64,000 nt of DNA from Diatrype stigma (Eukaryota; Ascomycota; Sordariomycetes; Xylariales; Diatrypaceae), in assembly GCA_022225965.2 (NCBI GenBank), contig JAKJXP020000021.1, positions 310,001 through 374,000 of the forward strand, written 5' to 3'. The notes beneath the pieces were generated by a model, which saw only the letters and a program-made list of their open reading frames with translations, did no database searches and had not been told where the DNA came from. Every line of letters starts with the position of its first letter. Position 1 is the first letter of the stretch. The translations under genes and the position numbers were made by a program. Shown here in pieces: positions 1 to 64,000 of this stretch.

Positions 1-172
1 AAGATGGTGATCGGTAGCCTGGTTAACCAGCTGCAAGACATGGTGCTTGGGTCTCGTCTTCATGGGTGAAATCGCGTGTTTTTCCATTAGTTGGTACGTA
101 AGAGGATCCGAGTTGCAAAGTATACGATTCGTATGAGGCATTTAGAGATGTTGTAGCGTCCTTTAATGTCCT

Positions 173-2727
173 CTATACTTGGTCGTTGGAATCTAGTCGT
201 CCGAACTCCCGCAGGGTCTGCTGGTTGATATAATCGATCTTCGTTGCCAAGGCATGGAAGCGCACACGGAGTCGTCGTTGGTACCACCAGCCGATGAGGG
301 CGGCCACGATCATGAAGATCAAGCTGGCAATGCCGGCTACTAGCCAGAATGTCTCAGCGTAGTAAATCTGCTCCGCCGTGGCGTTGTTCCAAAACATGAC
401 AGCGTCAGGGTTGGTCATCCGATCCCACCAGTACACTGCCTAGATGACATTAGCTTCTACTCGCCATCAATATGCCTGGGTGGCGTGGGGTCAAACCGAG
501 ATTGAACAAAGGCAATTCCGATATACGCCGAGTAGGATGAAGACTGGAATATTAGCTACGACGTGTATGTAGGTGATTACATGGGATGGGAAACTCACTG
601 GTTCCCCCGATTGAGGACACAAGCCCTATCATTGCGTTGAAAAAGAATACTGCGTACCAGATGTAGTCGATCCAAGTCAGGGGCGGTTTCGCCTTGGAGA
701 ACGACTTGACCACCCCGGCACGGTCACGCTTCCAGAAACACCAGTTCAGCAGACACAGCTGGATGAGAACTACCTGGGAGAGTCCGTAAACCAGAAAGTT
801 GAGAGATCGGCAGCTCAGCCCGACGATAGGGGTTGTGTAGCTAGATATATCCTGTTTAGACAACGGCGTTCCCATAATTCATAGACCAGATACCTGGGTA
901 TGTTCTCTTGTGACAACGAGGAAGGAAAGGCGGATGGGGTTGGGGTTTTCACGAACCAAACTAGCCCGCCTAGGAAGCATGGGACGAATATGAGGGCGAA
1001 GGCGATGAACCCGGACCGCCAGGTGTAGTCTCCGAAGCGACGACCGAGCACCTCTCCCTGCAGAGGTTGCATGAACTCGTACTCCTCCACCAGCCGGGCT
1101 ACCCACATCGCCTTGCTGCAGCCACGGTTCCAGAGCCACGCGGGCATGTAGCTCGAGCGGTCGTACGCCGCCTGGTAAGGGTTCTTGAGGAAGCTGTCGA
1201 AGAATTGGGCGCCGCGGGCATTGTTCAGCAATCCCGGGTATGCCCAGGTCTTCGGTCGTCGGAGGGGCCTCTTTCTATCGTTCCTATCATCATTATCGGG
1301 ACTCGCGCTATTGCCTGCGTTGTTATCATCCGATTGCGGTCGGCGTTGGACGCTGATAGGGGTCGCGCTTCCCAAGACGCTTGGGTTATTGCCCGCAAGG
1401 AGCAAACTGCTGGTAAGTGCTATGTGAGGTATCGTCATCCAAAACATCCCGAAGGCTAGTTGAAAAGCTGTGAGACTTCATCGGGGTATTAGTGGATAGA
1501 TCAGTCGTGCCGAGGTGCAATTCGTGGGTGAGAACGAAAGCGGGGGGGGGGGGGGGGGGGTATCACGCACGAGTTTCCCATGCCGCCATGTACTTCGAAT
1601 AAGGAATAAAGGAACCCTCCCACGTAGAAGACGATCGGCGCACCAACTGTTGTTCCGAAGCTGGGTTGGGATTCTAGCATAGACACTAGCTTCTCTTTGA
1701 ATTCGTTGATTGCTGGCTGCTGAGTAGGTACGTAACTATATGTGACGGTGCGCTGACACGAAGGCGATGGGCTCACGGATCTTCTCACTTTCTCGCTGTT
1801 ATCCTCGATATCAGGGGTTTTCGACGGATCATTGCAGTGCTGAGCCGACGAGGGTGCCCTGGTCATTGGTGTATTGGAGAAGGATATTAAACTGTCGTTG
1901 GGAAGAGTCCCCACGAGCTGCTTGGAATGGCTCCAGGCGGGATCATGATCGAGGTTCCCGACCAGAATTGTCAGGAGCAAGTGTGCTCGCTCTCGAACAG
2001 TGAGAGAGTTTCCCTCGACGCGCTTCTCGAGGAAGGCCAAAATCCGGACGTCCAGCAGGGCCTCGTAGGCACCGGAAGCCACCAGGGGCCCGGCCACGGC
2101 GAAGACAACCGCGAGCCAGACCAATGTGTCCAGCGTGAGCAGGAGCGAGGCCAGAGGAACGCGGACGAATAGCAGGGATATAACCCGCTCGATGCCCCCG
2201 CAGGACCGGGCCTCGAACAGAAACCTCGGTAGCTCGAGCCTGCGCCGCCGTGGGATGTTCAGACAGAAGATCAGTGAGGGCAAAATGAACGCTACAAGCG
2301 GCTTCGCCCAATCATCGTACTTGTCCACAGGGATTTTCGACCACCCGGGACAGTTCTCGTGGCACCACGAGTACGGCGTCCAGAAGTCCGCCGGAGGGCC
2401 TGTTGCAGAGCCGGTGTACGCCGCCGTACAGGGGTACTGGGGGAATGCTTCCAGCATCGCCATGTCGCCGTGGTAAAATTTCTGACCTGGCCTGAGCTGC
2501 AGCGTGCCGTTCACGATATGCAGACTCTCGTTGATGGCTAAGGTGCAGCACGTGTCCCAGTTGAGCCCACCGCGGAGCTTGCTGTACTCCACGGCATTGG
2601 GAATATCTGTCAAGTAGGGTGCGTATATGGCGGTGATATTGCTATCTGGAGAGCTCTCTTGGCCACGACAATGCCCGTTGAGCCAAGAGATGACGGCGAA
2701 CTGCGAAACAAATCTGAAGACGTACAT
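173..2727 (-). CDS. Multi-pass membrane protein of unknown function, 4 exons
   Basis: I read four exons on the minus strand: 2727-1571, 1475-953, 851-599 and 435-173, giving about 731 residues. The introns are 1570-1476, 952-852 and 598-436. Phases agree at every joint, which makes one gene out of what would otherwise look like four ORFs. The N-terminus (MYVFRFVSQFAVISWLNG) looks like a signal peptide. It is followed by a cysteine-containing extracellular part with WC.ENCPGW, then several hydrophobic segments (for example LVAFILPSLIFCL and the stretch around VWLAVVFAVAGPLVASG), a polar cytosolic-looking loop, and more membrane segments in exons 2-4. The middle donor (gtgaaa at 952) is the least certain; the other two introns have good branch sites. 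I know of no characterised homologue. Proteins of this layout are annotated only as hypothetical membrane proteins in Sordariomycetes. The first intron holds a 19-base G run. Confidence 0.75.
1542..1560. repeat. Poly-G run (19 G on + strand) inside an intron
   Basis: An uninterrupted run of 19 G on the plus strand. It lies inside intron 1 of the membrane-protein gene, just downstream of its donor in the direction of transcription, where it reads as poly-C. It is a likely site of length variation and sequencing error. Confidence 0.95.
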
Positions 2728-4988
2728 ATCATCGATCTGAACAGTAAATAGGGTATTGTAACATCTTGAAACACCACTATAGGGGAGGGTGGAATATCAT
2801 ATCCATCATTATAGAAAAGTCTAGTTATTATATAGAAAAGCAGCTTTCGATATAATTCAACCCAAAAATACCGCGGAGCAGCCTGGCAAAGTTACATACC
2901 ACAGAAAGGAATCACCGTCGTTGCAAGACACCAGGCAAAGTGGGTATCATACCTCGCAGCCTCATCGCCATCCGCCTGGTTACCGTTGTTTTGCTGCGGT
3001 CATTACGTGAGATATCTCTTCTCGACCATTGGATCGGTGTCCATTTCTAAGCAAGGTCGATATAATATGGGCTTCTATAAGGAAGGACAGCAGTTGTGAT
3101 GTTAGGCTTGGCCGATCAGCTATGTTGTGACTGGCTCCTTCGATCCCTGGGAAAGTCTTCGTTGGTGTGAGTGATTTTCGATGAGTCGGGAATGCCTACA
3201 AGCCACCGTGGCTCGGCACGACAGAACTTCCCGATCTATTCGGATGGACTCGGGTAGAATTATATCAAGCCTTGGGTTTCTATGGGTACTGCCGCCTGTT
3301 TTGTATGTTGTGCTGAGCATGCCCAACTGTAACATCATACAAAAGTGCCATAGAGGGCTGCTCTCCAGGTCTTACAGCCTACCTCATCCACATGAGACTA
3401 TGACCTGTCTAGATTAGATCCAGCTTAGCCTCCGCTTACTTGGCGTCTTGGGATGTAATTATTATCGAACCGGTTGTACGAAGCAGTAACCTCAACCAGT
3501 TGAAGACCAGAAAGGACCACTGCATATATCAGTTGTCTCGGTACATAGGTACCGCCTTCCTATTGAAGCTGAATTTCGATGTATCTGCAGCAGAGTCGCA
3601 GCGACTACACTGTGCGTGCTATACAATTATATACAATGACCTATCTATAGCTTGTCTAGGTTCAGGTCCCCTCAGCTAAACTTCAACGACGAGGTGCCTA
3701 CTCCACTACTGCATATAGCCATGAGCCCTTCCCTCGGCCAGCCCGGACTCGTCACGGGAGAAGAGGCCGATGTGGAACATCATGCAAGATAGTTAAAGAA
3801 GCCGATAGCCGTTCCTAGTCCTACGGTCTCCTACCAAAAGCAGAAAACCGATACCCGATATCGGCTCTCGAAAGCTGCTTAGAACTCTGCCCAGAGGGAG
3901 GCGAATAATTCGAGGACATTATCCATGCAGGCAGGACAGGCAGAAGTGTAAGTGGGGAAAACGTTGATGGTTGACGGCCAATGTGGGCGATAGTTAGCTG
4001 TAAGCTATAGTTCGTGAGAGAAAAGAGAAAAGGGGGGTTACTTCGCTTAACTTCAGCTGAACTCTCGAATGCATCTCTTGAGACTGATTGGCTGTCATCA
4101 TGATGGTCCCGCAGACATTTGAATTATACCATTCGTGAGATCTATGTTTGAGTGGGGGTCACGCCCGACTTACCCAGCGCTTACCCAGGGACATTCCTCA
4201 TCCTGTCCATTTCGTCATTAGCGAGGCATATGGTTATGTATGCAGGCTACGTTGCCTTAAAGAAGCGATAGTTAGGCGTGACGTAGTACCAACGGATTTA
4301 AGAATATGATATTTTGTTCCCGGTTGCCGGTATCAAAGGTATAACGGCTACGCCGTATACATATGCGGCTGAATAAATGTTTGGTAGAAGCTATACAACA
4401 GGTGTTGGGCTTTAGGGGTATTAAAGGAGTCAGCGACATTACCCACCTAGTCAGCTCGTTGGATCCGCACGAAATGAAGGTGACCTTTCCCAATGCGATC
4501 GCAGTTTATCTCCGTTTCCATTGTTGCCCTTTTTGCTATTTGTAGCTAAGTATGTAAGGCTCCTCCTACCCCTATTGAGCGCCCGAGCTCGATGGCACGT
4601 GAGTAATCACGACATTTGGTGGGAATAAACACTAACTAAGTGACGTAGGTGGTTATCAAAATCTCTCTCACCGTTGACAACAGATCAAAACAAAAAATGA
4701 GAAGCTTTGATCCAAATCAGGTGCGAGCACCAAATATTATATCTGGTGGCTCAAGCCGCATTCCAAAAGCCAAACAAACCCCTTGCTTGACTTGATTTGT
4801 CGTGTCGCCAACCGCTGTTTCAAGACCCGAGAGAAAGTCAACCCCCCCCCCCCTCCCTGCTTCAACGTGAATGCTTGGTTTGCTCTGCTTCGCTTCGATG
4901 ACCTGTTTTGTGGAGACCATTTGGAGAACATTACGCGTCGTTCGTCATAACCACTTAAAGTACTTAATTAATTGTAATTGTAATCGTA
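2728..4988. other. Intergenic, no gene seen
   Basis: This is the shared upstream region of two divergently transcribed genes. I see only short, unsupported ORFs and a C run near 4840-4852. No RNA gene or mobile element is recognisable. Confidence 0.6.
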
Positions 4989-6473
4989 ATGTTAATAACC
5001 AGGGCGCCACTGCGAATGCGGACGGGTCGACTTATCATCACCATCACCACCAGCATCGCATGTTACATCGCATTCTTCTGCACCAACATAATCGCCCCCC
5101 ACCACCACCACCACAACAACAACCACCAGTACTACGACCACAACCAGCACCAGCACCCGCCTGACATCATGACGGGCGGCGGATTCACGCAGAAGGTCCT
5201 GAAGCACATCGGCATCGAGCACCACGGCCACGGCCACGGCCCGCTCCACGGCCAGGGGATCCTTGCCCCCTCGTCGCCAGACGCAGACCCCAGCCGCCAC
5301 TGGACGGTCCATCCCGAGGAGGTCTCCATCCACCCGAGCGGGGGCACCTACCCGCGGCTGACGCGGCTCTCCGACGGCGGCCTCCTGGCCGTGACGACGC
5401 GGCACGACGGCCCGACGCGGATCCTGCAGGTGTCGCGCAGCGACGACAACGGGCGGCATTTCGCGCCGGTCGGGGAGATCGCGCGGGGCGTCGGCAAGGA
5501 CGTCGACAACGGGTTCCTCCTGGCCATTCCCCCCTCCTCTTACCACCCCTCTCATTCCTCCTCTTCTTCCGGCGGCAGCGGCGGGCGGGAGGTCGTGCTC
5601 GCAGCCTTCCGCAACCACGACCTAGAGGCCGGCACGAACCGGCCGACGCACTTCCGCATCACGGTGTGCCGCAGCTTCGACGGCGGGCGGACGTGGGAGT
5701 TCGCAGGGCAGGCGGTGGAGCAGAGCGCGGCGGCGGCGGGCGGGATGGGGCTCTGGGAGCCGTTCATGCGGCTGGAGCGCGGGCGGTACGACAACAGCAA
5801 CGGCAGCACGGGCGCGGGCGCGGGCAGCATGGGCACGGGCTTCGGCGCGCCGGCCGAGGTGCACCTGACGTACTCGCGCGAGCACGCGCACGACGACCAG
5901 GAGACGTACTGCGTGGTGTCGCGGGACGCGGGGGCGACGTGGTCGCGGCCGCCGCGGTGCCTGCGGTGCCACGGGGAGGCGGAGCGGCTGCGCGACGGCA
6001 TGCAGGGCGTCGTGCGGGTGCGGGACGTGGGGGCGCACGGGAGGGGCCGGGACGCCCTGGTCATGGTGTTCGAGACGACGCGGCACGGCCCCCACTTCAG
6101 CATCGAGTACGTCGTGTCGTACGACGGCGGCGGCACCTGGGGCTACCGCGGCGTGGCGTACTGCCCGGGCCGCCCCGGGCGCAGCGCCGGGAGCCCGCAG
6201 ATCGCGACCTGCGGCCGGGGCGACCAGCAGCGGATGGCGGTCGTGTTCATGACGGACGAGGACTCCGAGGAGACGCAGTGGCCGGGTCGCGCGGCTGTCA
6301 AGGTCGTCTTTGCGGACGCGCTGCGCGACGGCGTGATCAAATGGAGCCAGCCGGTCCTGGTACACCAGGCGCCGAGCTTCTGGCCCGGCGTGTTTTGTAC
6401 GGGAGACGGGGAGATCTTGGTCGCGTTCGAGCATGGCGGGACGCCCAAGGGGAAGTTCTTACGGCTTGGGTAG
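4989..6473 (+). CDS. GH93-like exo-arabinanase / BNR-repeat glycosidase
   Basis: A single exon of 494 residues. The fold is shown by Asp-box (BNR) repeats, which mark sialidase-like six-bladed propellers: [10 protein letters not shown] (about residue 149), [10 protein letters not shown] (about 229), [10 protein letters not shown] (about 311) and [10 protein letters not shown] (about 377). The motifs [25 protein letters not shown] and RDGMQGVVR fit fungal GH93, whose members release arabinobiose from the ends of 1,5-alpha-arabinan. The glutamate in WEPF is a candidate catalytic residue. Residues 16-36 are hydrophobic and would act as a signal peptide or anchor. They are followed by a very His/Asn-rich stretch (about 36-58) and a second His-rich stretch (78-90), which are unusual for the family. 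Starts at residue 10 (5016) or 61 (5169) are possible; the last would remove the export signal. Codon third positions become very GC-rich after 5160. Substrate is inferred, not seen; an undefined BNR-repeat enzyme is the alternative. Confidence 0.8.
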
Positions 6474-6742
6474 GATAAAAGCATGTATCGATTGTTTGTG
6501 CAATGAACCTCGTGCTGTTTTATGTTGCCAAAAGCTGATGTACATACATATATAGAGCTTTGAGAAAGACTAGCCACCTAGACGTTTATGTGATCTGCCA
6601 AACAAATCCTTCAGATACCTTCTGAAGCTTGATGAATGAGATTTTCACCCCGGACCTTTGGCACAAGCATTTGCCTTCCCTACCAGTAGCACATTTCGAT
6701 GTGTTTTGCTCTCATCTAAGCCCTGTTACGCCGGAGGCGTAA

Positions 6743-7617
6743 TCAATACAGTGGCGCTGATTCCAAGATAGCCGTTGAAATCTCCCCGTGATCTTGCAAA
6801 ACAGCCTTGAATGAGGGAACCAGAATAAATTCTTGGTAGGTGCAGGTGCCGAATAAGATGAGTAGATGCCGCAATCTAGTTCTAACGTGATCTCCATCGC
6901 TTCTGGTATTTTCCCAGACGTATCTGAATAACTCCGAGACGTACTCAACCGCCGGGAATTCGAAGTATGATGTTACCAACCTGCGATGTAGCTTCTGTAG
7001 AGCTAGGTCCTTTAGAGGAGCGATACAATAGCGATCGGCTAGGACATATGCTTTGGCATGCATGATGATGGTGGCCGCACTGACGTTCTCGTTCTCGTAG
7101 TCACGCACTGAAGGCGAATAATCCCGATCAAGAAGCGGCATCAGTGCATTAGTGTACATGCAATCCTCTGACGGCGAGTTACTCCCCTTATCTTCAATGT
7201 CTTCTACCCAATCTAGGATGCTGCTCGTCCGGAACGCGGAGGAGGCGTACTGATCACGGGCTTTTCTGGTCGCGGTTTCCTCGTTCCTTTTTGGTCCAGG
7301 GGAATCTGGAGGCAGTTCATGGATATTGTAGTTGCCCGTGTAGACGAACTGGGCGAATATGATAAAGGTTTCTTCATCAATATCGTCCCACTCAACCCGA
7401 CGATCGTGTGCTTCTCTCATGTCCCCGCTTATCAACGTCACAAAATACGGTGACAACCGGAGGAGACTCGCGGAGTGGATGGTGAAAACCTTCTTCTCTG
7501 GGCCCACACAGAACTCAAAGAGATGGGAATGCAGGTTACTGGCATCTTTAGTTAGCATAAAACGATGGATGCGTTGACATAGAGCACTTACTCTGCCCAA
7601 GCAGTATCCATTGCCAT
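6743..7617 (-). CDS. BTB/POZ domain protein
   Basis: Two exons: 7617-7592, a 26-base first exon, and 7538-6743, for 273 residues. The intron 7591-7539 has gtaagt, a gctaac branch site and a cag acceptor. The spliced N-terminus reads MAMDTAWADNLHSHLFEF. The next residues (CVGPEKKVFTIHSASLLRLSPYF, then F..FVYTGNY) are a BTB/POZ fold, a dimerisation domain that in fungi often serves as an adaptor for cullin-3 ubiquitin ligases or transcription factors. No zinc finger, Kelch or MATH domain follows. The C-terminal part (about residues 170-270), with YVLADRYCIAPLKDLALQKL, is the helical region that commonly follows BTB in ascomycete proteins of this type. I chose the start at 7617 because it sits in a good context (accATGG) and because starting downstream would read through the intron. 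The target is unknown. Confidence 0.82.
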
Positions 7618-8604
7618 GGTGTTTCCTCAAGCGTGGCTTCCTAGTGATGTCTATGGCGAGTGACTAGAATACCAGGAGTCAACTTCTGATAACGACATGA
7701 GAGAGTGAATAAAGCATCATCGCAATTGATGAAGGGAAGGCTTACCCAGAGGAACTGGTGGCAGGGCTGGTTGGGGTGGAATTCGAGGTTATTGTGGACG
7801 GTTCAAGTTCTGGAGGTATATGTAGTTGGTAGGTGAGAAGGTAATCTACAGGGACGCAAACACTGCGTAAGTACACCTGCGTAGCATTTCCAGACTGTTG
7901 GTTGGTGTCAACGTTACCTTGATTAACAGGGTGCTTCTAGGCTGCCTCTAGACACATGCAGGATGAAGGTATCGATTGATGACAATGCTTGATGCTGTCG
8001 AATTGTGTGTGAATGATGGAGTACAGGCCTCGATCTTAGACGCGGACTACAGGTAGGAACCACCTGCACAAATGTGGAATCAGGGCTACGCTTGCTTGCA
8101 ATCTAGAGTAGGTACGATAGGTAGGTGTAGGTATGTGTGATATATATGTAGAAGGTGCCAGGGGAAGGTGCATCTCCATGTAGTCCCAGCAGGTAGGTAG
8201 GTACTATCCATCGGATGCACACTTGATGTTGATTTTGTAGGTAGTTGCCTACAACCAGCCAATGTTTTGACAATTTAAGCACATTCAAGGCGAACACAAA
8301 GTTCTCATTGAGCTCTTCTAATTACTACCTGGATAGTAAAGATAATACTTACAACATGAATGTAGTACAAGGTCCATTGAGCCCTTGCGGTCACAGCACA
8401 GCAGTAGCGGGTTGAAGATGATACTCGAATAAACTCAAGACTGAATACGGGTCATGGTAGCAGGTGTTGCACGAACCTAACAATCACGAGACCAAATAAA
8501 CGCCTGGAAGCCAAGCCGTTTGGATTTGGGTATCATGATAGTATTCATCGAGATCGAGCCCATCAAATAGAGTCCGTTGTGATTGGTAGGCCATATATAT
8601 TGGT
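7618..8604. other. Intergenic, no gene seen
   Basis: Lies between the BTB gene start and the 3' end of the DUF155 gene, both on the minus strand. It contains GGTAGGTA-like short repeats around 8110-8240 and no supportable ORF. Confidence 0.6.
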
Positions 8605-9918
8605 CTAGTTTTCCGCTCCCGTTTCCGTTACCTTCTCACCCCTTGCCCATCCACCCCATTCCTCCTTATACACCCGTCTCAGTTCAAAGAAGACTTCCAC
8701 GGCAATCAGCAGGATGATGATCACCTCCAGCCGCGTGCTGTGTCGCTCTGTTGTCATCTCCCGCAAAACGCTCACGGTCTCGTGGGCGTAGTCGATCTTC
8801 CGGTTCAGGATAGAAATACGTGATCGGACGTCCATCTCGGCTCCGACCTGGTTATAGTAGTCCTCAAGCTTCGACTCCGAATCCCAGAACATGTCCGGGA
8901 GGTGGTCGGTGATGTCGGAGTAGTGGTTGAGCTGAGCCCGCAAGCTGAGCAGCTCGCCCGTCTTCTTCAGCACCAGCTTGGACGATAGCTTGTCCTGTAG
9001 ACCGCGCTCTAGCCAGTCGAGCATGGTCTTGGAGCCTTGGAAGTAATCCATGAGACTGGTCTCCAGCACGGCCAGCTTGGGGCTCCGAGCTAAGCTGCTG
9101 GAGAAAGCCACTTTGGCGAACGTGGTGTCGCGCCTATCGTTTTCGGATTCCTGCTTCTTGGTGCCTAGCACCACGACATTCCCCTTCATATAGCTCGTAT
9201 CTCGTGTCTCGTCGGTTATGTACTCCAGGTCCTCCACCTCCATGCGGTCGATGTGCGGGGTCTCGGCAGCTCGCACCAGCTGCTTGGTCGCGAGCGTCTC
9301 CAGGGCGTCCGCGGGCATGGACCACGACACGACGGTGCCGTAGGGGAAGACGAAGATGTCGCCGTTGTTCACGCCTCTCGCGTGGACGACGGCCATGGGG
9401 TCGAAGTTGGTCCCGTCGGGGTCCAGCTCGAACCCGTGGTAGCGGAGGATCTCCTGCACGGCTTCCATGTCGAACTCGCGGGCGACGCAGACCGCACTAA
9501 TGGTTCGCCAGTACTCGATCTCGGACGCGGGCAGGGCGGGCTTCGCGAGACGGGGCGGCTGCTTGGACATGGACCCTAGGCGCAGGCTCTTCGACGCTGC
9601 TACGGCCCGTGCTGTCTTCCGCTTGGAGGCAGGCGTGGGGGTGGTGGCGGTAGCTTCTTGCTGCTGCTGCTGCGACTGCGACTGCTGCGTCGGCGACGGC
9701 GTCTCAGGCCGGCTGGTGGCATTTTCGGCGGAGGTTACTGAACCAGCATCCTTCTCGCCATTGGACAGGAGGTGGCTCGAGGTGAATAAGTTGCGCTTTC
9801 GAGGCGCCGATGCGGGCGAGGTCTGGAGGAAGCATCGTTGCGGTCGCGGGGCGGGGGCCCTCGTGTGGAGCCCCCGGGCTATGGGCGCCGCGATTATCCT
9901 TTGCAAGGAGGCACGCAT
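8605..9918 (-). CDS. RMD1/SIF2 (DUF155) family mitochondrial protein
   Basis: A single exon of 437 residues from the ATG at 9918. An upstream in-frame ATG-like start at 10014 is less likely, because the residues from 9918 (MRASLQRIIAAPIARGLHTR) form an arginine-rich, acid-free mitochondrial presequence. A low-complexity Ser/Gln/Thr linker (about residues 75-125) is followed by the DUF155 domain: REFDMEAVQEILRYHGFELD, then GDIFVFPYGTVVSWSM, EDLEYITDE, and the helical C-terminal part with MLDWLERGLQ and LEDYYNQVGAEMDVRSRI. One membrane segment (EVIIILLIAVEVFFELRRVY) lies near the end. In yeast and animals the mitochondrial members (MRX10, RMND1) tether or stabilise the mitochondrial translation machinery at the inner membrane; that role here is inferred from the family. 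It is transcribed away from the gene at 10650, which may also be mitochondrial. Confidence 0.88.
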   Translation of the reverse strand: MRASLQRIIAAPIARGLHTRAPAPRPQRCFLQTSPASAPRKRNLFTSSHLLSNGEKDAGSVTSAENATSRPETPSPTQQSQSQQQQQEATATTPTPASKRKTARAVAASKSLRLGSMSKQPPRLAKPALPASEIEYWRTISAVCVAREFDMEAVQEILRYHGFELDPDGTNFDPMAVVHARGVNNGDIFVFPYGTVVSWSMPADALETLATKQLVRAAETPHIDRMEVEDLEYITDETRDTSYMKGNVVVLGTKKQESENDRRDTTFAKVAFSSSLARSPKLAVLETSLMDYFQGSKTMLDWLERGLQDKLSSKLVLKKTGELLSLRAQLNHYSDITDHLPDMFWDSESKLEDYYNQVGAEMDVRSRISILNRKIDYAHETVSVLREMTTERHSTRLEVIIILLIAVEVFFELRRVYKEEWGGWARGEKVTETGAEN

Positions 9919-10649
9919 GGTATATTCCAGTCGTCCATTGAAATTGGGAAGTTGGTTGGTGTTGTCGTCGATCAGGTCTCGATCATCGGAAGCTGCCTGT
10001 GGGAGTAGGAACACAGGATGTATTTTTTATAGATTATCGCGTGCCCGGTTTCTAGATCGTTCGGCAACCCATTGCAGGCTTGAAGATTTAATTCGGAAGC
10101 TAAAGAGCACTAAAAACTCATTTAGTCCCTTTAGTCCCTACGGTAGTTAGAGGGGGGACCGAGCCAGCCGGGCGGGTGGCCAGGAGCCAGGCAGGTCCCA
10201 AGCCGGCCGTCTGCCCGCTTCAGTGGGCTTGGCTACCTACGCAGCTACGTAATTTGCACAGGATTTTTTTGCAGAATCTACATACAACGAACTCCTCGAA
10301 TACAGCTGGAGCTTATCGGACTTATCGATCGAAACCACGATAAGCATTTCAAGGTTGAGGTTGAATTGAACATAGAGCCGTAATTTCAACTATTATACAC
10401 CACTGGCTTCTTCCTCAACGAGACAAGCCCCCTATATTTCCAGCTATTTTCAGACATGCGCCTTTGAACCCACCATGTCTGTTCCCATGTATATGTATAT
10501 CGGGGAGTGTTCGATACTAAGGTAATCACTGCAACGGATCTCTTCCGCAACGGATCCTGAGAAAGGCAGGATGCATCGTTACGACCAACACAGCCGAATA
10601 GACATGTGGCTTTGATGATTCTTGCATTCGTATACTCATTCTTTTTGAG
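9919..10649. other. Divergent promoter region
   Basis: About 730 bp between two divergent start codons, so it should hold both promoters. I could not pick out a single defined element. Confidence 0.5.
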
Positions 10650-13370
10650 ATGGCTGCACGAGCGGCTGCAGAAGTGTGGCCCCAACTAGAGAAAGTGCGG
10701 AAAACTCTATCGCTACTCACCAGCTCTAGACGACACCGTTTCCCACGTCTTCCCATATCTGCATCACCTAATCGCATATTGGCATTGCGGTTGAAGGGCA
10801 GATTAAGCGAGTACCAAAGAAAGCGATACGCTGAAAGTTACCGCCTCGCGGCCATGAGAAGAGATGAAAGGCTTCCCCTTCTTACTACCCAAACCTTGCT
10901 GCGGCGGGTGGTCTTCCCTGGCGAGAAGGAAATAGCGACGGAACTTGGCCCATCCCATTCACCCGAATGGCTGGACCGCTTGAGGACCCTCGCATCAAGA
11001 GGCTACTCTGAGCAGGACCTTGACCACTGGGTATGGATTCTGTCGGCCGAGAATGGAGATGCCCGTGTTGAGCGTCTTTTCTCTACCGAAGCGCGATTCC
11101 CCCCCTTCCTCGTTTTTCTGTTACTGAGGAAAGATGAAAGGATCTACCGGGCAGAGACCTTGGTTGCCCTCATGAAGCATATATCAAAGCAGTATTGCAA
11201 GCCACAACCGAAAGCGCCGTCTGGTCAGAACGGAGCCGACGACGGTCGAGCCCCGCTACGGATACAGGTGGAGGAATTTGTCGTTATTCTTGGGCGCCTT
11301 GTTCATCACGTGCAGAGAGTATGGCCTCGGTCTATCGTTACAGTGGCGCGACTGGCGGCGGACTACATAAGAAATGTACCCTCTATTTCCAGATATCGAA
11401 AGCTACGTCGCAATCACTGGGCAAGTCGCTGCTTAATCTTCAACAAAGCATTGCAGCTATTTCGTAAGCCTGCTACAGAGAGACCTATGGTCCACATGGA
11501 GTTCAATTGGAGGGCACAGAAGGTGCTACTAGCCATGTCCGAGAATCTAGACCGACGTCTTATCATCACTAGGCGCAGTTTCCGAGCTATTCGGGAAGTT
11601 ATTATTGGCTTGAAAAAGTCGGACGAGGAGAGGTCTGTGGCTGCGAGATTTACGAAGACCTGGCCACCGTATAGACAAGATTTCGATGGGCGAGATGCCT
11701 CAAAAACGTTGGATGATGACTATTCGCGAAGTGTCAAGGCGGGAAATCTCATGACGCAGGAGGGATATCCCGATAATGATTATGACCGAGCCCTAAGCAG
11801 CCTTGGGGGCACGTCCGACGAGTCTCCGACAATTCAAACCCGCAGTCTCGCCCCTAAGGAATGGAAGGGTGATAAGCAGGCATGGAACTTCTTCAGCCTA
11901 TGGGCTATGAAGGTACGAGCGACCCGTACCATCAATGAGGCTTGGCAGGTCTTTACTGGGTTTTCCGATGAGCGGCCCAACTTTCAAGTGTACGGCGAGA
12001 TGTTCCTCAAACTACAAGCCCGGGAGACGGAGAGTGAAGGGGACGTGTTGCCGGGAGACGCCCGAGAAACATTCCCCATCCACCGTGGGAGCTATAGCGA
12101 GTATGAGCTCGCTAGGCAATCGCCACCAACGGTTGCAGAATTGTACGATGAGATGATGAGCCGCGGTGTCCCACCGGAAGGCAATTGCCTCCTCACTTTG
12201 GTGCGCAATGCACGGACTGTGGAAGAAGGGTTACGCTATCTATATGACAGTGCAGTAGACGACGTCAGCGTCAAGTCATTAGCACTATTCAAGCGGCCAT
12301 CCCATCAGGTGCTTCGACGGATTCCCTTGCTAGTTTTCAACAGCTATATTCAGCTGCTTTGCAGGCTACAGCCGGACCGGCGAGGGCGGCAAAAATTCGA
12401 AGCCGACGAGCTGTATCGAATCCGCCATGCCATCGAGCTGATCAAGCTGCGGTTGGAGCCGACGACCACGGAAGGCGCGACATTCCGGCCGCCCTGGCAC
12501 GCCGTGTTCCGGGCCCTGGCGAGGCCGTACCTCTGTCTCTCGAACCAGACGCGAGGCAACATGGACGCCGAAGCGCTCTCGATGTCCACCGACCTGCTGC
12601 CCCACGTCCTCAAGGCCGTCGGCATGGACATGGATATCTTCATGTACTACTGTCGCACGGTGCAGAAGACGGCAGCGACGCAGCTGTCGCTGGAGGACCG
12701 AGCGGCCGGGAATCCGTACTCGGCGCAATTCGCGGCGGCGGCGGAGGCGGGATGGAGCGCACCGCCGCCCCCGCTGGTGGCCGGGCGAGACGACCTGCTA
12801 CGGTCGATCGGGGGGTTCTTCGCCACGCTCACGACCCCCGTGCGCGTCACCAGCGGCCTCGACTTTTTCCCGTCGCTGCGCCACCCCATCGGCCCCGCCC
12901 ACCTGCACACGCACATGCGCACGCTGGCCTTCCTCGAGGACGCCGGCGCCATGGCCGCCGCCATGCGCTGGATGCTGCGGAACTGGGCCCACGTCGACGC
13001 CGAGGCCGAGCGCCTGGGGCCCCGGGGCCCCCGCCTCGTCGCTAGGACCCTCTGCGCCTTTCGCGCGTTCGCCTTCGTCTCCGACAACACCGATCATCCC
13101 AATTACAATACCGCTAGCAATAACAAGAACAACAACAACGGAAGCGAAAACGAAGACAGCGGAAACGAAGATAGCGACAATTATAGCAACAGCTACGGAC
13201 CCGAGATGGCCGCCGAGCTAGACAGGCTGATGGAGGAGGCGTCCGCTAAGACCTATGGCGCCTGGCGCTGGCCTACTCCCGCCGAGGTCGACTTCTACGT
13301 CCAGTCGGATCAGCGCGGCCACTCCCGGCTCCTGCAGCAGCGCATCATGATGCGGCAGCAGCAGCGGTAG
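10650..13370 (+). CDS. Large helical, possibly PPR-like mitochondrial protein
   Basis: A single exon of 906 residues. The N-terminus (MAARAAAEVWPQLEKVRKTL...) is basic and could be a mitochondrial presequence. Most of the protein is predicted helical. Segments such as AWNFFSLWAMKVRATRTINEAWQVF, PTVAELYDEMMSRGVPPEGNCLLTLVRNARTVEEGLRYLYD and LVFNSYIQLLCRL resemble the paired helices of pentatricopeptide (PPR) proteins, which bind organelle RNA. I cannot count regular 35-residue repeats by eye, so PPR-like is an inference. Near the C-terminus (about residues 815-850) there is an Asn/Ser/Glu-rich low-complexity stretch, followed by a conserved-looking end (KTYGAWRWPTPAEVDFYVQ). It is divergent from the DUF155 mitochondrial gene. 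Third positions are markedly more GC-rich in the last third (from about 12.4 kb). No closer function is recognisable. Confidence 0.6.
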   Translation: MAARAAAEVWPQLEKVRKTLSLLTSSRRHRFPRLPISASPNRILALRLKGRLSEYQRKRYAESYRLAAMRRDERLPLLTTQTLLRRVVFPGEKEIATELGPSHSPEWLDRLRTLASRGYSEQDLDHWVWILSAENGDARVERLFSTEARFPPFLVFLLLRKDERIYRAETLVALMKHISKQYCKPQPKAPSGQNGADDGRAPLRIQVEEFVVILGRLVHHVQRVWPRSIVTVARLAADYIRNVPSISRYRKLRRNHWASRCLIFNKALQLFRKPATERPMVHMEFNWRAQKVLLAMSENLDRRLIITRRSFRAIREVIIGLKKSDEERSVAARFTKTWPPYRQDFDGRDASKTLDDDYSRSVKAGNLMTQEGYPDNDYDRALSSLGGTSDESPTIQTRSLAPKEWKGDKQAWNFFSLWAMKVRATRTINEAWQVFTGFSDERPNFQVYGEMFLKLQARETESEGDVLPGDARETFPIHRGSYSEYELARQSPPTVAELYDEMMSRGVPPEGNCLLTLVRNARTVEEGLRYLYDSAVDDVSVKSLALFKRPSHQVLRRIPLLVFNSYIQLLCRLQPDRRGRQKFEADELYRIRHAIELIKLRLEPTTTEGATFRPPWHAVFRALARPYLCLSNQTRGNMDAEALSMSTDLLPHVLKAVGMDMDIFMYYCRTVQKTAATQLSLEDRAAGNPYSAQFAAAAEAGWSAPPPPLVAGRDDLLRSIGGFFATLTTPVRVTSGLDFFPSLRHPIGPAHLHTHMRTLAFLEDAGAMAAAMRWMLRNWAHVDAEAERLGPRGPRLVARTLCAFRAFAFVSDNTDHPNYNTASNNKNNNNGSENEDSGNEDSDNYSNSYGPEMAAELDRLMEEASAKTYGAWRWPTPAEVDFYVQSDQRGHSRLLQQRIMMRQQQR

Positions 13371-14746
13371 CAGGGACGGGAGTAGCGGAAGCAGCTGGCT
13401 ACCTAGACAGTCAGATCGACGAAATTTCGATGCTGAGGCAACTTCGTTTACAAGTTCAATGATCACTTGCTGCTAGGTTATCATTCTAGATATTTATTGT
13501 ACTTATATTATAAAGAGAACCAAGGTCGAAGGTCGAGTTTGTGTGTATGAATGGCCGTATACACATATACACGGATAGTACACGGATAGGTACCTAGCGT
13601 TTGTATGTAGTCGAATAGGAGAACGAAGTGACCCGATTCTCCCGTCGGAAATGTACTTGGCTGTCTACTTCGTATATCACGGAGTTCCCCGTTTCATCTG
13701 GCCCTTCTCATAACAACCGCAGGTGCGAGATAGTAAGAAAATTCGCACCTTCCCCGAATTATAGGAGCCGTATTTCATGATACAACCCCCACCTCTTTGG
13801 TTTGCTAGGTACCTAGGTACATACAGGGACCTTACTTAAGCTGGACCCTGCATGCGGCTAAGGTAAAGGTGGAATTGGTGGAATGCCCCTGACGCGAAAT
13901 AGTGAAACTTAATTGGCCAATAGAGCTCCGTCCAAAACCCCAACGCGGTAAAGTGGCATGTCAAAAGACTCCACCTTCCCTTCCCTTCCCTTTCCTCTCT
14001 CAAGTCGCGTGCAGGTTTTCACGTCACGAAAAATGGACAATGGCCACAATATTCCCGACGCTTGCTTGCGGATCGCGAATACATGCTCAGTCAGCTCATG
14101 GTATTCGCAGAGTGGCCCGGCCTGTTCCGCGAGAGAGATGGGACATTTGGGAACCCTCGGTGCTTATTCAACGTTCCTAATAGACAGCACACTGCTGGAA
14201 TAATATCGTACCTAGAATCACCCTTTCTTTTTTAGTGCCTCCATCCCTTTCCACGCGATACCTGGGCCTTCGCCTTCGCTTGGATTGCTTTCGTCCAACT
14301 AGTCGGGGTTTCTGGACACATAATGTGGAATGTAGTATCCGCCCCGTCGTTACTCGTCTACCGTCCTCGTCGATGAAGAATCAACCTGTATCCATAAGCA
14401 ACATGTTACACATACGTTGATACATTGACTAGTTGATCTCTGACATCTCCCGGTTCGCGCCCCCGGGTACCATCCACTCCACTCGTCCACTCGTGCTCGA
14501 ATCACCTACTCTGCCGTCGACCCCGCATTGGAAATCATTGATCGTTGGAAATATCCAAGGCTTACAGTAGTGGCCAATCTTGGGCATATAACGGAGCTCT
14601 GTACGTGTGGTGTGCCCTTATCTACCGAAAGCCTACTCTAATATAACCCTCTCCGTATATGTAGTACCTCTGGATGTAATACAACATGTATAGAGACACC
14701 CACTCTTTCGACGGACGACTTGGTTTATACCCGCCGACCTTCCAAT
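13371..14746. other. Intergenic, upstream of the methyltransferase
   Basis: About 1.4 kb with no supportable ORF. It holds pyrimidine-rich tracts near 13975-14000 and 14220-14260, as often found in fungal promoters and 5' leaders. Confidence 0.55.
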
Positions 14747-17700
14747 ATGCAGTCAATCAGCTCAGCGCCGCTCCTCTTCGACGAATCTGATACCTACGGT
14801 CTATTTAGTGATCTTGATAACCCCACGACACTAGGTGGGACCGAGTCCCGGAGCCTCAGTTTGCCCAGTGATTTAGAGCTTCTAAACAGTGAGGCAACCC
14901 TGGTTCCAGACTGGCCTGATACGGATGTTTTCGAGGACCCGATACCAAGCCAAGACTTCGAACACAGTCAAGAGCCGCCTATCTTGACCGAGCCCGTATC
15001 TACGTCCACAAATGTAGAGGTTCAGCTCCCTGTGTCGACTTTGACGCAGCCGAGGTCTTTATACTTCAATTTCGAGCCCCCTGCACCCGAGACTACCGAA
15101 CCAAGGGCTCTAGATGCTCTCGCCCAAGAATTGAAGCTACAGGACCCAATAGAAGGGGAAGATTTTATAGAATTCGTCCTGGACGACTTTTCTATATATA
15201 TCGATTCGGTTCAATACCCGAACGAGCTTAGACCTTTGCAGCATCTGAACAAAGCTGAACGATTCTACTTTGATGGCACGCTGTGTACTGGCAAGGCGAG
15301 ATTCTATCTGAGGCGGGTTCCCTTCCGTGAGCTCCCGATTGGGAACTATGGTGCGGACTACCATTCTGTCGGGGATCAGATTTGGATACGGTCTTTCCTG
15401 AATGAAAAGTTGAAAAAGGAGATATATTATAAACTAGGGTCCCCTTCAGTCGAATACACCAGGTTCCACGCACCCTTCTTGTGGGTTGCAAATCTCGCCA
15501 AACATGTCCTCGATTACTGTGCATATCTCCAGTCGAGCGGGCGTCGTGCTGTGTTACACGACTTCAAATCACGCTTCAGTATATGGCTTCTGCGGAAACA
15601 CAGGAAATCCAAAGCATTTCAGACATGGTATGATGCGCACGGAAGCGATGACTTCCGGGGTGCAATAGTCGCCAATGTTCTCTATATCTGGAGGGAAGCC
15701 TGTGGCGTGGATCGAAAAGGCGCCTCCTATCATCGCTTGTGGAAGGAGATAAACTCCCTTACTCAATACCGGCCTAACATTGGGTTTTCCAACGAGTCAC
15801 TGGGCGAAATTGACGAGGAAGCAGCGCCGAGACCGAGGAAGAAAGATGTCCAGCAGCATTATATTCCTCCGAAGACCACAGTCACGCCTTATATACACGA
15901 TCTATTCTCTCACATGAGCTTCGGCCAGATACTGGAGAAGGTAACGCCATCTCCTGATATCCAGAAACGCCGAACGGCAGTTATATTGAACGATGAATCA
16001 CGAAGCTTATCAGCCGCATCTCAAACATCTCACAAAAGACCCAATTCGGATTGGGAACGTTTCATTGCATCTATCCAACGTGGCGATGTGATTTCAACAC
16101 CGCCCGATGACGCGGAGAGGACCAAAACTACGTGGAAGCTGGAGACGTCAGTTCATCATGAGAATAAACATGTATGGTATGGTCTAGTACAGGACATTCA
16201 TCAAACGCCGAGAGGAAAGCACTCCTTTGATGTGATTTGGCTGTATCACCCTAGAGATACACCCTGCGCCAAAATGAAGTATCCGTGGAAAAATGAGCTC
16301 TTTCTGTCGGATAATTGCACCTGCCACAGCAATATGGCCACAGTGAAAGATGCCGACATCATCTCCACACATCAGGTGCATTGGTTTGGGAGTCCATCTA
16401 CCTCTGCGGAGTTCTTCGTGCGTCAAACGTATACGATCGACGAACAGCGATGGGTCACTCTTCAGGCAGCACACATGAAGTGCGCGGACAGGGATATGTC
16501 AATTAAGCAGGATAAATTCGAAGTTGGCGATGCGGTTCTTGTCCACACAAAGTCGAAATCCCTTGAGCTAGAGAATTTCGTGGTCGAATCCTTCTTTGAT
16601 GAGGGCGCAAAGAGATTTGTCCGTCTAAGAAAACTTCTGCGAAGAAGACTCGTCGACCCAAAAGCCTCGGGATCCCCACCAAACGAGCTCTTATACTCGG
16701 CGAGGCTCGTCGAGATCGAAGCGAGAAGTATTGCCCGACGGTGCCTCGTTAGAGTTTTTCGTCTTGACGAGAAAATCCCGGCTCCTTATGACCGCAATGG
16801 TATCGGTGATGCTTTCTTCATTACGCACCAGGAATTGGTCACGGAAGATGGCCAAGTCCAATATGTCCCTGCCAATATTGAATCCCTCGGCTCGTTACGG
16901 CAAGGCTTCAACCCAAGTCGCACTGTGCACTCTCAGAAACTCAAAGGTTTAGATTTGTTTTGTGGCGGTGGAAATTTCGGACGCGGTCTCGAGGATAGCA
17001 ACGCAATCGAGATGCGCTGGACCAACGACATCTGGAAAGAGGCCATTCATACTTACATGGCGAATGTCAAGCCAGACTCATGTACTCCCTTCCTAGGCTC
17101 TGTCGACGACTTGCTCCGCCATGCTTTACTGGGTGACGGAAAGGCACCTCGTCCCGGGGAGGTCCAGTTCATCTCCGGTGGCTCGCCTTGTCCAGGGTTC
17201 TCCTTACTGACAAACGACAAGACAACGGACAAGCAGCGAAAGAACCAATCACTCGTGGCTTCTTTCGCCTCTTATATCGACCTGTACCGCCCTCACTATG
17301 GTCTGCTTGAAAATGTCATTCAGATGGTGCAAGCAAAACATAATCGGGACGAGTGTGTCTTTTCCCAGCTCGTTAGCGCCGTTGTCGGACTAGGATACCA
17401 AACACAGATCCTATTCATGGACGCGTGGTCTTTTGGTGCACCACAGTCTCGGAGCCGCGTGTTCCTATTATTCACGGCACCGGGCCTCCGTGTACCCAAA
17501 ATCCCGGTGCCCACGCATTCGCACCCGCCCGGCATGGGGCTACGAAGGCTAGGATTGATGTCTAACGGCCAGTCCTTCAGCCAACGTGAGCGGCTGCCGA
17601 CACCTTTCAAATTCACCAGCGCGATGGAAGCCGTCAGCGACCTCCCGGACATACAGGATTCGAAGGCGGACTACTGCGTCGGGTTCCCCGACCACCGGCT

Positions 17701-18595
17701 CTCAATGGGGTACACGCCCATGCTGCGCAAGCAGGTGCAGCACATCCCAACGCAGCCGTGGGAGATGAACTTCAGCAAGGCCTACTACGGTGCCGGCGTC
17801 ATGGACGAGTCCACGCGGTGGCAGCTGTATCCCGCTAAGGAGAAGTCCCGCACCCAGGTCATCTCGCGCGGCTGGGGCCGCATCCACCCTCACGACTTGT
17901 TCCCCACCATCACAACGTCCTGTGGGCCCTCGGACGCCCGCATCGGCCAGATCAACCACTGGCACCAACCGCGGCCCATCACCATCCTCGAGGCCCGGCG
18001 CGCCCAGGGCTTCCTCGACACCGAGGTCATCCTCGGCTCGCCCCGTGATCAGTACCGCATCGTGGGCAACAGCGTCGCGCGCCAGGTGGCGCTGTCGCTC
18101 GGCCTCGCCATCCGCGAGGCCTGGTTCGGCACCTTGCTGGACGAGAAACCCATCCCTCAGAGGCAGACGGCGGCGGCAGTGGAATCCGTCGACAAGGTGA
18201 ACACTAGTTTCGATATTGGAACTCCTGACATCACCACCACTAGCATCGACACGGGACTCACCCCCCTTGCTACCGCTGCTGCCGATTTCCCAGTCGCCAT
18301 GGACTCGGCAAGTTCCACGGATGAGCTCACGAAAAGCTACACCGACGAACTCTGGTCACGCAACACCCCGCTTACCACGCCGGGCACCAGCGACATCAAC
18401 AGCGAACTAGCGGCGGCTGATTGTACCCCAAAAGCGGCAACATCAGCGCCTACGACGGTCCGCCGGAAGCGGTCGTCGACCCTGTACGTGGAGGTCGTCA
18501 ATAAGAAGCAGAGACATCAAACTGATGCTACCGCGAGGGATTCCGTGAGCTCGGCTCCGGATATTGGCGACGCTTTTCTTGGGCTTGGGAGCTGA
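14747..18595 (+). CDS. dim-2: DIM-2 type DNA (cytosine-5) methyltransferase
   Basis: A single exon of 1282 residues. The ATG at 14747 (MQSISSAPLLFDES) is the first in frame. The N-terminal 400 residues are acidic and poorly defined. Two BAH-like regions follow: about 470-570 (HVWYGLVQD, DVIWLYHPRDT, KYPWKNELFLSDNC) and about 590-710. The catalytic domain runs from about 730 to 1130 with motif I DLFCGGGNFGRGLE, motif IV GGSPCPGFS with the nucleophile near Cys815, motif VI LLENV (about 855), motif VIII QSRSRVF, motif IX ILEARRAQGF and motif X RIVGNSVARQVA. PCP in place of the usual PCQ is characteristic of the DIM-2 family. In Neurospora DIM-2 does all cytosine methylation, guided by H3K9me3 and HP1 to RIP-mutated repeats; the same role here is inferred. 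All catalytic motifs are intact. The C-terminal 150 residues are Ser/Thr-rich with a basic KRSSTLYVEVVNKKQR patch. Confidence 0.93.
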   Translation: MQSISSAPLLFDESDTYGLFSDLDNPTTLGGTESRSLSLPSDLELLNSEATLVPDWPDTDVFEDPIPSQDFEHSQEPPILTEPVSTSTNVEVQLPVSTLTQPRSLYFNFEPPAPETTEPRALDALAQELKLQDPIEGEDFIEFVLDDFSIYIDSVQYPNELRPLQHLNKAERFYFDGTLCTGKARFYLRRVPFRELPIGNYGADYHSVGDQIWIRSFLNEKLKKEIYYKLGSPSVEYTRFHAPFLWVANLAKHVLDYCAYLQSSGRRAVLHDFKSRFSIWLLRKHRKSKAFQTWYDAHGSDDFRGAIVANVLYIWREACGVDRKGASYHRLWKEINSLTQYRPNIGFSNESLGEIDEEAAPRPRKKDVQQHYIPPKTTVTPYIHDLFSHMSFGQILEKVTPSPDIQKRRTAVILNDESRSLSAASQTSHKRPNSDWERFIASIQRGDVISTPPDDAERTKTTWKLETSVHHENKHVWYGLVQDIHQTPRGKHSFDVIWLYHPRDTPCAKMKYPWKNELFLSDNCTCHSNMATVKDADIISTHQVHWFGSPSTSAEFFVRQTYTIDEQRWVTLQAAHMKCADRDMSIKQDKFEVGDAVLVHTKSKSLELENFVVESFFDEGAKRFVRLRKLLRRRLVDPKASGSPPNELLYSARLVEIEARSIARRCLVRVFRLDEKIPAPYDRNGIGDAFFITHQELVTEDGQVQYVPANIESLGSLRQGFNPSRTVHSQKLKGLDLFCGGGNFGRGLEDSNAIEMRWTNDIWKEAIHTYMANVKPDSCTPFLGSVDDLLRHALLGDGKAPRPGEVQFISGGSPCPGFSLLTNDKTTDKQRKNQSLVASFASYIDLYRPHYGLLENVIQMVQAKHNRDECVFSQLVSAVVGLGYQTQILFMDAWSFGAPQSRSRVFLLFTAPGLRVPKIPVPTHSHPPGMGLRRLGLMSNGQSFSQRERLPTPFKFTSAMEAVSDLPDIQDSKADYCVGFPDHRLSMGYTPMLRKQVQHIPTQPWEMNFSKAYYGAGVMDESTRWQLYPAKEKSRTQVISRGWGRIHPHDLFPTITTSCGPSDARIGQINHWHQPRPITILEARRAQGFLDTEVILGSPRDQYRIVGNSVARQVALSLGLAIREAWFGTLLDEKPIPQRQTAAAVESVDKVNTSFDIGTPDITTTSIDTGLTPLATAAADFPVAMDSASSTDELTKSYTDELWSRNTPLTTPGTSDINSELAAADCTPKAATSAPTTVRRKRSSTLYVEVVNKKQRHQTDATARDSVSSAPDIGDAFLGLGS

Positions 18596-20643
18596 CTAGC
18601 CCTTGACGATCGATCGAAGCTGAATTGATCATGTGATCTGAGGATGTTGGGAGGGGTTGTTGGCGAACACAAAGCATCAGCAATGGGTACATAACACTGG
18701 GGAAGACCATGTAGCCAGCGAGCCATCAGTTAGCCATCGCCCAAGTGGCTCGCTCTATACCGAAATAACCGAGTGGAATGGGGAGCAGAAACTACGCTTT
18801 GCTGGTGTCACGTAGCATGGAAGGATGCTTTGAGATCTCGAAACCTCTGGCTTGGGTTAAATAGGGGGGGCAGCCCAACCACTCGCACATCCCGATGCCA
18901 TCAGCGAGCAATATCGCAGTATGGTGGGTAGACGACACTCTTGCCTACACCTTTCGCACTACAGCTGGGAAAGGGGAAAAGGTAGCATTAGAGGTTGGAT
19001 AGTCTGTTGGCGGCTTCAAGGAAGCCCCAATGAAACCCCCTTCCCGAAGCATCATGGTAGGAGTGGGTGGGGGTTTGGACATGTTGCCCTTTCGGACTGG
19101 CTTTATCTGGTAAAGGCGATTGGGTGCTGTATATATCTGGAGGATGATGATACGTATATAAGAAATGAAAGGAAAAGTGCTCTCTAGCACCCGTGAAAAT
19201 AGAACGTACTGCGCATATGTATATTCTATGTATGGGAAGATCGAACCGGATATAGTCGGAAATTGACTATTGTCCTATAAAAGCTGAAGTCTCGTGCTGT
19301 ACCACGCACATACTTACACATAGGGGGGCTTGTCACTCCCCCTCTCCCTACATATACAGCTCTCATTCATTCCTCAGCCTGTAGAAATTCCTGGGATAGC
19401 CTGGACAGCCGGTAAACTGTGCAAGTATACGAAGTCGTGGCATATCAAGTGGTGGGTTTTTGTCAAGATATATCGCCATAGGCTTTACATCACTTAGACG
19501 AGAACTGCTGGAATAATTAGCAAAACTTAACAGTCATCTTTAACTGCTTAGCTGTTAAAGGCATCTCACGTTGTACTCACAAACAATTGCCCCCGAGGGG
19601 CCGCTATCACCTGTTTTCGCAGACAATTTGACCCAATAATGAAAGCTTAGTGTTCATCGCATGCTTAGGGACTGTGCCATAACCACATGGAATCGCGCTT
19701 CAACGAAGAAATGCCTCATTTCGATCAGTAAATTTTGCCAGATATACCTATGTTTGAGGGTCCAAGATATGCTGTGGAGTCTATCACCTATATCTGCTAT
19801 ATGTAGAGCTCGTACGAGTTATCGTCGGATAAGTTACACCGCATCGAGGCTCTACGATACTCTTAGCCGCACGCAAAATCCCCATCCTTCTCCAAATTTT
19901 CGTTGTCACCGTGTTCGCCGCGGAGCTACAGACTACAGACTAACTACGCTGCCTGTCAATGCGATGACCCCAAGCAGGTTCGGTCATCAAAGCGACGATA
20001 TGCTACGAGGAACAAGAAATGAGCGACGATAGCGGTGGAGACCATCACCATCCTCAACCCCACTATCCCAAGCCGATCTGGTAAGCTCAGACTTGGAGAA
20101 CGGCCCGTTTCCCCCTTGTGAGGGGAAGACCCGCATGATGGCGCCGACCGGCAGATCAGAAGTCACCGGTTGTTGCCCTCGGTGGTAGTGAGCCCGAGCC
20201 GCCACGGCTGAAATCCGGGCGATATCCTGCGTAGCGGTAGGAGCGGCTATACTATCAGGATTCCACCAGCACGACCGTCGTCAGTGCCCAGGCTCTCGGA
20301 AAGGTGGCAAGGCTTGCGATAGGCTCGGATAAGCGTCGAGATCGGTGCAACACGATCTCGGGCTGCTTGGGGAGGGGGGGGGGGGGGTTCCCCATAATGA
20401 TGCACGAAAGAAACCCCTGGCTTGCTGGTATAGCACGTGGATGATCTCCGTTCGTGTTACTACTCCCCCACATGGTATAACCCCGATTCATATCATTTTC
20501 GCGGACTGGGGTTCTGGTCGAGTCCTGCGGCGCGGCGATCATTGCTATAGTATAAAGGCGATGTGATGGCCACATCCAGACAGATCGAATATGCCCGTGG
20601 GTAGCTAGCATCTGTGCCCGTATAGAACACGCAGACAGAAGAC
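18596..20643. other. Intergenic, no gene seen
   Basis: About 2 kb between the methyltransferase and the arabinofuranosidase. There is no supportable ORF. A 14-base G run lies at 20374-20387. The right end is the arabinofuranosidase promoter; I found no convincing XlnR/AraR-type site. Confidence 0.55.
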
Positions 20644-23316
20644 ATGGTGCCTTTCACGTTAGGCTTGCTGGCCGGCCTGTTGGCCCTCCCACTACCGGCC
20701 GCTGCTGTCGAGATCACCGTCAGTACGACGGGCGGTAACAAGACCAACGGCCATCAGTATGGGTTTTTGCACGAGGTATGTTGCCTATCAAAGTAAACCG
20801 TATCCCTATCTATCCCGACTCGAAGGGGGTTGAGACCGCTTTGGCATGTCAGACTGACGTTGCATCCAAGGACATCAACAACTCCGGCGACGGCGGTCTC
20901 TACGCCGAGCTCATCCGCAACCGCGCCTTCCAGAGCAGCGAAGGGTTCCCCTCGAACCTGTCCGCGTGGCACGCATTGGGCGGTGCGGGCCTCTCGCTGC
21001 AGAATCTCAGCATCCCGCTCTCCGACGCTCTTAAGACGTCCCTGCGCGTAGCTACTAATGCGTCGGCGGGCCGCGTCGGGTTCTACAACGACGGCTACTG
21101 GGGCATGGACGTAAAGGTGCAGAAGTACACGGGCTCGTTCTGGGTCAAGGGCGCGTACGAGGGGGAGTTCATCGCCTCCCTGCAGTCCGACCTCACGAAC
21201 GAGACGTTCGGCAGCGTCGAGATCAAGTCGAGCTCTGTCGCCGACCAGTGGACGGAGCACGAGTTCGAGCTGACGCCGGAGAAGAACGCCCCGAACTCGA
21301 ACAACACTTTTGCTATCACGTTCGATCCAGCTGTACGTCTCACAGAGAAAATCCCTAGATTTCCCAAGTTGGGGGGAGCATGCGCCGCTAACGGAACGGG
21401 CTTTAATTAGGGGGCGGCCGACGGGTCGCTGGACTTCAACTTGATCAGCTTGTTCCCTCCGACGTACAAGGGCCGCAAGAACGGTATGCGGATTGACATC
21501 GCGGAGACATTAGAGCAGCTGCACCCAGTAAGTTCCAACAAGGGTTACGACCCTGACCACCTACCATCGCCTCGGTTCCCATTCAAGAAGAAAAATTGTC
21601 TAACACGCCCAAGACACTTTTCAGGATCCCCGGCGGCAACATGTTGGAAGGCTTGACCTTGACTTCGTGGTGGGATTGGAAAAATTCGATCGGTCCGCTG
21701 AAAGACAGGCCTGGTTTCTCTGGAGTGTGGGCCTACCCACAGACGAACGGCCTAGGTCTTCTGGAATACCTTCAGTTCGCAGAAGACATTGGCATGGAAC
21801 TTAGTAAGTGGCCGGCCCGTTACTTATGCATGAAAGTCAATTCTTTTCTCTCGGAATCGTTTGATCACTAACGGAAAGGTGTCACCAACTAGTCGTGGGA
21901 GTCTATTCCGGCATGGCCTTGAATGGCGACCTCGTGGCCGAGGATGCGCTGCAGCCCTTCATCGACGACGCGCTCGATGAGATCGAGTTCATCCGCGGAC
22001 CGGCCGACTCGAAATGGGGCGCCGTGCGCGCGGAACTCGGGCATCCGGAGCCCTTCGAGCTAAACTACGTCGAGGTGGGCAACGAGGACTGGCTGGGCGG
22101 CGGTGACGAAGGATGGTCGACTTACAAGGAGTACCGGTTCCCGATGTTCCTCAAAGCCATCAACGAGGCGTACCCGGGCATCCAGGTCATCTCTTCCGGA
22201 TCGTACTACGACGGCTATGATATCCCCGGTAAGTATAGCCAATGCTTACTTGCCCCTTCGCAAGGGACGACTACTGATCCGAGATGGAATACCAGAGCCG
22301 GCAGCTGGGGACTTCCACCTCTACAGCACGCCGGACGACCTCGTCTCCCAATTCAACAAGTTTGACAACATCACCACGCCCCATGTCATCGGAGAGATGG
22401 CGGCGGTGCTCCCGAACGGCGACGGTGAGTGGACTGGGGTCATGATGCCGTTTCCCTGGTGGGGCGGAGCCGTGGGCGAAGCTGTCAGTCTGCTCGGATA
22501 CGAGCGGAATCACGACAGGATCATCGGCGCAGCTTACGTGAGTAATCATCGAACCATACCTACCTATCATATCGAGCCACTGGGCGGGCACTTCTGCTTC
22601 TCAGATGTGGGACATGGAACTGACCTCCGCGGCGATGATCGCGATTAACTTAGGCACCAATCATACGGAACATGAACAGATGGCAATGGGCCATAACCAT
22701 GATCCAGTTCTCCGCCGACCCAGCTCAGACCACCAAGTCGACGAGCTGGTATGTGTGGGAGGTAAGTTAAGTCACTACTACCAGATTCCTACTTAGCGCT
22801 CGACACGAGCCCTCCAGCCTCCCCTCCCCTCCTCCTCCTCCCGCGCCCGATTTAAGCAGGACGACGATAGATAGATACTGACCCATCCTGCCTGCCTACA
22901 AACAACAGCTCTTCGCCGCGCACATCTTGACCGAAACGCTGCCCGCGACGTCGGACTTCGACCCGCTGTACTACGTGGCGGGCCGGAGTGACGCGACGAA
23001 CGGGTACATCTTCAAGGCGGTGGTGTACAACTCGACCGAGGGGGCCTCCGTGCCGGTCAAGGTGACGTTCGAGGGCGGCGACGGGGGCGTAGTGGAGGCC
23101 GGCGCCACGGCCGAGCTGACGGTCCTGACGGGGCCCGAGGACCCCTACGGCATCAACGACCCGGCCACGGGCGTCAACGTCGTGCAGACGGCCACCACCA
23201 CCGTGACGGCCGGCAGCGGCGGCACGTTCGAGTTCGACCTGCCGAACCTGAGCGTCGCCGTGCTGGACACGAGCCCGAAGACGAGGTGGAATCGCGGGAT
23301 GAGACGGGGGTCGTGA
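20644..23316 (+). CDS. abfA: Secreted GH51 alpha-L-arabinofuranosidase
   Basis: Eight exons: 20644-20775, 20871-21332, 21411-21527, 21614-21803, 21893-22228, 22296-22537, 22654-22761 and 22909-23316, giving 664 residues with all phases matching. A signal peptide ([21 protein letters not shown]) is followed by the family hallmark [27 protein letters not shown] across the first splice site. A carbohydrate-binding-like beta domain covers about residues 70-195. The TIM barrel carries [16 protein letters not shown] (Glu365, expected acid/base) and HVIGEMAAV (Glu446, expected nucleophile). The C-terminal part ([28 protein letters not shown]) is typical. The enzyme removes terminal arabinofuranosyl groups from arabinan and arabinoxylan outside the cell. 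Using the ag at 21613 rather than 21624 for exon 4 restores the frame and gives TLFRIPGGN. Length agrees with fungal GH51 enzymes (about 630-660). Confidence 0.93.
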
Positions 23317-24794
23317 GACCAAGCGTTGATTTATTGTACTTAGCTACAGTAGAAAAGGGGGTGAAGGGGGGTGTGTATTAAGTTTCAATAGCTAGCGAAG
23401 GTATACATACTCCAATGGCTATTTGTCTCGTCACAGTAATACGTGAAATGGTAAATAAATAAAATACGTAATGACTGTGATACAGAATTCTACGGAGTTG
23501 TTGGGCTAAGAGCGAAATATACTGCCAATGCCTTGGTATGTCTGAACAGTGTCCCTCAGGTTGATGATACAATCGGGATAGATATAAGTCAGTCAACCTA
23601 AGCTACTGTAACATACAAATCTTTCTCATTCGGTGGCTCATTCATAATGAACCTGCCAATACCATTTCATGTGAATCGATATTCAAATTCTAGATTCCAT
23701 ACCAGCTGGGCTTCCTGGAGTAATCGGCAAGAAGGCCCACGACGGACTGGGTTTTACAGGAGGGTTGCATCAGACTTTCCGTGGGCATACGAGAAGCTTT
23801 CTACTCTACGGAATCAATTCCGGTCCCTTAGAAAATACGGCCACATAACCCCTCATCAACTATATATTAAGGTCGAAACGCCCACGCCATGCAATGCAAC
23901 GCTGCCTTCCGCCATCCGGATCGAATAGCCATGGCATACGAGTGGTAGGTCGGTCAGCCACCCCCTTTCCCCATAGTCCAAGCCAATAGTACAGACCGCC
24001 CAATTGTTCTGCGAGTCGTTCGATTGGACAGTGGCTAGTTAGTGCCTGCGCCCTAGTGAATTCCAAATCGTGTTCTAGACGTCGTATTCTACCTAGTGAT
24101 CAGTTTTCCCCTCAGCTGAAGACACAGAAAAGCCACAAATGCTACGACCATGGCGAGCTAATGCACACGGGCGCTCCCGCTCCCACCGTGATGAGAACTG
24201 CTTCCATTCGGTCACGGAAGAAGGCAGTTGTTGCAAGCCCAGCTCTACAATTGCCGTCGACAACCCTTTCAGCTGAAAGGCATTCTTGGCCGCATTGGAC
24301 CATCGACTCCGATTCGCCTACGCCAAAGCACTAATAACCTATGAAAGTCGCGCGTATCGAAGTTGTTTACTCCACCGATGTAATCCACCATTGAATACAT
24401 CACCAGTTTAACTCCCGGTACTGGTGTTTGGATGCACGATGGTTAGGCATTTCATCGGGGTAGACAGTGACATCCCATTCACATAAGCACTGGCAATCGC
24501 AATTGGAAGTAAACGCATAGATAGGGAGCATTATACGGATACAGACATTCGAGACCCTAACTTTCGCCTCCTATTTTATTCTTTTCCATAGCCGACTGAG
24601 TGCCAAACCGGCCCCTGCTTGCAAACAAACGCTGGTGATACACTTAGTTCCCAAGTTAATGATATCCTCGTAAATTCGTGCCATGCCGCCATGATGGAAT
24701 ACGCATGTTCCCGCTCAGACAATATAACAAAACAAAATAAATCGACAATAACCACGCTGCGCTAGTTCCTACCCACCCACCCCCTTTCCTCACA
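23317..24794. other. Intergenic between convergent genes
   Basis: About 1.5 kb between two 3' ends. Nothing recognisable beyond short ORFs that I do not support. Confidence 0.55.
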
Positions 24795-26142
24795 TCACAC
24801 CACAACCCCCACGCCCACCTTATCCTTCTCCCTCGTGTCGCTAGCATAGGACGAGGCCGCGGCGAGCGAAGTGGACCGGCCCATGAGATCTAGGCGGTCC
24901 AGCTCGTTGTCGTTGTTGTGGTCGATGGTGCGGTACGGTTGGCCGTGGAGGGCCGAGTCGGTCGCGTGGCTCTTGCCGTGCGACCGGTGCGAGCGGAACA
25001 CGTCCCAGAGCCCGGGGACCTGCTTCAGGAGCGGCCGCAGCGCCGCCGCCGACGCGCAGAAGATGGCTAAGCCCAGCTCGATGTCGGCCCAGAGCAGCAG
25101 GTCGTAGTGCAGGCCCTCCTCCTCCGCCTTCGAGGCGTGCGTCAGCTTGATGATCACCACCAGCTTGACGATGGTCGCCGAGCTCGCGCTATCCCAATGC
25201 CAGTCAGCTTCAGCTCGTGCTATAATTCATGTGGAAACCCCATTTCGCTTTTCTGTGGGGCGTATTGGGAGGAGAGTAGGGCATTGGAGTAGCAAGGGGG
25301 AAACTCACAAGGCTCCCAACCCGAGCAGGAGCAATACAGTGAGCTTGAGCTTGAGAGACATCTGGATGTTCCAGAGGATGTACACGGGGAGGAGGGCGTA
25401 GAAGTAGTCGATGAAGATGTTGGAGATGGTGCGGAAGTACCCGATGTTCCTGCACGTGTCGCTGCCGGCGTAGTTGGACGACCCCTTGGCGGCGCACAGC
25501 CAGGACGTGTACAGCGTCATGACCACGGTCCAGACCCCCACGATCGCCATGGAGGCGATGAGCGCCCAGCGCAGACGCTTCGACGCCGCCAGCCGGTACA
25601 GAACCATTGCCACGGCCAGCTTGACGAGGCCCGAGGATATGTAGACGCAGAGCTGGTTCGCGAAGTAGTACTGCGCGACCCATCGGTTAGTACGTAAGCA
25701 AGCAGGCAAACAAGCACACTTCATCAAGCCATTAATCCATCTATACATCCATGGATAGATAGATAGATAGGGGCTGGGCTGGCAACGCACCCTCAGTGCC
25801 TCGCGTTGGTCGTAGTGCGGACTTTCTTCTTCGGCCGCGTATCCGTAACTCATGGATGTGAAACCCATGGCGCAGTGGATGACATATCCGACCTGGCGGC
25901 GGTAATACCTGAGTTAGCACATACATCGAAGTAGTCTGAGAGCACCGGCCAAGTCGCTTCATGCTGGGAGGAGAAAAGTGCTAGCTAACATAGGTCAAGA
26001 TCAGAACCAAGTCGTCTAACCCGAACGACCGGCTCTTCATCTTGGTTCGGACGTAGACGCGGCCCGCCATGGCGGCTGTGTCGAGGGTCAGGAAGGTCAC
26101 CATGGAAGCGGACAGGATCCGCCGGTATCCGAGTACTGCCAT
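24795..26142 (-). CDS. Fungal rhodopsin-domain (SAT4/PTH11-like) membrane protein
   Basis: Four exons: 26142-25990, 25892-25791, 25670-25309 and 25182-24795, giving 334 residues with matching phases. Family signatures appear in order: RVYVRTKMKSRSFGLDDLVLIL across TM1-TM2; YYFANQLCVYISSGLVKLAVAMVLYRL; a Cys-containing extracellular loop after VMTLYTSWLC; ISNIFIDYFYALLPVYILWNIQMSLKLKLTVLLLLGLGAFSA; and ADIELGLAIFCASAAALRPLL. This is the fungal-only integral membrane family related to PTH11-type receptors. Some members sense host surfaces, but most have no known ligand. There is no N-terminal CFEM domain. The acidic, polar C-terminal tail (about residues 275-334) would be cytosolic. Intron 1 has a weak donor (gttagc), so that joint is the least certain. 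No neighbour suggests a specific role. Confidence 0.85.
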
Positions 26143-29100
26143 GCTGATCGTCGGTCGGTCCGTCCCGGTCGCGGGCGGCGGCGCTAGTCTAATCTTATTC
26201 CCTTTCCTCCTCTTCTCAGTTGCTCAACGGTGTCCGCTCCGGTACGAGGGCGCGATGGGTCAGTGGGCATCGGCTTATGCGCCACGTATTCGATGGCGGC
26301 ATAAGCATGAGAGTGGGCGTAAGTGAGTGAGTGGGGAGGGAGGGTTCGTCCGAAGCCTAAATCGTCCTCCCGCTCTCTACTCCTCCGGCCAGCAAGCTTT
26401 GAGCTAGCTCAGCGGCGTCTACTAGAGACGAAGATGCAGAAATGATGATGAATGTGCATTTCCGGGGGAGGCTTGTTTTTTTTTTCCCCTCTTGGGGTCC
26501 GGGCCTGGAAGGGTGTAGTATATGTAAGAAGTTGAGCCGGCATTCGACTCAGCCCGTCGGAAAGTATCTAGGTAGTCTGTTTGCCTGTCTGTCTGTCTAC
26601 CTACATCCTATTCCTGTCTGCATGTAGTCAGCAGTCATATCTCAGACTACCCATGGAGCGGATCCTTGCTGCTTATCGAAGGTTACAGTTGCGACGAAGA
26701 AAAGAACTGGAGACCGAGTATTCTGACGAACGAACGGCAGGCAAACAATGGAATACGGCAATCGCCTCGACTAAGGCGCACTACGGACGGGAAGGATGGA
26801 GGCGTCAGCTAGGTCAGTCTACCTGGCTACTACCCAAGTCGGTTCGGGGCTGAGGGGCAGAATGCAACACTGCCGGGTTGATCTCGGAACTGCCACCGTG
26901 ATAGTTGCTATATGGGGGGTAGGACGGCCCAATAAAAGGAGCGACTATGTGTGGGCTGACCAAGGTTTACGGGCAAAACGGGCAAAACCACCTGCAGACT
27001 GAGACGTCTTCCTGCAGACTGCAGAGAGCTGACATCTGTCTATATGCCTTCCTCTCATCGTTATAGGTCACTCCGACTGTCCCAGCTGCCACTCTCCACC
27101 CCACCACCTTCGCGCGTGTCAGTTACGTCGTATCTCTGCTCTGTAGTGTGACGCTGCTTCGAATCTTAGATCTAGGCATCCAGCTCATCAGCCCATGCCG
27201 CCGCGTCTTGCAACCTCCAAGAGGGCAATGCGACACACCATACGGTGACACCACGAAAGCCAACACTGCACCACGATGTACGCCACAAGAGGGGTAAAAC
27301 AGAGTCTGACCATCCGATGATGCAGGATATAGGTAAAAGCCCGCGTACCTGATTATGCCGACTTTACTTTCCTTTCCTTCCATGCTTGGCCTTGTTTTCT
27401 GCGCATTCATACACAAGAAACCCCCGGCCCCGAGCACGCTGCGAGCGTCGCGGCGTCGGTGTTTCTCGGTCGATGATACGGTAACATTCTAATAGTCGAG
27501 GGACTGACGAACGGATTGCCCTTCCTAGACGGGCTCAGGTAGCTTGCCGTGGAGCCTTCAATCTCGGTTAGTGCCGAGTCCAATCAAGGCAATCATGCGA
27601 GCTTTTCCCCTCGGGGCCGATTCACTCTGCAGAGTAACGATATGTATAATGCAATAAATAGTGAGGGTAATAGGCATGTAGTAAATCGTTGGACTGCCTA
27701 GCTATCATGTAGACTCGCTATTTAGAACCCAGAGAATTGGTAGGTATCAATTAGGTTGGTCACATCATTCGCGGATCGCCAATCGCTAACTATGGCTATG
27801 TGGGTTGGTCAGCAAAGGAACCCTGCGCCGCTCGATCTCTGTTCGTCCGATGCCATCGAGGATGGATGTAAGAGGTACGATGTAAGGGGTACTACCGTAC
27901 GTAGGGCCAGGGCAGCTGTGCAACACCTGCAGTAGCAATTCATCATCCATCCCACCATGCTGAGCCGACCCGTGCTACTATAAGTATTGTGAAAACTACC
28001 TGCTTTTCAGCTCCTGTGCCAGGTGGCGCTTCTAGAAGCTTTAAGGTTAAATCCTTCCACCAACTGAGTCTGCAGCTTAGTTACATCCAGGTGCGCTTCG
28101 GTCGCGCAATTGTGCGACTGCTGCAGTTGTATGAATCTACCGTAGGAGTAGGAGTAAAGGTCTGCTTTTGACTTCATATGTTTGTGTTTGACAACTCAGT
28201 TGGTGAACATGATATATCGGCTCTTGACCAGGAGCTGGTACTCAGTATGAAGTATCTAAATGTGAAGCATCTAAATATATAACCACGCTATTAGATTTTG
28301 TGGTGTTGGTTCAGTGGGACATCGTTAATTTCCCCGTAAATATACTACATAGACTAGACGCTCTGGGCAACTCCATACAGTGATGAGGATAGCTTATACT
28401 TGTACCAATGCTACGCCACACCAGCATCCACGATACCACCAAATAGATTACTGTTCTAGTATGAACTGAAAACAAAACTGGGATTGGAACTTGATTTATT
28501 GAAGACCTTCGAAATGCACTCCCATTTCTACTTTAACACGAAACGTTAGAATACAGCTGGTGCTTGGTATTAGTCTAGATTGTACTGTACCATTTATAGG
28601 TACGTCTGGAGATTTCATCCCCCGTAGTGTCGATCATAGACACGTGGGGTTGGCCAGTCGGCCAGGTCGGCAACGGTTTCTAGACTAGTTACCCCATGCG
28701 GATAGGCGGTTTGGTGCACTCTTGGTGCTGTTAATCCACCAAGCTATAATTTAGTCTCGTGGTGCGGGAAGTCTAAGTCGTCCAAGTTGGGTATCGTAGC
28801 CAATCAGGGTTGGATGCAGACGAAAGGATGGATTCTATAGCCAAGTAGCCAAGCGAAGGATTGCTGGGATTGCTGGGACTGCTTGACCCCCTTGCTTTGT
28901 ATATAACAATAGCTGGAATAGGTAGCAACGACCAACAGAAGTCGGTAAATTGGATCGTTCCGCCCAGGTCAGGAACCGACAGCGACAGGGGCCCCGTGTT
29001 TGTCGCTTTTCCGCTTTCCTCATTAAAATGTCGATGCAACCTTTCTAAGGCTTTCTTGTGTTAGGCTTCGATTCCTTCTGAATTCCATCCTCCCAGCCCT

Positions 29101-29350
29101 CTCGACCGTGCCTGTGGTTGTGCGTGTGTGTGTATGCAGGTCGCAGTTGCACCGGCTCTTGATTGGATGTTAGCACCATCTCCGAACTCGGTAACGGCAA
29201 TCCAAATATCGAACAATTCAGCCTTGACCGTCTGGTGTTGCCGCTGCTGTTCTTGCTGTTGTTGCCGCTGTTACTGTTACTGTTGCTGCTGATCCTGCTG
29301 CTGCTGCTGTACCACACACACACCACACCACACGAAACAGCAACACAAGA
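26143..29350. other. Long intergenic region, no gene seen
   Basis: About 3.2 kb holding two divergent promoters. ORFs here are short and none resembles a known family. The stretch 29225-29310 is a CTG/TTG-rich tract within the probable 5' leader of the GH105 gene. Confidence 0.5.
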
Positions 29351-30736
29351 ATGCGACCGAACGCTCACCTGACCGCCGCGGTTACCGCCGCCGCTGCCGC
29401 CTGTTTCTTCACCGAGACAGCCGCGGGCAGCGTGGTAGCCAAGGCCGAGGTGTCTATGTCGAAATGGATGGCGTCGAGCATCATGTCCCGCAGACAGGGC
29501 ATCATGACCGGCAAGGGCGGCACCTCCGAGCTGCTGCAGGCCGGGATCACGCAGAAAGCCTTCCTCGCCCTTGTCGCCCAGTACCCCGACGCCGCCGACG
29601 TTGAGGCCTACATCGAGGAGAGCGCCGCGTCCGTCGTGCCGTACGTCTCGAACGCCTCGCATGCCGCGCTGTCGTACCCGATGGACCGGCTCTCCAACGG
29701 CATGGCCCTCCTTCAGCTATCCTCCCCCTCTCCCTCCAGCCCCGCCAACAGCACCGCCCAGGCCGCCTTCGCCCGCGCGGCCGACGCCCTGCGCCGGAGC
29801 ATCGACCTCAACCGCCGCAACCCCGAGGGCGGGCTCTGGTACTTCACGTACCCGCAGTGGAGCTACCTCGACGGCATGTACTCGCTGGCGCCCTTCTACA
29901 CGCTCTACACGGCCACCAAGACGGCGGCGGAGGCCGCCGCCGACCCCGCCGCCGCCGAGCTCGCCCTCGCCGACATGTACTACCAGGTCGACCTGCTGTG
30001 GCAGCGCACGCGCGACGCGGCGTCGGGCCTGCTCGCGCACGGGTACGACGCCTCGCGCACGGCGGTGTGGGCCGACCCCGCCACGGGCGCGAGCCCGCAC
30101 GTGTGGGACCGCGCGCTCGGCTGGTACCTGATGGCGCTGGTGGACACGGTGGAGCTGCTTGACGCCGCTTCCGCCGACGCCGCCGGCGCCGCCGGCGCGG
30201 TGTACTCGGGGCTGCTGGCGCAGAAGTTCCAGCAGCTGGCGCGCGCCGTGCTCGACGCGGCCGACCCGGCCTCGGGCGCCTGGTGGCAGGTCATGGACCG
30301 CCCCGGCGCCGACGGCAACTACATCGAGTCGAGCGGCAGCGCCATGTTCGCGTACGCGCTGCTCAAGGGCGCCCGCCTCGGCTACCTCGACTGCCCGGAC
30401 GCCGCCGTCGACGTCGCAACCCGCGCCCACGACTACCTGACCCGCACGTTCGTCGTGCACGAGTCCGAGAGCGTGCTGGGCTACAATGGCACGGTGTCGG
30501 TGTGTAGTTTGAACTCGACGGCTAGTTACGAGGTGAGTGGAATCTGCAATGCCCCAATTCATGACTTGACAGCCCTGATCGAGATATATGAATCTGTACC
30601 ATATCCCTGTTAGTGGTACTGACCACGCTAATGATCTGGATAGTATTACGTCACGCGGCCTATCGAGTACAATAACGTCCTCGGGTCTAACGCCTACATC
30701 CTCGCGTCGCTCGAGGTCGAGAGGTTACGGCAGTGA
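29351..30736 (+). CDS. Secreted GH105 unsaturated rhamnogalacturonyl hydrolase
   Basis: Two exons, 29351-30532 and 30644-30736, for 424 residues. The intron starts gtgagt and ends gatag. A signal peptide (MRPNAHLTAAVTAAAAACFF...) precedes an alpha/alpha-barrel. The GH105 (YteR-like) motif is clear at about residues 230-265: GLLAHGYDAS followed by AVWADPATGASPHVWDRALGWYLMALVDTVELL. The motifs GAWWQVMDRPGADGNYIESSGSAMFAYALLKGARLGYL also fit. The second exon supplies the usual C-terminus (YYVTRPIEYNNVLGSNAYIL), which would be lost if the intron were read through. The enzyme cleaves the unsaturated galacturonyl residue from rhamnogalacturonan I fragments made by lyases. It is the third rhamnogalacturonan/arabinan-related enzyme in this window. 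Coding sequence is extremely GC-rich in third positions. Confidence 0.9.
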
Positions 30737-31925
30737 TATCCTCTCTGCCAGACGTACCGCGAACCGGATACCCCGGCTAAAAGCAATGCATATTAGCTAA
30801 TCTTCCCAGCAACCTCATTTAGAAGGGGTCTTTTCTGGTCAATAGACAGACAGCTGAAGGCAGCAGACATATGGCGAAAATCCTCTTTTAATGTGTAGAT
30901 CTTGAAATATAATACATTCCGGATAGTAGAAGGTTCGGAAAGCTTCACTTGAAACGACCTCGATTGGATTATCAGCATATCAACGTGAAATGTGCTCAGT
31001 GGCTTACTGAAGCCCCCATGCAACCTCCATGTTGTGTTCCTTAGCAAGAGCAATGTGCAACACGAGGAAAGGAAAGATTTGCGTACATACTATGAATGTT
31101 TATAAGCAAGGCCCACTGCCGTAGCACACGGGTTCCAAGGTACCTTCTACGTCTACCACAATCAATACACTTGGCAGGTGTGTGACTTGGGTGTAACTAA
31201 TAGTTCAAGACGAAGTGTACCCAGGCATTGCAGTAATATTCTTCTAGGCCTCGTTAGCATTGAAATCGGAACGACTAGAAATGCCTTTCATACATCAGTA
31301 TCTATCGACTTGTCCATTTTGTGTATCTCGCTCTGCCTTAGTAGTGGGGTACTTTGTTCCTGGTGGTCTTTGCAATGAAAACCAGGGAAATGTGCGACTT
31401 TTGTCCCTGAATCTAGCCCAGAAACTTATGATAGGTATTTATGAGAAGCTGGGAGATTCCTCTGGGTGGAAAACTCTCGATGTGAGCTACAGTAGGCTGT
31501 AACAGGCTGCAATGCAATAATAAACAAGGAGAAATTGGACCCTTTGTAATAAATTATCACACGTATCCCAGGGGATTAGACAGTCGACTACCTACCTGTC
31601 ATGGAGCAAGTTAATTCAGCATAACTTGGTTTCCGATAACAGCCTTCCTATGGATCCTACATATTCACTTTACACTTCGCCTAATCTCCCTAGTACATTT
31701 TACGCGATTGATGAATCTCTAGCATTGAATTTTTCGTTATCTGGTGTCCCCTTGCGTTAATAGACATTCTATCGATGCTTCAATCGTCGACTGACTGTTT
31801 GTCACCATTTACAACTTCACCCGACTCCCACAAAGTTCAGAACATTTCTATCGTTGGCCACGTCACCCTCCACACATCTCGTTTAACCTTCCTGCCTTTC
31901 ACCGCAAGTCTCTCCCGTACTTATT
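30737..31925. other. Intergenic, no gene seen
   Basis: About 1.2 kb between the GH105 gene and the F-box-like gene. No supportable ORF or element. Confidence 0.55.
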
Positions 31926-33611
31926 ATGGAAAAGCTCCCGCCACTGGTACTACGGCGTATTCTACATTACGCTACACTCCCAACTGATCCACGGCGCCAA
32001 AACTACGGGCCAGAGTCGACCATACTAGCTTCGACATGCCGCGCTTTTCAGAAGATCGTCGAACAAAAAACCTTCCGGCGACTGTATCTGGACAAGGAAC
32101 GGGCGGTTGAAGCTATTGGAATTCTATCGCGATATCGTCACCGCATTGCCAGCGTGAAAGAAATTTGCTTTACCGTGATCCTGCCGGAGTATGATTTCAA
32201 CGCCTACAACCGCTTTGAGACACCGACCGAGCAGAGAGTCAACTCTTGGGTGTTCACCGTGGACATGGGCGCGTTGTTCCGCTTCCTACCGTGCCTGGAT
32301 ACCGGGTCCCCTTCTCAACGCGTGGAGCTCTTTCTCGTGGCACGCTCGCCTACCGACTGCAAATACGCCGGGGCGGAGGCCGTGGAGAGCTTTCGAGATG
32401 ATTTCACTTTCCATATACCTGGAGACTACGAGAGGTGGCGTTATTATATGTCTACCCTGTGTCTTCTCGGTCAGCGCTCCAATGTCACGAAGGCCGTATT
32501 TCCCTTCATCAACCATTTATGGCTCTGCCACCCTGAGGAAGACAGAAATATCGGTGCCGAGACTATGGGCTGGATCACCTCGAGGTTCAACAACGTATAT
32601 TACGTAGATTGGTTCTTTTGTGACAACGCGAAGGGCAATCTTGAACTCCGGCGAGCAAACCGATCGGGTATACACCCCTTTCCTATTCCTAATTAGTGAG
32701 TAGTGCTGATATTTTGCTTAGATTTAGCTGGGGCACTTGCGTCGCTCCCACCATCGGTCGATGATTTCCATCTTGACATCGATTACTACCCGCCTGGCGA
32801 CCACAATATATCTCCTCCTTCGATGCTCATGCTGGATGAGACAGAGGACAGATTTACGAGGGCCTTCCATCTAGCATCTCAAAGGTTCCAGCATATGAAG
32901 CTGCATGGTACTCTCGGCTCCCCTCAACTGTTTTGGCCCAAGAACCCTAGACCAGAGGAAACCCTTCCCTTCTGGCCTAACCTAGAGACCCTTAGTTTCC
33001 GCTATCACATAGTCACCCCAGAGGGAGAGTGGTTGTTCGAAGAAGACGAAGGTCCAAGCCCGTGACACACCGAGGTTCCGTACCCGTACCGCCAGGCCAG
33101 AGACCAGATACCAACCGAAGATCGGCACCCGAACCAGTTCCGCTACACTCCGAAGCAGGACCTCCTAGACGAGTTCTACCTGGCGGCGGCGCACGCGACA
33201 ACCCGTATGCCAAAGCTCCGTAGAATGTTGCTAGACAGCATCAACCACGACCCCTGGCACGTGATGGGTTCACATAGAAAGTGGCATGTTGTGAGTTTCG
33301 ACAACCACAAATTCAGGTTAGAAATTGAGGGGAGGGTTGGTACGGCTACCTGGACGGGTTGCCCCTCGTTTGCCCCTAGTAAGGAAGTCATCAAGGCCTG
33401 GGAGAAGTTGGCGTATGATCGTAACATCAAACTTGCCATGGAGTTTGTCGTTCACGCTGAAAGCGACCACAGGGAGGAGGCCTTGTTCGAGGACGCTATC
33501 GAGGATTCCATCGTGGATGCCCTCGAGGATGCTGTCGAAGAAGCCATTGAGGACGCCACCGAGATCAGAAGCGAGGGCGGTAGTGGGAGCGGGAGTGGGG
33601 GCGAGAGCTAG
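31926..33611 (+). pseudogene. F-box-like protein gene with an in-frame TGA
   Basis: Exon 1 is 31926-32667 and exon 2 begins at 32722; the intron starts gtatac and ends ttag. The N-terminus (EKLPPLVLRRILHYATL ... ASTCRAFQKIVE) resembles an F-box, which recruits substrates to SCF ubiquitin ligases. The rest resembles a large ascomycete family of F-box-like proteins with LPPSV..FHL, FWPNLETL.., DRHPNQF and MPKLRRM. The frame meets TGA at 33063-33065, after EEDEGPSP. It then stays open in the same frame for 182 codons to 33611, and those codons contain the expected family motifs (DRHPNQFRYTPKQDLLDEF, AAAHATTRMPKLRRM). No GT-AG intron that I can find removes the TGA and keeps the frame. Either the gene is freshly broken (for example CGA to TGA), makes a truncated protein of about 362 residues, or the stop is read through. 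The C-terminus is acidic and repetitive. Confidence 0.65.
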
Positions 33612-33975
33612 GGAACGTGTACTTGATATCGATCTTGTCGGCACAGAGGGGAAACCGGCTGGCATGACCCAATGGAGATGAACTATTAGGAAGTAGAACC
33701 TAGATAATAAATAACACGTGGTCTAGCTATTCAAGCTTCAAGGGTGCTTTACTTCTGTTGTTCTACGTAGGGAGACTTTACAGCCTGAATATTTGGCAGC
33801 TTAGTCGTTAATAAGCGGCTGCCTACACGGGACGATTGACACATGGGCAAGGCTACGTCTGAATTCATAATATGTCAATATGGTTCTAGAACACGTCAGG
33901 GTTTTAGCGGGGTTAGCGGATTATCACTGTCACAATACTTTATTCCGCTAGGAGTTATTTTCCCGGTGTGTCTGT

Positions 33976-34011
33976 CATCCATGTGTCAGCAGGCATCCAT
34001 GTGTCAGCAGG
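33976..34011. repeat. Perfect 18-bp tandem duplication
   Basis: The unit catccatgtgtcagcagg occurs twice in direct tandem, 33976-33993 and 33994-34011. It is non-coding. Confidence 0.9.
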
Positions 34012-37000
34012 TAGGCATATACCTAGGTACAGGGATTCAATTCTTCATAACGTACCGTCATTCCCCTTGTTACACTGATTTCATTATGTCCATTAGCTAC
34101 TTTCACCGCATACCAAAAAGATCAGTGTTAAGGTAAGGTACTTGTATGGAAACGAGGAGTATTGGGCTTGGAGCCCACTAAGGCCAGGTATTAATTATGC
34201 CAATGACGTCCATCGAAATACCCAGGCCGGATGTTACTTTTACATAGTATAGGCGGCTAAACGCCTAGACCTACCCGAGGGAAGTATCCGGAGAAGCATA
34301 AAAATCGGCATTGGGCACCCATTACTACCTCTGATGAAGTTAACTATCTCCGATTTCGGTCAGGGGGCATACTAGGTAGACTCAGAACGCCCATCCCGAT
34401 ATTCGCCTATCCTGAGATTCTCGGCCTACCTCCAGCGTACTGAAGAAAAGTGAAGCAGACAGTGGGAATGTGCCTTGCCCATGACGTTCCCATATACTTC
34501 GTGTAATATACGTAGCAACTCAACAGTCGACCCCCCTGTTCTGGGTTGCAGAGCAGCCGAGCCCTAACGGATAGCTCGAATCAACATCTTTTCTGGCGCC
34601 CCCTCCCCTACTCTTCTCTAATCTCTGTCAGTCGATATTTCAATATTAGGGGCTCGGACAGCACTGGTTCAAACTGCATGTCAAGCTGATCTTCCAAGCA
34701 TGTATCATAAAAATGACGCAATAGCCATCAGAATCTCGGAGCCTAATGCAGTGTTGTAATATCACAGAAGGCCTGCTGCTAACCCCTTGTCTATATTCGC
34801 TGCGTTATGACTCCTTGTTAAAACATGACGCTTATGTGTACATATGTAGGATTCGTATATGGCATCTGCATTTCGTGATTTAAACTTCCATCGTGTTGGG
34901 CAGTAGTCTGTGATCACGATGGGGATCAATCCACCTGGGTGCCATAACTATCTTTCATGATTGAACCCTTCATAAGTAAATATACAACAACATCAACCTA
35001 AAGAAACAGTAATTAAAGCTTTAGTTTATGTATAAAGAAATTTGAAGTAGACCAGTCGGGTGGATATTGTTCCTATGACCCAACAACGTAAAGCATTATC
35101 ATGCAAGGCTGTACCCGAGAGCTAGGGCCGTGTATCCGTTACCAGTTATTTTCCACTCCGTTAATGTATTGCCATATGATATTATTTCTTCCAATCTCCC
35201 CTCACAATAGTACGTAGACTAATTTGGAGGTTATCGACGGCCGCAATGGCTCTACAAAACCTGACAGGAACAGCACATGACGAGGTATACGATAGCTAAT
35301 ATTAGATACGTAGGTCACCAGTTTGGGGTAGCATACTTGTATATGCACACATGTCAGCAGAGCCTGGCCTATTAGAGGACATTGATGCGACAGCTATTTA
35401 TGGCTATGTGGCTACTGACCTAGCCCTCACTCGCTGGACGATGAATTGTACATATAGCTAGCAAGCTGCATAGTTAGGCAACGTTCAAGAGGTTCCAGGC
35501 GAGGCCGCACATACAAGTTTGGGCGCCTTCTTGTTCATCGCCTCTCACATGATAGGTTGGAAGCGTTCCGAAAGAAGGCAACTAGTGTCGGACGGAATGT
35601 GGTTTGTAGATCCTGTGTTGACCCACGGTTTACTTGCCGCCAGCCGACTTGGAGTAACACGAAGTGGTCTGGATGCCGCCCCGGTCGGTTGCCTAGACAA
35701 GTGATCGAATGGGCGCTGGGGACAGTGGCCTATGTGGTACGGTGCCTCGTCGTTGGGATCTTTCGAACTGTCTCGATGGTCTGAAGCTTCCACCTCCATG
35801 GAGTAAAACCATAAATCTGAGATCTCGGCGCTACCACCCCCGGGCATATGTGGACCATAAGTATGCCATCGCATACTGTGGAGCTCACTTTCTTCATGTT
35901 CATGCTGTTGAAGTGCAGCACTCATTTCAACTACTGCAGCATGTGGGTTATTGCAGCATGTGTCATTAGCACATGCATATCGTTGTACCATCCTGGTCGC
36001 TGGAACTCTTCAACGCGCGTTTGACTGGGGTCAGATTGGGACCGTTTCTTTTCCCACCTTCTGTTCCCAATTTCTGGTAAGGGGTGAGAATAACCCCAAG
36101 AATAGCGTCCCGAGTGTACCAGCCCCCTTACAGCCAGCTGGTACTTTAAACTGGAAGCTATAGTAGTAGGGAGTACCTAGGTAGGAATGGCGGGGTCATG
36201 CCCAGCTGGAAGTTCTGGAGCACATGAGCCGCTAGGGCCCACTGAGGGTCGATGGTTCGGCCCGCTATATAAGTTTGATCGTTGACGGGAAGCTAATTTA
36301 GGTACCTTGCTTGGCCCTGTGTACCTACATACATGTAAGTATGTACCTTACCTATAGGTCTGTACATGTATGTACGTAATACTTGTTCAGGTCAGTACAT
36401 ACTGTAGTAACATTCAACGGCGCCAAGATATTATAGGCTGCAACGGGCAGAACAAGGAGGAAATGGGCGGCTTTGTACGGGATTTGCCTACAAAAGCCGA
36501 AGCTCCAGACAGTTAGATAACCTGAATTGGAACACACTTCTTCAGTATAACCCAAATGCCAACAGTATGAGCTAAAGGGGCCCCTGGGGTTATCTACTAC
36601 ACCATGCCGATCGCAAACTGTTCCCAAGCAGCTACCTAAGTAAAGAACTGCCAGGTTAACCCAGCCTCGTTATAGCTAGGCCGCCCGAAAACTCTGTATA
36701 CCTCCTTGTACATAGTATTTTGGTTTGGTGCTGCGGGAGATACAATACCACCTTGGCTACTTCGCACCTTGTATTCATCACCATATGAACATAGAATCCA
36801 ATATTTAGAATCTCCTTACGAAGTGATGAGTGCTTGGCTCAATTTATGATCCCGGCGAAGTGAACATCCATGTACGTTGTGCCGCATACATTCCGACAGG
36901 CAGCCAACAGTTGTTACCTACGAAGTAGTTGGACCTTGTCTATAGGAGGGTAGGCGTTTAGAAAGTCGGTATAACCAATTGTCACTCGTAAAACATCAAA

Positions 37001-37075
37001 AGTATCGGGCACCGGGCGGGCTATGTACAAAGTCGGTATAGCAAAATAGCTGCGCACCAGTCAACTCTCACATTA

Positions 37076-37093
37076 TTTTTTTTTTTTTTTTTT
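37076..37093. repeat. Poly-T run of 18
   Basis: An uninterrupted run of 18 T in the gene-poor region. Its origin is unknown. Confidence 0.85.
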
Positions 37094-38001
37094 CTCTTGA
37101 AAGGTTTTGGTACTGTACCACCCCTGAATTGCTAGCGCAGACCACGTTGCGTTCGACTTGGCAGGACTAGACTTTCAGTTCATGACGTGGTCTCTGGTCC
37201 CTTCCTACCCCCATTTTATTCATTTGCATACTCGCAGGATCATTGGGCTACAGTCCAGCACGACATGGGCTGGTGTTGATCATCCAGATAATTCACTAGT
37301 GTCAGATATTTTGAAAGCTTTTAGCTTCATTTGCCTGGCACATTACCGAACCTATCATTTGGGACCCGGCCAATTACGGAGCTACAGCCTAGTCACTTAG
37401 AGTCGATTAGTAGACTTTGAAACAACCTAGAACCATGAAAGGTCAAAAAGGAGGGGGGCTCATTACATGAATCGAATGAACGAGATGTATCATGAAATCA
37501 TGGAGACACCAGACGAGAGGATTATGTAGATTGCCGAATATGACTGGTCATCATTGTCAGATCGGATTTCTCACAGCTGGTGTGGGGTGCGTTTTGAAAC
37601 GTTTCCCATTAGAGCCGTCACGATATACCCCCACGCTTCCCGTGAAAGACGGGAGGGATAGGATAATACAATGGACATTATACCTACGTTTCGACTGGTA
37701 ATTGCTGCAGGGATCTAGCTTCCTTCCCGAGAAGCCTCCACCCGCATGAATGCATAGCTATCGTTGTAGGTCGAGACTCGCATATCTAACCAAGGGAGGG
37801 GACCGCCAATGCCTCATATTGTTCCAGTCTGTAGGGACGAGAGACACTGAAGAGTACTCCAGTCCACCCCCCCTGAAAAGTATCGCACGTAGGTATACAA
37901 GTATATACTCGTATATATATATAATTATATAGCTAAATACCTACGTAGCTGATCCGTATATAGCTGCCAGTAGGCATTGCCCCATGCCCCGCCGCCCCGG
38001 T

Positions 38002-38091
38002 GCAGATCAAGTCTCACCCTCGAATGGAAGGGTACCCATTCATCGCGCAGATCAGGTCTCACCCCCGAATGGTGGGGTACCCGTTCATGGT
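38002..38091. repeat. Imperfect 45-bp tandem repeat
   Basis: Two diverged copies, 38002-38046 and 38047-38091, both starting gcagatca(a/g)gtctcaccc and containing cgaatgg..gggtaccc(a/g)ttcat. The 45-bp period is a multiple of three and both strands stay partly open, but there is no other sign of a gene. Confidence 0.8.
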
Positions 38092-40521
38092 CGCAGAAGA
38101 ATAGTCCATTCAAGTAATTGACTACGTAAATAGGCAGGGGACTGCAGAAAACCAGGTACCTCGCGGGGTATGTTTACCTAAGTAGTAATTTTCAACGCGA
38201 CACAAGATACCTCGTCTACACTTCGAAGGCTTTTATACGTTAGTGTTGGCCAAGTATTGGGCTGCTATCTTCCTACCTACCTAGCCCTACCTTACCCATC
38301 ACTTGGAGAGGGTGTGATGAACAATGTTCCGGTGTGAAAATCTACGTGTCCGGACGTATTGGAAAGGCAGGAAGAGGCTCTTCTTGCTACCCCCACCACG
38401 CCCAAGTCCTTTACCGCTCGCTGCCTTTACAATAAACGAAGTCTCAACTCAACGAGTGGTATGCTTCTAGATTTCGTCGCATCCTTTGTTCACATATAAA
38501 GTCATGTCCAGTCTGCACCCACAGCCATGAGCAACGGCGCTGCGCCTTTCGTCAGCTCCGGGAGGTCTACTGTTCGTGGCGTTCTTGCTACCGCTGTTTC
38601 AGTATAGCGAGCCTGCGGGTATCAGTTGGCATATCGCCGTCCCTCTCTCGACTCGGATGACCATTGCCCGATTTCGGAGTTGGTATATCATCGCCTGGAA
38701 CATGCCGTCCGATAGGTCGAAGACAGCCGCCCAGGGCTCCGCTTAGTATGTCCATAACACACACTCTTATACGTTTGGATCTTGGTACACCGTTGTTTGA
38801 TAGGCGGTTTCCTTGTTACTCGAACAGCGAGCTGACACCCTACTAGCGGCGGTAGTGAACCTCCGCTATCGAGACACGCGGTTTCATCTGAAGATCGAGT
38901 CAAGCTATTTCTTCAAGATGGCCGTGTCCCTTCCAATATGTTCGGCGCTCTATCATCCGCTGATGGTGTAGCGCCCCTAAGGCGTCACTCGGCGCTGCTG
39001 TCGTCAGTCGACCAGTTGTTTCCGAAAAGAACAAGCAAAGCCGGCATAGCCTCCCCAGCACCGACGATGCCCGAAGGCAACCATGGAATGGAAGGGTCTG
39101 ATGGAAAGACTCATAATAGGGGTAGTTCGTCCTATAGGAGAGGATAGTGCCTATTGACGATTATCAACGAAGAATATATCCTTTGACTCGGTAAGTAAGT
39201 GGGCTCTCAATGTCAATGCCCCTTTCATCATATAACGACATACTTTCTCGGTTGATCTGCCCTTATTGAACGATCCCTAGTAACGTTGAATGTAGTGTTA
39301 GCGTGCTCTAATTATACTGATCGATCTTCCTTCGATTTGGTATTCCGCCCTCATTGTCGGCTAGGCCATTATCCACGCCCTGTCGTCAGCAGTGTCGTCA
39401 TGTCTTGCCTATCTCCGACGAAATGTATTACTCCGCTATGTAGGGACACGGTGGATCCACCAGTCGCATTTACAGCCTGTGAATATTGGATCGATGTGTG
39501 TACTGGTTACACATAGCTTGGAGGTAACAAGGGAACTGGGCCCTTTTATACATTTATCGCCGATATCGCGCGTCGCTGAAGTCAGAAGTGTTGAAGTGGG
39601 TTTGGGTTTGGATCGCAGAGTCCTAGTACTACAGTAGTACTATAGTTACATGCAACGCGGGAGTGATGTAAGATCCCGAACGGATGACATGCGCTCAAAT
39701 AGACGCGAATCATGGGACAAGGAGATCACCGAGGGAGAAATCATGTCCATAGCAACGAGGTTGGAATAAGGTTGTGAGTGGACCCTCGGAATGAAACTTG
39801 AAATCTTCAACCCCACCCGTGAGATGCTAGTGATGCTAGTGATACTTAATGCAGGAGATATGAAACTTACCCTTCTTGTGGTCGGTCAGCTCGCCCACCG
39901 GGTAACCTTGTTTAGGTGAGGCCCGAAGACGGCCGACATGATGGACCTCGCTGCCAGGAATATCCTCGGACAGCCCAGGGTGCTTCTGTCGCCAGCGGGG
40001 TTTCCGTACGTCTTCAGTCAGTATCTTCAAATACCCTCAAGGAGTAGACAGCGACCCGTAATGCTAAGAATTTCCAACCCCGCCAAACTGAAAGAGGCAG
40101 GAATAAGAGTTGGCCAATGGATTGTGATCGCATCGACACACTATAGGTATAGTGTCGCTGGCACTGTTCAAGATACAAGTAGCTAGATATAAGTCTTCCT
40201 ACGTCAGCCAGGTTGCTAGTCACCCCCCATAGCTTGATCATCCCAACCCCCGGGACTACGGGACCCTCTCGCCCCTGAATACCCCAGACAGCCCTAACCT
40301 CCAATGGCCAGCATCGTTCCCGAGCTTGCGGAGAAAGCGGAGTAACGCCCCCCAATCGCTCCGAATTGGACCGAACCAAACTTGCGTTAGATCCTGGACC
40401 ACAGCAGAGGAGGTAATATTGCCTACAATTCAGCCTAAACATGATGGTTCACCCCTAGAACCTGGCATCTGGGGAGATGCTGCCCACTATTACCCCAGAT
40501 CTTGTTACTGTATGTTGGGGT

Positions 40522-40527
40522 GGCTAG
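40522..40527 (+). promoter_or_regulatory. Possible XlnR-type site (GGCTAG) and TATA-like box
   Basis: GGCTAG lies 79 bp before the GH67 start codon and is followed at 40532 by tataaac. GGCTAR is the classic XlnR/XLR1 binding core that induces hemicellulase genes. A single hexamer can occur by chance, so the call is weak. Confidence 0.3.
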
Positions 40528-40605
40528 CATGTATAAACAACGAAGTCGTCCTGGCTTATGTCTTGCGCCGGTGTTGTTTGTATGCTCGGACTCTTCGTCG
40601 CCAAG

Positions 40606-43149
40606 ATGCGTAGTCCCTGGTTCTTAGCCTTCCTCTCACTAGGGCTCGTCACCGCCGAAGATGGGCGAAACGCCTGGCTACGATACGCGCAATTGCCCGA
40701 CAACGTGCTCCGGCATGCCAGGGTTCCAAAAAGCATCATTGCTCTCAACAGCACTGAGACCAGCCCTGTCTTTACGGCTGGCCTAGAGTTGCAGAAGGGA
40801 ATCCGAGGTGTCACGGGCAAGACACCCGACCTGACACACGAGGGCTACAACAATCGCAATGGAAGTGGCTCAATTGTAGTTGGTACCGTCGAGGCTTACA
40901 CCGAAGCTGGGGGTGCATCTCAGATCCCCGAGCTGGATGAGGATGGATTTTGGTTCAGCACAGAGGGCGACAACGTCGAGATTGTCGGACAAAACGAGCG
41001 AGGTGCATTGTATGGTGCCTTCGAGTATCTCTCGATGATAGCTCAGGGAAACTTCACTGGGGTAGCTTACGCCACAAACCCCAGTGCTCCAATCCGCTGG
41101 GTAAATCAATGGGACAACCTCGACGGTACGATCGAGCGCGGCTACGCTGGGCTTTCCATCTTCTTCGAGAACAATGTCACTGTCTCCAACCTGACCCGTG
41201 TGACCGAGTACGCGCGCCTCCTATCATCCATCCGCATCAACGGCATTGTTATCAACAACGTCAACGCGAACCCCATACTTCTGACCCCCGAGAACTTGGC
41301 TGGGCTAGGGAACATCGCCGACGCAATGCGCCCATGGGGCGTCAAGGTCGGCATTTCACTTAATTTCGCATCGCCCCAGGACTTTGGCGGCTTAGATACG
41401 TTCGATCCCCTCGACCAGTCGGTCATCGCATGGTGGGCGGATATCACGAAGAAAGTCTACGAGAAAGTCCCGGACATGGCGGGCTACCTCATCAAGGCCA
41501 GCTCGGAGGGCCAGCCCGGCCCCCTAACGTATAACCGGACGCTGGCCGACGGCGCCAACCTGTTCGCCCGGGCCGTGCAGCCGTACGGCGGGATCGTCAT
41601 GTTCCGCGCGTTCGTCTACGACCACACGATCGCGTATGACAACTGGTACAACGACCGGGCCAACGCGGCCGTGGACTTCTTCCGGGACCTCGACGCCGAC
41701 TTCGACGACAACGTCGTGGTGCAGATCAAGTACGGCCCGATCGACTTCCAGGTGCGCGAGGCGCCGTCGCCGCTGTTCGCGCACCTGCGCCACACCGCGA
41801 CCGCCATGGAGCTGCAGGTCGCCCAGGAGTACCTCGGCCAGCAGTGCCACCTCGTCTACCTGCCGCCCCTGTGGCGGACCGTCCTCGACTTCGACCTGCG
41901 CGTCGACGGCCAGCAGTCCATCATCGGCGCCGACATCCTGACGGGCAAGACCTTCAACAAGAAGCTCAGCGGCTACGCCGGCGTCGTCAACGTCGGCCGC
42001 AACGCCACCTGGCTCGGCAGCCACCTGGCCATGTCGAACCTGTACGCGTTCGGGCGGCTGGCGTGGGACCCGGCGGCCGACAGCGCGGCGATGCTGCGCG
42101 ACTGGACGCGGCTGACCTTCGGCCCTTCCGACGACGAAGCGGTGCTCAACACCATCGAGAGCATGTCGATGGCGTCGTGGCCGGCCTACGAGAACTACAC
42201 GGGCAACCTGGGCGTGCAGACGCTGACGGACATCACGGGCCCGCACTACGGGCCGAACCCGCAGTCGCAGGACCACAACGGGTGGGGCCAGTGGACGCGC
42301 GCCGACGGCGAAGGCATCGGCATGGACCGGACCGTGCGCAACGGCACCGCCAACGCGGGCCAGTACCCGGCCGAGGTCGCCGCCGTCTTCGAGGACGTGG
42401 CCGCGACCCCGGACGACCTGCTGCTGTGGTTCCACCACGTGCCGTACACGCACCGCCTGCGGGGCGGCGAGGGCCCGACGGTCATCCAGCACTTCTACGA
42501 CGCGCACTACGCGGGGGCCGAGACCGTCGCGACGTTTCCGGCGCAGTGGGCCGCGCTGCGGGGCAAGATCGACGCGCAGCGCTACGAGGAGGTGCTGTTC
42601 CGGCTCGTGTACCAGGCCGGGCACGCGATCGTGTGGCGCGACGCCATCAGCGAGTTCTACCTCAACATGTCGGGGATCGCGGACGAGCGGGGGCGGGTGG
42701 GCCGCCCGCACCCGTGGCGCGTCGAGGCCGAGGACATGGAGCTCGACGGCTACCGCGTCACGGCGGTGACGCCGTTCGAGGCGGCGTCGGGCCTGCGCAT
42801 CGTGCAGACGGTGGACAACTCGACGGCGGCGCGGGTGCGCGCGCGCCTGCGGCAGTTCCCCGACGGCGTGTACGACGTCGCCGTCGCCTACTACGACCTG
42901 TACGAGGGCCGGGCGCGCTACGAGCTGTTCCTCAACGACCGCAGCCTCGGCGCCTGGGTCGGCGATCTCGAGGACCGCCTCGGGTACACCCTCACGCGCG
43001 GCATCGATGGCCACTCGGCCACGCGCGTCACGTTCCGCGATGTGCAGATCCGGAAGGGCGACGTGCTTCGGATCCAGACGCTGCCGGATGGGAGGGAGAC
43101 GGCGCCGCTAGACTATGTTGCGGTGCTGCCGCGGGGGGTGGTCGATTAA
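40606..43149 (+). CDS. aguA: Secreted GH67 alpha-glucuronidase
   Basis: A single exon of 847 residues from the ATG at 40606. An in-frame ATG at 40558 would put 16 extra residues before a clear signal peptide (MRSPWFLAFLSLGLVTA), so 40606 is preferred. Domain order matches GH67: an N-terminal alpha/beta domain with IVVGT, DGFWFSTEGDNVEIVGQNERGALYG; a central TIM barrel with IRWVNQWDNLDGTIERGYAG, IRINGIVINNVNA and KASSEGQPGP (Glu near residue 301, a hallmark of the family); then IVMFRAFVYDH, QIKYGPIDFQVREAPSPLFA, and a helical C-terminal domain with WHP-like and NGWGQWTRADGEGIGMDRT segments. The enzyme removes 4-O-methyl-glucuronic acid from the ends of xylo-oligosaccharides after xylanase action. 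Several N-glycosylation sequons agree with secretion. Length fits known fungal enzymes (about 840). Confidence 0.95.
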   Translation: MRSPWFLAFLSLGLVTAEDGRNAWLRYAQLPDNVLRHARVPKSIIALNSTETSPVFTAGLELQKGIRGVTGKTPDLTHEGYNNRNGSGSIVVGTVEAYTEAGGASQIPELDEDGFWFSTEGDNVEIVGQNERGALYGAFEYLSMIAQGNFTGVAYATNPSAPIRWVNQWDNLDGTIERGYAGLSIFFENNVTVSNLTRVTEYARLLSSIRINGIVINNVNANPILLTPENLAGLGNIADAMRPWGVKVGISLNFASPQDFGGLDTFDPLDQSVIAWWADITKKVYEKVPDMAGYLIKASSEGQPGPLTYNRTLADGANLFARAVQPYGGIVMFRAFVYDHTIAYDNWYNDRANAAVDFFRDLDADFDDNVVVQIKYGPIDFQVREAPSPLFAHLRHTATAMELQVAQEYLGQQCHLVYLPPLWRTVLDFDLRVDGQQSIIGADILTGKTFNKKLSGYAGVVNVGRNATWLGSHLAMSNLYAFGRLAWDPAADSAAMLRDWTRLTFGPSDDEAVLNTIESMSMASWPAYENYTGNLGVQTLTDITGPHYGPNPQSQDHNGWGQWTRADGEGIGMDRTVRNGTANAGQYPAEVAAVFEDVAATPDDLLLWFHHVPYTHRLRGGEGPTVIQHFYDAHYAGAETVATFPAQWAALRGKIDAQRYEEVLFRLVYQAGHAIVWRDAISEFYLNMSGIADERGRVGRPHPWRVEAEDMELDGYRVTAVTPFEAASGLRIVQTVDNSTAARVRARLRQFPDGVYDVAVAYYDLYEGRARYELFLNDRSLGAWVGDLEDRLGYTLTRGIDGHSATRVTFRDVQIRKGDVLRIQTLPDGRETAPLDYVAVLPRGVVD

Positions 43150-43466
43150 CGAACGATCAACGTAATGCCTAATATATATTGCTGGAGCCTGAGTGTTCTC
43201 GTAATGAGGCCCTCCCTTGTAAATGGAAAATCACTGGTGTATACGTATCATCAAACCACATACTCATATTACATTTCTCTCTATATCCCTTGCAGTAATG
43301 TCTCGGTCTTCGTGGGCAGGCAGTCACAATTTTATGGAAGAAATCCCACCCTCCCCCGCTGCGATCCCCCTCAATGTACAACCCTGAAACTTAGGCAATT
43401 GCACGCAAATGTACGAAACCCTTCAGTCGCCTTGTCTAATGGGAAACCCGGTCATTGCTGGTCGGT
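43150..43466. other. Intergenic between convergent genes
   Basis: About 320 bp between two stop codons. Nothing else is seen. A near-perfect 15-bp direct repeat around 43450-43481 (cattgctggt..ggtt) spans the end of the ankyrin gene. Confidence 0.5.
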
Positions 43467-46106
43467 TCATTGCTGGTTGGGTTGATGATCAGCTATACCT
43501 GTCTTTCGGAGTCTCACCGCAAGAATCCCAAGACCACTCTCCTTGGACTCCCTATTCCCATTCGTAGTTACCTTACTGCCGAACACAACTGCACCATCTG
43601 TATTGGATTGACCTGACGTGGAAACCGGTTGGCCATTGTTGACCTCTCGACGCTTCCGTTTTGGAGTGATTTGTTGGATGATTCGCCTGCGTAGGATGGC
43701 ATCCGTCCAAATTGATGCATGTCCCTCCCCATCACACTGAGTCCAAAAGGGTGTCTGGGTGCGCCAGAACGCTCTCTCCCCGAACGTACAGGTCCCATTC
43801 CGGAGACTGTCCACACTACTCCCGGCTCGCTTTGAAAGTTCTTCAAGACAGCCCATGTCTGCAGCTAGAAGGAACTGGTTCTTGGGCAGAGTGGCACATT
43901 CGCATCCCCCAGGCTGAGAAGCCGGTTCAATCAGCTGGCCGATGTTTGCGCAGCAACCAACAACATCAACCTTCTCTACGAGACCCTTCCAAGCTTTCAT
44001 GCCCCCGGAAATCTTGATTTCCTTCAAGTAGCTGCCTTCAACGGGCTCGTGTATCATGTCCATTAGTTCTGATGCATATACGTGTCCCTTTCTCGGCTTC
44101 TTTCTTGTTTTTACTGTTTCGAGTAGATTCGTGTTGATGCGAAGAAAGAGCTGACGTAGGGTTTGGTGGTCAGCCGATTCGTCGTGACCTGTTACAATGA
44201 GATCGCCACAACATTCGATAGCTCTGAGAACGTCAAGGGATCCGTCTGAGAGACCCACGAACGGGATTTTGTCAACCTCATCTGGCAATTTGACATCTTC
44301 GATATACCTGTGACAAAGATGTAAGACCAGACTCAGGAATGGGACAAGCCATGCTTGCTCCGCATTGCAATCGATAACGATGGCGACCTTTCGATGGCTT
44401 AGGCGGACAGCTTGTGAATATAGTTGCAAGGGGTCAAAGCGCTGAATATTGGACCGAAAACCCCATGAAGCTACGAAGGTGAGAGTGATGTTGACGGGGG
44501 CCGTCACGATTGTCGCTTCAACACCAGTTTCGAATCCCTTCAGATATACCGTTCTATCTTTCTTGCGTAAGCCGCTGCTCCATGACATTTTCATGCCATC
44601 TAATAGACCTTGAGAACCTAGGAGTACATGGGCGTGCTCCAACCATCCGAGAATACATTTCGATTTCCGTAGAACGTCGATTTCTCGAGTTTGAAACCAG
44701 TCGCCTTGAAGCGATTTCAGGTCTTGCGGACTCATGCACCCTTTTACGGTCTCTTTAGTCTCGAAGTGCCACTGAATGGTATTACTCTCGCTGTCTCTCA
44801 AGACGGGTACCAAGGCAGTGAAATACCCGAGAAGGATGGTCCCTTGCGATACTGGATGATAGTTTTCCACCGCCGCCAGGTGGGCCATCATCTCGAATGA
44901 TATCTCCAGGCCAGATCCCCATCTTGGCCCTAGGTTGTGCCACGCGACTATTCCCGTTTGAAACAATGGCAACCAGCACTGTGAACTGGCAAGGGAAGGC
45001 TCGAATGCTAGTTCACACAGTGGCTCGAGACGAAAGCCGAGCAATTGGAAGGGGTGGTCTCCAGTGATCTTCGTCTCCAACCAAATTTTTGAGGAGTATA
45101 GCTGTGTTGATGACGGCTCTGCTTGACCCCCCCGGTTCGGATTCGACCTGATAGCAGAACACATCCATAGGAGAGCTTCTACGAATGATCTCTGCTCATA
45201 GAAATAAGTCGGTAGCCGTAACATGACCCTATCTTTCGTTGCATCAAATTGAAGGTCGTGCATTATGTATACCCCGCGGACCCCCGGATCGTTCAGGAGT
45301 ATACATGCCGTCATAAACTCGAGTGCAATCTCTCCTACCCGGTTTCCCCAAGTTTTATTAAGGAAATCCCTACATGTTGAACATTCAAACATGCCATTGG
45401 AACCGGTAAGCACGACAAAACTGGACAACCTCTCTATCATTTCTCTGAAACCTCCGCTGAAAATAGCCCCGTCGGATATATTTATGCCCAGGGCATCGGG
45501 TATATTCCATTCGCATCGGATATAACCCACCCACTCATGAGGTAATATGTCATCTGGAGTGTAGTGGAAGCGGCGGCCAGTGAAGGTGAGGAGATCTAAC
45601 AACGAAACTCGCTCTATACCCGTGTCCAAGAGATACCACGCCGACTCAATGAGTTGCAGAAGACTGTTGTTGCCATGTTCAAGTGCATCCGCTGCATTCG
45701 CTTGAATTCGTCTTGTGAGAAGTACCTTGACGACCTTGTCGTGATGGTTCACTGCGGCATACGACAACGGGCTTTGATGGTAATCAGCCCCGTGTCTGGT
45801 GCTCGTATTTGCATGATCAATGGGAAGGAGCCTCATCTTGTCGTCCTCATCGAGCAATAGTTCCACAATACTCTCGTGCCCATTCTCCGCAGCATATGAG
45901 AGAGCAGTGCGGCCTTTCTCATCCTTCCTATAGACTATGCAGCCGGCTTCGATGCATCGCCTCACTTCTTGTTCGTCTCCAGACCTCGCGGCCTCATAAA
46001 GGTCCATTTCATCAACACTAAACGTATGACGGGTGACTCCTGGTTTCGGCCTTCGGACATCGTGAGTGTTAGGTTGACTAACGGTAAGGTCGGAATCGTC
46101 GTCCAT
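43467..46106 (-). CDS. Ankyrin-repeat protein of an uncharacterised Pezizomycotina family
   Basis: A single exon of 879 residues. The first real ATG is at 46106 (agccATGGAC); upstream frame extension lacks an ATG. Residues about 32-140 form ankyrin repeats: DLYEAARSGDEQEVRRCIEAG, GRTALSYAAENGHESIVELLL and SPLSYAAVNHHDKVVKVLL. The rest has no domain of known function, but two parts look conserved. One is GMFECSTCRDFLNKTWGNRVGEIALEF. The other is CWLPLFQTGIVAWHNLGPRWGSGLEISFEMMAHLA followed by LLGYFTALVPV. From memory, both match a large unnamed fungal family in which an ankyrin or leaderless N-terminus precedes this region. A later stretch (KVAIVIDCNAEQAWLVPFLSLVLHLCHRYIED) is also distinctive. 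PKRKRRE near residue 835 may be a nuclear localisation signal. I cannot assign a function; ankyrin repeats suggest protein binding. Confidence 0.8.
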   Translation of the reverse strand: MDDDSDLTVSQPNTHDVRRPKPGVTRHTFSVDEMDLYEAARSGDEQEVRRCIEAGCIVYRKDEKGRTALSYAAENGHESIVELLLDEDDKMRLLPIDHANTSTRHGADYHQSPLSYAAVNHHDKVVKVLLTRRIQANAADALEHGNNSLLQLIESAWYLLDTGIERVSLLDLLTFTGRRFHYTPDDILPHEWVGYIRCEWNIPDALGINISDGAIFSGGFREMIERLSSFVVLTGSNGMFECSTCRDFLNKTWGNRVGEIALEFMTACILLNDPGVRGVYIMHDLQFDATKDRVMLRLPTYFYEQRSFVEALLWMCSAIRSNPNRGGQAEPSSTQLYSSKIWLETKITGDHPFQLLGFRLEPLCELAFEPSLASSQCWLPLFQTGIVAWHNLGPRWGSGLEISFEMMAHLAAVENYHPVSQGTILLGYFTALVPVLRDSESNTIQWHFETKETVKGCMSPQDLKSLQGDWFQTREIDVLRKSKCILGWLEHAHVLLGSQGLLDGMKMSWSSGLRKKDRTVYLKGFETGVEATIVTAPVNITLTFVASWGFRSNIQRFDPLQLYSQAVRLSHRKVAIVIDCNAEQAWLVPFLSLVLHLCHRYIEDVKLPDEVDKIPFVGLSDGSLDVLRAIECCGDLIVTGHDESADHQTLRQLFLRINTNLLETVKTRKKPRKGHVYASELMDMIHEPVEGSYLKEIKISGGMKAWKGLVEKVDVVGCCANIGQLIEPASQPGGCECATLPKNQFLLAADMGCLEELSKRAGSSVDSLRNGTCTFGERAFWRTQTPFWTQCDGEGHASIWTDAILRRRIIQQITPKRKRREVNNGQPVSTSGQSNTDGAVVFGSKVTTNGNRESKESGLGILAVRLRKTGIADHQPNQQ

Positions 46107-46873
46107 GGCTTGGGGTGGCGACGAAAAAGTAGATGAGAAAAGCGATGGGGACGTGGTAACAAGGAGACTATGAAGTACATCTGGGTTGGTTGATAATGAT
46201 GGCACCTAAATCTATGACGGGGGTTTATGAGAGATACATAATGAGAAGAAAAGAGCTCAAACCGACACAGAGTCCTAGATAATCGAGATGGGCCAAGAGG
46301 GGAAAACTGCATAGCCCTAACGCCACAGTCCACGTTGTAATCATCAACCTAGGCGATTGGCGCTATTGGTTATAGAACCAATCATAGAGATGGTGGCACA
46401 ATATGTAAGCATCATGTAACATGGCCTGCAACCTGAACATGAGCACACCCATTGCCCCGCCCCCCTTGACTGACAACTCATATTATACTTGCCAATAGAG
46501 ACATCGAACCAATAAACCAGACTGATCTATCATACCTCTAAGCGCCAGAAAGTATCAGATACGCCATGGAGAGCGACCAGCGTTAACCAACTTTCACCCC
46601 TTATTGATGAACTGTCATTTTCTGGACCCAAGAATATTCACTGATGAGAGTAGGCTTGTCATGATGTAGGAGCCGTTTCCAGAGCTTAAAAAGACATGTC
46701 TGGTTTGATGGGAATCAGATGGAGGTCTTCTCGGTATGCAACTTCAGCTTGGAAGTCGCGTTTACACCATCCGCAGCTCCGTTCTTTCAGACCTGCAGCC
46801 GTATGACACCAAAGCCACGTTTTGGCACTAATTCCCTGCGCAAAAGCAAAAACGTCCCGCGCGTCCAGTAGTA
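46107..46873. other. Intergenic, no gene seen
   Basis: Lies between the ankyrin gene start and the GRC3 stop codon, both on the minus strand. It should contain the ankyrin gene promoter. No defined element recognised. Confidence 0.5.
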
Positions 46874-49512
46874 TCACTCAGCCGCAGTCCCCATACGGCC
46901 TAGATCCCGCCGAACCCTCCACACTTTCGACCCAACGCCGCGTTTCTGATTCCCATGCAGAACCTCGATCCATGGGAGCGGGGCAGTAGCGCCTGCGCCG
47001 AGCTCCGATTCCCCGCCTTCTTCTCCTTCACTCCCACTCCCAGAGCCTTCTGACTCTGTGTTGTTGTCGTCCTCGACCCCCTCCATCGGCTCATCATCGC
47101 CATCTCCATCGACCATGCCTTCGAGCCCGCTGTCGTCATTGGTATCACCAGCCTGCCTACCGGTGCTAGCACCGCCACCCCCGCCGCGCTGGTAGTACAG
47201 GTCCTCCGTATACGCCCAGCTAGCCGGGTCGAGCTTGCCACTAACAAGCACGATCTCGCCGCCCCGGGCGCTAACCGCCTCGATCGTCGCTGCGGGAACC
47301 GGGGTCAGCAGCTGCAGCGTGCGGGTCCGGGCGTCGATGCCGCGGACCAACACGAGGCCTACGAAGCGGGAGTGCCGCGGGTCGAGCGTCGTCGTCGCGT
47401 GTCCGTGCGCCGCGCTCACGAGCGGGAGACCCTCTACCGGCGTCGCCATCGTGAGCTGTTCCTGGAGGCTGAGGTGGTGGCGCAATGGTGCTGCTGCTGC
47501 TTTATCGTCGTCGTCGTTGTCGTCGTCTAGATCCATCCTCGCATTCGCGTCCTCTTCCTCGAGAGGGACGTTTCTTCCCTCGCCGCCAGCACCGCGTGTT
47601 TGGGGATCCGCGAGATCCCGAAACGCTAGGGGGCTTTCGACCTCCACGGCCGCGAGGACGGTGCCGTTGATGGCGTCGGCGAGAAGCTCTGGTGCTGCTT
47701 GGTAATCGTACAGCAGGATGCCGAAAATGCCCCGGTTGGCGCCCGCGTAGCTCACGATCCACGGGGGTATCGTGGTCAGGGGGTCGGTGTTCCATTTTAT
47801 CAAGCCGCAGTCGCTGTCGCTGTCGTCGTCGCTGTCGACGTCGGCCTCGGCATGGAAGTACGACATCGTCTGCATGGCCCGCAACTGCGCAGCAGTCCGC
47901 GATGTGATCTGCGCGCCCTGGGATGGGAGGCACGAGAACGTCGTCGCCCTGCAAGCCTCCTGGAGAGCCTCGACGGCTTCCGCTGGGCCCGTCTGAGACA
48001 TATACACCACCTCCGTAGGCCGGAAATCTCCGATGAGAGACGTCAGGAGGTCGAGGCCGGTGCCCTGTATCCAGCCCGGGGTGTTGATGATTAAGGAGCA
48101 GGTTCCCAGGATGTTGCGGTAGTGCGTCGCAAGATCCTGTGCGGCCTCGAGGTAGAGGTCGGGGTCGGACGCGGGGGAGATGGAGGCCAGCGAGTGGGAC
48201 CGGATCACCTCGAAGCCGGCAGCAGCGCCGGACAAGGGGTGGCAGAACGACGGTTGCAATACGGGCTCGGTGAGGCGGACGAGGGATATCTGGCCGGGCA
48301 CGCCGTACTCCGGCTGCCCGGGGTCAAGGTCCAAGACTGCCACACTAGAACTAGACGTTCTCCTGTCGGTGTTACTCCCTGCGAATGAGTGCGTGATGAG
48401 CCGGTTGGCGAGGAGCTTGCCAAACGTCGACTTCCCGGAGGACTTCGGCCCTGTCACCATCACGGAGACCGGCTTGGATGTTGAGCTGCTGACCAACCTC
48501 GCTATCTCCTTGTTCCACTCAGCGGGGGATACGAGGTCTTGCAGCAATGCGCGCTTGGGGCCATCTTCTGAAGTATATAGCTGAGGGAGTGTTAGTTGCG
48601 TTTGGATCTAATGTCACGATATTGGCATTAATGAAGATCAGCTTACGATCTTGAATGTTGAATCAGATGGTTCCGGTGTATCATTCCACAGCCGGCGAAA
48701 GTAAGGAGAAAGCCTTCCTAGCTCCCTTAGGGTTGAGGCCCGTGGATGGGAGTGGAGGTCCAAGGCGGCTTTCTCGGGACAGCGAACGACAGGTAGTGCG
48801 TGACAATAAGGTGCATCGACCCAATATATCTTCTTTGACTTGCCCAATGTGGCGCCGTTGACTGTAACTTCACCTGAAGTGACCTGGATGCCGTAACTGC
48901 CCAGAATGACCAATCGCTATCTCTGATGGTCAGCTTGATGATCCTCGGTAGAAGGAACGATGGCTGAACATACCTCACCGTCGACGAGTTTCAGATGAAG
49001 CCTCCCGTCTTTCCTCTTCTGGTAGTTGCTCTTCGAAGGCTTGAAGTTTGAGAATAGGATGGGTGGGGGTTCAATGGGAGTCTCATCATTGCTTTTGGTG
49101 CGCACTCGCACTGGTTCTGTAGGTAATGCAGCTGGTGGCTCAGACAACAGCCCCTTTTCTGGAGTATGGGTTGGTTGAGGCTGAGCCCCTGAGACTGGCG
49201 CAGTACTGTCTTCTTGATTGGATGGTCCACGAGCAAGCCGAAGTCGCCTCGATTTTCTTGGGCTTGGTGTGTCCTCACTTTGGTTCTGCGTGGTTTGTGC
49301 AGTACCATCTGTGCCAGGAGCCTCAGGAAGGGGGGCAGGGCTGCTGGTGGTTTGTCCGGCTAAAAGCCTTTTACGGAGAGCGAATGCACTCATTGCTGCA
49401 GCTAACAACATTGTTAGTTTATAGATGAAGCCAAAACAAAAGCAATGACGAACAGTCACTCACGTTGTGGTGAAGGGGTAATATCCAGCTTTCTGCGTTT
49501 ATTTGTTGCCAT
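46874..49512 (-). CDS. grc3: GRC3/NOL9 polynucleotide 5'-hydroxyl kinase
   Basis: Four exons: 49512-49464, 49395-48974, 48916-48647 and 48580-46874, for 815 residues with all phases agreeing. The short first exon encodes a nuclear signal (MATNKRRKLD). It splices to MSAFALRKRLLAGQ, the usual start of the fungal GRC3 core. After a disordered Pro/Ser/Thr-rich part comes a beta-rich N-terminal domain (RLVILGSYGIQVTSGEVTVNGATL). The P-loop kinase domain has Walker A GPKSSGKST (about residues 291-299), DLDPGQPEYGVPGQISLVRL and IINTPGWIQGTGLDLL. The C-terminal end (PWIEVLHGNQKRGVGSKVWRVRRDLGRMG) is conserved. An acidic low-complexity insert sits between. GRC3, with the nuclease LAS1, processes the ITS2 of pre-rRNA, and in yeast it also acts in RNA polymerase I termination. 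It diverges from the RNA polymerase I subunit gene at 50561. Confidence 0.93.
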
Positions 49513-50560
49513 TGTATAGGGTGTATGAAAAGATTAGGTTTTGTAGATATCTTCCTACAGTATTGTGTACTTCACACGACAAGTTACTCACTCTTACCCG
49601 AATGTCCCGGTTTCTTAACCTTGATATTGTAAGCTAGAACGTGCAAAGGGATTGTATATGAAAGTGGCTCATGCTTAACCTTCAGCAGCGATGAACTTAA
49701 AGAGCAATTCGCCAATCACCCGACGAATTCCAGACCTAGGTGACAGCTGGAGGAGCGAAGTTTTCCACCAGGTCCAGCAGCAGCAGCAGCAGCAGAGCAG
49801 TTGAAGTTAGGCAACCCCACAGAGAACACCCCACCATAGCTCTAACTAGAGCTCTAATCAGTCCGGATGCGGTTAATACGGTGCACTTATGGCTGCTATG
49901 GTCAGGAATGAGGTACCCACTGTATGTACAATCCCAACCCGAAGTCCAAAGCTGGCCAATGATTTTCTCAGCGCGTCCCACTTCTGATTTTATTTTTTTC
50001 GTGACGGCGCGTTCAAAGTTCACGATCCTCAACTTCGCTACCCAAGCCAAATCCGTTCCTGCCACTTGGTCGGCGACACTCTCACCTTGTACTGGCCGAT
50101 GAAAATCTTCTTCTTTTCTCCCGGTATTGAGCTTGTATTAGAACTTGGAAACTACCCTATCCCCCTCCACATCGTCGATTGGTCATTCTGTTGCTGCCCT
50201 AGTTTTGGACAAGCCAGTAACTGCCGTGAACGTCGACGACTGGCGCATTTTCCAGGATACCTTTCCAAACTTACCCAACCTTGAACTTCACAACTTTCTC
50301 GGAGCATCGACGATCTGTCGACTGCTCAGAAAATCGTTACCTGCCTGCACCACTTTCTCAATTGTTTAATCTATCGTCGTTTCCCCGCGGATGGTGCCGA
50401 CTTTGACGTTTCCCTTAAAAGTCGTCGCTCAAATAACCGACAATTGCACAACCTCCCTGTCCTCAACCACCCTTCGAATATCCCTTCGAGCTCCTCAAAG
50501 TCCTCGACAACGTGCCAACTTCACACCCTAAGCAATCGAAGTCTCTTTTCCTCGGTCGCA
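49513..50560. other. Shared promoter region of grc3 and rpa34
   Basis: About 1.05 kb between two divergent start codons. The right 200 bp is C/T-rich, as in a fungal 5' leader. No tRNA or other gene is seen. Confidence 0.55.
49775..49795. repeat. (CAG)7 microsatellite
   Basis: Seven uninterrupted CAG units, non-coding, in the grc3-rpa34 intergenic region. Confidence 0.9.
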
Positions 50561-52491
50561 ATGGCACCTCGAGTGAACCTAGGGTCTCTGGACAAAATGG
50601 CCAGCTCAGTCCGGGACAAGAAGGCTGCCGCTGGAGCCAAGAGTGCGCTGGGAACTTCAGGTGGATCACGGGCTTCTTCGAGCAAAAAGTTTGCGCAGGA
50701 CTCAACCAGCAGCAGTGGAAGCTCCGACGAGAGCAGCGCCAGCGAAAGTGGAAGCGACAATGATGATCTAGATGCCGCTCGAAAAAAGTTGAATGAGAAA
50801 ATGGCTAGCAAGAAAGCACCCGAGCCGAAGGTGAACGGTACGAAACCACCGACACAGGCGCCACAGAAGTCTGCGAAAGCCAATGTCAAGCCTGAACCTG
50901 AATCCGAATCCGAATCGGAGTCTGATTCAGGATCGGGATCGGGATCAGAGTCGGGGTCTGAATCTGAGGCTGAATCTACTTCGGCCCCTAAAAACAAGAT
51001 GGCAGCGGCAAAGACGACTGCTCCAACAAAGACAGCTGCAGCAGGCGAATCCGATACCACATCCGATAGCGGAGATAGTTCAAGCGAAAGCGAGGAAGAG
51101 CAGACCAGCGCCAAGGTCAATGCCCAGAGCCAGAAAACCACAAAGACACAGAACGGCGGTGCAGCTGAGAGCGAAAGTGACGAAGCCTCTGGAAGCAGTG
51201 ATGACGAGTCCGATGAGGAGGGAGATAAGAACACAACCGGTCAGACTGGAGACGTTGCTAAGACCAACGGCACTGCCCAGCTGTAAGTGAACCATGCTAC
51301 ACAGTGGCTTTCATCTATCTAACATTCCAATAGCGCGCGCCCCAACTGGCTAAACAGCTCGGATTTCACGCTTCGTAAAGCATCCTCCGACAACCCTGGA
51401 AAAGAGGTTGCCGATTTCTTCAGCAAGACCAACTTGGAGGATAAACAAGTATGGTACTTTACAGCACCCTCGTCTCTACCCATCACTGTCATAAAGGAGA
51501 TGGAGATCGACCTTGCGAAGGCTACAGCTGGCAGCCCTATCCTGAACCACCAAGGGGATAACTATGGTCTGGATCTCGAGGCCAACGCCACCAACACCCA
51601 CATCCAATTACTGATTCCGTCCAAAGGAGGCGACAAATATACCACATGTAAGTCATATCTGCTCTGTCAATTTATAAACATCCAAACTGATTGGCTACCA
51701 CAGCGAACCGTGCTATCGACTCTACTGTACATCTGCGACGGATGGCGAAGTTTGGTCCCGAGGGTACCGTCAGCTCTACCGCCTCGGATCAATTCGCTCC
51801 TCCACCTAGAGCAATTCGAGAGCAGCCACAGGGTCTTCGAGCTCGGTTCACGCCCATTGGCGTACCGGCTCCCCAAATAGCCAAGTCAAGCTCGCTAGCA
51901 ACACGCACGCAAAACACAGCTAAACAGACTACACGGGATGCTTCGGAGTCGTCGGCTTCGGAAAGTTCATCGGAGAGTGATTCTGACGAGGAAATGGCCG
52001 ATGCACCCACATCGTCAATGCCTACCCCCTCGAAGAAGCTAGAAGCACACCCTGCAAACTCGAGGCTCAAGCGCAAGCAGGCCGGTAGTGAGCCGAAAGT
52101 GCAGCCATCAGCCAAAGAGACAACATCTCCGGAGCAGTCTTCTAAGCGGCACAAGTCGGTCAAGCCAGCACCCAGTGCGGACTCGGCGAAGGTATCATCC
52201 AGTACGGCGAAAGGAGCCTCTAAGCCGAAGGCCACCAGCTCGCAGGCTTCCAAACCAGCAAGTGTCAAGAAGGAGACGCCTATAGCAGCACCCAATGTCG
52301 CCCTGATGGCTTCTAGCTTCTCGTCAATCACCAGCGCTTCGCCCAAGCCTGCCTCCACTCCCAAGGCCAAGGAGAAGGATGAAAAGAAGAAAGGAGGCAA
52401 AGGCAAGAAAAATGCTACGAACCGCTCTTCACCTACTGAGGTCAAGCGAACCCCTATTCCTCCGCCGTCTATTCCCGGTATGAGATCTTAG
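50561..52491 (+). CDS. rpa34: RNA polymerase I subunit RPA34-like nucleolar protein
   Basis: Three exons: 50561-51282, 51334-51647 and 51704-52491, for 607 residues with matching phases. The first 240 residues (MAPRVNLGSLDKMASSV...) are a very acidic Ser/Glu/Asp low-complexity region, including a run of alternating Glu-Ser and Gly-Ser near residues 110-145. The folded part (about 245-375) contains RPNWLNSSDFTLRK, KQVWYFTAPSSLPITVIKEMEIDLAKA, YGLDLEANATNTHIQLLIPS and NRAIDSTVHLRRMAKFG. These fit the RPA34.5 (A34) domain, which pairs with RPA49 on RNA polymerase I. The tail is Ser/Lys/Ala-rich and ends in a strongly basic KDEKKKGGKGKKN stretch, as in nucleolar proteins. It could be described only as a nucleolar acidic protein; I favour RPA34 because of the domain order and the basic tail. 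Confidence 0.82.
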
Positions 52492-53118
52492 CTACCTTTC
52501 GACGTAGTAGTCTCCAACATGGCTTGGAAATTTTATAGATACCCCAGAGTTGCGACACTATTTGCATAGGGCATGAGGGATCATGCCTTATAGACTGCAT
52601 TGGTATAAGCTTTGGAGGTACAAGTTGCACCGTACATACAAGCACCGTTCACATAGTACCCGGCGAGGCACGGCGTCCTAGGCGTATCAGGCGTATCGGG
52701 AGTCCCCGGCACATAGTTTCTCTTGAGATACCTACAGGGGCGGACACATTTTGATTTGCCGTAATGAAAGGACGGACATTAGTGAGTTGCTTAGCTGCTA
52801 TAGACCCCGAATGATGGGGATGGAATCAAGAACTAGCTACTGGTTCCCTATTTTCAGGCATGCGTATGATATTCGATGTGCACTGTTCTGACTGCTCTCG
52901 ATCCCGGGCATGTAAACTAAGTATGGTAAGTATCTATCTGCCAATCAATGGGTTATAACCCACAGGAGGTAAACCGTATATGTAATTTCTCCCGTTAGTA
53001 CGTTACCTGATGATAGTGTGGTAGGTATTTCAATCATACTGTACTTCCTATCAACCCATATACTAAAGTTACTTTCCAGGTTTCCCGAACCTGTCTACAG
53101 CTACTCTACTCTTCCCAA
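52492..53118. other. Intergenic between convergent ends
   Basis: About 630 bp. Contains a short gcgtatcaggcgtatcggg near-repeat at 52682-52700; otherwise nothing recognised. Confidence 0.5.
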
Positions 53119-53618
53119 TCACACCAGCCCATAGTCTTCCTTGATCAAGTCCGCCGCCCTCTCCGCAAACGCATACACCGTCGCCTGCAAGTTCGCCGTG
53201 CTGATCAGCGGCACCGCGCACGTCCCGCCCGGGTGCCACATGGAGATAGCGCTCGTGCGGACGTACCGCCTCGCGGCGTCGAGGTCCGCCAGGTGCGACG
53301 CTGCCGGGTCCCGACGCCGCCGCGGTTCCTTGAGGATTCCGTGTGCGGTGTCGGTGAAGGCGGGCGAGGACGCGACCGTCGCGTCCAGGTGCCGCATGTG
53401 CCGCGCGAACACCTCCACGTCGACCGGGTGCGACAGGTACCGCGGGTCGATGGCCGGCGGTGTTGTTGGGTTGCGTGATTGGATGTGCACGCTGCCGCGC
53501 GACAGCGGCTGCGAGAGCATGCCGCCGAAGGACACGAACTTCTCGGGCACGGGGCCCGCGTAGGGCGCGGAGGCGGCGCTGTCCGGGTCCACGGGCACGA
53601 CCTGCTGCGCGAGCGCGG
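53119..53618 (-). pseudogene. GMC oxidoreductase, C-terminal fragment
   Basis: The minus strand encodes the last third of a glucose-methanol-choline (GMC) family FAD oxidoreductase: ALAQQVVPVDPDS, GPVPEKFVSFGGMLSQPLSRGSVHI (substrate-binding region), then SMWHPGGTCA with the active-site histidine, and LISTANLQATVYAFAERAADLIKE at the C-terminus. Between GTCAV and PLISTAN the usual stretch (VVD..LRV.G...LRVVDAS) of about 26-30 residues is absent, with no intron to explain it. The fragment has no start codon of its own; upstream in its sense it runs into the inverted middle part at 53614-53618. It is part of the same original gene as the two neighbouring fragments. Confidence 0.85.
53614..53618. 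repeat. Left inversion breakpoint repeat CGCGG
   Basis: CGCGG on the plus strand, the inverted partner of CCGCG at 55082-55086. The join between the C-terminal fragment and the inverted segment falls exactly here. Confidence 0.75.
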
Positions 53619-55081
53619 CCACGCGCCTCTCCGAAGACCCGAGCCAGCGCATCCTCGTCCTGGAAGCCGGCGTGGACCATAGCGAGAACCCGCTGGTCAA
53701 CACTCCTGGTCTGTTCCAAGCGCTACTAGGGTCTGACGCTGACTGGAGCTTCCACACCGAACCTCAGGTAAATAAGCCGTTGGCCTAGGCTGAGTCGTTT
53801 CTTATTCCCCCCTCGTTGCCCTCCCCATGAAATTTGGGATGGTTAGAGTTGGACGTAGCTGACAAAAGAGCCATAATTGAAAGGAGGGTCTTGAAGGCCG
53901 GACCGTGGCCCTGAGCCAGGGCAAGGCAATCGGCGGTTCCAGCGCCATCAACGCGCATGTCTTCGTGCCTCCGGCCAAGAGCCTGATCGATGTGTGGGAG
54001 GAGCTCGGGAACGAGGGCTGGGGCTGGGACGTCATGCAGAAGTACTTCGCCAAGGCTTACACTTCGCCGCCGCTAGTGTCGTCATCATCAAAAATGGGCT
54101 CGACGGCGGCGGCGGCGGGCGACGACAACGACAACGGAAAGGAGAACCTCATGGAGAAGATGCTCGGAATCGACGGCTGGGCTGCGAGAAACGACGCGGC
54201 GAAGGGCCCGATCAAAACATCGTTCGCCGGCAACCCAGCCCATCCTATCCGCCAGGCCTGGGCGGAAGCCTTCGCGGCTAGGGGTCGGTCCATGGCGAAC
54301 GACCCGTTCCTCCACGGCACCGTGGGCAGCTTCAGCGCCCTGTCCAGCATCCACCCCGAGACCAAGGCGCGGAGCTACGCCGGCTCGGCGTACTACCACC
54401 CCATCAAAGAGCGCGCGAACCTATGCGTCCTCCAGAACGCCGCGGTCGAGCGGATTCTCTTCGACACCAACAATAGCAGCAAGCCCCCGCGCGCCACCGG
54501 GGTCCAGTACAAGCACGGCGGTGACGAGGCGAAGACGGCCGCGGCATCCAAGGAGGTGCTCCTCGCGGCGGGGGTGCTGCAGTCGCCCAAGATCCTCGAG
54601 CTGTCGGGGATCGGAGACGGCGAGCTCCTGCGCCGGCACGGGGTCGAGGCCGTGGTCGCGGACCTGCCGGCCGTCGGCGAGAACCTGCACGACCACCTGG
54701 TCTGCTACATCGGCTACGAGGCGGCCGACGGGATGGACACGCTCGACGCGCTGATCCGCCGGGAGCCCGAGGCGATCGGGCGCGCCATGCGCGAGTACGC
54801 CGCCGCGACGCCCCCGGGCGGCATGCTGACCTCCGTCGGCGTGTACACGTACGCGTACCTGTCGCTGATGGATTACTGCGCCGAAACCGAAGGCGAAGGC
54901 GATGCGGAAGGCGGACAAGAGGGCCGGGAGTTCCTGCGAGATCTGCTCCGGCAGCACCGCCCGTCGGATGGAGATGGAGATGGGGATACAGACTCCACAT
55001 CCAAAGCCAGGGCCCGAGCGTACTACGACATCGCCGAGAAGACGCTCCTAAGCCCGTCCGAACCCTCAGGCGCGTACCTCA

Positions 55082-55086
55082 CCGCG
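55082..55086. repeat. Right inversion breakpoint repeat CCGCG
   Basis: CCGCG on the plus strand, the inverted partner of CGCGG at 53614-53618. The join between the inverted segment and the N-terminal fragment falls here. Confidence 0.75.
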
Positions 55087-55142
55087 ACGAGTCCGGCCGT
55101 GCCTCCCCCTACGATTATGAAGTCATAAGACGTCGTAGCCAT
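55082..55142 (-). pseudogene. GMC oxidoreductase, N-terminal fragment (first 20 codons)
   Basis: The minus strand from the ATG at 55142 reads MATTSYDFIIVGGGTAGLVA and then breaks. This is the start of a GMC oxidoreductase with the Rossmann FAD-binding motif GGGTAG. It is exactly the part missing from the inverted segment beside it. Joining 55142-55082, the plus-strand segment 53619-55081 (without its intron) and the minus-strand 53618-53119 gives 1905 coding bases, a multiple of three, with no internal stop. The promoter side of this fragment (right of 55142) may still be active. Confidence 0.85.
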
Positions 55143-56329
55143 GTTCTGTGAGCTTTCAACTGGTTTACTCGGATTGACGGTTGTGATAACAAGGTGATGG
55201 GGGTTTGACTGTTCTTCACGTCACATTGTTCAATCGAAGAAAGTCAGTGAGATGATGTGAGCAGGTCTCTATGAGACCACCATGTGGAGGTTATGTTATT
55301 GACATTTGTGGCCGCAAACTAGAGAATCCCTCTGAACCCCCCTTTTATAATATGCAGTTTTGTGGCGTGGAAAACATATGTAGTTGCGGACGAAGGATGA
55401 GTTATATACTGATAGAAACCCCCTTGCTTATCGAATGTGGGTCTGTCCACGTAGGATGACTTTCAGCTGTTTTCTGCAGTATATATATATATCCCCAATC
55501 GTGTCTTCATGTAGAATGAGATGAATAGAAATATGTGGAATTGACAACACTAGATCGTATAGTCATGCTATGGTGTTCTATATGAGAAATCCTTGGTCGG
55601 CCAGATATTTGAATACCTGTTATATGCGCTGTACGCTGTCTATACTGATGTAAATACACCCCTTTTTCACTCATTGGCTGTATACTATCTATGCATTGTC
55701 CCGATCCAAAACCTTTCGCACACAAGTTGCGATGTGGTGACAGAACTCTTGTAAGTACATGATTCAAACCGGCTCATCCTGGCCCCTGAAGAGAGGAATG
55801 AAGCAAGCCTCCGGAAAACACCATAAAGGCAAGTAGGAAGCCCCCAATCCCGAAACTACCCTGAATATCATCTTTGGTATCAGTCCATGTAATAGCGATT
55901 ATTGAACAAACGAGGAAGCAGGCAGACCCACATAAGAAAAAATAAACGTATCTATACCTTCAACGAGCTCTATAACCCATCCCACTGAATCACCTTGCTG
56001 GGGGCCGCTTGGAGCTTTTCGCGTAGCTTTATTGGCATTCTTTCAAACAGGCATATATAGGTCGAATTATTCAATGTGATAAAATCTAGAACAATCAAAT
56101 TCTGGCAATCTACTTTTTGCGCAATTCAAAATAAAGAATGTGTGGTAACTGAATGAATCATACGATTCACACGAAATCGACCAGTGTGTCCCTATAGCCA
56201 GCCCGCTCCCCCTCCCCCGGAAACCAAAGGAAAACCTCTACATTCAAAGCGAGTGTTATAACGATAACTCCAGCTCCGTCCCACGCCCTAAAGAGGGTCG
56301 AACACCATAACCCGGGCGTTCATCTCCAC
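55143..56329. other. Intergenic, no gene seen
   Basis: About 1.2 kb. Would include the promoter of the original GMC gene on its left side. A short TA-dinucleotide run lies near 55480-55491. Confidence 0.5.
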
Positions 56330-56706
56330 TCAAAGACACCACTTCTCGCAGGCTTCACCATCCGGGATGCAGATGGACTTGCAATGATTGCCACACCAAG
56401 TGCAACTTGCATGCTGCGAGGCATGACAGCTTCCATCACCAATGGTGCAGCCTTCCCCAACATCCTTGCACTCGCGGCATCGCTTCTCCACCCCGAGCTG
56501 GCCATGTGGCTATGGATAAGTAGGATTAGAACTGTTTTCTGTAGCTGACCGTTAAGAAGGTGAACGCAACATACAACTTCGCGGATCATAGTGATTCCGT
56601 CTCTCTCCTGAATATCAACCCCCATCGGCAAGGAGGCGGCATGAGCAGCTACGCCGGAAATGGCGGCGAAGGTCGCGACTGCAGTGGCTAGAATACTGGT
56701 CTTCAT
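56330..56706 (-). CDS. Small secreted cysteine-rich protein with a Kex2-like site
   Basis: Two exons, 56706-56575 and 56509-56330, for 103 residues. The 65-bp intron starts gtatgt and ends catag. The precursor has a signal peptide (MKTSILATAVATFAAISGVAA, cut near AHA/ASLP), a short propeptide, a dibasic LGVEKR site for a Kex2-type protease, and a mature part of about 49 residues with ten cysteines in the spacing C-x2-C-x6-C-x6-C-x7-C-x2-C-x3-C-x3-C-x6-C-x3-C. Ignoring the intron would destroy the cysteine pattern, which supports the splice. Ten cysteines suggest five disulfides. I do not recognise the family. Candidate roles for such proteins in fungi are effectors, antimicrobial peptides or signalling peptides; nothing here decides among them, and I have no evidence of toxicity. 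Confidence 0.78.
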
Positions 56707-58101
56707 TGTGGATTGTGTGATGTTATGAGATTGGGTTGAGTCTGTAGAACCAAGTGAAAAGATGCGGAACTGCGTGGTAGGTATGGATGGATGGATATGA
56801 TGGCGAGAAAATCACCCTGGATATCGGGGAAAGTAGAGAAATTTATAGATGATCAGTTCCTCGCTACCTCTGCAAGTGTCCCAGTTGTGAGTACATCGGA
56901 AGTGAGATAAGCTTGTGAGTATTGACACAGCCTGAGCTATGCAACGACTCCAAGTCAATACGGCTCCTGGCCTGTTTGGCAAACATTTCTATGATGTGGA
57001 GTCAGCCGAGTGTGAAGTGTTCACGACGGCCGACCTATTTTAGGTATCACGTTTCAGCTACAACTCTGGCCAATGGTTTATTACATAGTGTGTGTTCCTT
57101 TTACTGGGGACGCCCAATTGCAACACCCTATATATCTGCAAGTAAGCTGACAACATTTCCTCCAATATTTTGAGTAACTGTATCACCTACACAATTTGTT
57201 GCAATTCGTTGTAATGATGACAACAGGTAATGCTCAGGCTAAGGCAAACAGTCAACGGGAGTTGCCTTTTAGGATTCGATGGGAGGAACAAATTGAGAGT
57301 AGGATCTACGTTATGTGATGATTGTTTTACTTCATTGGTTAGGGGTCAGGAGATCCTTGCATAATATCTCTTACATAATATCGTATGGGTACTGTAACCG
57401 ATACATCCTTGCAGGCATGACAACTATAGCCTCATTGGATTTCAACTACTCCATGGCTGCAGGTTGTATTGGAGTGCGGTGCTGCCCAACATAGTCGACA
57501 GGTAAGAACAGCGGCAACCGCGGAAGTTGGATTCAAGGAAATGCGTACTCATACGTACCAATAATTATTATATACGAGTATGGCATCGATCCCACTCAAC
57601 AATCCCAGCGCAGCTAAGCCAGTATGCTCCTTAGGACCATATAACATTATAAGCTGATTTGCTCTATACGTTCAAAGCATATACCCCCTTGTCACATATA
57701 ATTGGCTCTGTCTTCGGACCAAGTAGCATCGCTGATCGATCTGGCATACACGACTGTGCTCAGAAGATGAAAGATTTCGAGGCTAGATAAAGTTCCAGGG
57801 CATGAAGACCACGTGTGCATTCAGTAATTCAATGGGTAGTAAGTTGTTTAGGTCGGCTCCTTCATGCTGAGAAGTCTTGTCCCTGGTAATGAGTAAGTGG
57901 AGTATAGCTTCGATATGGTAGCTCTCTACACCAAGTTCCAACAATAAAAAACGGTATGATGTGCTTATGGAAAGTCTGTCTATGGGTATAGTGATGGCAT
58001 GCTGACCGGCTTGGTCTGATTGAGTACTCATGAATACTCTGTCTAATTTCTATGTAATACGACCCCCCGCCTCTTTGTCCCTTTGGATGTAGTCCATCCT
58101 A
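56707..58101. other. Intergenic, no gene seen
   Basis: About 1.4 kb. An ATG-initiated 82-codon ORF at 57783-58031 (minus) has no recognisable features and is not annotated. Confidence 0.5.
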
Positions 58102-59281
58102 CTAAGCTGCTCGGCCGCTAGCTTGGAACTGCTGGCTGAACGGAATATCAATATAACCTACGGGGCTCTTCGGGATATAGAAGGTCGTTCTATCGTACTT
58201 GTCCAGCGGGACCCCAGATTGGATGCGAAAGACGAGGTCGGGATTCGACACAAAGTATCGCCCAAATACAATGGCCACGTCGTAATCCTTATAGGTCTCA
58301 TCGACCGCAGTCTTGGCCGACTCAGCCGTGAATCCTCCCGCAATCAGCACGGGGCTCACATTGGCCCACAACTCGACCATCCAGCGCACCGTACGTTCCC
58401 CACCGCACCCTGCGTCGACGTTACCACTGATCCGCGCCTCCACCAAATGCAGGTATGCTAGCCCCAGGACTTTGAGCTGCTCCGTTAGGTAGCGAAACGT
58501 TGGGTCTGGGTCCTCCATCAGCATTTCCTGGAAGTCGCTATAGGGGCTCAGACGGATGCCCGTCTTGTCAGCGCCGATGGCGCCGATGATGGCCTTTGTG
58601 ACCTCGATGTGGAGGCGTGACCGGTTTTCGATGCTGCCGCCCCAGCGGTCGGTTCGCTTATTGCACGTGTCCTGCAGGAACTGGTCGAGGAGGTAGCCAT
58701 TCGCGCCGTGGATCTCGACACCGTCGAATCCGGCGGCAATGGCGTTCTTGGCTGCGGTTACGAAGTCCTCGATGACATCTTGGATATCCTGCTCCGACAT
58801 CTCCGCGGGAGTTTCCCCATCGGGACTCAAGGGTACCGCGCTGCTAGAGAGAAGGCGGCCGCCATACTTCGCCAGATGCTCGACACTGCCAGCGCGGCCC
58901 TGGTGCCAAACTTGGCAATAGATCTTGCAACCCTTGGCGTGGACCGCGTCGGTCACGCGGCGCCAGCCCGCAACCTGGGCTTCGGACCAGATGCCGGGGA
59001 CATTGCTCGAGCCTGCTCCTCGGGCGGAGATCAGAGTTGCTTCGGTAATGAGGAGCGTTCCGGGAACACATGCGCGTTGTTCGTAGTGTTCTATGGCCAA
59101 ATTAGTACACAATTCCCTCAATCACAGAATCACTGCGTAGGCCAGACTGTGGGGACCTGCCTTGCACCATGGCTGTGGGTATATGGTCGTCGTCACAACG
59201 GAACCGCGTCAACGGCGCCATAACCAAGCGGTGGCCTAGGGTAGTTGATCCTATGGCCAACGGCGTGAAGAGTTTCGTCAT
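58102..59281 (-). CDS. Old yellow enzyme family NADPH:flavin oxidoreductase
   Basis: Two exons, 59281-59161 and 59090-58102, for 369 residues. The N-terminus is MTKLFTPLAIGSTTLGHRLVMAPLTRFR with DDDHIPT, followed by EHYEQRACVPGTLLITEATLIS, then KIYCQVWHQGRAG, GFDGVEIHGANGYLLDQFLQD, NKRTDRWGGSIENR and PVLIAGGFT, all hallmarks of FMN-binding old yellow enzymes. These reduce activated C=C bonds using NADPH. Members are used in detoxification and in secondary metabolism, but there is no biosynthetic cluster here. The best intron (59160-59091) begins with GC, not GT: caag/gcaggt, with a tactaat branch site and a catag end. It gives MVQEHYEQR, which aligns without a gap to the family. The only GT alternative in phase would be a 43-base intron. 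The protein ends with SGRAA. Confidence 0.88.
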
Positions 59282-61327
59282 GGTTGTGTGTGATAACGGC
59301 GTTGAGGGTCGCGACTGATCAAGATGCACCGGATGATATTCTGCGTGTTTGTTCACGATCTTCAGACGCCTCTGCTTAGAGTTGCTTATATACAAAAAGA
59401 AGCTACGGGTTGATGTTCTACCGCTACGGCGTTCCGGTGGAGTCACCTTACTAACTGTCGCAGAGTCTCTCCTCGGGCTTATTAATCAGACGCATATTTG
59501 CTATGGGCCTATGGCGACGTCACGAAACCCCGTATGTGGATTCTCACGGAAATAACTAGATCATCTAGATAATGCGTACTTTAGCTGACTCAAGGCGGGG
59601 CCAGCTATGGGAGAACCCGCCGGATCGGCCGGGCTGGATTCTCACTTACTGCCGCCGGCTCCACTGTTACTGTGGAGACCAGAGGTCCGTTATTTGGCCC
59701 CTGAATAGCCGGACTACCGATGGATGCAAGACTCCGAACCCCGAGAGCAGTGGGGTGGTTCCTGCATTGTCATGTTAACTCGGGGCCCGGAAACTGGTAT
59801 CAGACAGCAGAAACTGATTCGTTTCACTCCGTCGAGACACGGCCCATAAGTCAGTCCCGGATATCGGGAATTGTGGAAAGGTCGGAGTTGTACTTCCGGG
59901 GTTCCTAGACTGATTGCTATCCGTTATAATTCCCGTGGGTTGTCGAAGCCACCGTGAAAAGATCAGAATCGTCTCGGATATAGTAAATGTCGTGATGGGC
60001 AGTGCAACTGCCAGTTCTAGGTGTCGCTGTTAACTACCTATCTCTAGGTGCTTTACAGAATCCCCGGAATTTGTATGGACCGTCAAACTTAACCGAACAG
60101 ACCATCCACGATTAGTTTGGCCTTGCTATTCAAAACTGACAAGATTACAGTCACGATGAAAGACAAGACATCGGCTAGGCGGGCCAACGTCATCTGAAAA
60201 TGATACCCCGGCCAAAGAGAGGACTCCAGGTAGAAAACCCCAGAAAGTACCCAGCTCTTCAAGCAACATGGTTGCACTCGAAGTCCCTAAAGTGATCATA
60301 TCAATATGGGCATCATCGGCTGGCAACAGGGCATGCTGACGACAAAACGCAAATTAATCTCTGCCATAGCCCTGTCATGGTGTGCCTTTGTGTCCGATGC
60401 TCGATTATCGTATCTACCATAACGGCCGCGCTGACACTGCCTAGTAGTAGAGCTCAACATGAGCGACGTTGACTCTTCCTTACCTACTTTGATGGCCTTC
60501 CAACCTCTCCGCGGGCAGTCTTTGGATATTTCGGTGTACAGAAGTTGTTTTTGGCCTGCGGATCTAAGCCAACGCCGGAGCAGCTGCCCCCCCTCAAAAA
60601 TAGGGGGTGGGGCGTTCGTTCTGGTCAACGCCGATTGCTAATGTTGGAGGCGGCATCAATTGCTTTGGTGATAGTTGTTGACAGTGCGACATGATGGTGT
60701 TACAAAACCGGGGCTATTAGTAATTTTACCGTTCAATTCTGCTCCCGACATTCAATCCAAGACACTGTCATAGCTAACTATTTCTAAGCAACGATGACAC
60801 CACCGTCCAAGCTGATTATCGACCCCCTGGATGCCTGCAGTGTAACATGGGAGACCGATACTATCCGACACGACACCTTAGGTAAATCATGAATGCTACC
60901 CACCATCGCGACCCCTCATCGATGAGGTCTTATCAGGCTACCCTTGCCCTACCACCTCCGCTCCCCTCGTCTTATCATTTCGTCATGATGATAAATATAC
61001 GAGGTTGGGAGACTTAATAGGGGTTTCGGATGCACTACCGATATAGTGAGCCCACGCGCTCTTATCATGACAGCTCGGCAATAGTCCGATGCCGGCCCGA
61101 ACCCTGACGACTTGGTATGCGCGGATGCCCACGTGGGGTAGGATAGTACCGGGACTTGTGGTACGCAGACTGGAGCCATGATAAATAAGCAATACAAATG
61201 TTGTTGGGCACCTGGATTTGGATCCATTGCTTCATTGACTGGAGGTAGCCTCTAGTTGCTTATATCGTTCCCACAGCAATCTCTAGTGCATTGTTTGGTT
61301 ACCCCCGCCCCCTTCCCGTTACTGATC
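59282..61327. other. Divergent intergenic region
   Basis: About 2 kb between the divergent OYE and hydrolase genes. No supportable gene. A short exon-like stretch at 60793-60881, ending before gtaaat, has an ATG but no identifiable continuation. Confidence 0.5.
60971..61184. promoter_or_regulatory. Cluster of GATA-factor sites upstream of the PuuE-like gene
   Basis: Four TGATAA-type cores lie 140-360 bp before the start at 61328: cttatca at 60971 and 61061, and tgataa at 60989 and 61179. This spacing and number are typical of nitrogen-controlled promoters bound by AreA/NIT2. Binding is inferred. Confidence 0.5.
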
Positions 61328-62402
61328 ATGCCCGAGGTTTACGCCGCTCATCCGGACTACGGTTTCGATCGCGACTTCAAGGGTTATGGCGAGAAGGGTC
61401 TACAGGGCCTGAAATGGCCCAACGATGCCAAGATCGCCGTATCTTTTGTGATCAACTACGAGGAGGTGTGTTCTCATAGTCTTAGGCATTCCCAAGCCTA
61501 CTATGCCCACTGCATATTAAAACTCACGCGGAGGGAACTAGGGCGGCGAGCGCTCCGTCCAGAACGGCGACGGCGTGGCCGAGACCAACCTCCGCGAGTA
61601 CCCCGGCGAGGCCCGCATCAACGAGCGCAACTACAACGGCGAGTCGGAGTACGAGTACGGCTCGCGCGTGGGGTTCTGGCGACTGTTCCGGCTCTTCAAC
61701 CAGCACCGGATGAAGTTCACCCTGTACGCCGTGGCGCAGGCGGTCGAGCAGCAGCCCGAGGTGGCGGCGCGCTGCGTCGAGGAGGGCCACGACGTCGCCT
61801 CGCACGCGTACCGCTGGGTCGACCACCACGACTGGCCGGTCGACAAGGAGAAGGCGTACATCCGGAAGGGCATCGAGACGCTGAAGCGGCTGACGGGCTA
61901 CGCGCCGCGGGGTTGGTACTACGGGCGGCCGTCGCCGCACAGCCGCAGCCTGGTGCCGCAGGTGTACGAGGAGATGGGCGAGGAGCTGGTCTGGGCCAGC
62001 GACACGTACGCCGACGACGTGCCCTACTGGATCGACCTGCCCATGGAGCGCCACAAGGCAGCGGCGGAGCCCCGGAAGGGCTGTCTGATGGTGCCCTACA
62101 GCTACGACTGCAACGACTTCAAGTTCCACACCGCCGGCTCGGGCTTCCGCGACCCCGGCGGCTTCTTCACCCACCTGAAGAACGCCTTCGACGTCCTGTA
62201 CGCCGAGGGCGAGGCGGGCCAGCCCAAGACGATGACGATCGGGCTGCACTGCCGCATCGTCGGACGCCCGGGACGCTTCAAGGCCCTGCAGGACTTTGTG
62301 GAGTATATTGCGCAGAAGGACGGGGTGTGGGTAGCTACTAGGACGGAGATTGCCGAGTCGTTCCGCAAGCAGTTCCCCTATAAACAAGGGCAATTGGCGT
62401 GA
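61328..62402 (+). CDS. PuuE-type allantoinase-like polysaccharide-deacetylase-fold hydrolase
   Basis: Two exons, 61328-61465 and 61542-62402, for 332 residues; intron gtgtgt to actag. The spliced sequence includes KWPNDAKIAVSFVINYEEGGERSVQNGDG, then YEYGSRVGFWRLFRLF, FTLYAVAQAVEQQPEV, EGHDVASHAYRWVDH, GWYYGRPSPHSRSLV, WASDTYADDVPYW, MVPYSYDCNDFKF and TIGLHCRIVGRPGRF. This is the NodB/polysaccharide-deacetylase fold. The motifs NYEEGGERSV, SH.YRW, SDTY.DD.PYW and GLHCR..GRP closely resemble bacterial PuuE, a cofactor-independent allantoinase. It lacks a signal peptide, so it is cytosolic and not a chitin deacetylase. The reaction (allantoin to allantoate) is inferred from the family. It lies 694 bp upstream of an NCS1 permease on the same strand, which supports a ureide role. 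A cyclic-imide hydrolase on another substrate is the main alternative. Confidence 0.82.
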
Positions 62403-63095
62403 TGGAAAGCATGTGATAACTACTAGTCTGAAAATTTAACTCAGTCAATGCATGAAAGGAGAGAAATATCAGTCAATGCTCCATTGAGAACCCCTTTACT
62501 CGCAATATCGCAAGCCCTAGCAAAGTCCCCGAGCTTCGTTGTTGACGAATGACCGATCTCTAACATGCACAGATAGATGTAAACATGCGAACACGCCTAT
62601 CTAGACAGTAACGTTATCAACGAGTTGAGCCGTGATCGGGAGACGGTAGTCTGAATCCAGAAGCCATTGGCTTGCCGTGTAGATAAGCAGCAGTAGATCA
62701 TGACCCTAGTAGTAGACAATTGCTACCTCGTCGGTAGACGGGGGCGGCATCGATGACCCACAACGGTAAAGTCCTTATCTCTCGGGGCAAAGAATGGGTT
62801 CTTGGCCCGTCCCCGACGGGTTGGAGACGTGTCGGGGAAAGCAAGTCGCTGATAACGTAGTTCCAGGTACCCGGGCCATGGGCTATGCGCGTTGGTCATA
62901 TATGATATCGCATCTAATGTGAAACTTCACCAGCTCGCCTCTGCATTGTCCTTTTGAACAGCCTGGTCATTTCCTCATTCACGATCCTGCCATCGCAGCT
63001 GGGATATCGCTAGGGCGTAGACGGTGTCTCCCGCCTTGCTGGACGTCGACTCAAAGCCGACTGCTACGAGGGCCTATCCTTCGTTGACCGTTAAC
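62403..63095. other. Intergenic, promoter of the NCS1 permease
   Basis: About 690 bp. It holds several GATA-type sites, listed separately. No ORF is supportable. Confidence 0.5.
62681..62855. promoter_or_regulatory. GATA-factor sites upstream of the NCS1 permease
   Basis: agataag at 62681, cttatct at 62774 (the same site inverted) and tgataa at 62850 lie 240-415 bp before the start at 63096. They match the AreA/NIT2 core (HGATAR) and parallel the cluster upstream of the PuuE-like gene. Confidence 0.45.
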
Positions 63096-64000
63096 ATGGT
63101 TCGCCTTCCAACCAAAACCGAGATTGTCGCCCCTTTTCAGTCCAAGGAGGCCTTTGTGGACTTTTTCAAAGCTCCACAGACTGTTGGCGGCCGTTCCCAG
63201 GTTGGAAATACGCGATGGTCTAATAAAGATCTGGAGCCGACGCCCCCTGAGCATCGGACATGGACTTGGTATGTCTTGTCCCATGATTGGGCAATGTGAT
63301 ACCCATGGCTTAATGGTATATCAGGTATAACATGCCAATGTACTGGTTCGCGAACCAATTTAGTCTAACGGGGTGGAACACGGCGTCCTCGCTCATCGCG
63401 GTTGGCCTGGTAAGAACTAAGGAGAGCCCAGTGGCCTAACTCGCAGCGCGTATGCTTACGTTCGTGATTGACAGACATGGCAGCAGTCGATTGCGTCCTG
63501 CATCCTCGGATCCCTTCTTGCGGCCATCGTCGTGGTTCTTATGGCCAGACCTGGTGCACTGTACCACGTTGGCTAGTGAGTAGTATGTCATAACCCAATG
63601 CCTGCCTGCCTGATTAATGGTTATATGTAGTCCCGTCCTTTGTCGAACAAGCATGGGAATGTACGGCTCGTACTTCTTCGTCTTCATCCGCGCGATGATT
63701 TGCATCATTTGGTATGGGTAAGACACCCAATTCACAAGAAAACCGCACTGGAAGATCGCATATCTCACTCATGGTTCTAGAATACAGACGTACTATGGCG
63801 GATCGATTTTGTCGGTAATGTTCCGGTGCATCTTCGGCAGCGGCTGGGAAGACTTTCGGAACACACTAGGGGCAGATTCCGCCATCTCATCCAAGGTTCT
63901 TCTGGCATTCTTCATTGTCTGGATCCTAGAGTTTCCGTTTGTGAGTAACCCTAGGTAGATGACATGGCCTGTGGTAGAGTTTGATGATATGCTCACAAGG
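63096..64000 (+). CDS. NCS1 family nucleobase/allantoin permease, 5' part
   Basis: Five exons are visible before the window ends: 63096-63268, 63325-63409, 63475-63575, 63631-63717 and 63781-63940, adding up to exactly 202 codons. A sixth exon probably starts at 64000 or beyond. The protein begins MVRLPTKTEIVAPFQSKEAF. The NCS1 signature follows: WSNKDLEPTPPEHRTWTW / YNMPMYWFANQFSLTGWNT (first transmembrane segment), SLIAVGL / TWQQSIASCILGSLLAAIVVVLMARPGALYHVGYPVL, then RTSMGMYGSYFFVFIRAMICIIWYG and a segment with TYYGGSILSVMFRCIFGSGW. The full family has 12 membrane segments and about 540-600 residues, so roughly one third is seen. Fungal members carry uracil, allantoin, cytosine or purines with protons. 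The PuuE-like neighbour makes allantoin the favoured substrate. The gene runs off the window. Confidence 0.88.

Follow-up and report, generated by a model that had tools for sequence, protein, structure and literature searches.

At positions 53119-55142 of the window, by which we mean the whole stretch of 64,000 nucleotides from Diatrype stigma (contig JAKJXP020000021.1, positions 310001-374000) that was analysed, lies a GMC oxidoreductase gene whose two ends read on the minus strand and whose middle segment reads on the plus strand (Table 1). The gene is related to enzymes of the aryl-alcohol and glucose oxidase type from fungi. An internal inversion of 1.46 kb had been proposed here by a sequence-only reading, and our analysis confirmed it as regards strands, coordinates and joints. 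The short N-terminal piece carries what we take to be the dinucleotide-binding motif of GMC oxidoreductases, and the middle piece matches PF00732 (Pfam, E 3.8e-32); both are present, on opposite strands. The match of the C-terminal piece to PF05199 (55.3 bits) exceeds the cut-off of the family, yet it covers no more than profile positions 1-93 of 139. A working GMC gene calls for a single continuous coding sequence on one strand and for a complete PF05199 domain at the C-terminus; at this locus the coding sequence is divided between the two strands and the C-terminal domain is incomplete.

Other parts of the window hold ORFs with enzyme domains. A large plus-strand ORF at 14642-18592 has C-5 cytosine DNA methylase, BAH and DUF7893 domains and is, we presume, possibly a DIM-2-like methyltransferase. 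Another plus-strand ORF, at 40537-43146, contains all three GH67 (alpha-glucuronidase) domains, and a GH88 ORF is found at 29228-30610. The Rfam search gave no match at gathering thresholds.

Table 1. Features of the inverted GMC oxidoreductase gene, in window positions
Feature	Position	Strand	Remarks
N-terminal piece	55082..55142	-	ATG, 20 codons that include the dinucleotide-binding (FAD) motif, and 1 nt that opens the joint codon
Inverted middle, PF00732	53619..55081	+	Exons 53619-53767 and 53884-55081; profile match, tblastn and placement on the alignment
Intron, 116 nt, GT...AG	53768..53883	+	Inside the inverted segment; exon joint agrees with homologues residue by residue
C-terminal piece, PF05199	53119..53618	-	2 nt, 165 codons and stop
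Left breakpoint, arm CGCGG of the 5-bp inverted repeat	53614..53618	+	
Right breakpoint, arm CCGCG of the 5-bp inverted repeat	55082..55086	+	
Joint of the in-frame deletion (29 residues; 87 nt when set against homologues)	53201..53224	-	84 homologues and 67 fragments
ORF of the 419-aa protein SLS62_003674 (P0001)	53827..55128	+	Consists of the middle piece alone; start position set from the first residues of the protein
ORF encoding P0121 (177 aa)	53119..53652	-	C-terminal piece, with residues added by antisense reading of the inverted segment

That the pieces belong to one gene is evident from their comparison with intact relatives. Three intact homologues (P0004, P0061 and P0009) match the region on both strands in the expected order in tblastn; in the case of P0004, residues 2-17, 11-68, 71-424 and 422-605 are matched in the order N-terminal piece (minus), middle (plus) and C-terminal piece (minus). 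For a closer view of the joints, we placed the four coding pieces (N-terminal, two middle exons and C-terminal) separately on an alignment of 84 homologues, namely those of at least 585 aa among the best 120 of 1321 matches, P0001 and the 35 shorter proteins being set aside. The N-terminal piece sits on alignment columns 28-57. At each joint a single column separates the adjoining pieces, and this column corresponds to the codon split by the joint, so no residue is lost or gained at either of them. With the one intron removed, the pieces add up to 636 codons (633 whole ones, 2 split by the joints, and the stop), which encode 635 residues. The count of 635 codons including the stop, given in the sequence-only reading, was thus one too low. 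As far as chance is concerned, the strand switch within one gene is beyond doubt. The middle piece also contains, within 53881-55128, low-complexity insertions that occur in neither the compared paralogues nor the compared homologues.

The inverted homology common to the two breakpoints is exactly 5 bp. It had been argued that a double coincidence of repeat and reading frame could hardly arise by chance. The frame match, however, adds nothing, because any inversion inside an intact gene would give it, and it therefore does not count as a second coincidence. As for the repeat, it is real, but as evidence on its own it is weak: when 81,387 breakpoint pairs were drawn at random within the gene, 0.8% of them shared at least 5 bp (0.7% for pairs near the actual ends), and CGCGG is present within the gene 12 times on the plus strand and 11 times on the minus strand (23 in total). 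Since the motif is so frequent, only its position is telling, and this position fits an inversion sealed by microhomology. Among the 25 longest of 332 inverted repeats, we found no longer repeat pairing the two ends. An 8-bp match just inside the ends was considered as a crossover and rejected, as it is 4 nt out of register and would shift the frame. The 5-bp repeats also sit within a weak inverted similarity with gaps that spans some 38 columns (P 0.7-1.5%), on which we did not rely.

A second lesion, which the sequence-only reading had not reported, is located in the C-terminal piece. The window copy has no residue at a place where 82 of the 84 long homologues have 29, one homologue 54 and another 12. 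The same place is spanned by 67 of 71 further C-terminal fragments (the other four do not reach across it), with 29 residues in 63 of these 67 and 24 in the remaining four. The missing block is positioned between the last conserved block and a motif containing a histidine that we take to be the first active-site histidine. In alignments to the intact homologue P0004, the 29-residue block is aligned in the three solved GMC enzymes compared, including 4ynt, and presumably it touches FAD. Judging by this conservation, a protein without the block is very unlikely to work in either orientation of the middle segment. In other words, the enzyme is probably dead whichever way the middle is turned. It is possible that the inversion and the deletion were one complex event. 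The breakpoint 5-mer CGCGG is also seen at the deletion joint (53214-53218); given how often it recurs within the gene, this may be chance.

Apart from these two lesions, the gene looks well preserved. The alignment of the 84 homologues has 126 columns with conservation of 95% or more. At 17 of these the window copy is unmatched: 12 fall in the deletion, one is a joint codon and four are substitutions, two of them conservative. The mismatch at the joint-codon column results from trimming in the placement, and the split codon does encode the conserved residue. For comparison, 79 of the 84 homologues miss between 0 and 5 conserved columns. There is no inner stop in the 633 whole codons, and under free drift the number of stops expected (on 632 codons) would reach three at 0.05-0.06 substitutions per site, an age bound that holds to the extent that free drift does. 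The remaining sequence thus keeps signs of past constraint, with open frames and few changes at conserved columns. The two disrupting lesions themselves are not found in homologues, as judged for the inversion against the three intact homologues and for the 29-residue loss against the 84 homologues and 67 fragments. Because of the few changes at conserved columns and the lack of inner stops, both lesions look young, and the earlier suggestion of a recent event is borne out in that the gene is apparently a young casualty. Among the best 120 of 1321 protein matches there is no close orthologue, the next match being a 61% identical paralogue from the same genome. Consequently, the ancestral state has to be read from distant homologues.

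The open frames might also be taken to mean that each of the two ORFs left by the inversion is a functional gene in its own right, representing either a split enzyme or new proteins. Both indeed occur as predicted database proteins on diverging strands, one of 419 aa on the plus strand, named by NCBI, and one of 177 aa on the minus strand, and neither part is interrupted by inner stops. The former (SLS62_003674, Diatrype stigma, 100%) is also the protein that matches the middle piece best. However, the N-terminal FAD-binding start is severed from both, and the C-terminal part is without a conserved block. We therefore regard two functional genes as very improbable, even if some product might still be made from the annotated 419-aa plus-strand piece. 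This also carries a warning for annotation: the annotated 419-aa protein and the listed 177-aa protein are pieces of one broken gene.

All of these observations come from one isolate and one short-read assembly, and the assembler itself has to be considered. When scaffolding, SPAdes can fuse neighbouring graph edges across short overlaps, and for this reason we keep a small share of probability for an artefact, in which the 1.46-kb segment would have been turned the wrong way during the joining of short-read pieces, the true gene being continuous. The GC content of the gene is high (66%), and the assembly is a SPAdes product from Illumina reads only. According to the available excerpt of the genome report (PMC12217926), D. 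stigma M11/M66-122 was sequenced by Illumina NovaSeq (2x150) to a coverage of 145.9x and assembled with SPAdes 3.12 (k 21 to 117) into 420 contigs totalling 49.15 Mb; the same excerpt presents this as the sole assembly for the genus, in the words of its authors. At a depth of 146x and with k from 21 to 117, however, a repeat of 5 bp should not confuse the graph. The window does not contain a single N, and no residue is lost or gained at the joints, which would not be expected of a misplaced contig. Nor would a misorientation explain the 29 missing residues. Taken together, we consider an assembly error unlikely, and it appears to be the better assumption that the isolate really carries the inversion.

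Strand switches are, moreover, uncommon in this assembly, which also speaks against an artefact. The genome yielded 49 GMC clusters. In 47 of them all pieces fall on one strand, 45 having both domains in the order expected and two having a single domain; only two clusters are of mixed strand, namely the inverted gene and the C58 cluster. The latter (C58:221088-224659) consists of decayed GMC pieces on opposite strands flanking an O-methyltransferase ORF; it has stops and is an old relic. Scoring 92 of 316 P450 candidates yielded 90 clusters, 20 of them with multiple hits and one (C9) mixed. C9 was rejected as an internal inversion, since its two P450 matches overlap in profile range and accordingly represent two genes. 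The scan of sugar transporters scored 9 of 336 candidates and was excluded from the strand control. We thus rejected a genome-wide habit of internal inversions, mixed strands being seen in two of 49 GMC clusters and in one of 20 multi-hit P450 clusters, that one being the pair of genes. A separate observation concerns the paralogue P0002 (534 aa; C12:100517-102404): its annotated start lies inside the gene, with an N-terminal coding stretch upstream, and by this comparison the annotated protein looks truncated.

It is tempting to see in such exact, conservative joints the trace of a programmed or phase-variable inversion, a segment whose repeated flipping would switch the enzyme between active and inactive states. 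The 5-bp inverted repeats lie inside the weak gapped inverted similarity mentioned above, and there is a fungal precedent, the inversion at the MAT locus of Sclerotinia (PMC3574095, as far as the available excerpt goes). If this were the case, the locus would be a phase-variable metabolic enzyme gene with about 5 bp of inverted homology and with both orientations present among nuclei or isolates, and it would matter far more. The evidence speaks against it. The repeats measure 5 bp as against the identical 250-bp repeats that the excerpt on Sclerotinia describes (PMC3574095), and none of the 25 longest of 332 inverted repeats pairs the two ends, where a switch would have long identical inverted repeats or recombinase sites. 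A Pfam scan of 16 of the 35 window ORFs of at least 220 aa matched no recombinase family. In the 224 contigs searched (48.98 Mb, compared with 420 contigs published, so that another copy on a short contig may be missed), the locus was found once and in one orientation, and there was no second or opposite-orientation copy. The 29-residue block is missing in either orientation, so that a working enzyme would be expected from neither, which argues against a reversible switch. The suggestion of reversibility, raised as one option beside a recent event and an assembly artefact, is not supported, given the short repeats, the lack of a recombinase match in the ORFs scanned and the missing residues. 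We hold a switch of this kind to be extremely improbable, and the idea of a phase-variable enzyme gene hardly deserves more credit.

Based on these considerations, the locus is probably a young pseudogene, derived from a GMC oxidoreductase gene of Diatrype stigma by a precise microhomology inversion and a deletion. The middle 1463 bp would have been inverted conservatively and sealed at the 5 bp of inverted microhomology, without loss or gain of a base. Most likely, after two breaks or a template switch, the 5-bp match would have served to join the flipped fragment. Near the 3' end, 29 codons would have been lost in frame as a second change, which may have come before or after the inversion. 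Both lesions are probably recent and inactivating, and the pieces would remain open frames because little time has passed since inactivation. If the joints hold in the reads, the pseudogene would provide a clean, young case of fungal gene death by inversion, with breakpoints readable to the base. Its anatomy is striking; its kind is ordinary.

The closest points of reference are the intact GMC paralogues in the same genome (on C12 and C28), which share with the inverted gene its family and block order. They also have a coding break at the same N-terminal place, which looks like the same intron. Unlike the inverted gene, both paralogues keep to one strand throughout and have the full 29-residue block. 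Among fungal systems, the MAT locus of Sclerotinia sclerotiorum is similar in that a kilobase-sized inversion truncates a gene; as the available excerpt of that study has it, 3.6 kb flip there between identical 250-bp repeats and the two orientations segregate 1:1 (PMC3574095). In contrast, the D. stigma gene has 5-bp repeats and one known orientation. A limited literature search found nothing pertinent on inversions inside fungal genes. Pseudogenes created when a small segment within a gene is inverted, with microhomology at its breakpoints, are a known kind. The D. stigma gene resembles them in its clean within-gene inversion, in the few base pairs of inverted homology, in the further small deletion and in pieces that are still recognisable. 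It differs from them in the single-base precision of both joints and in frames that are all still open, a state that may be unusually fresh for pseudogenes of this kind.
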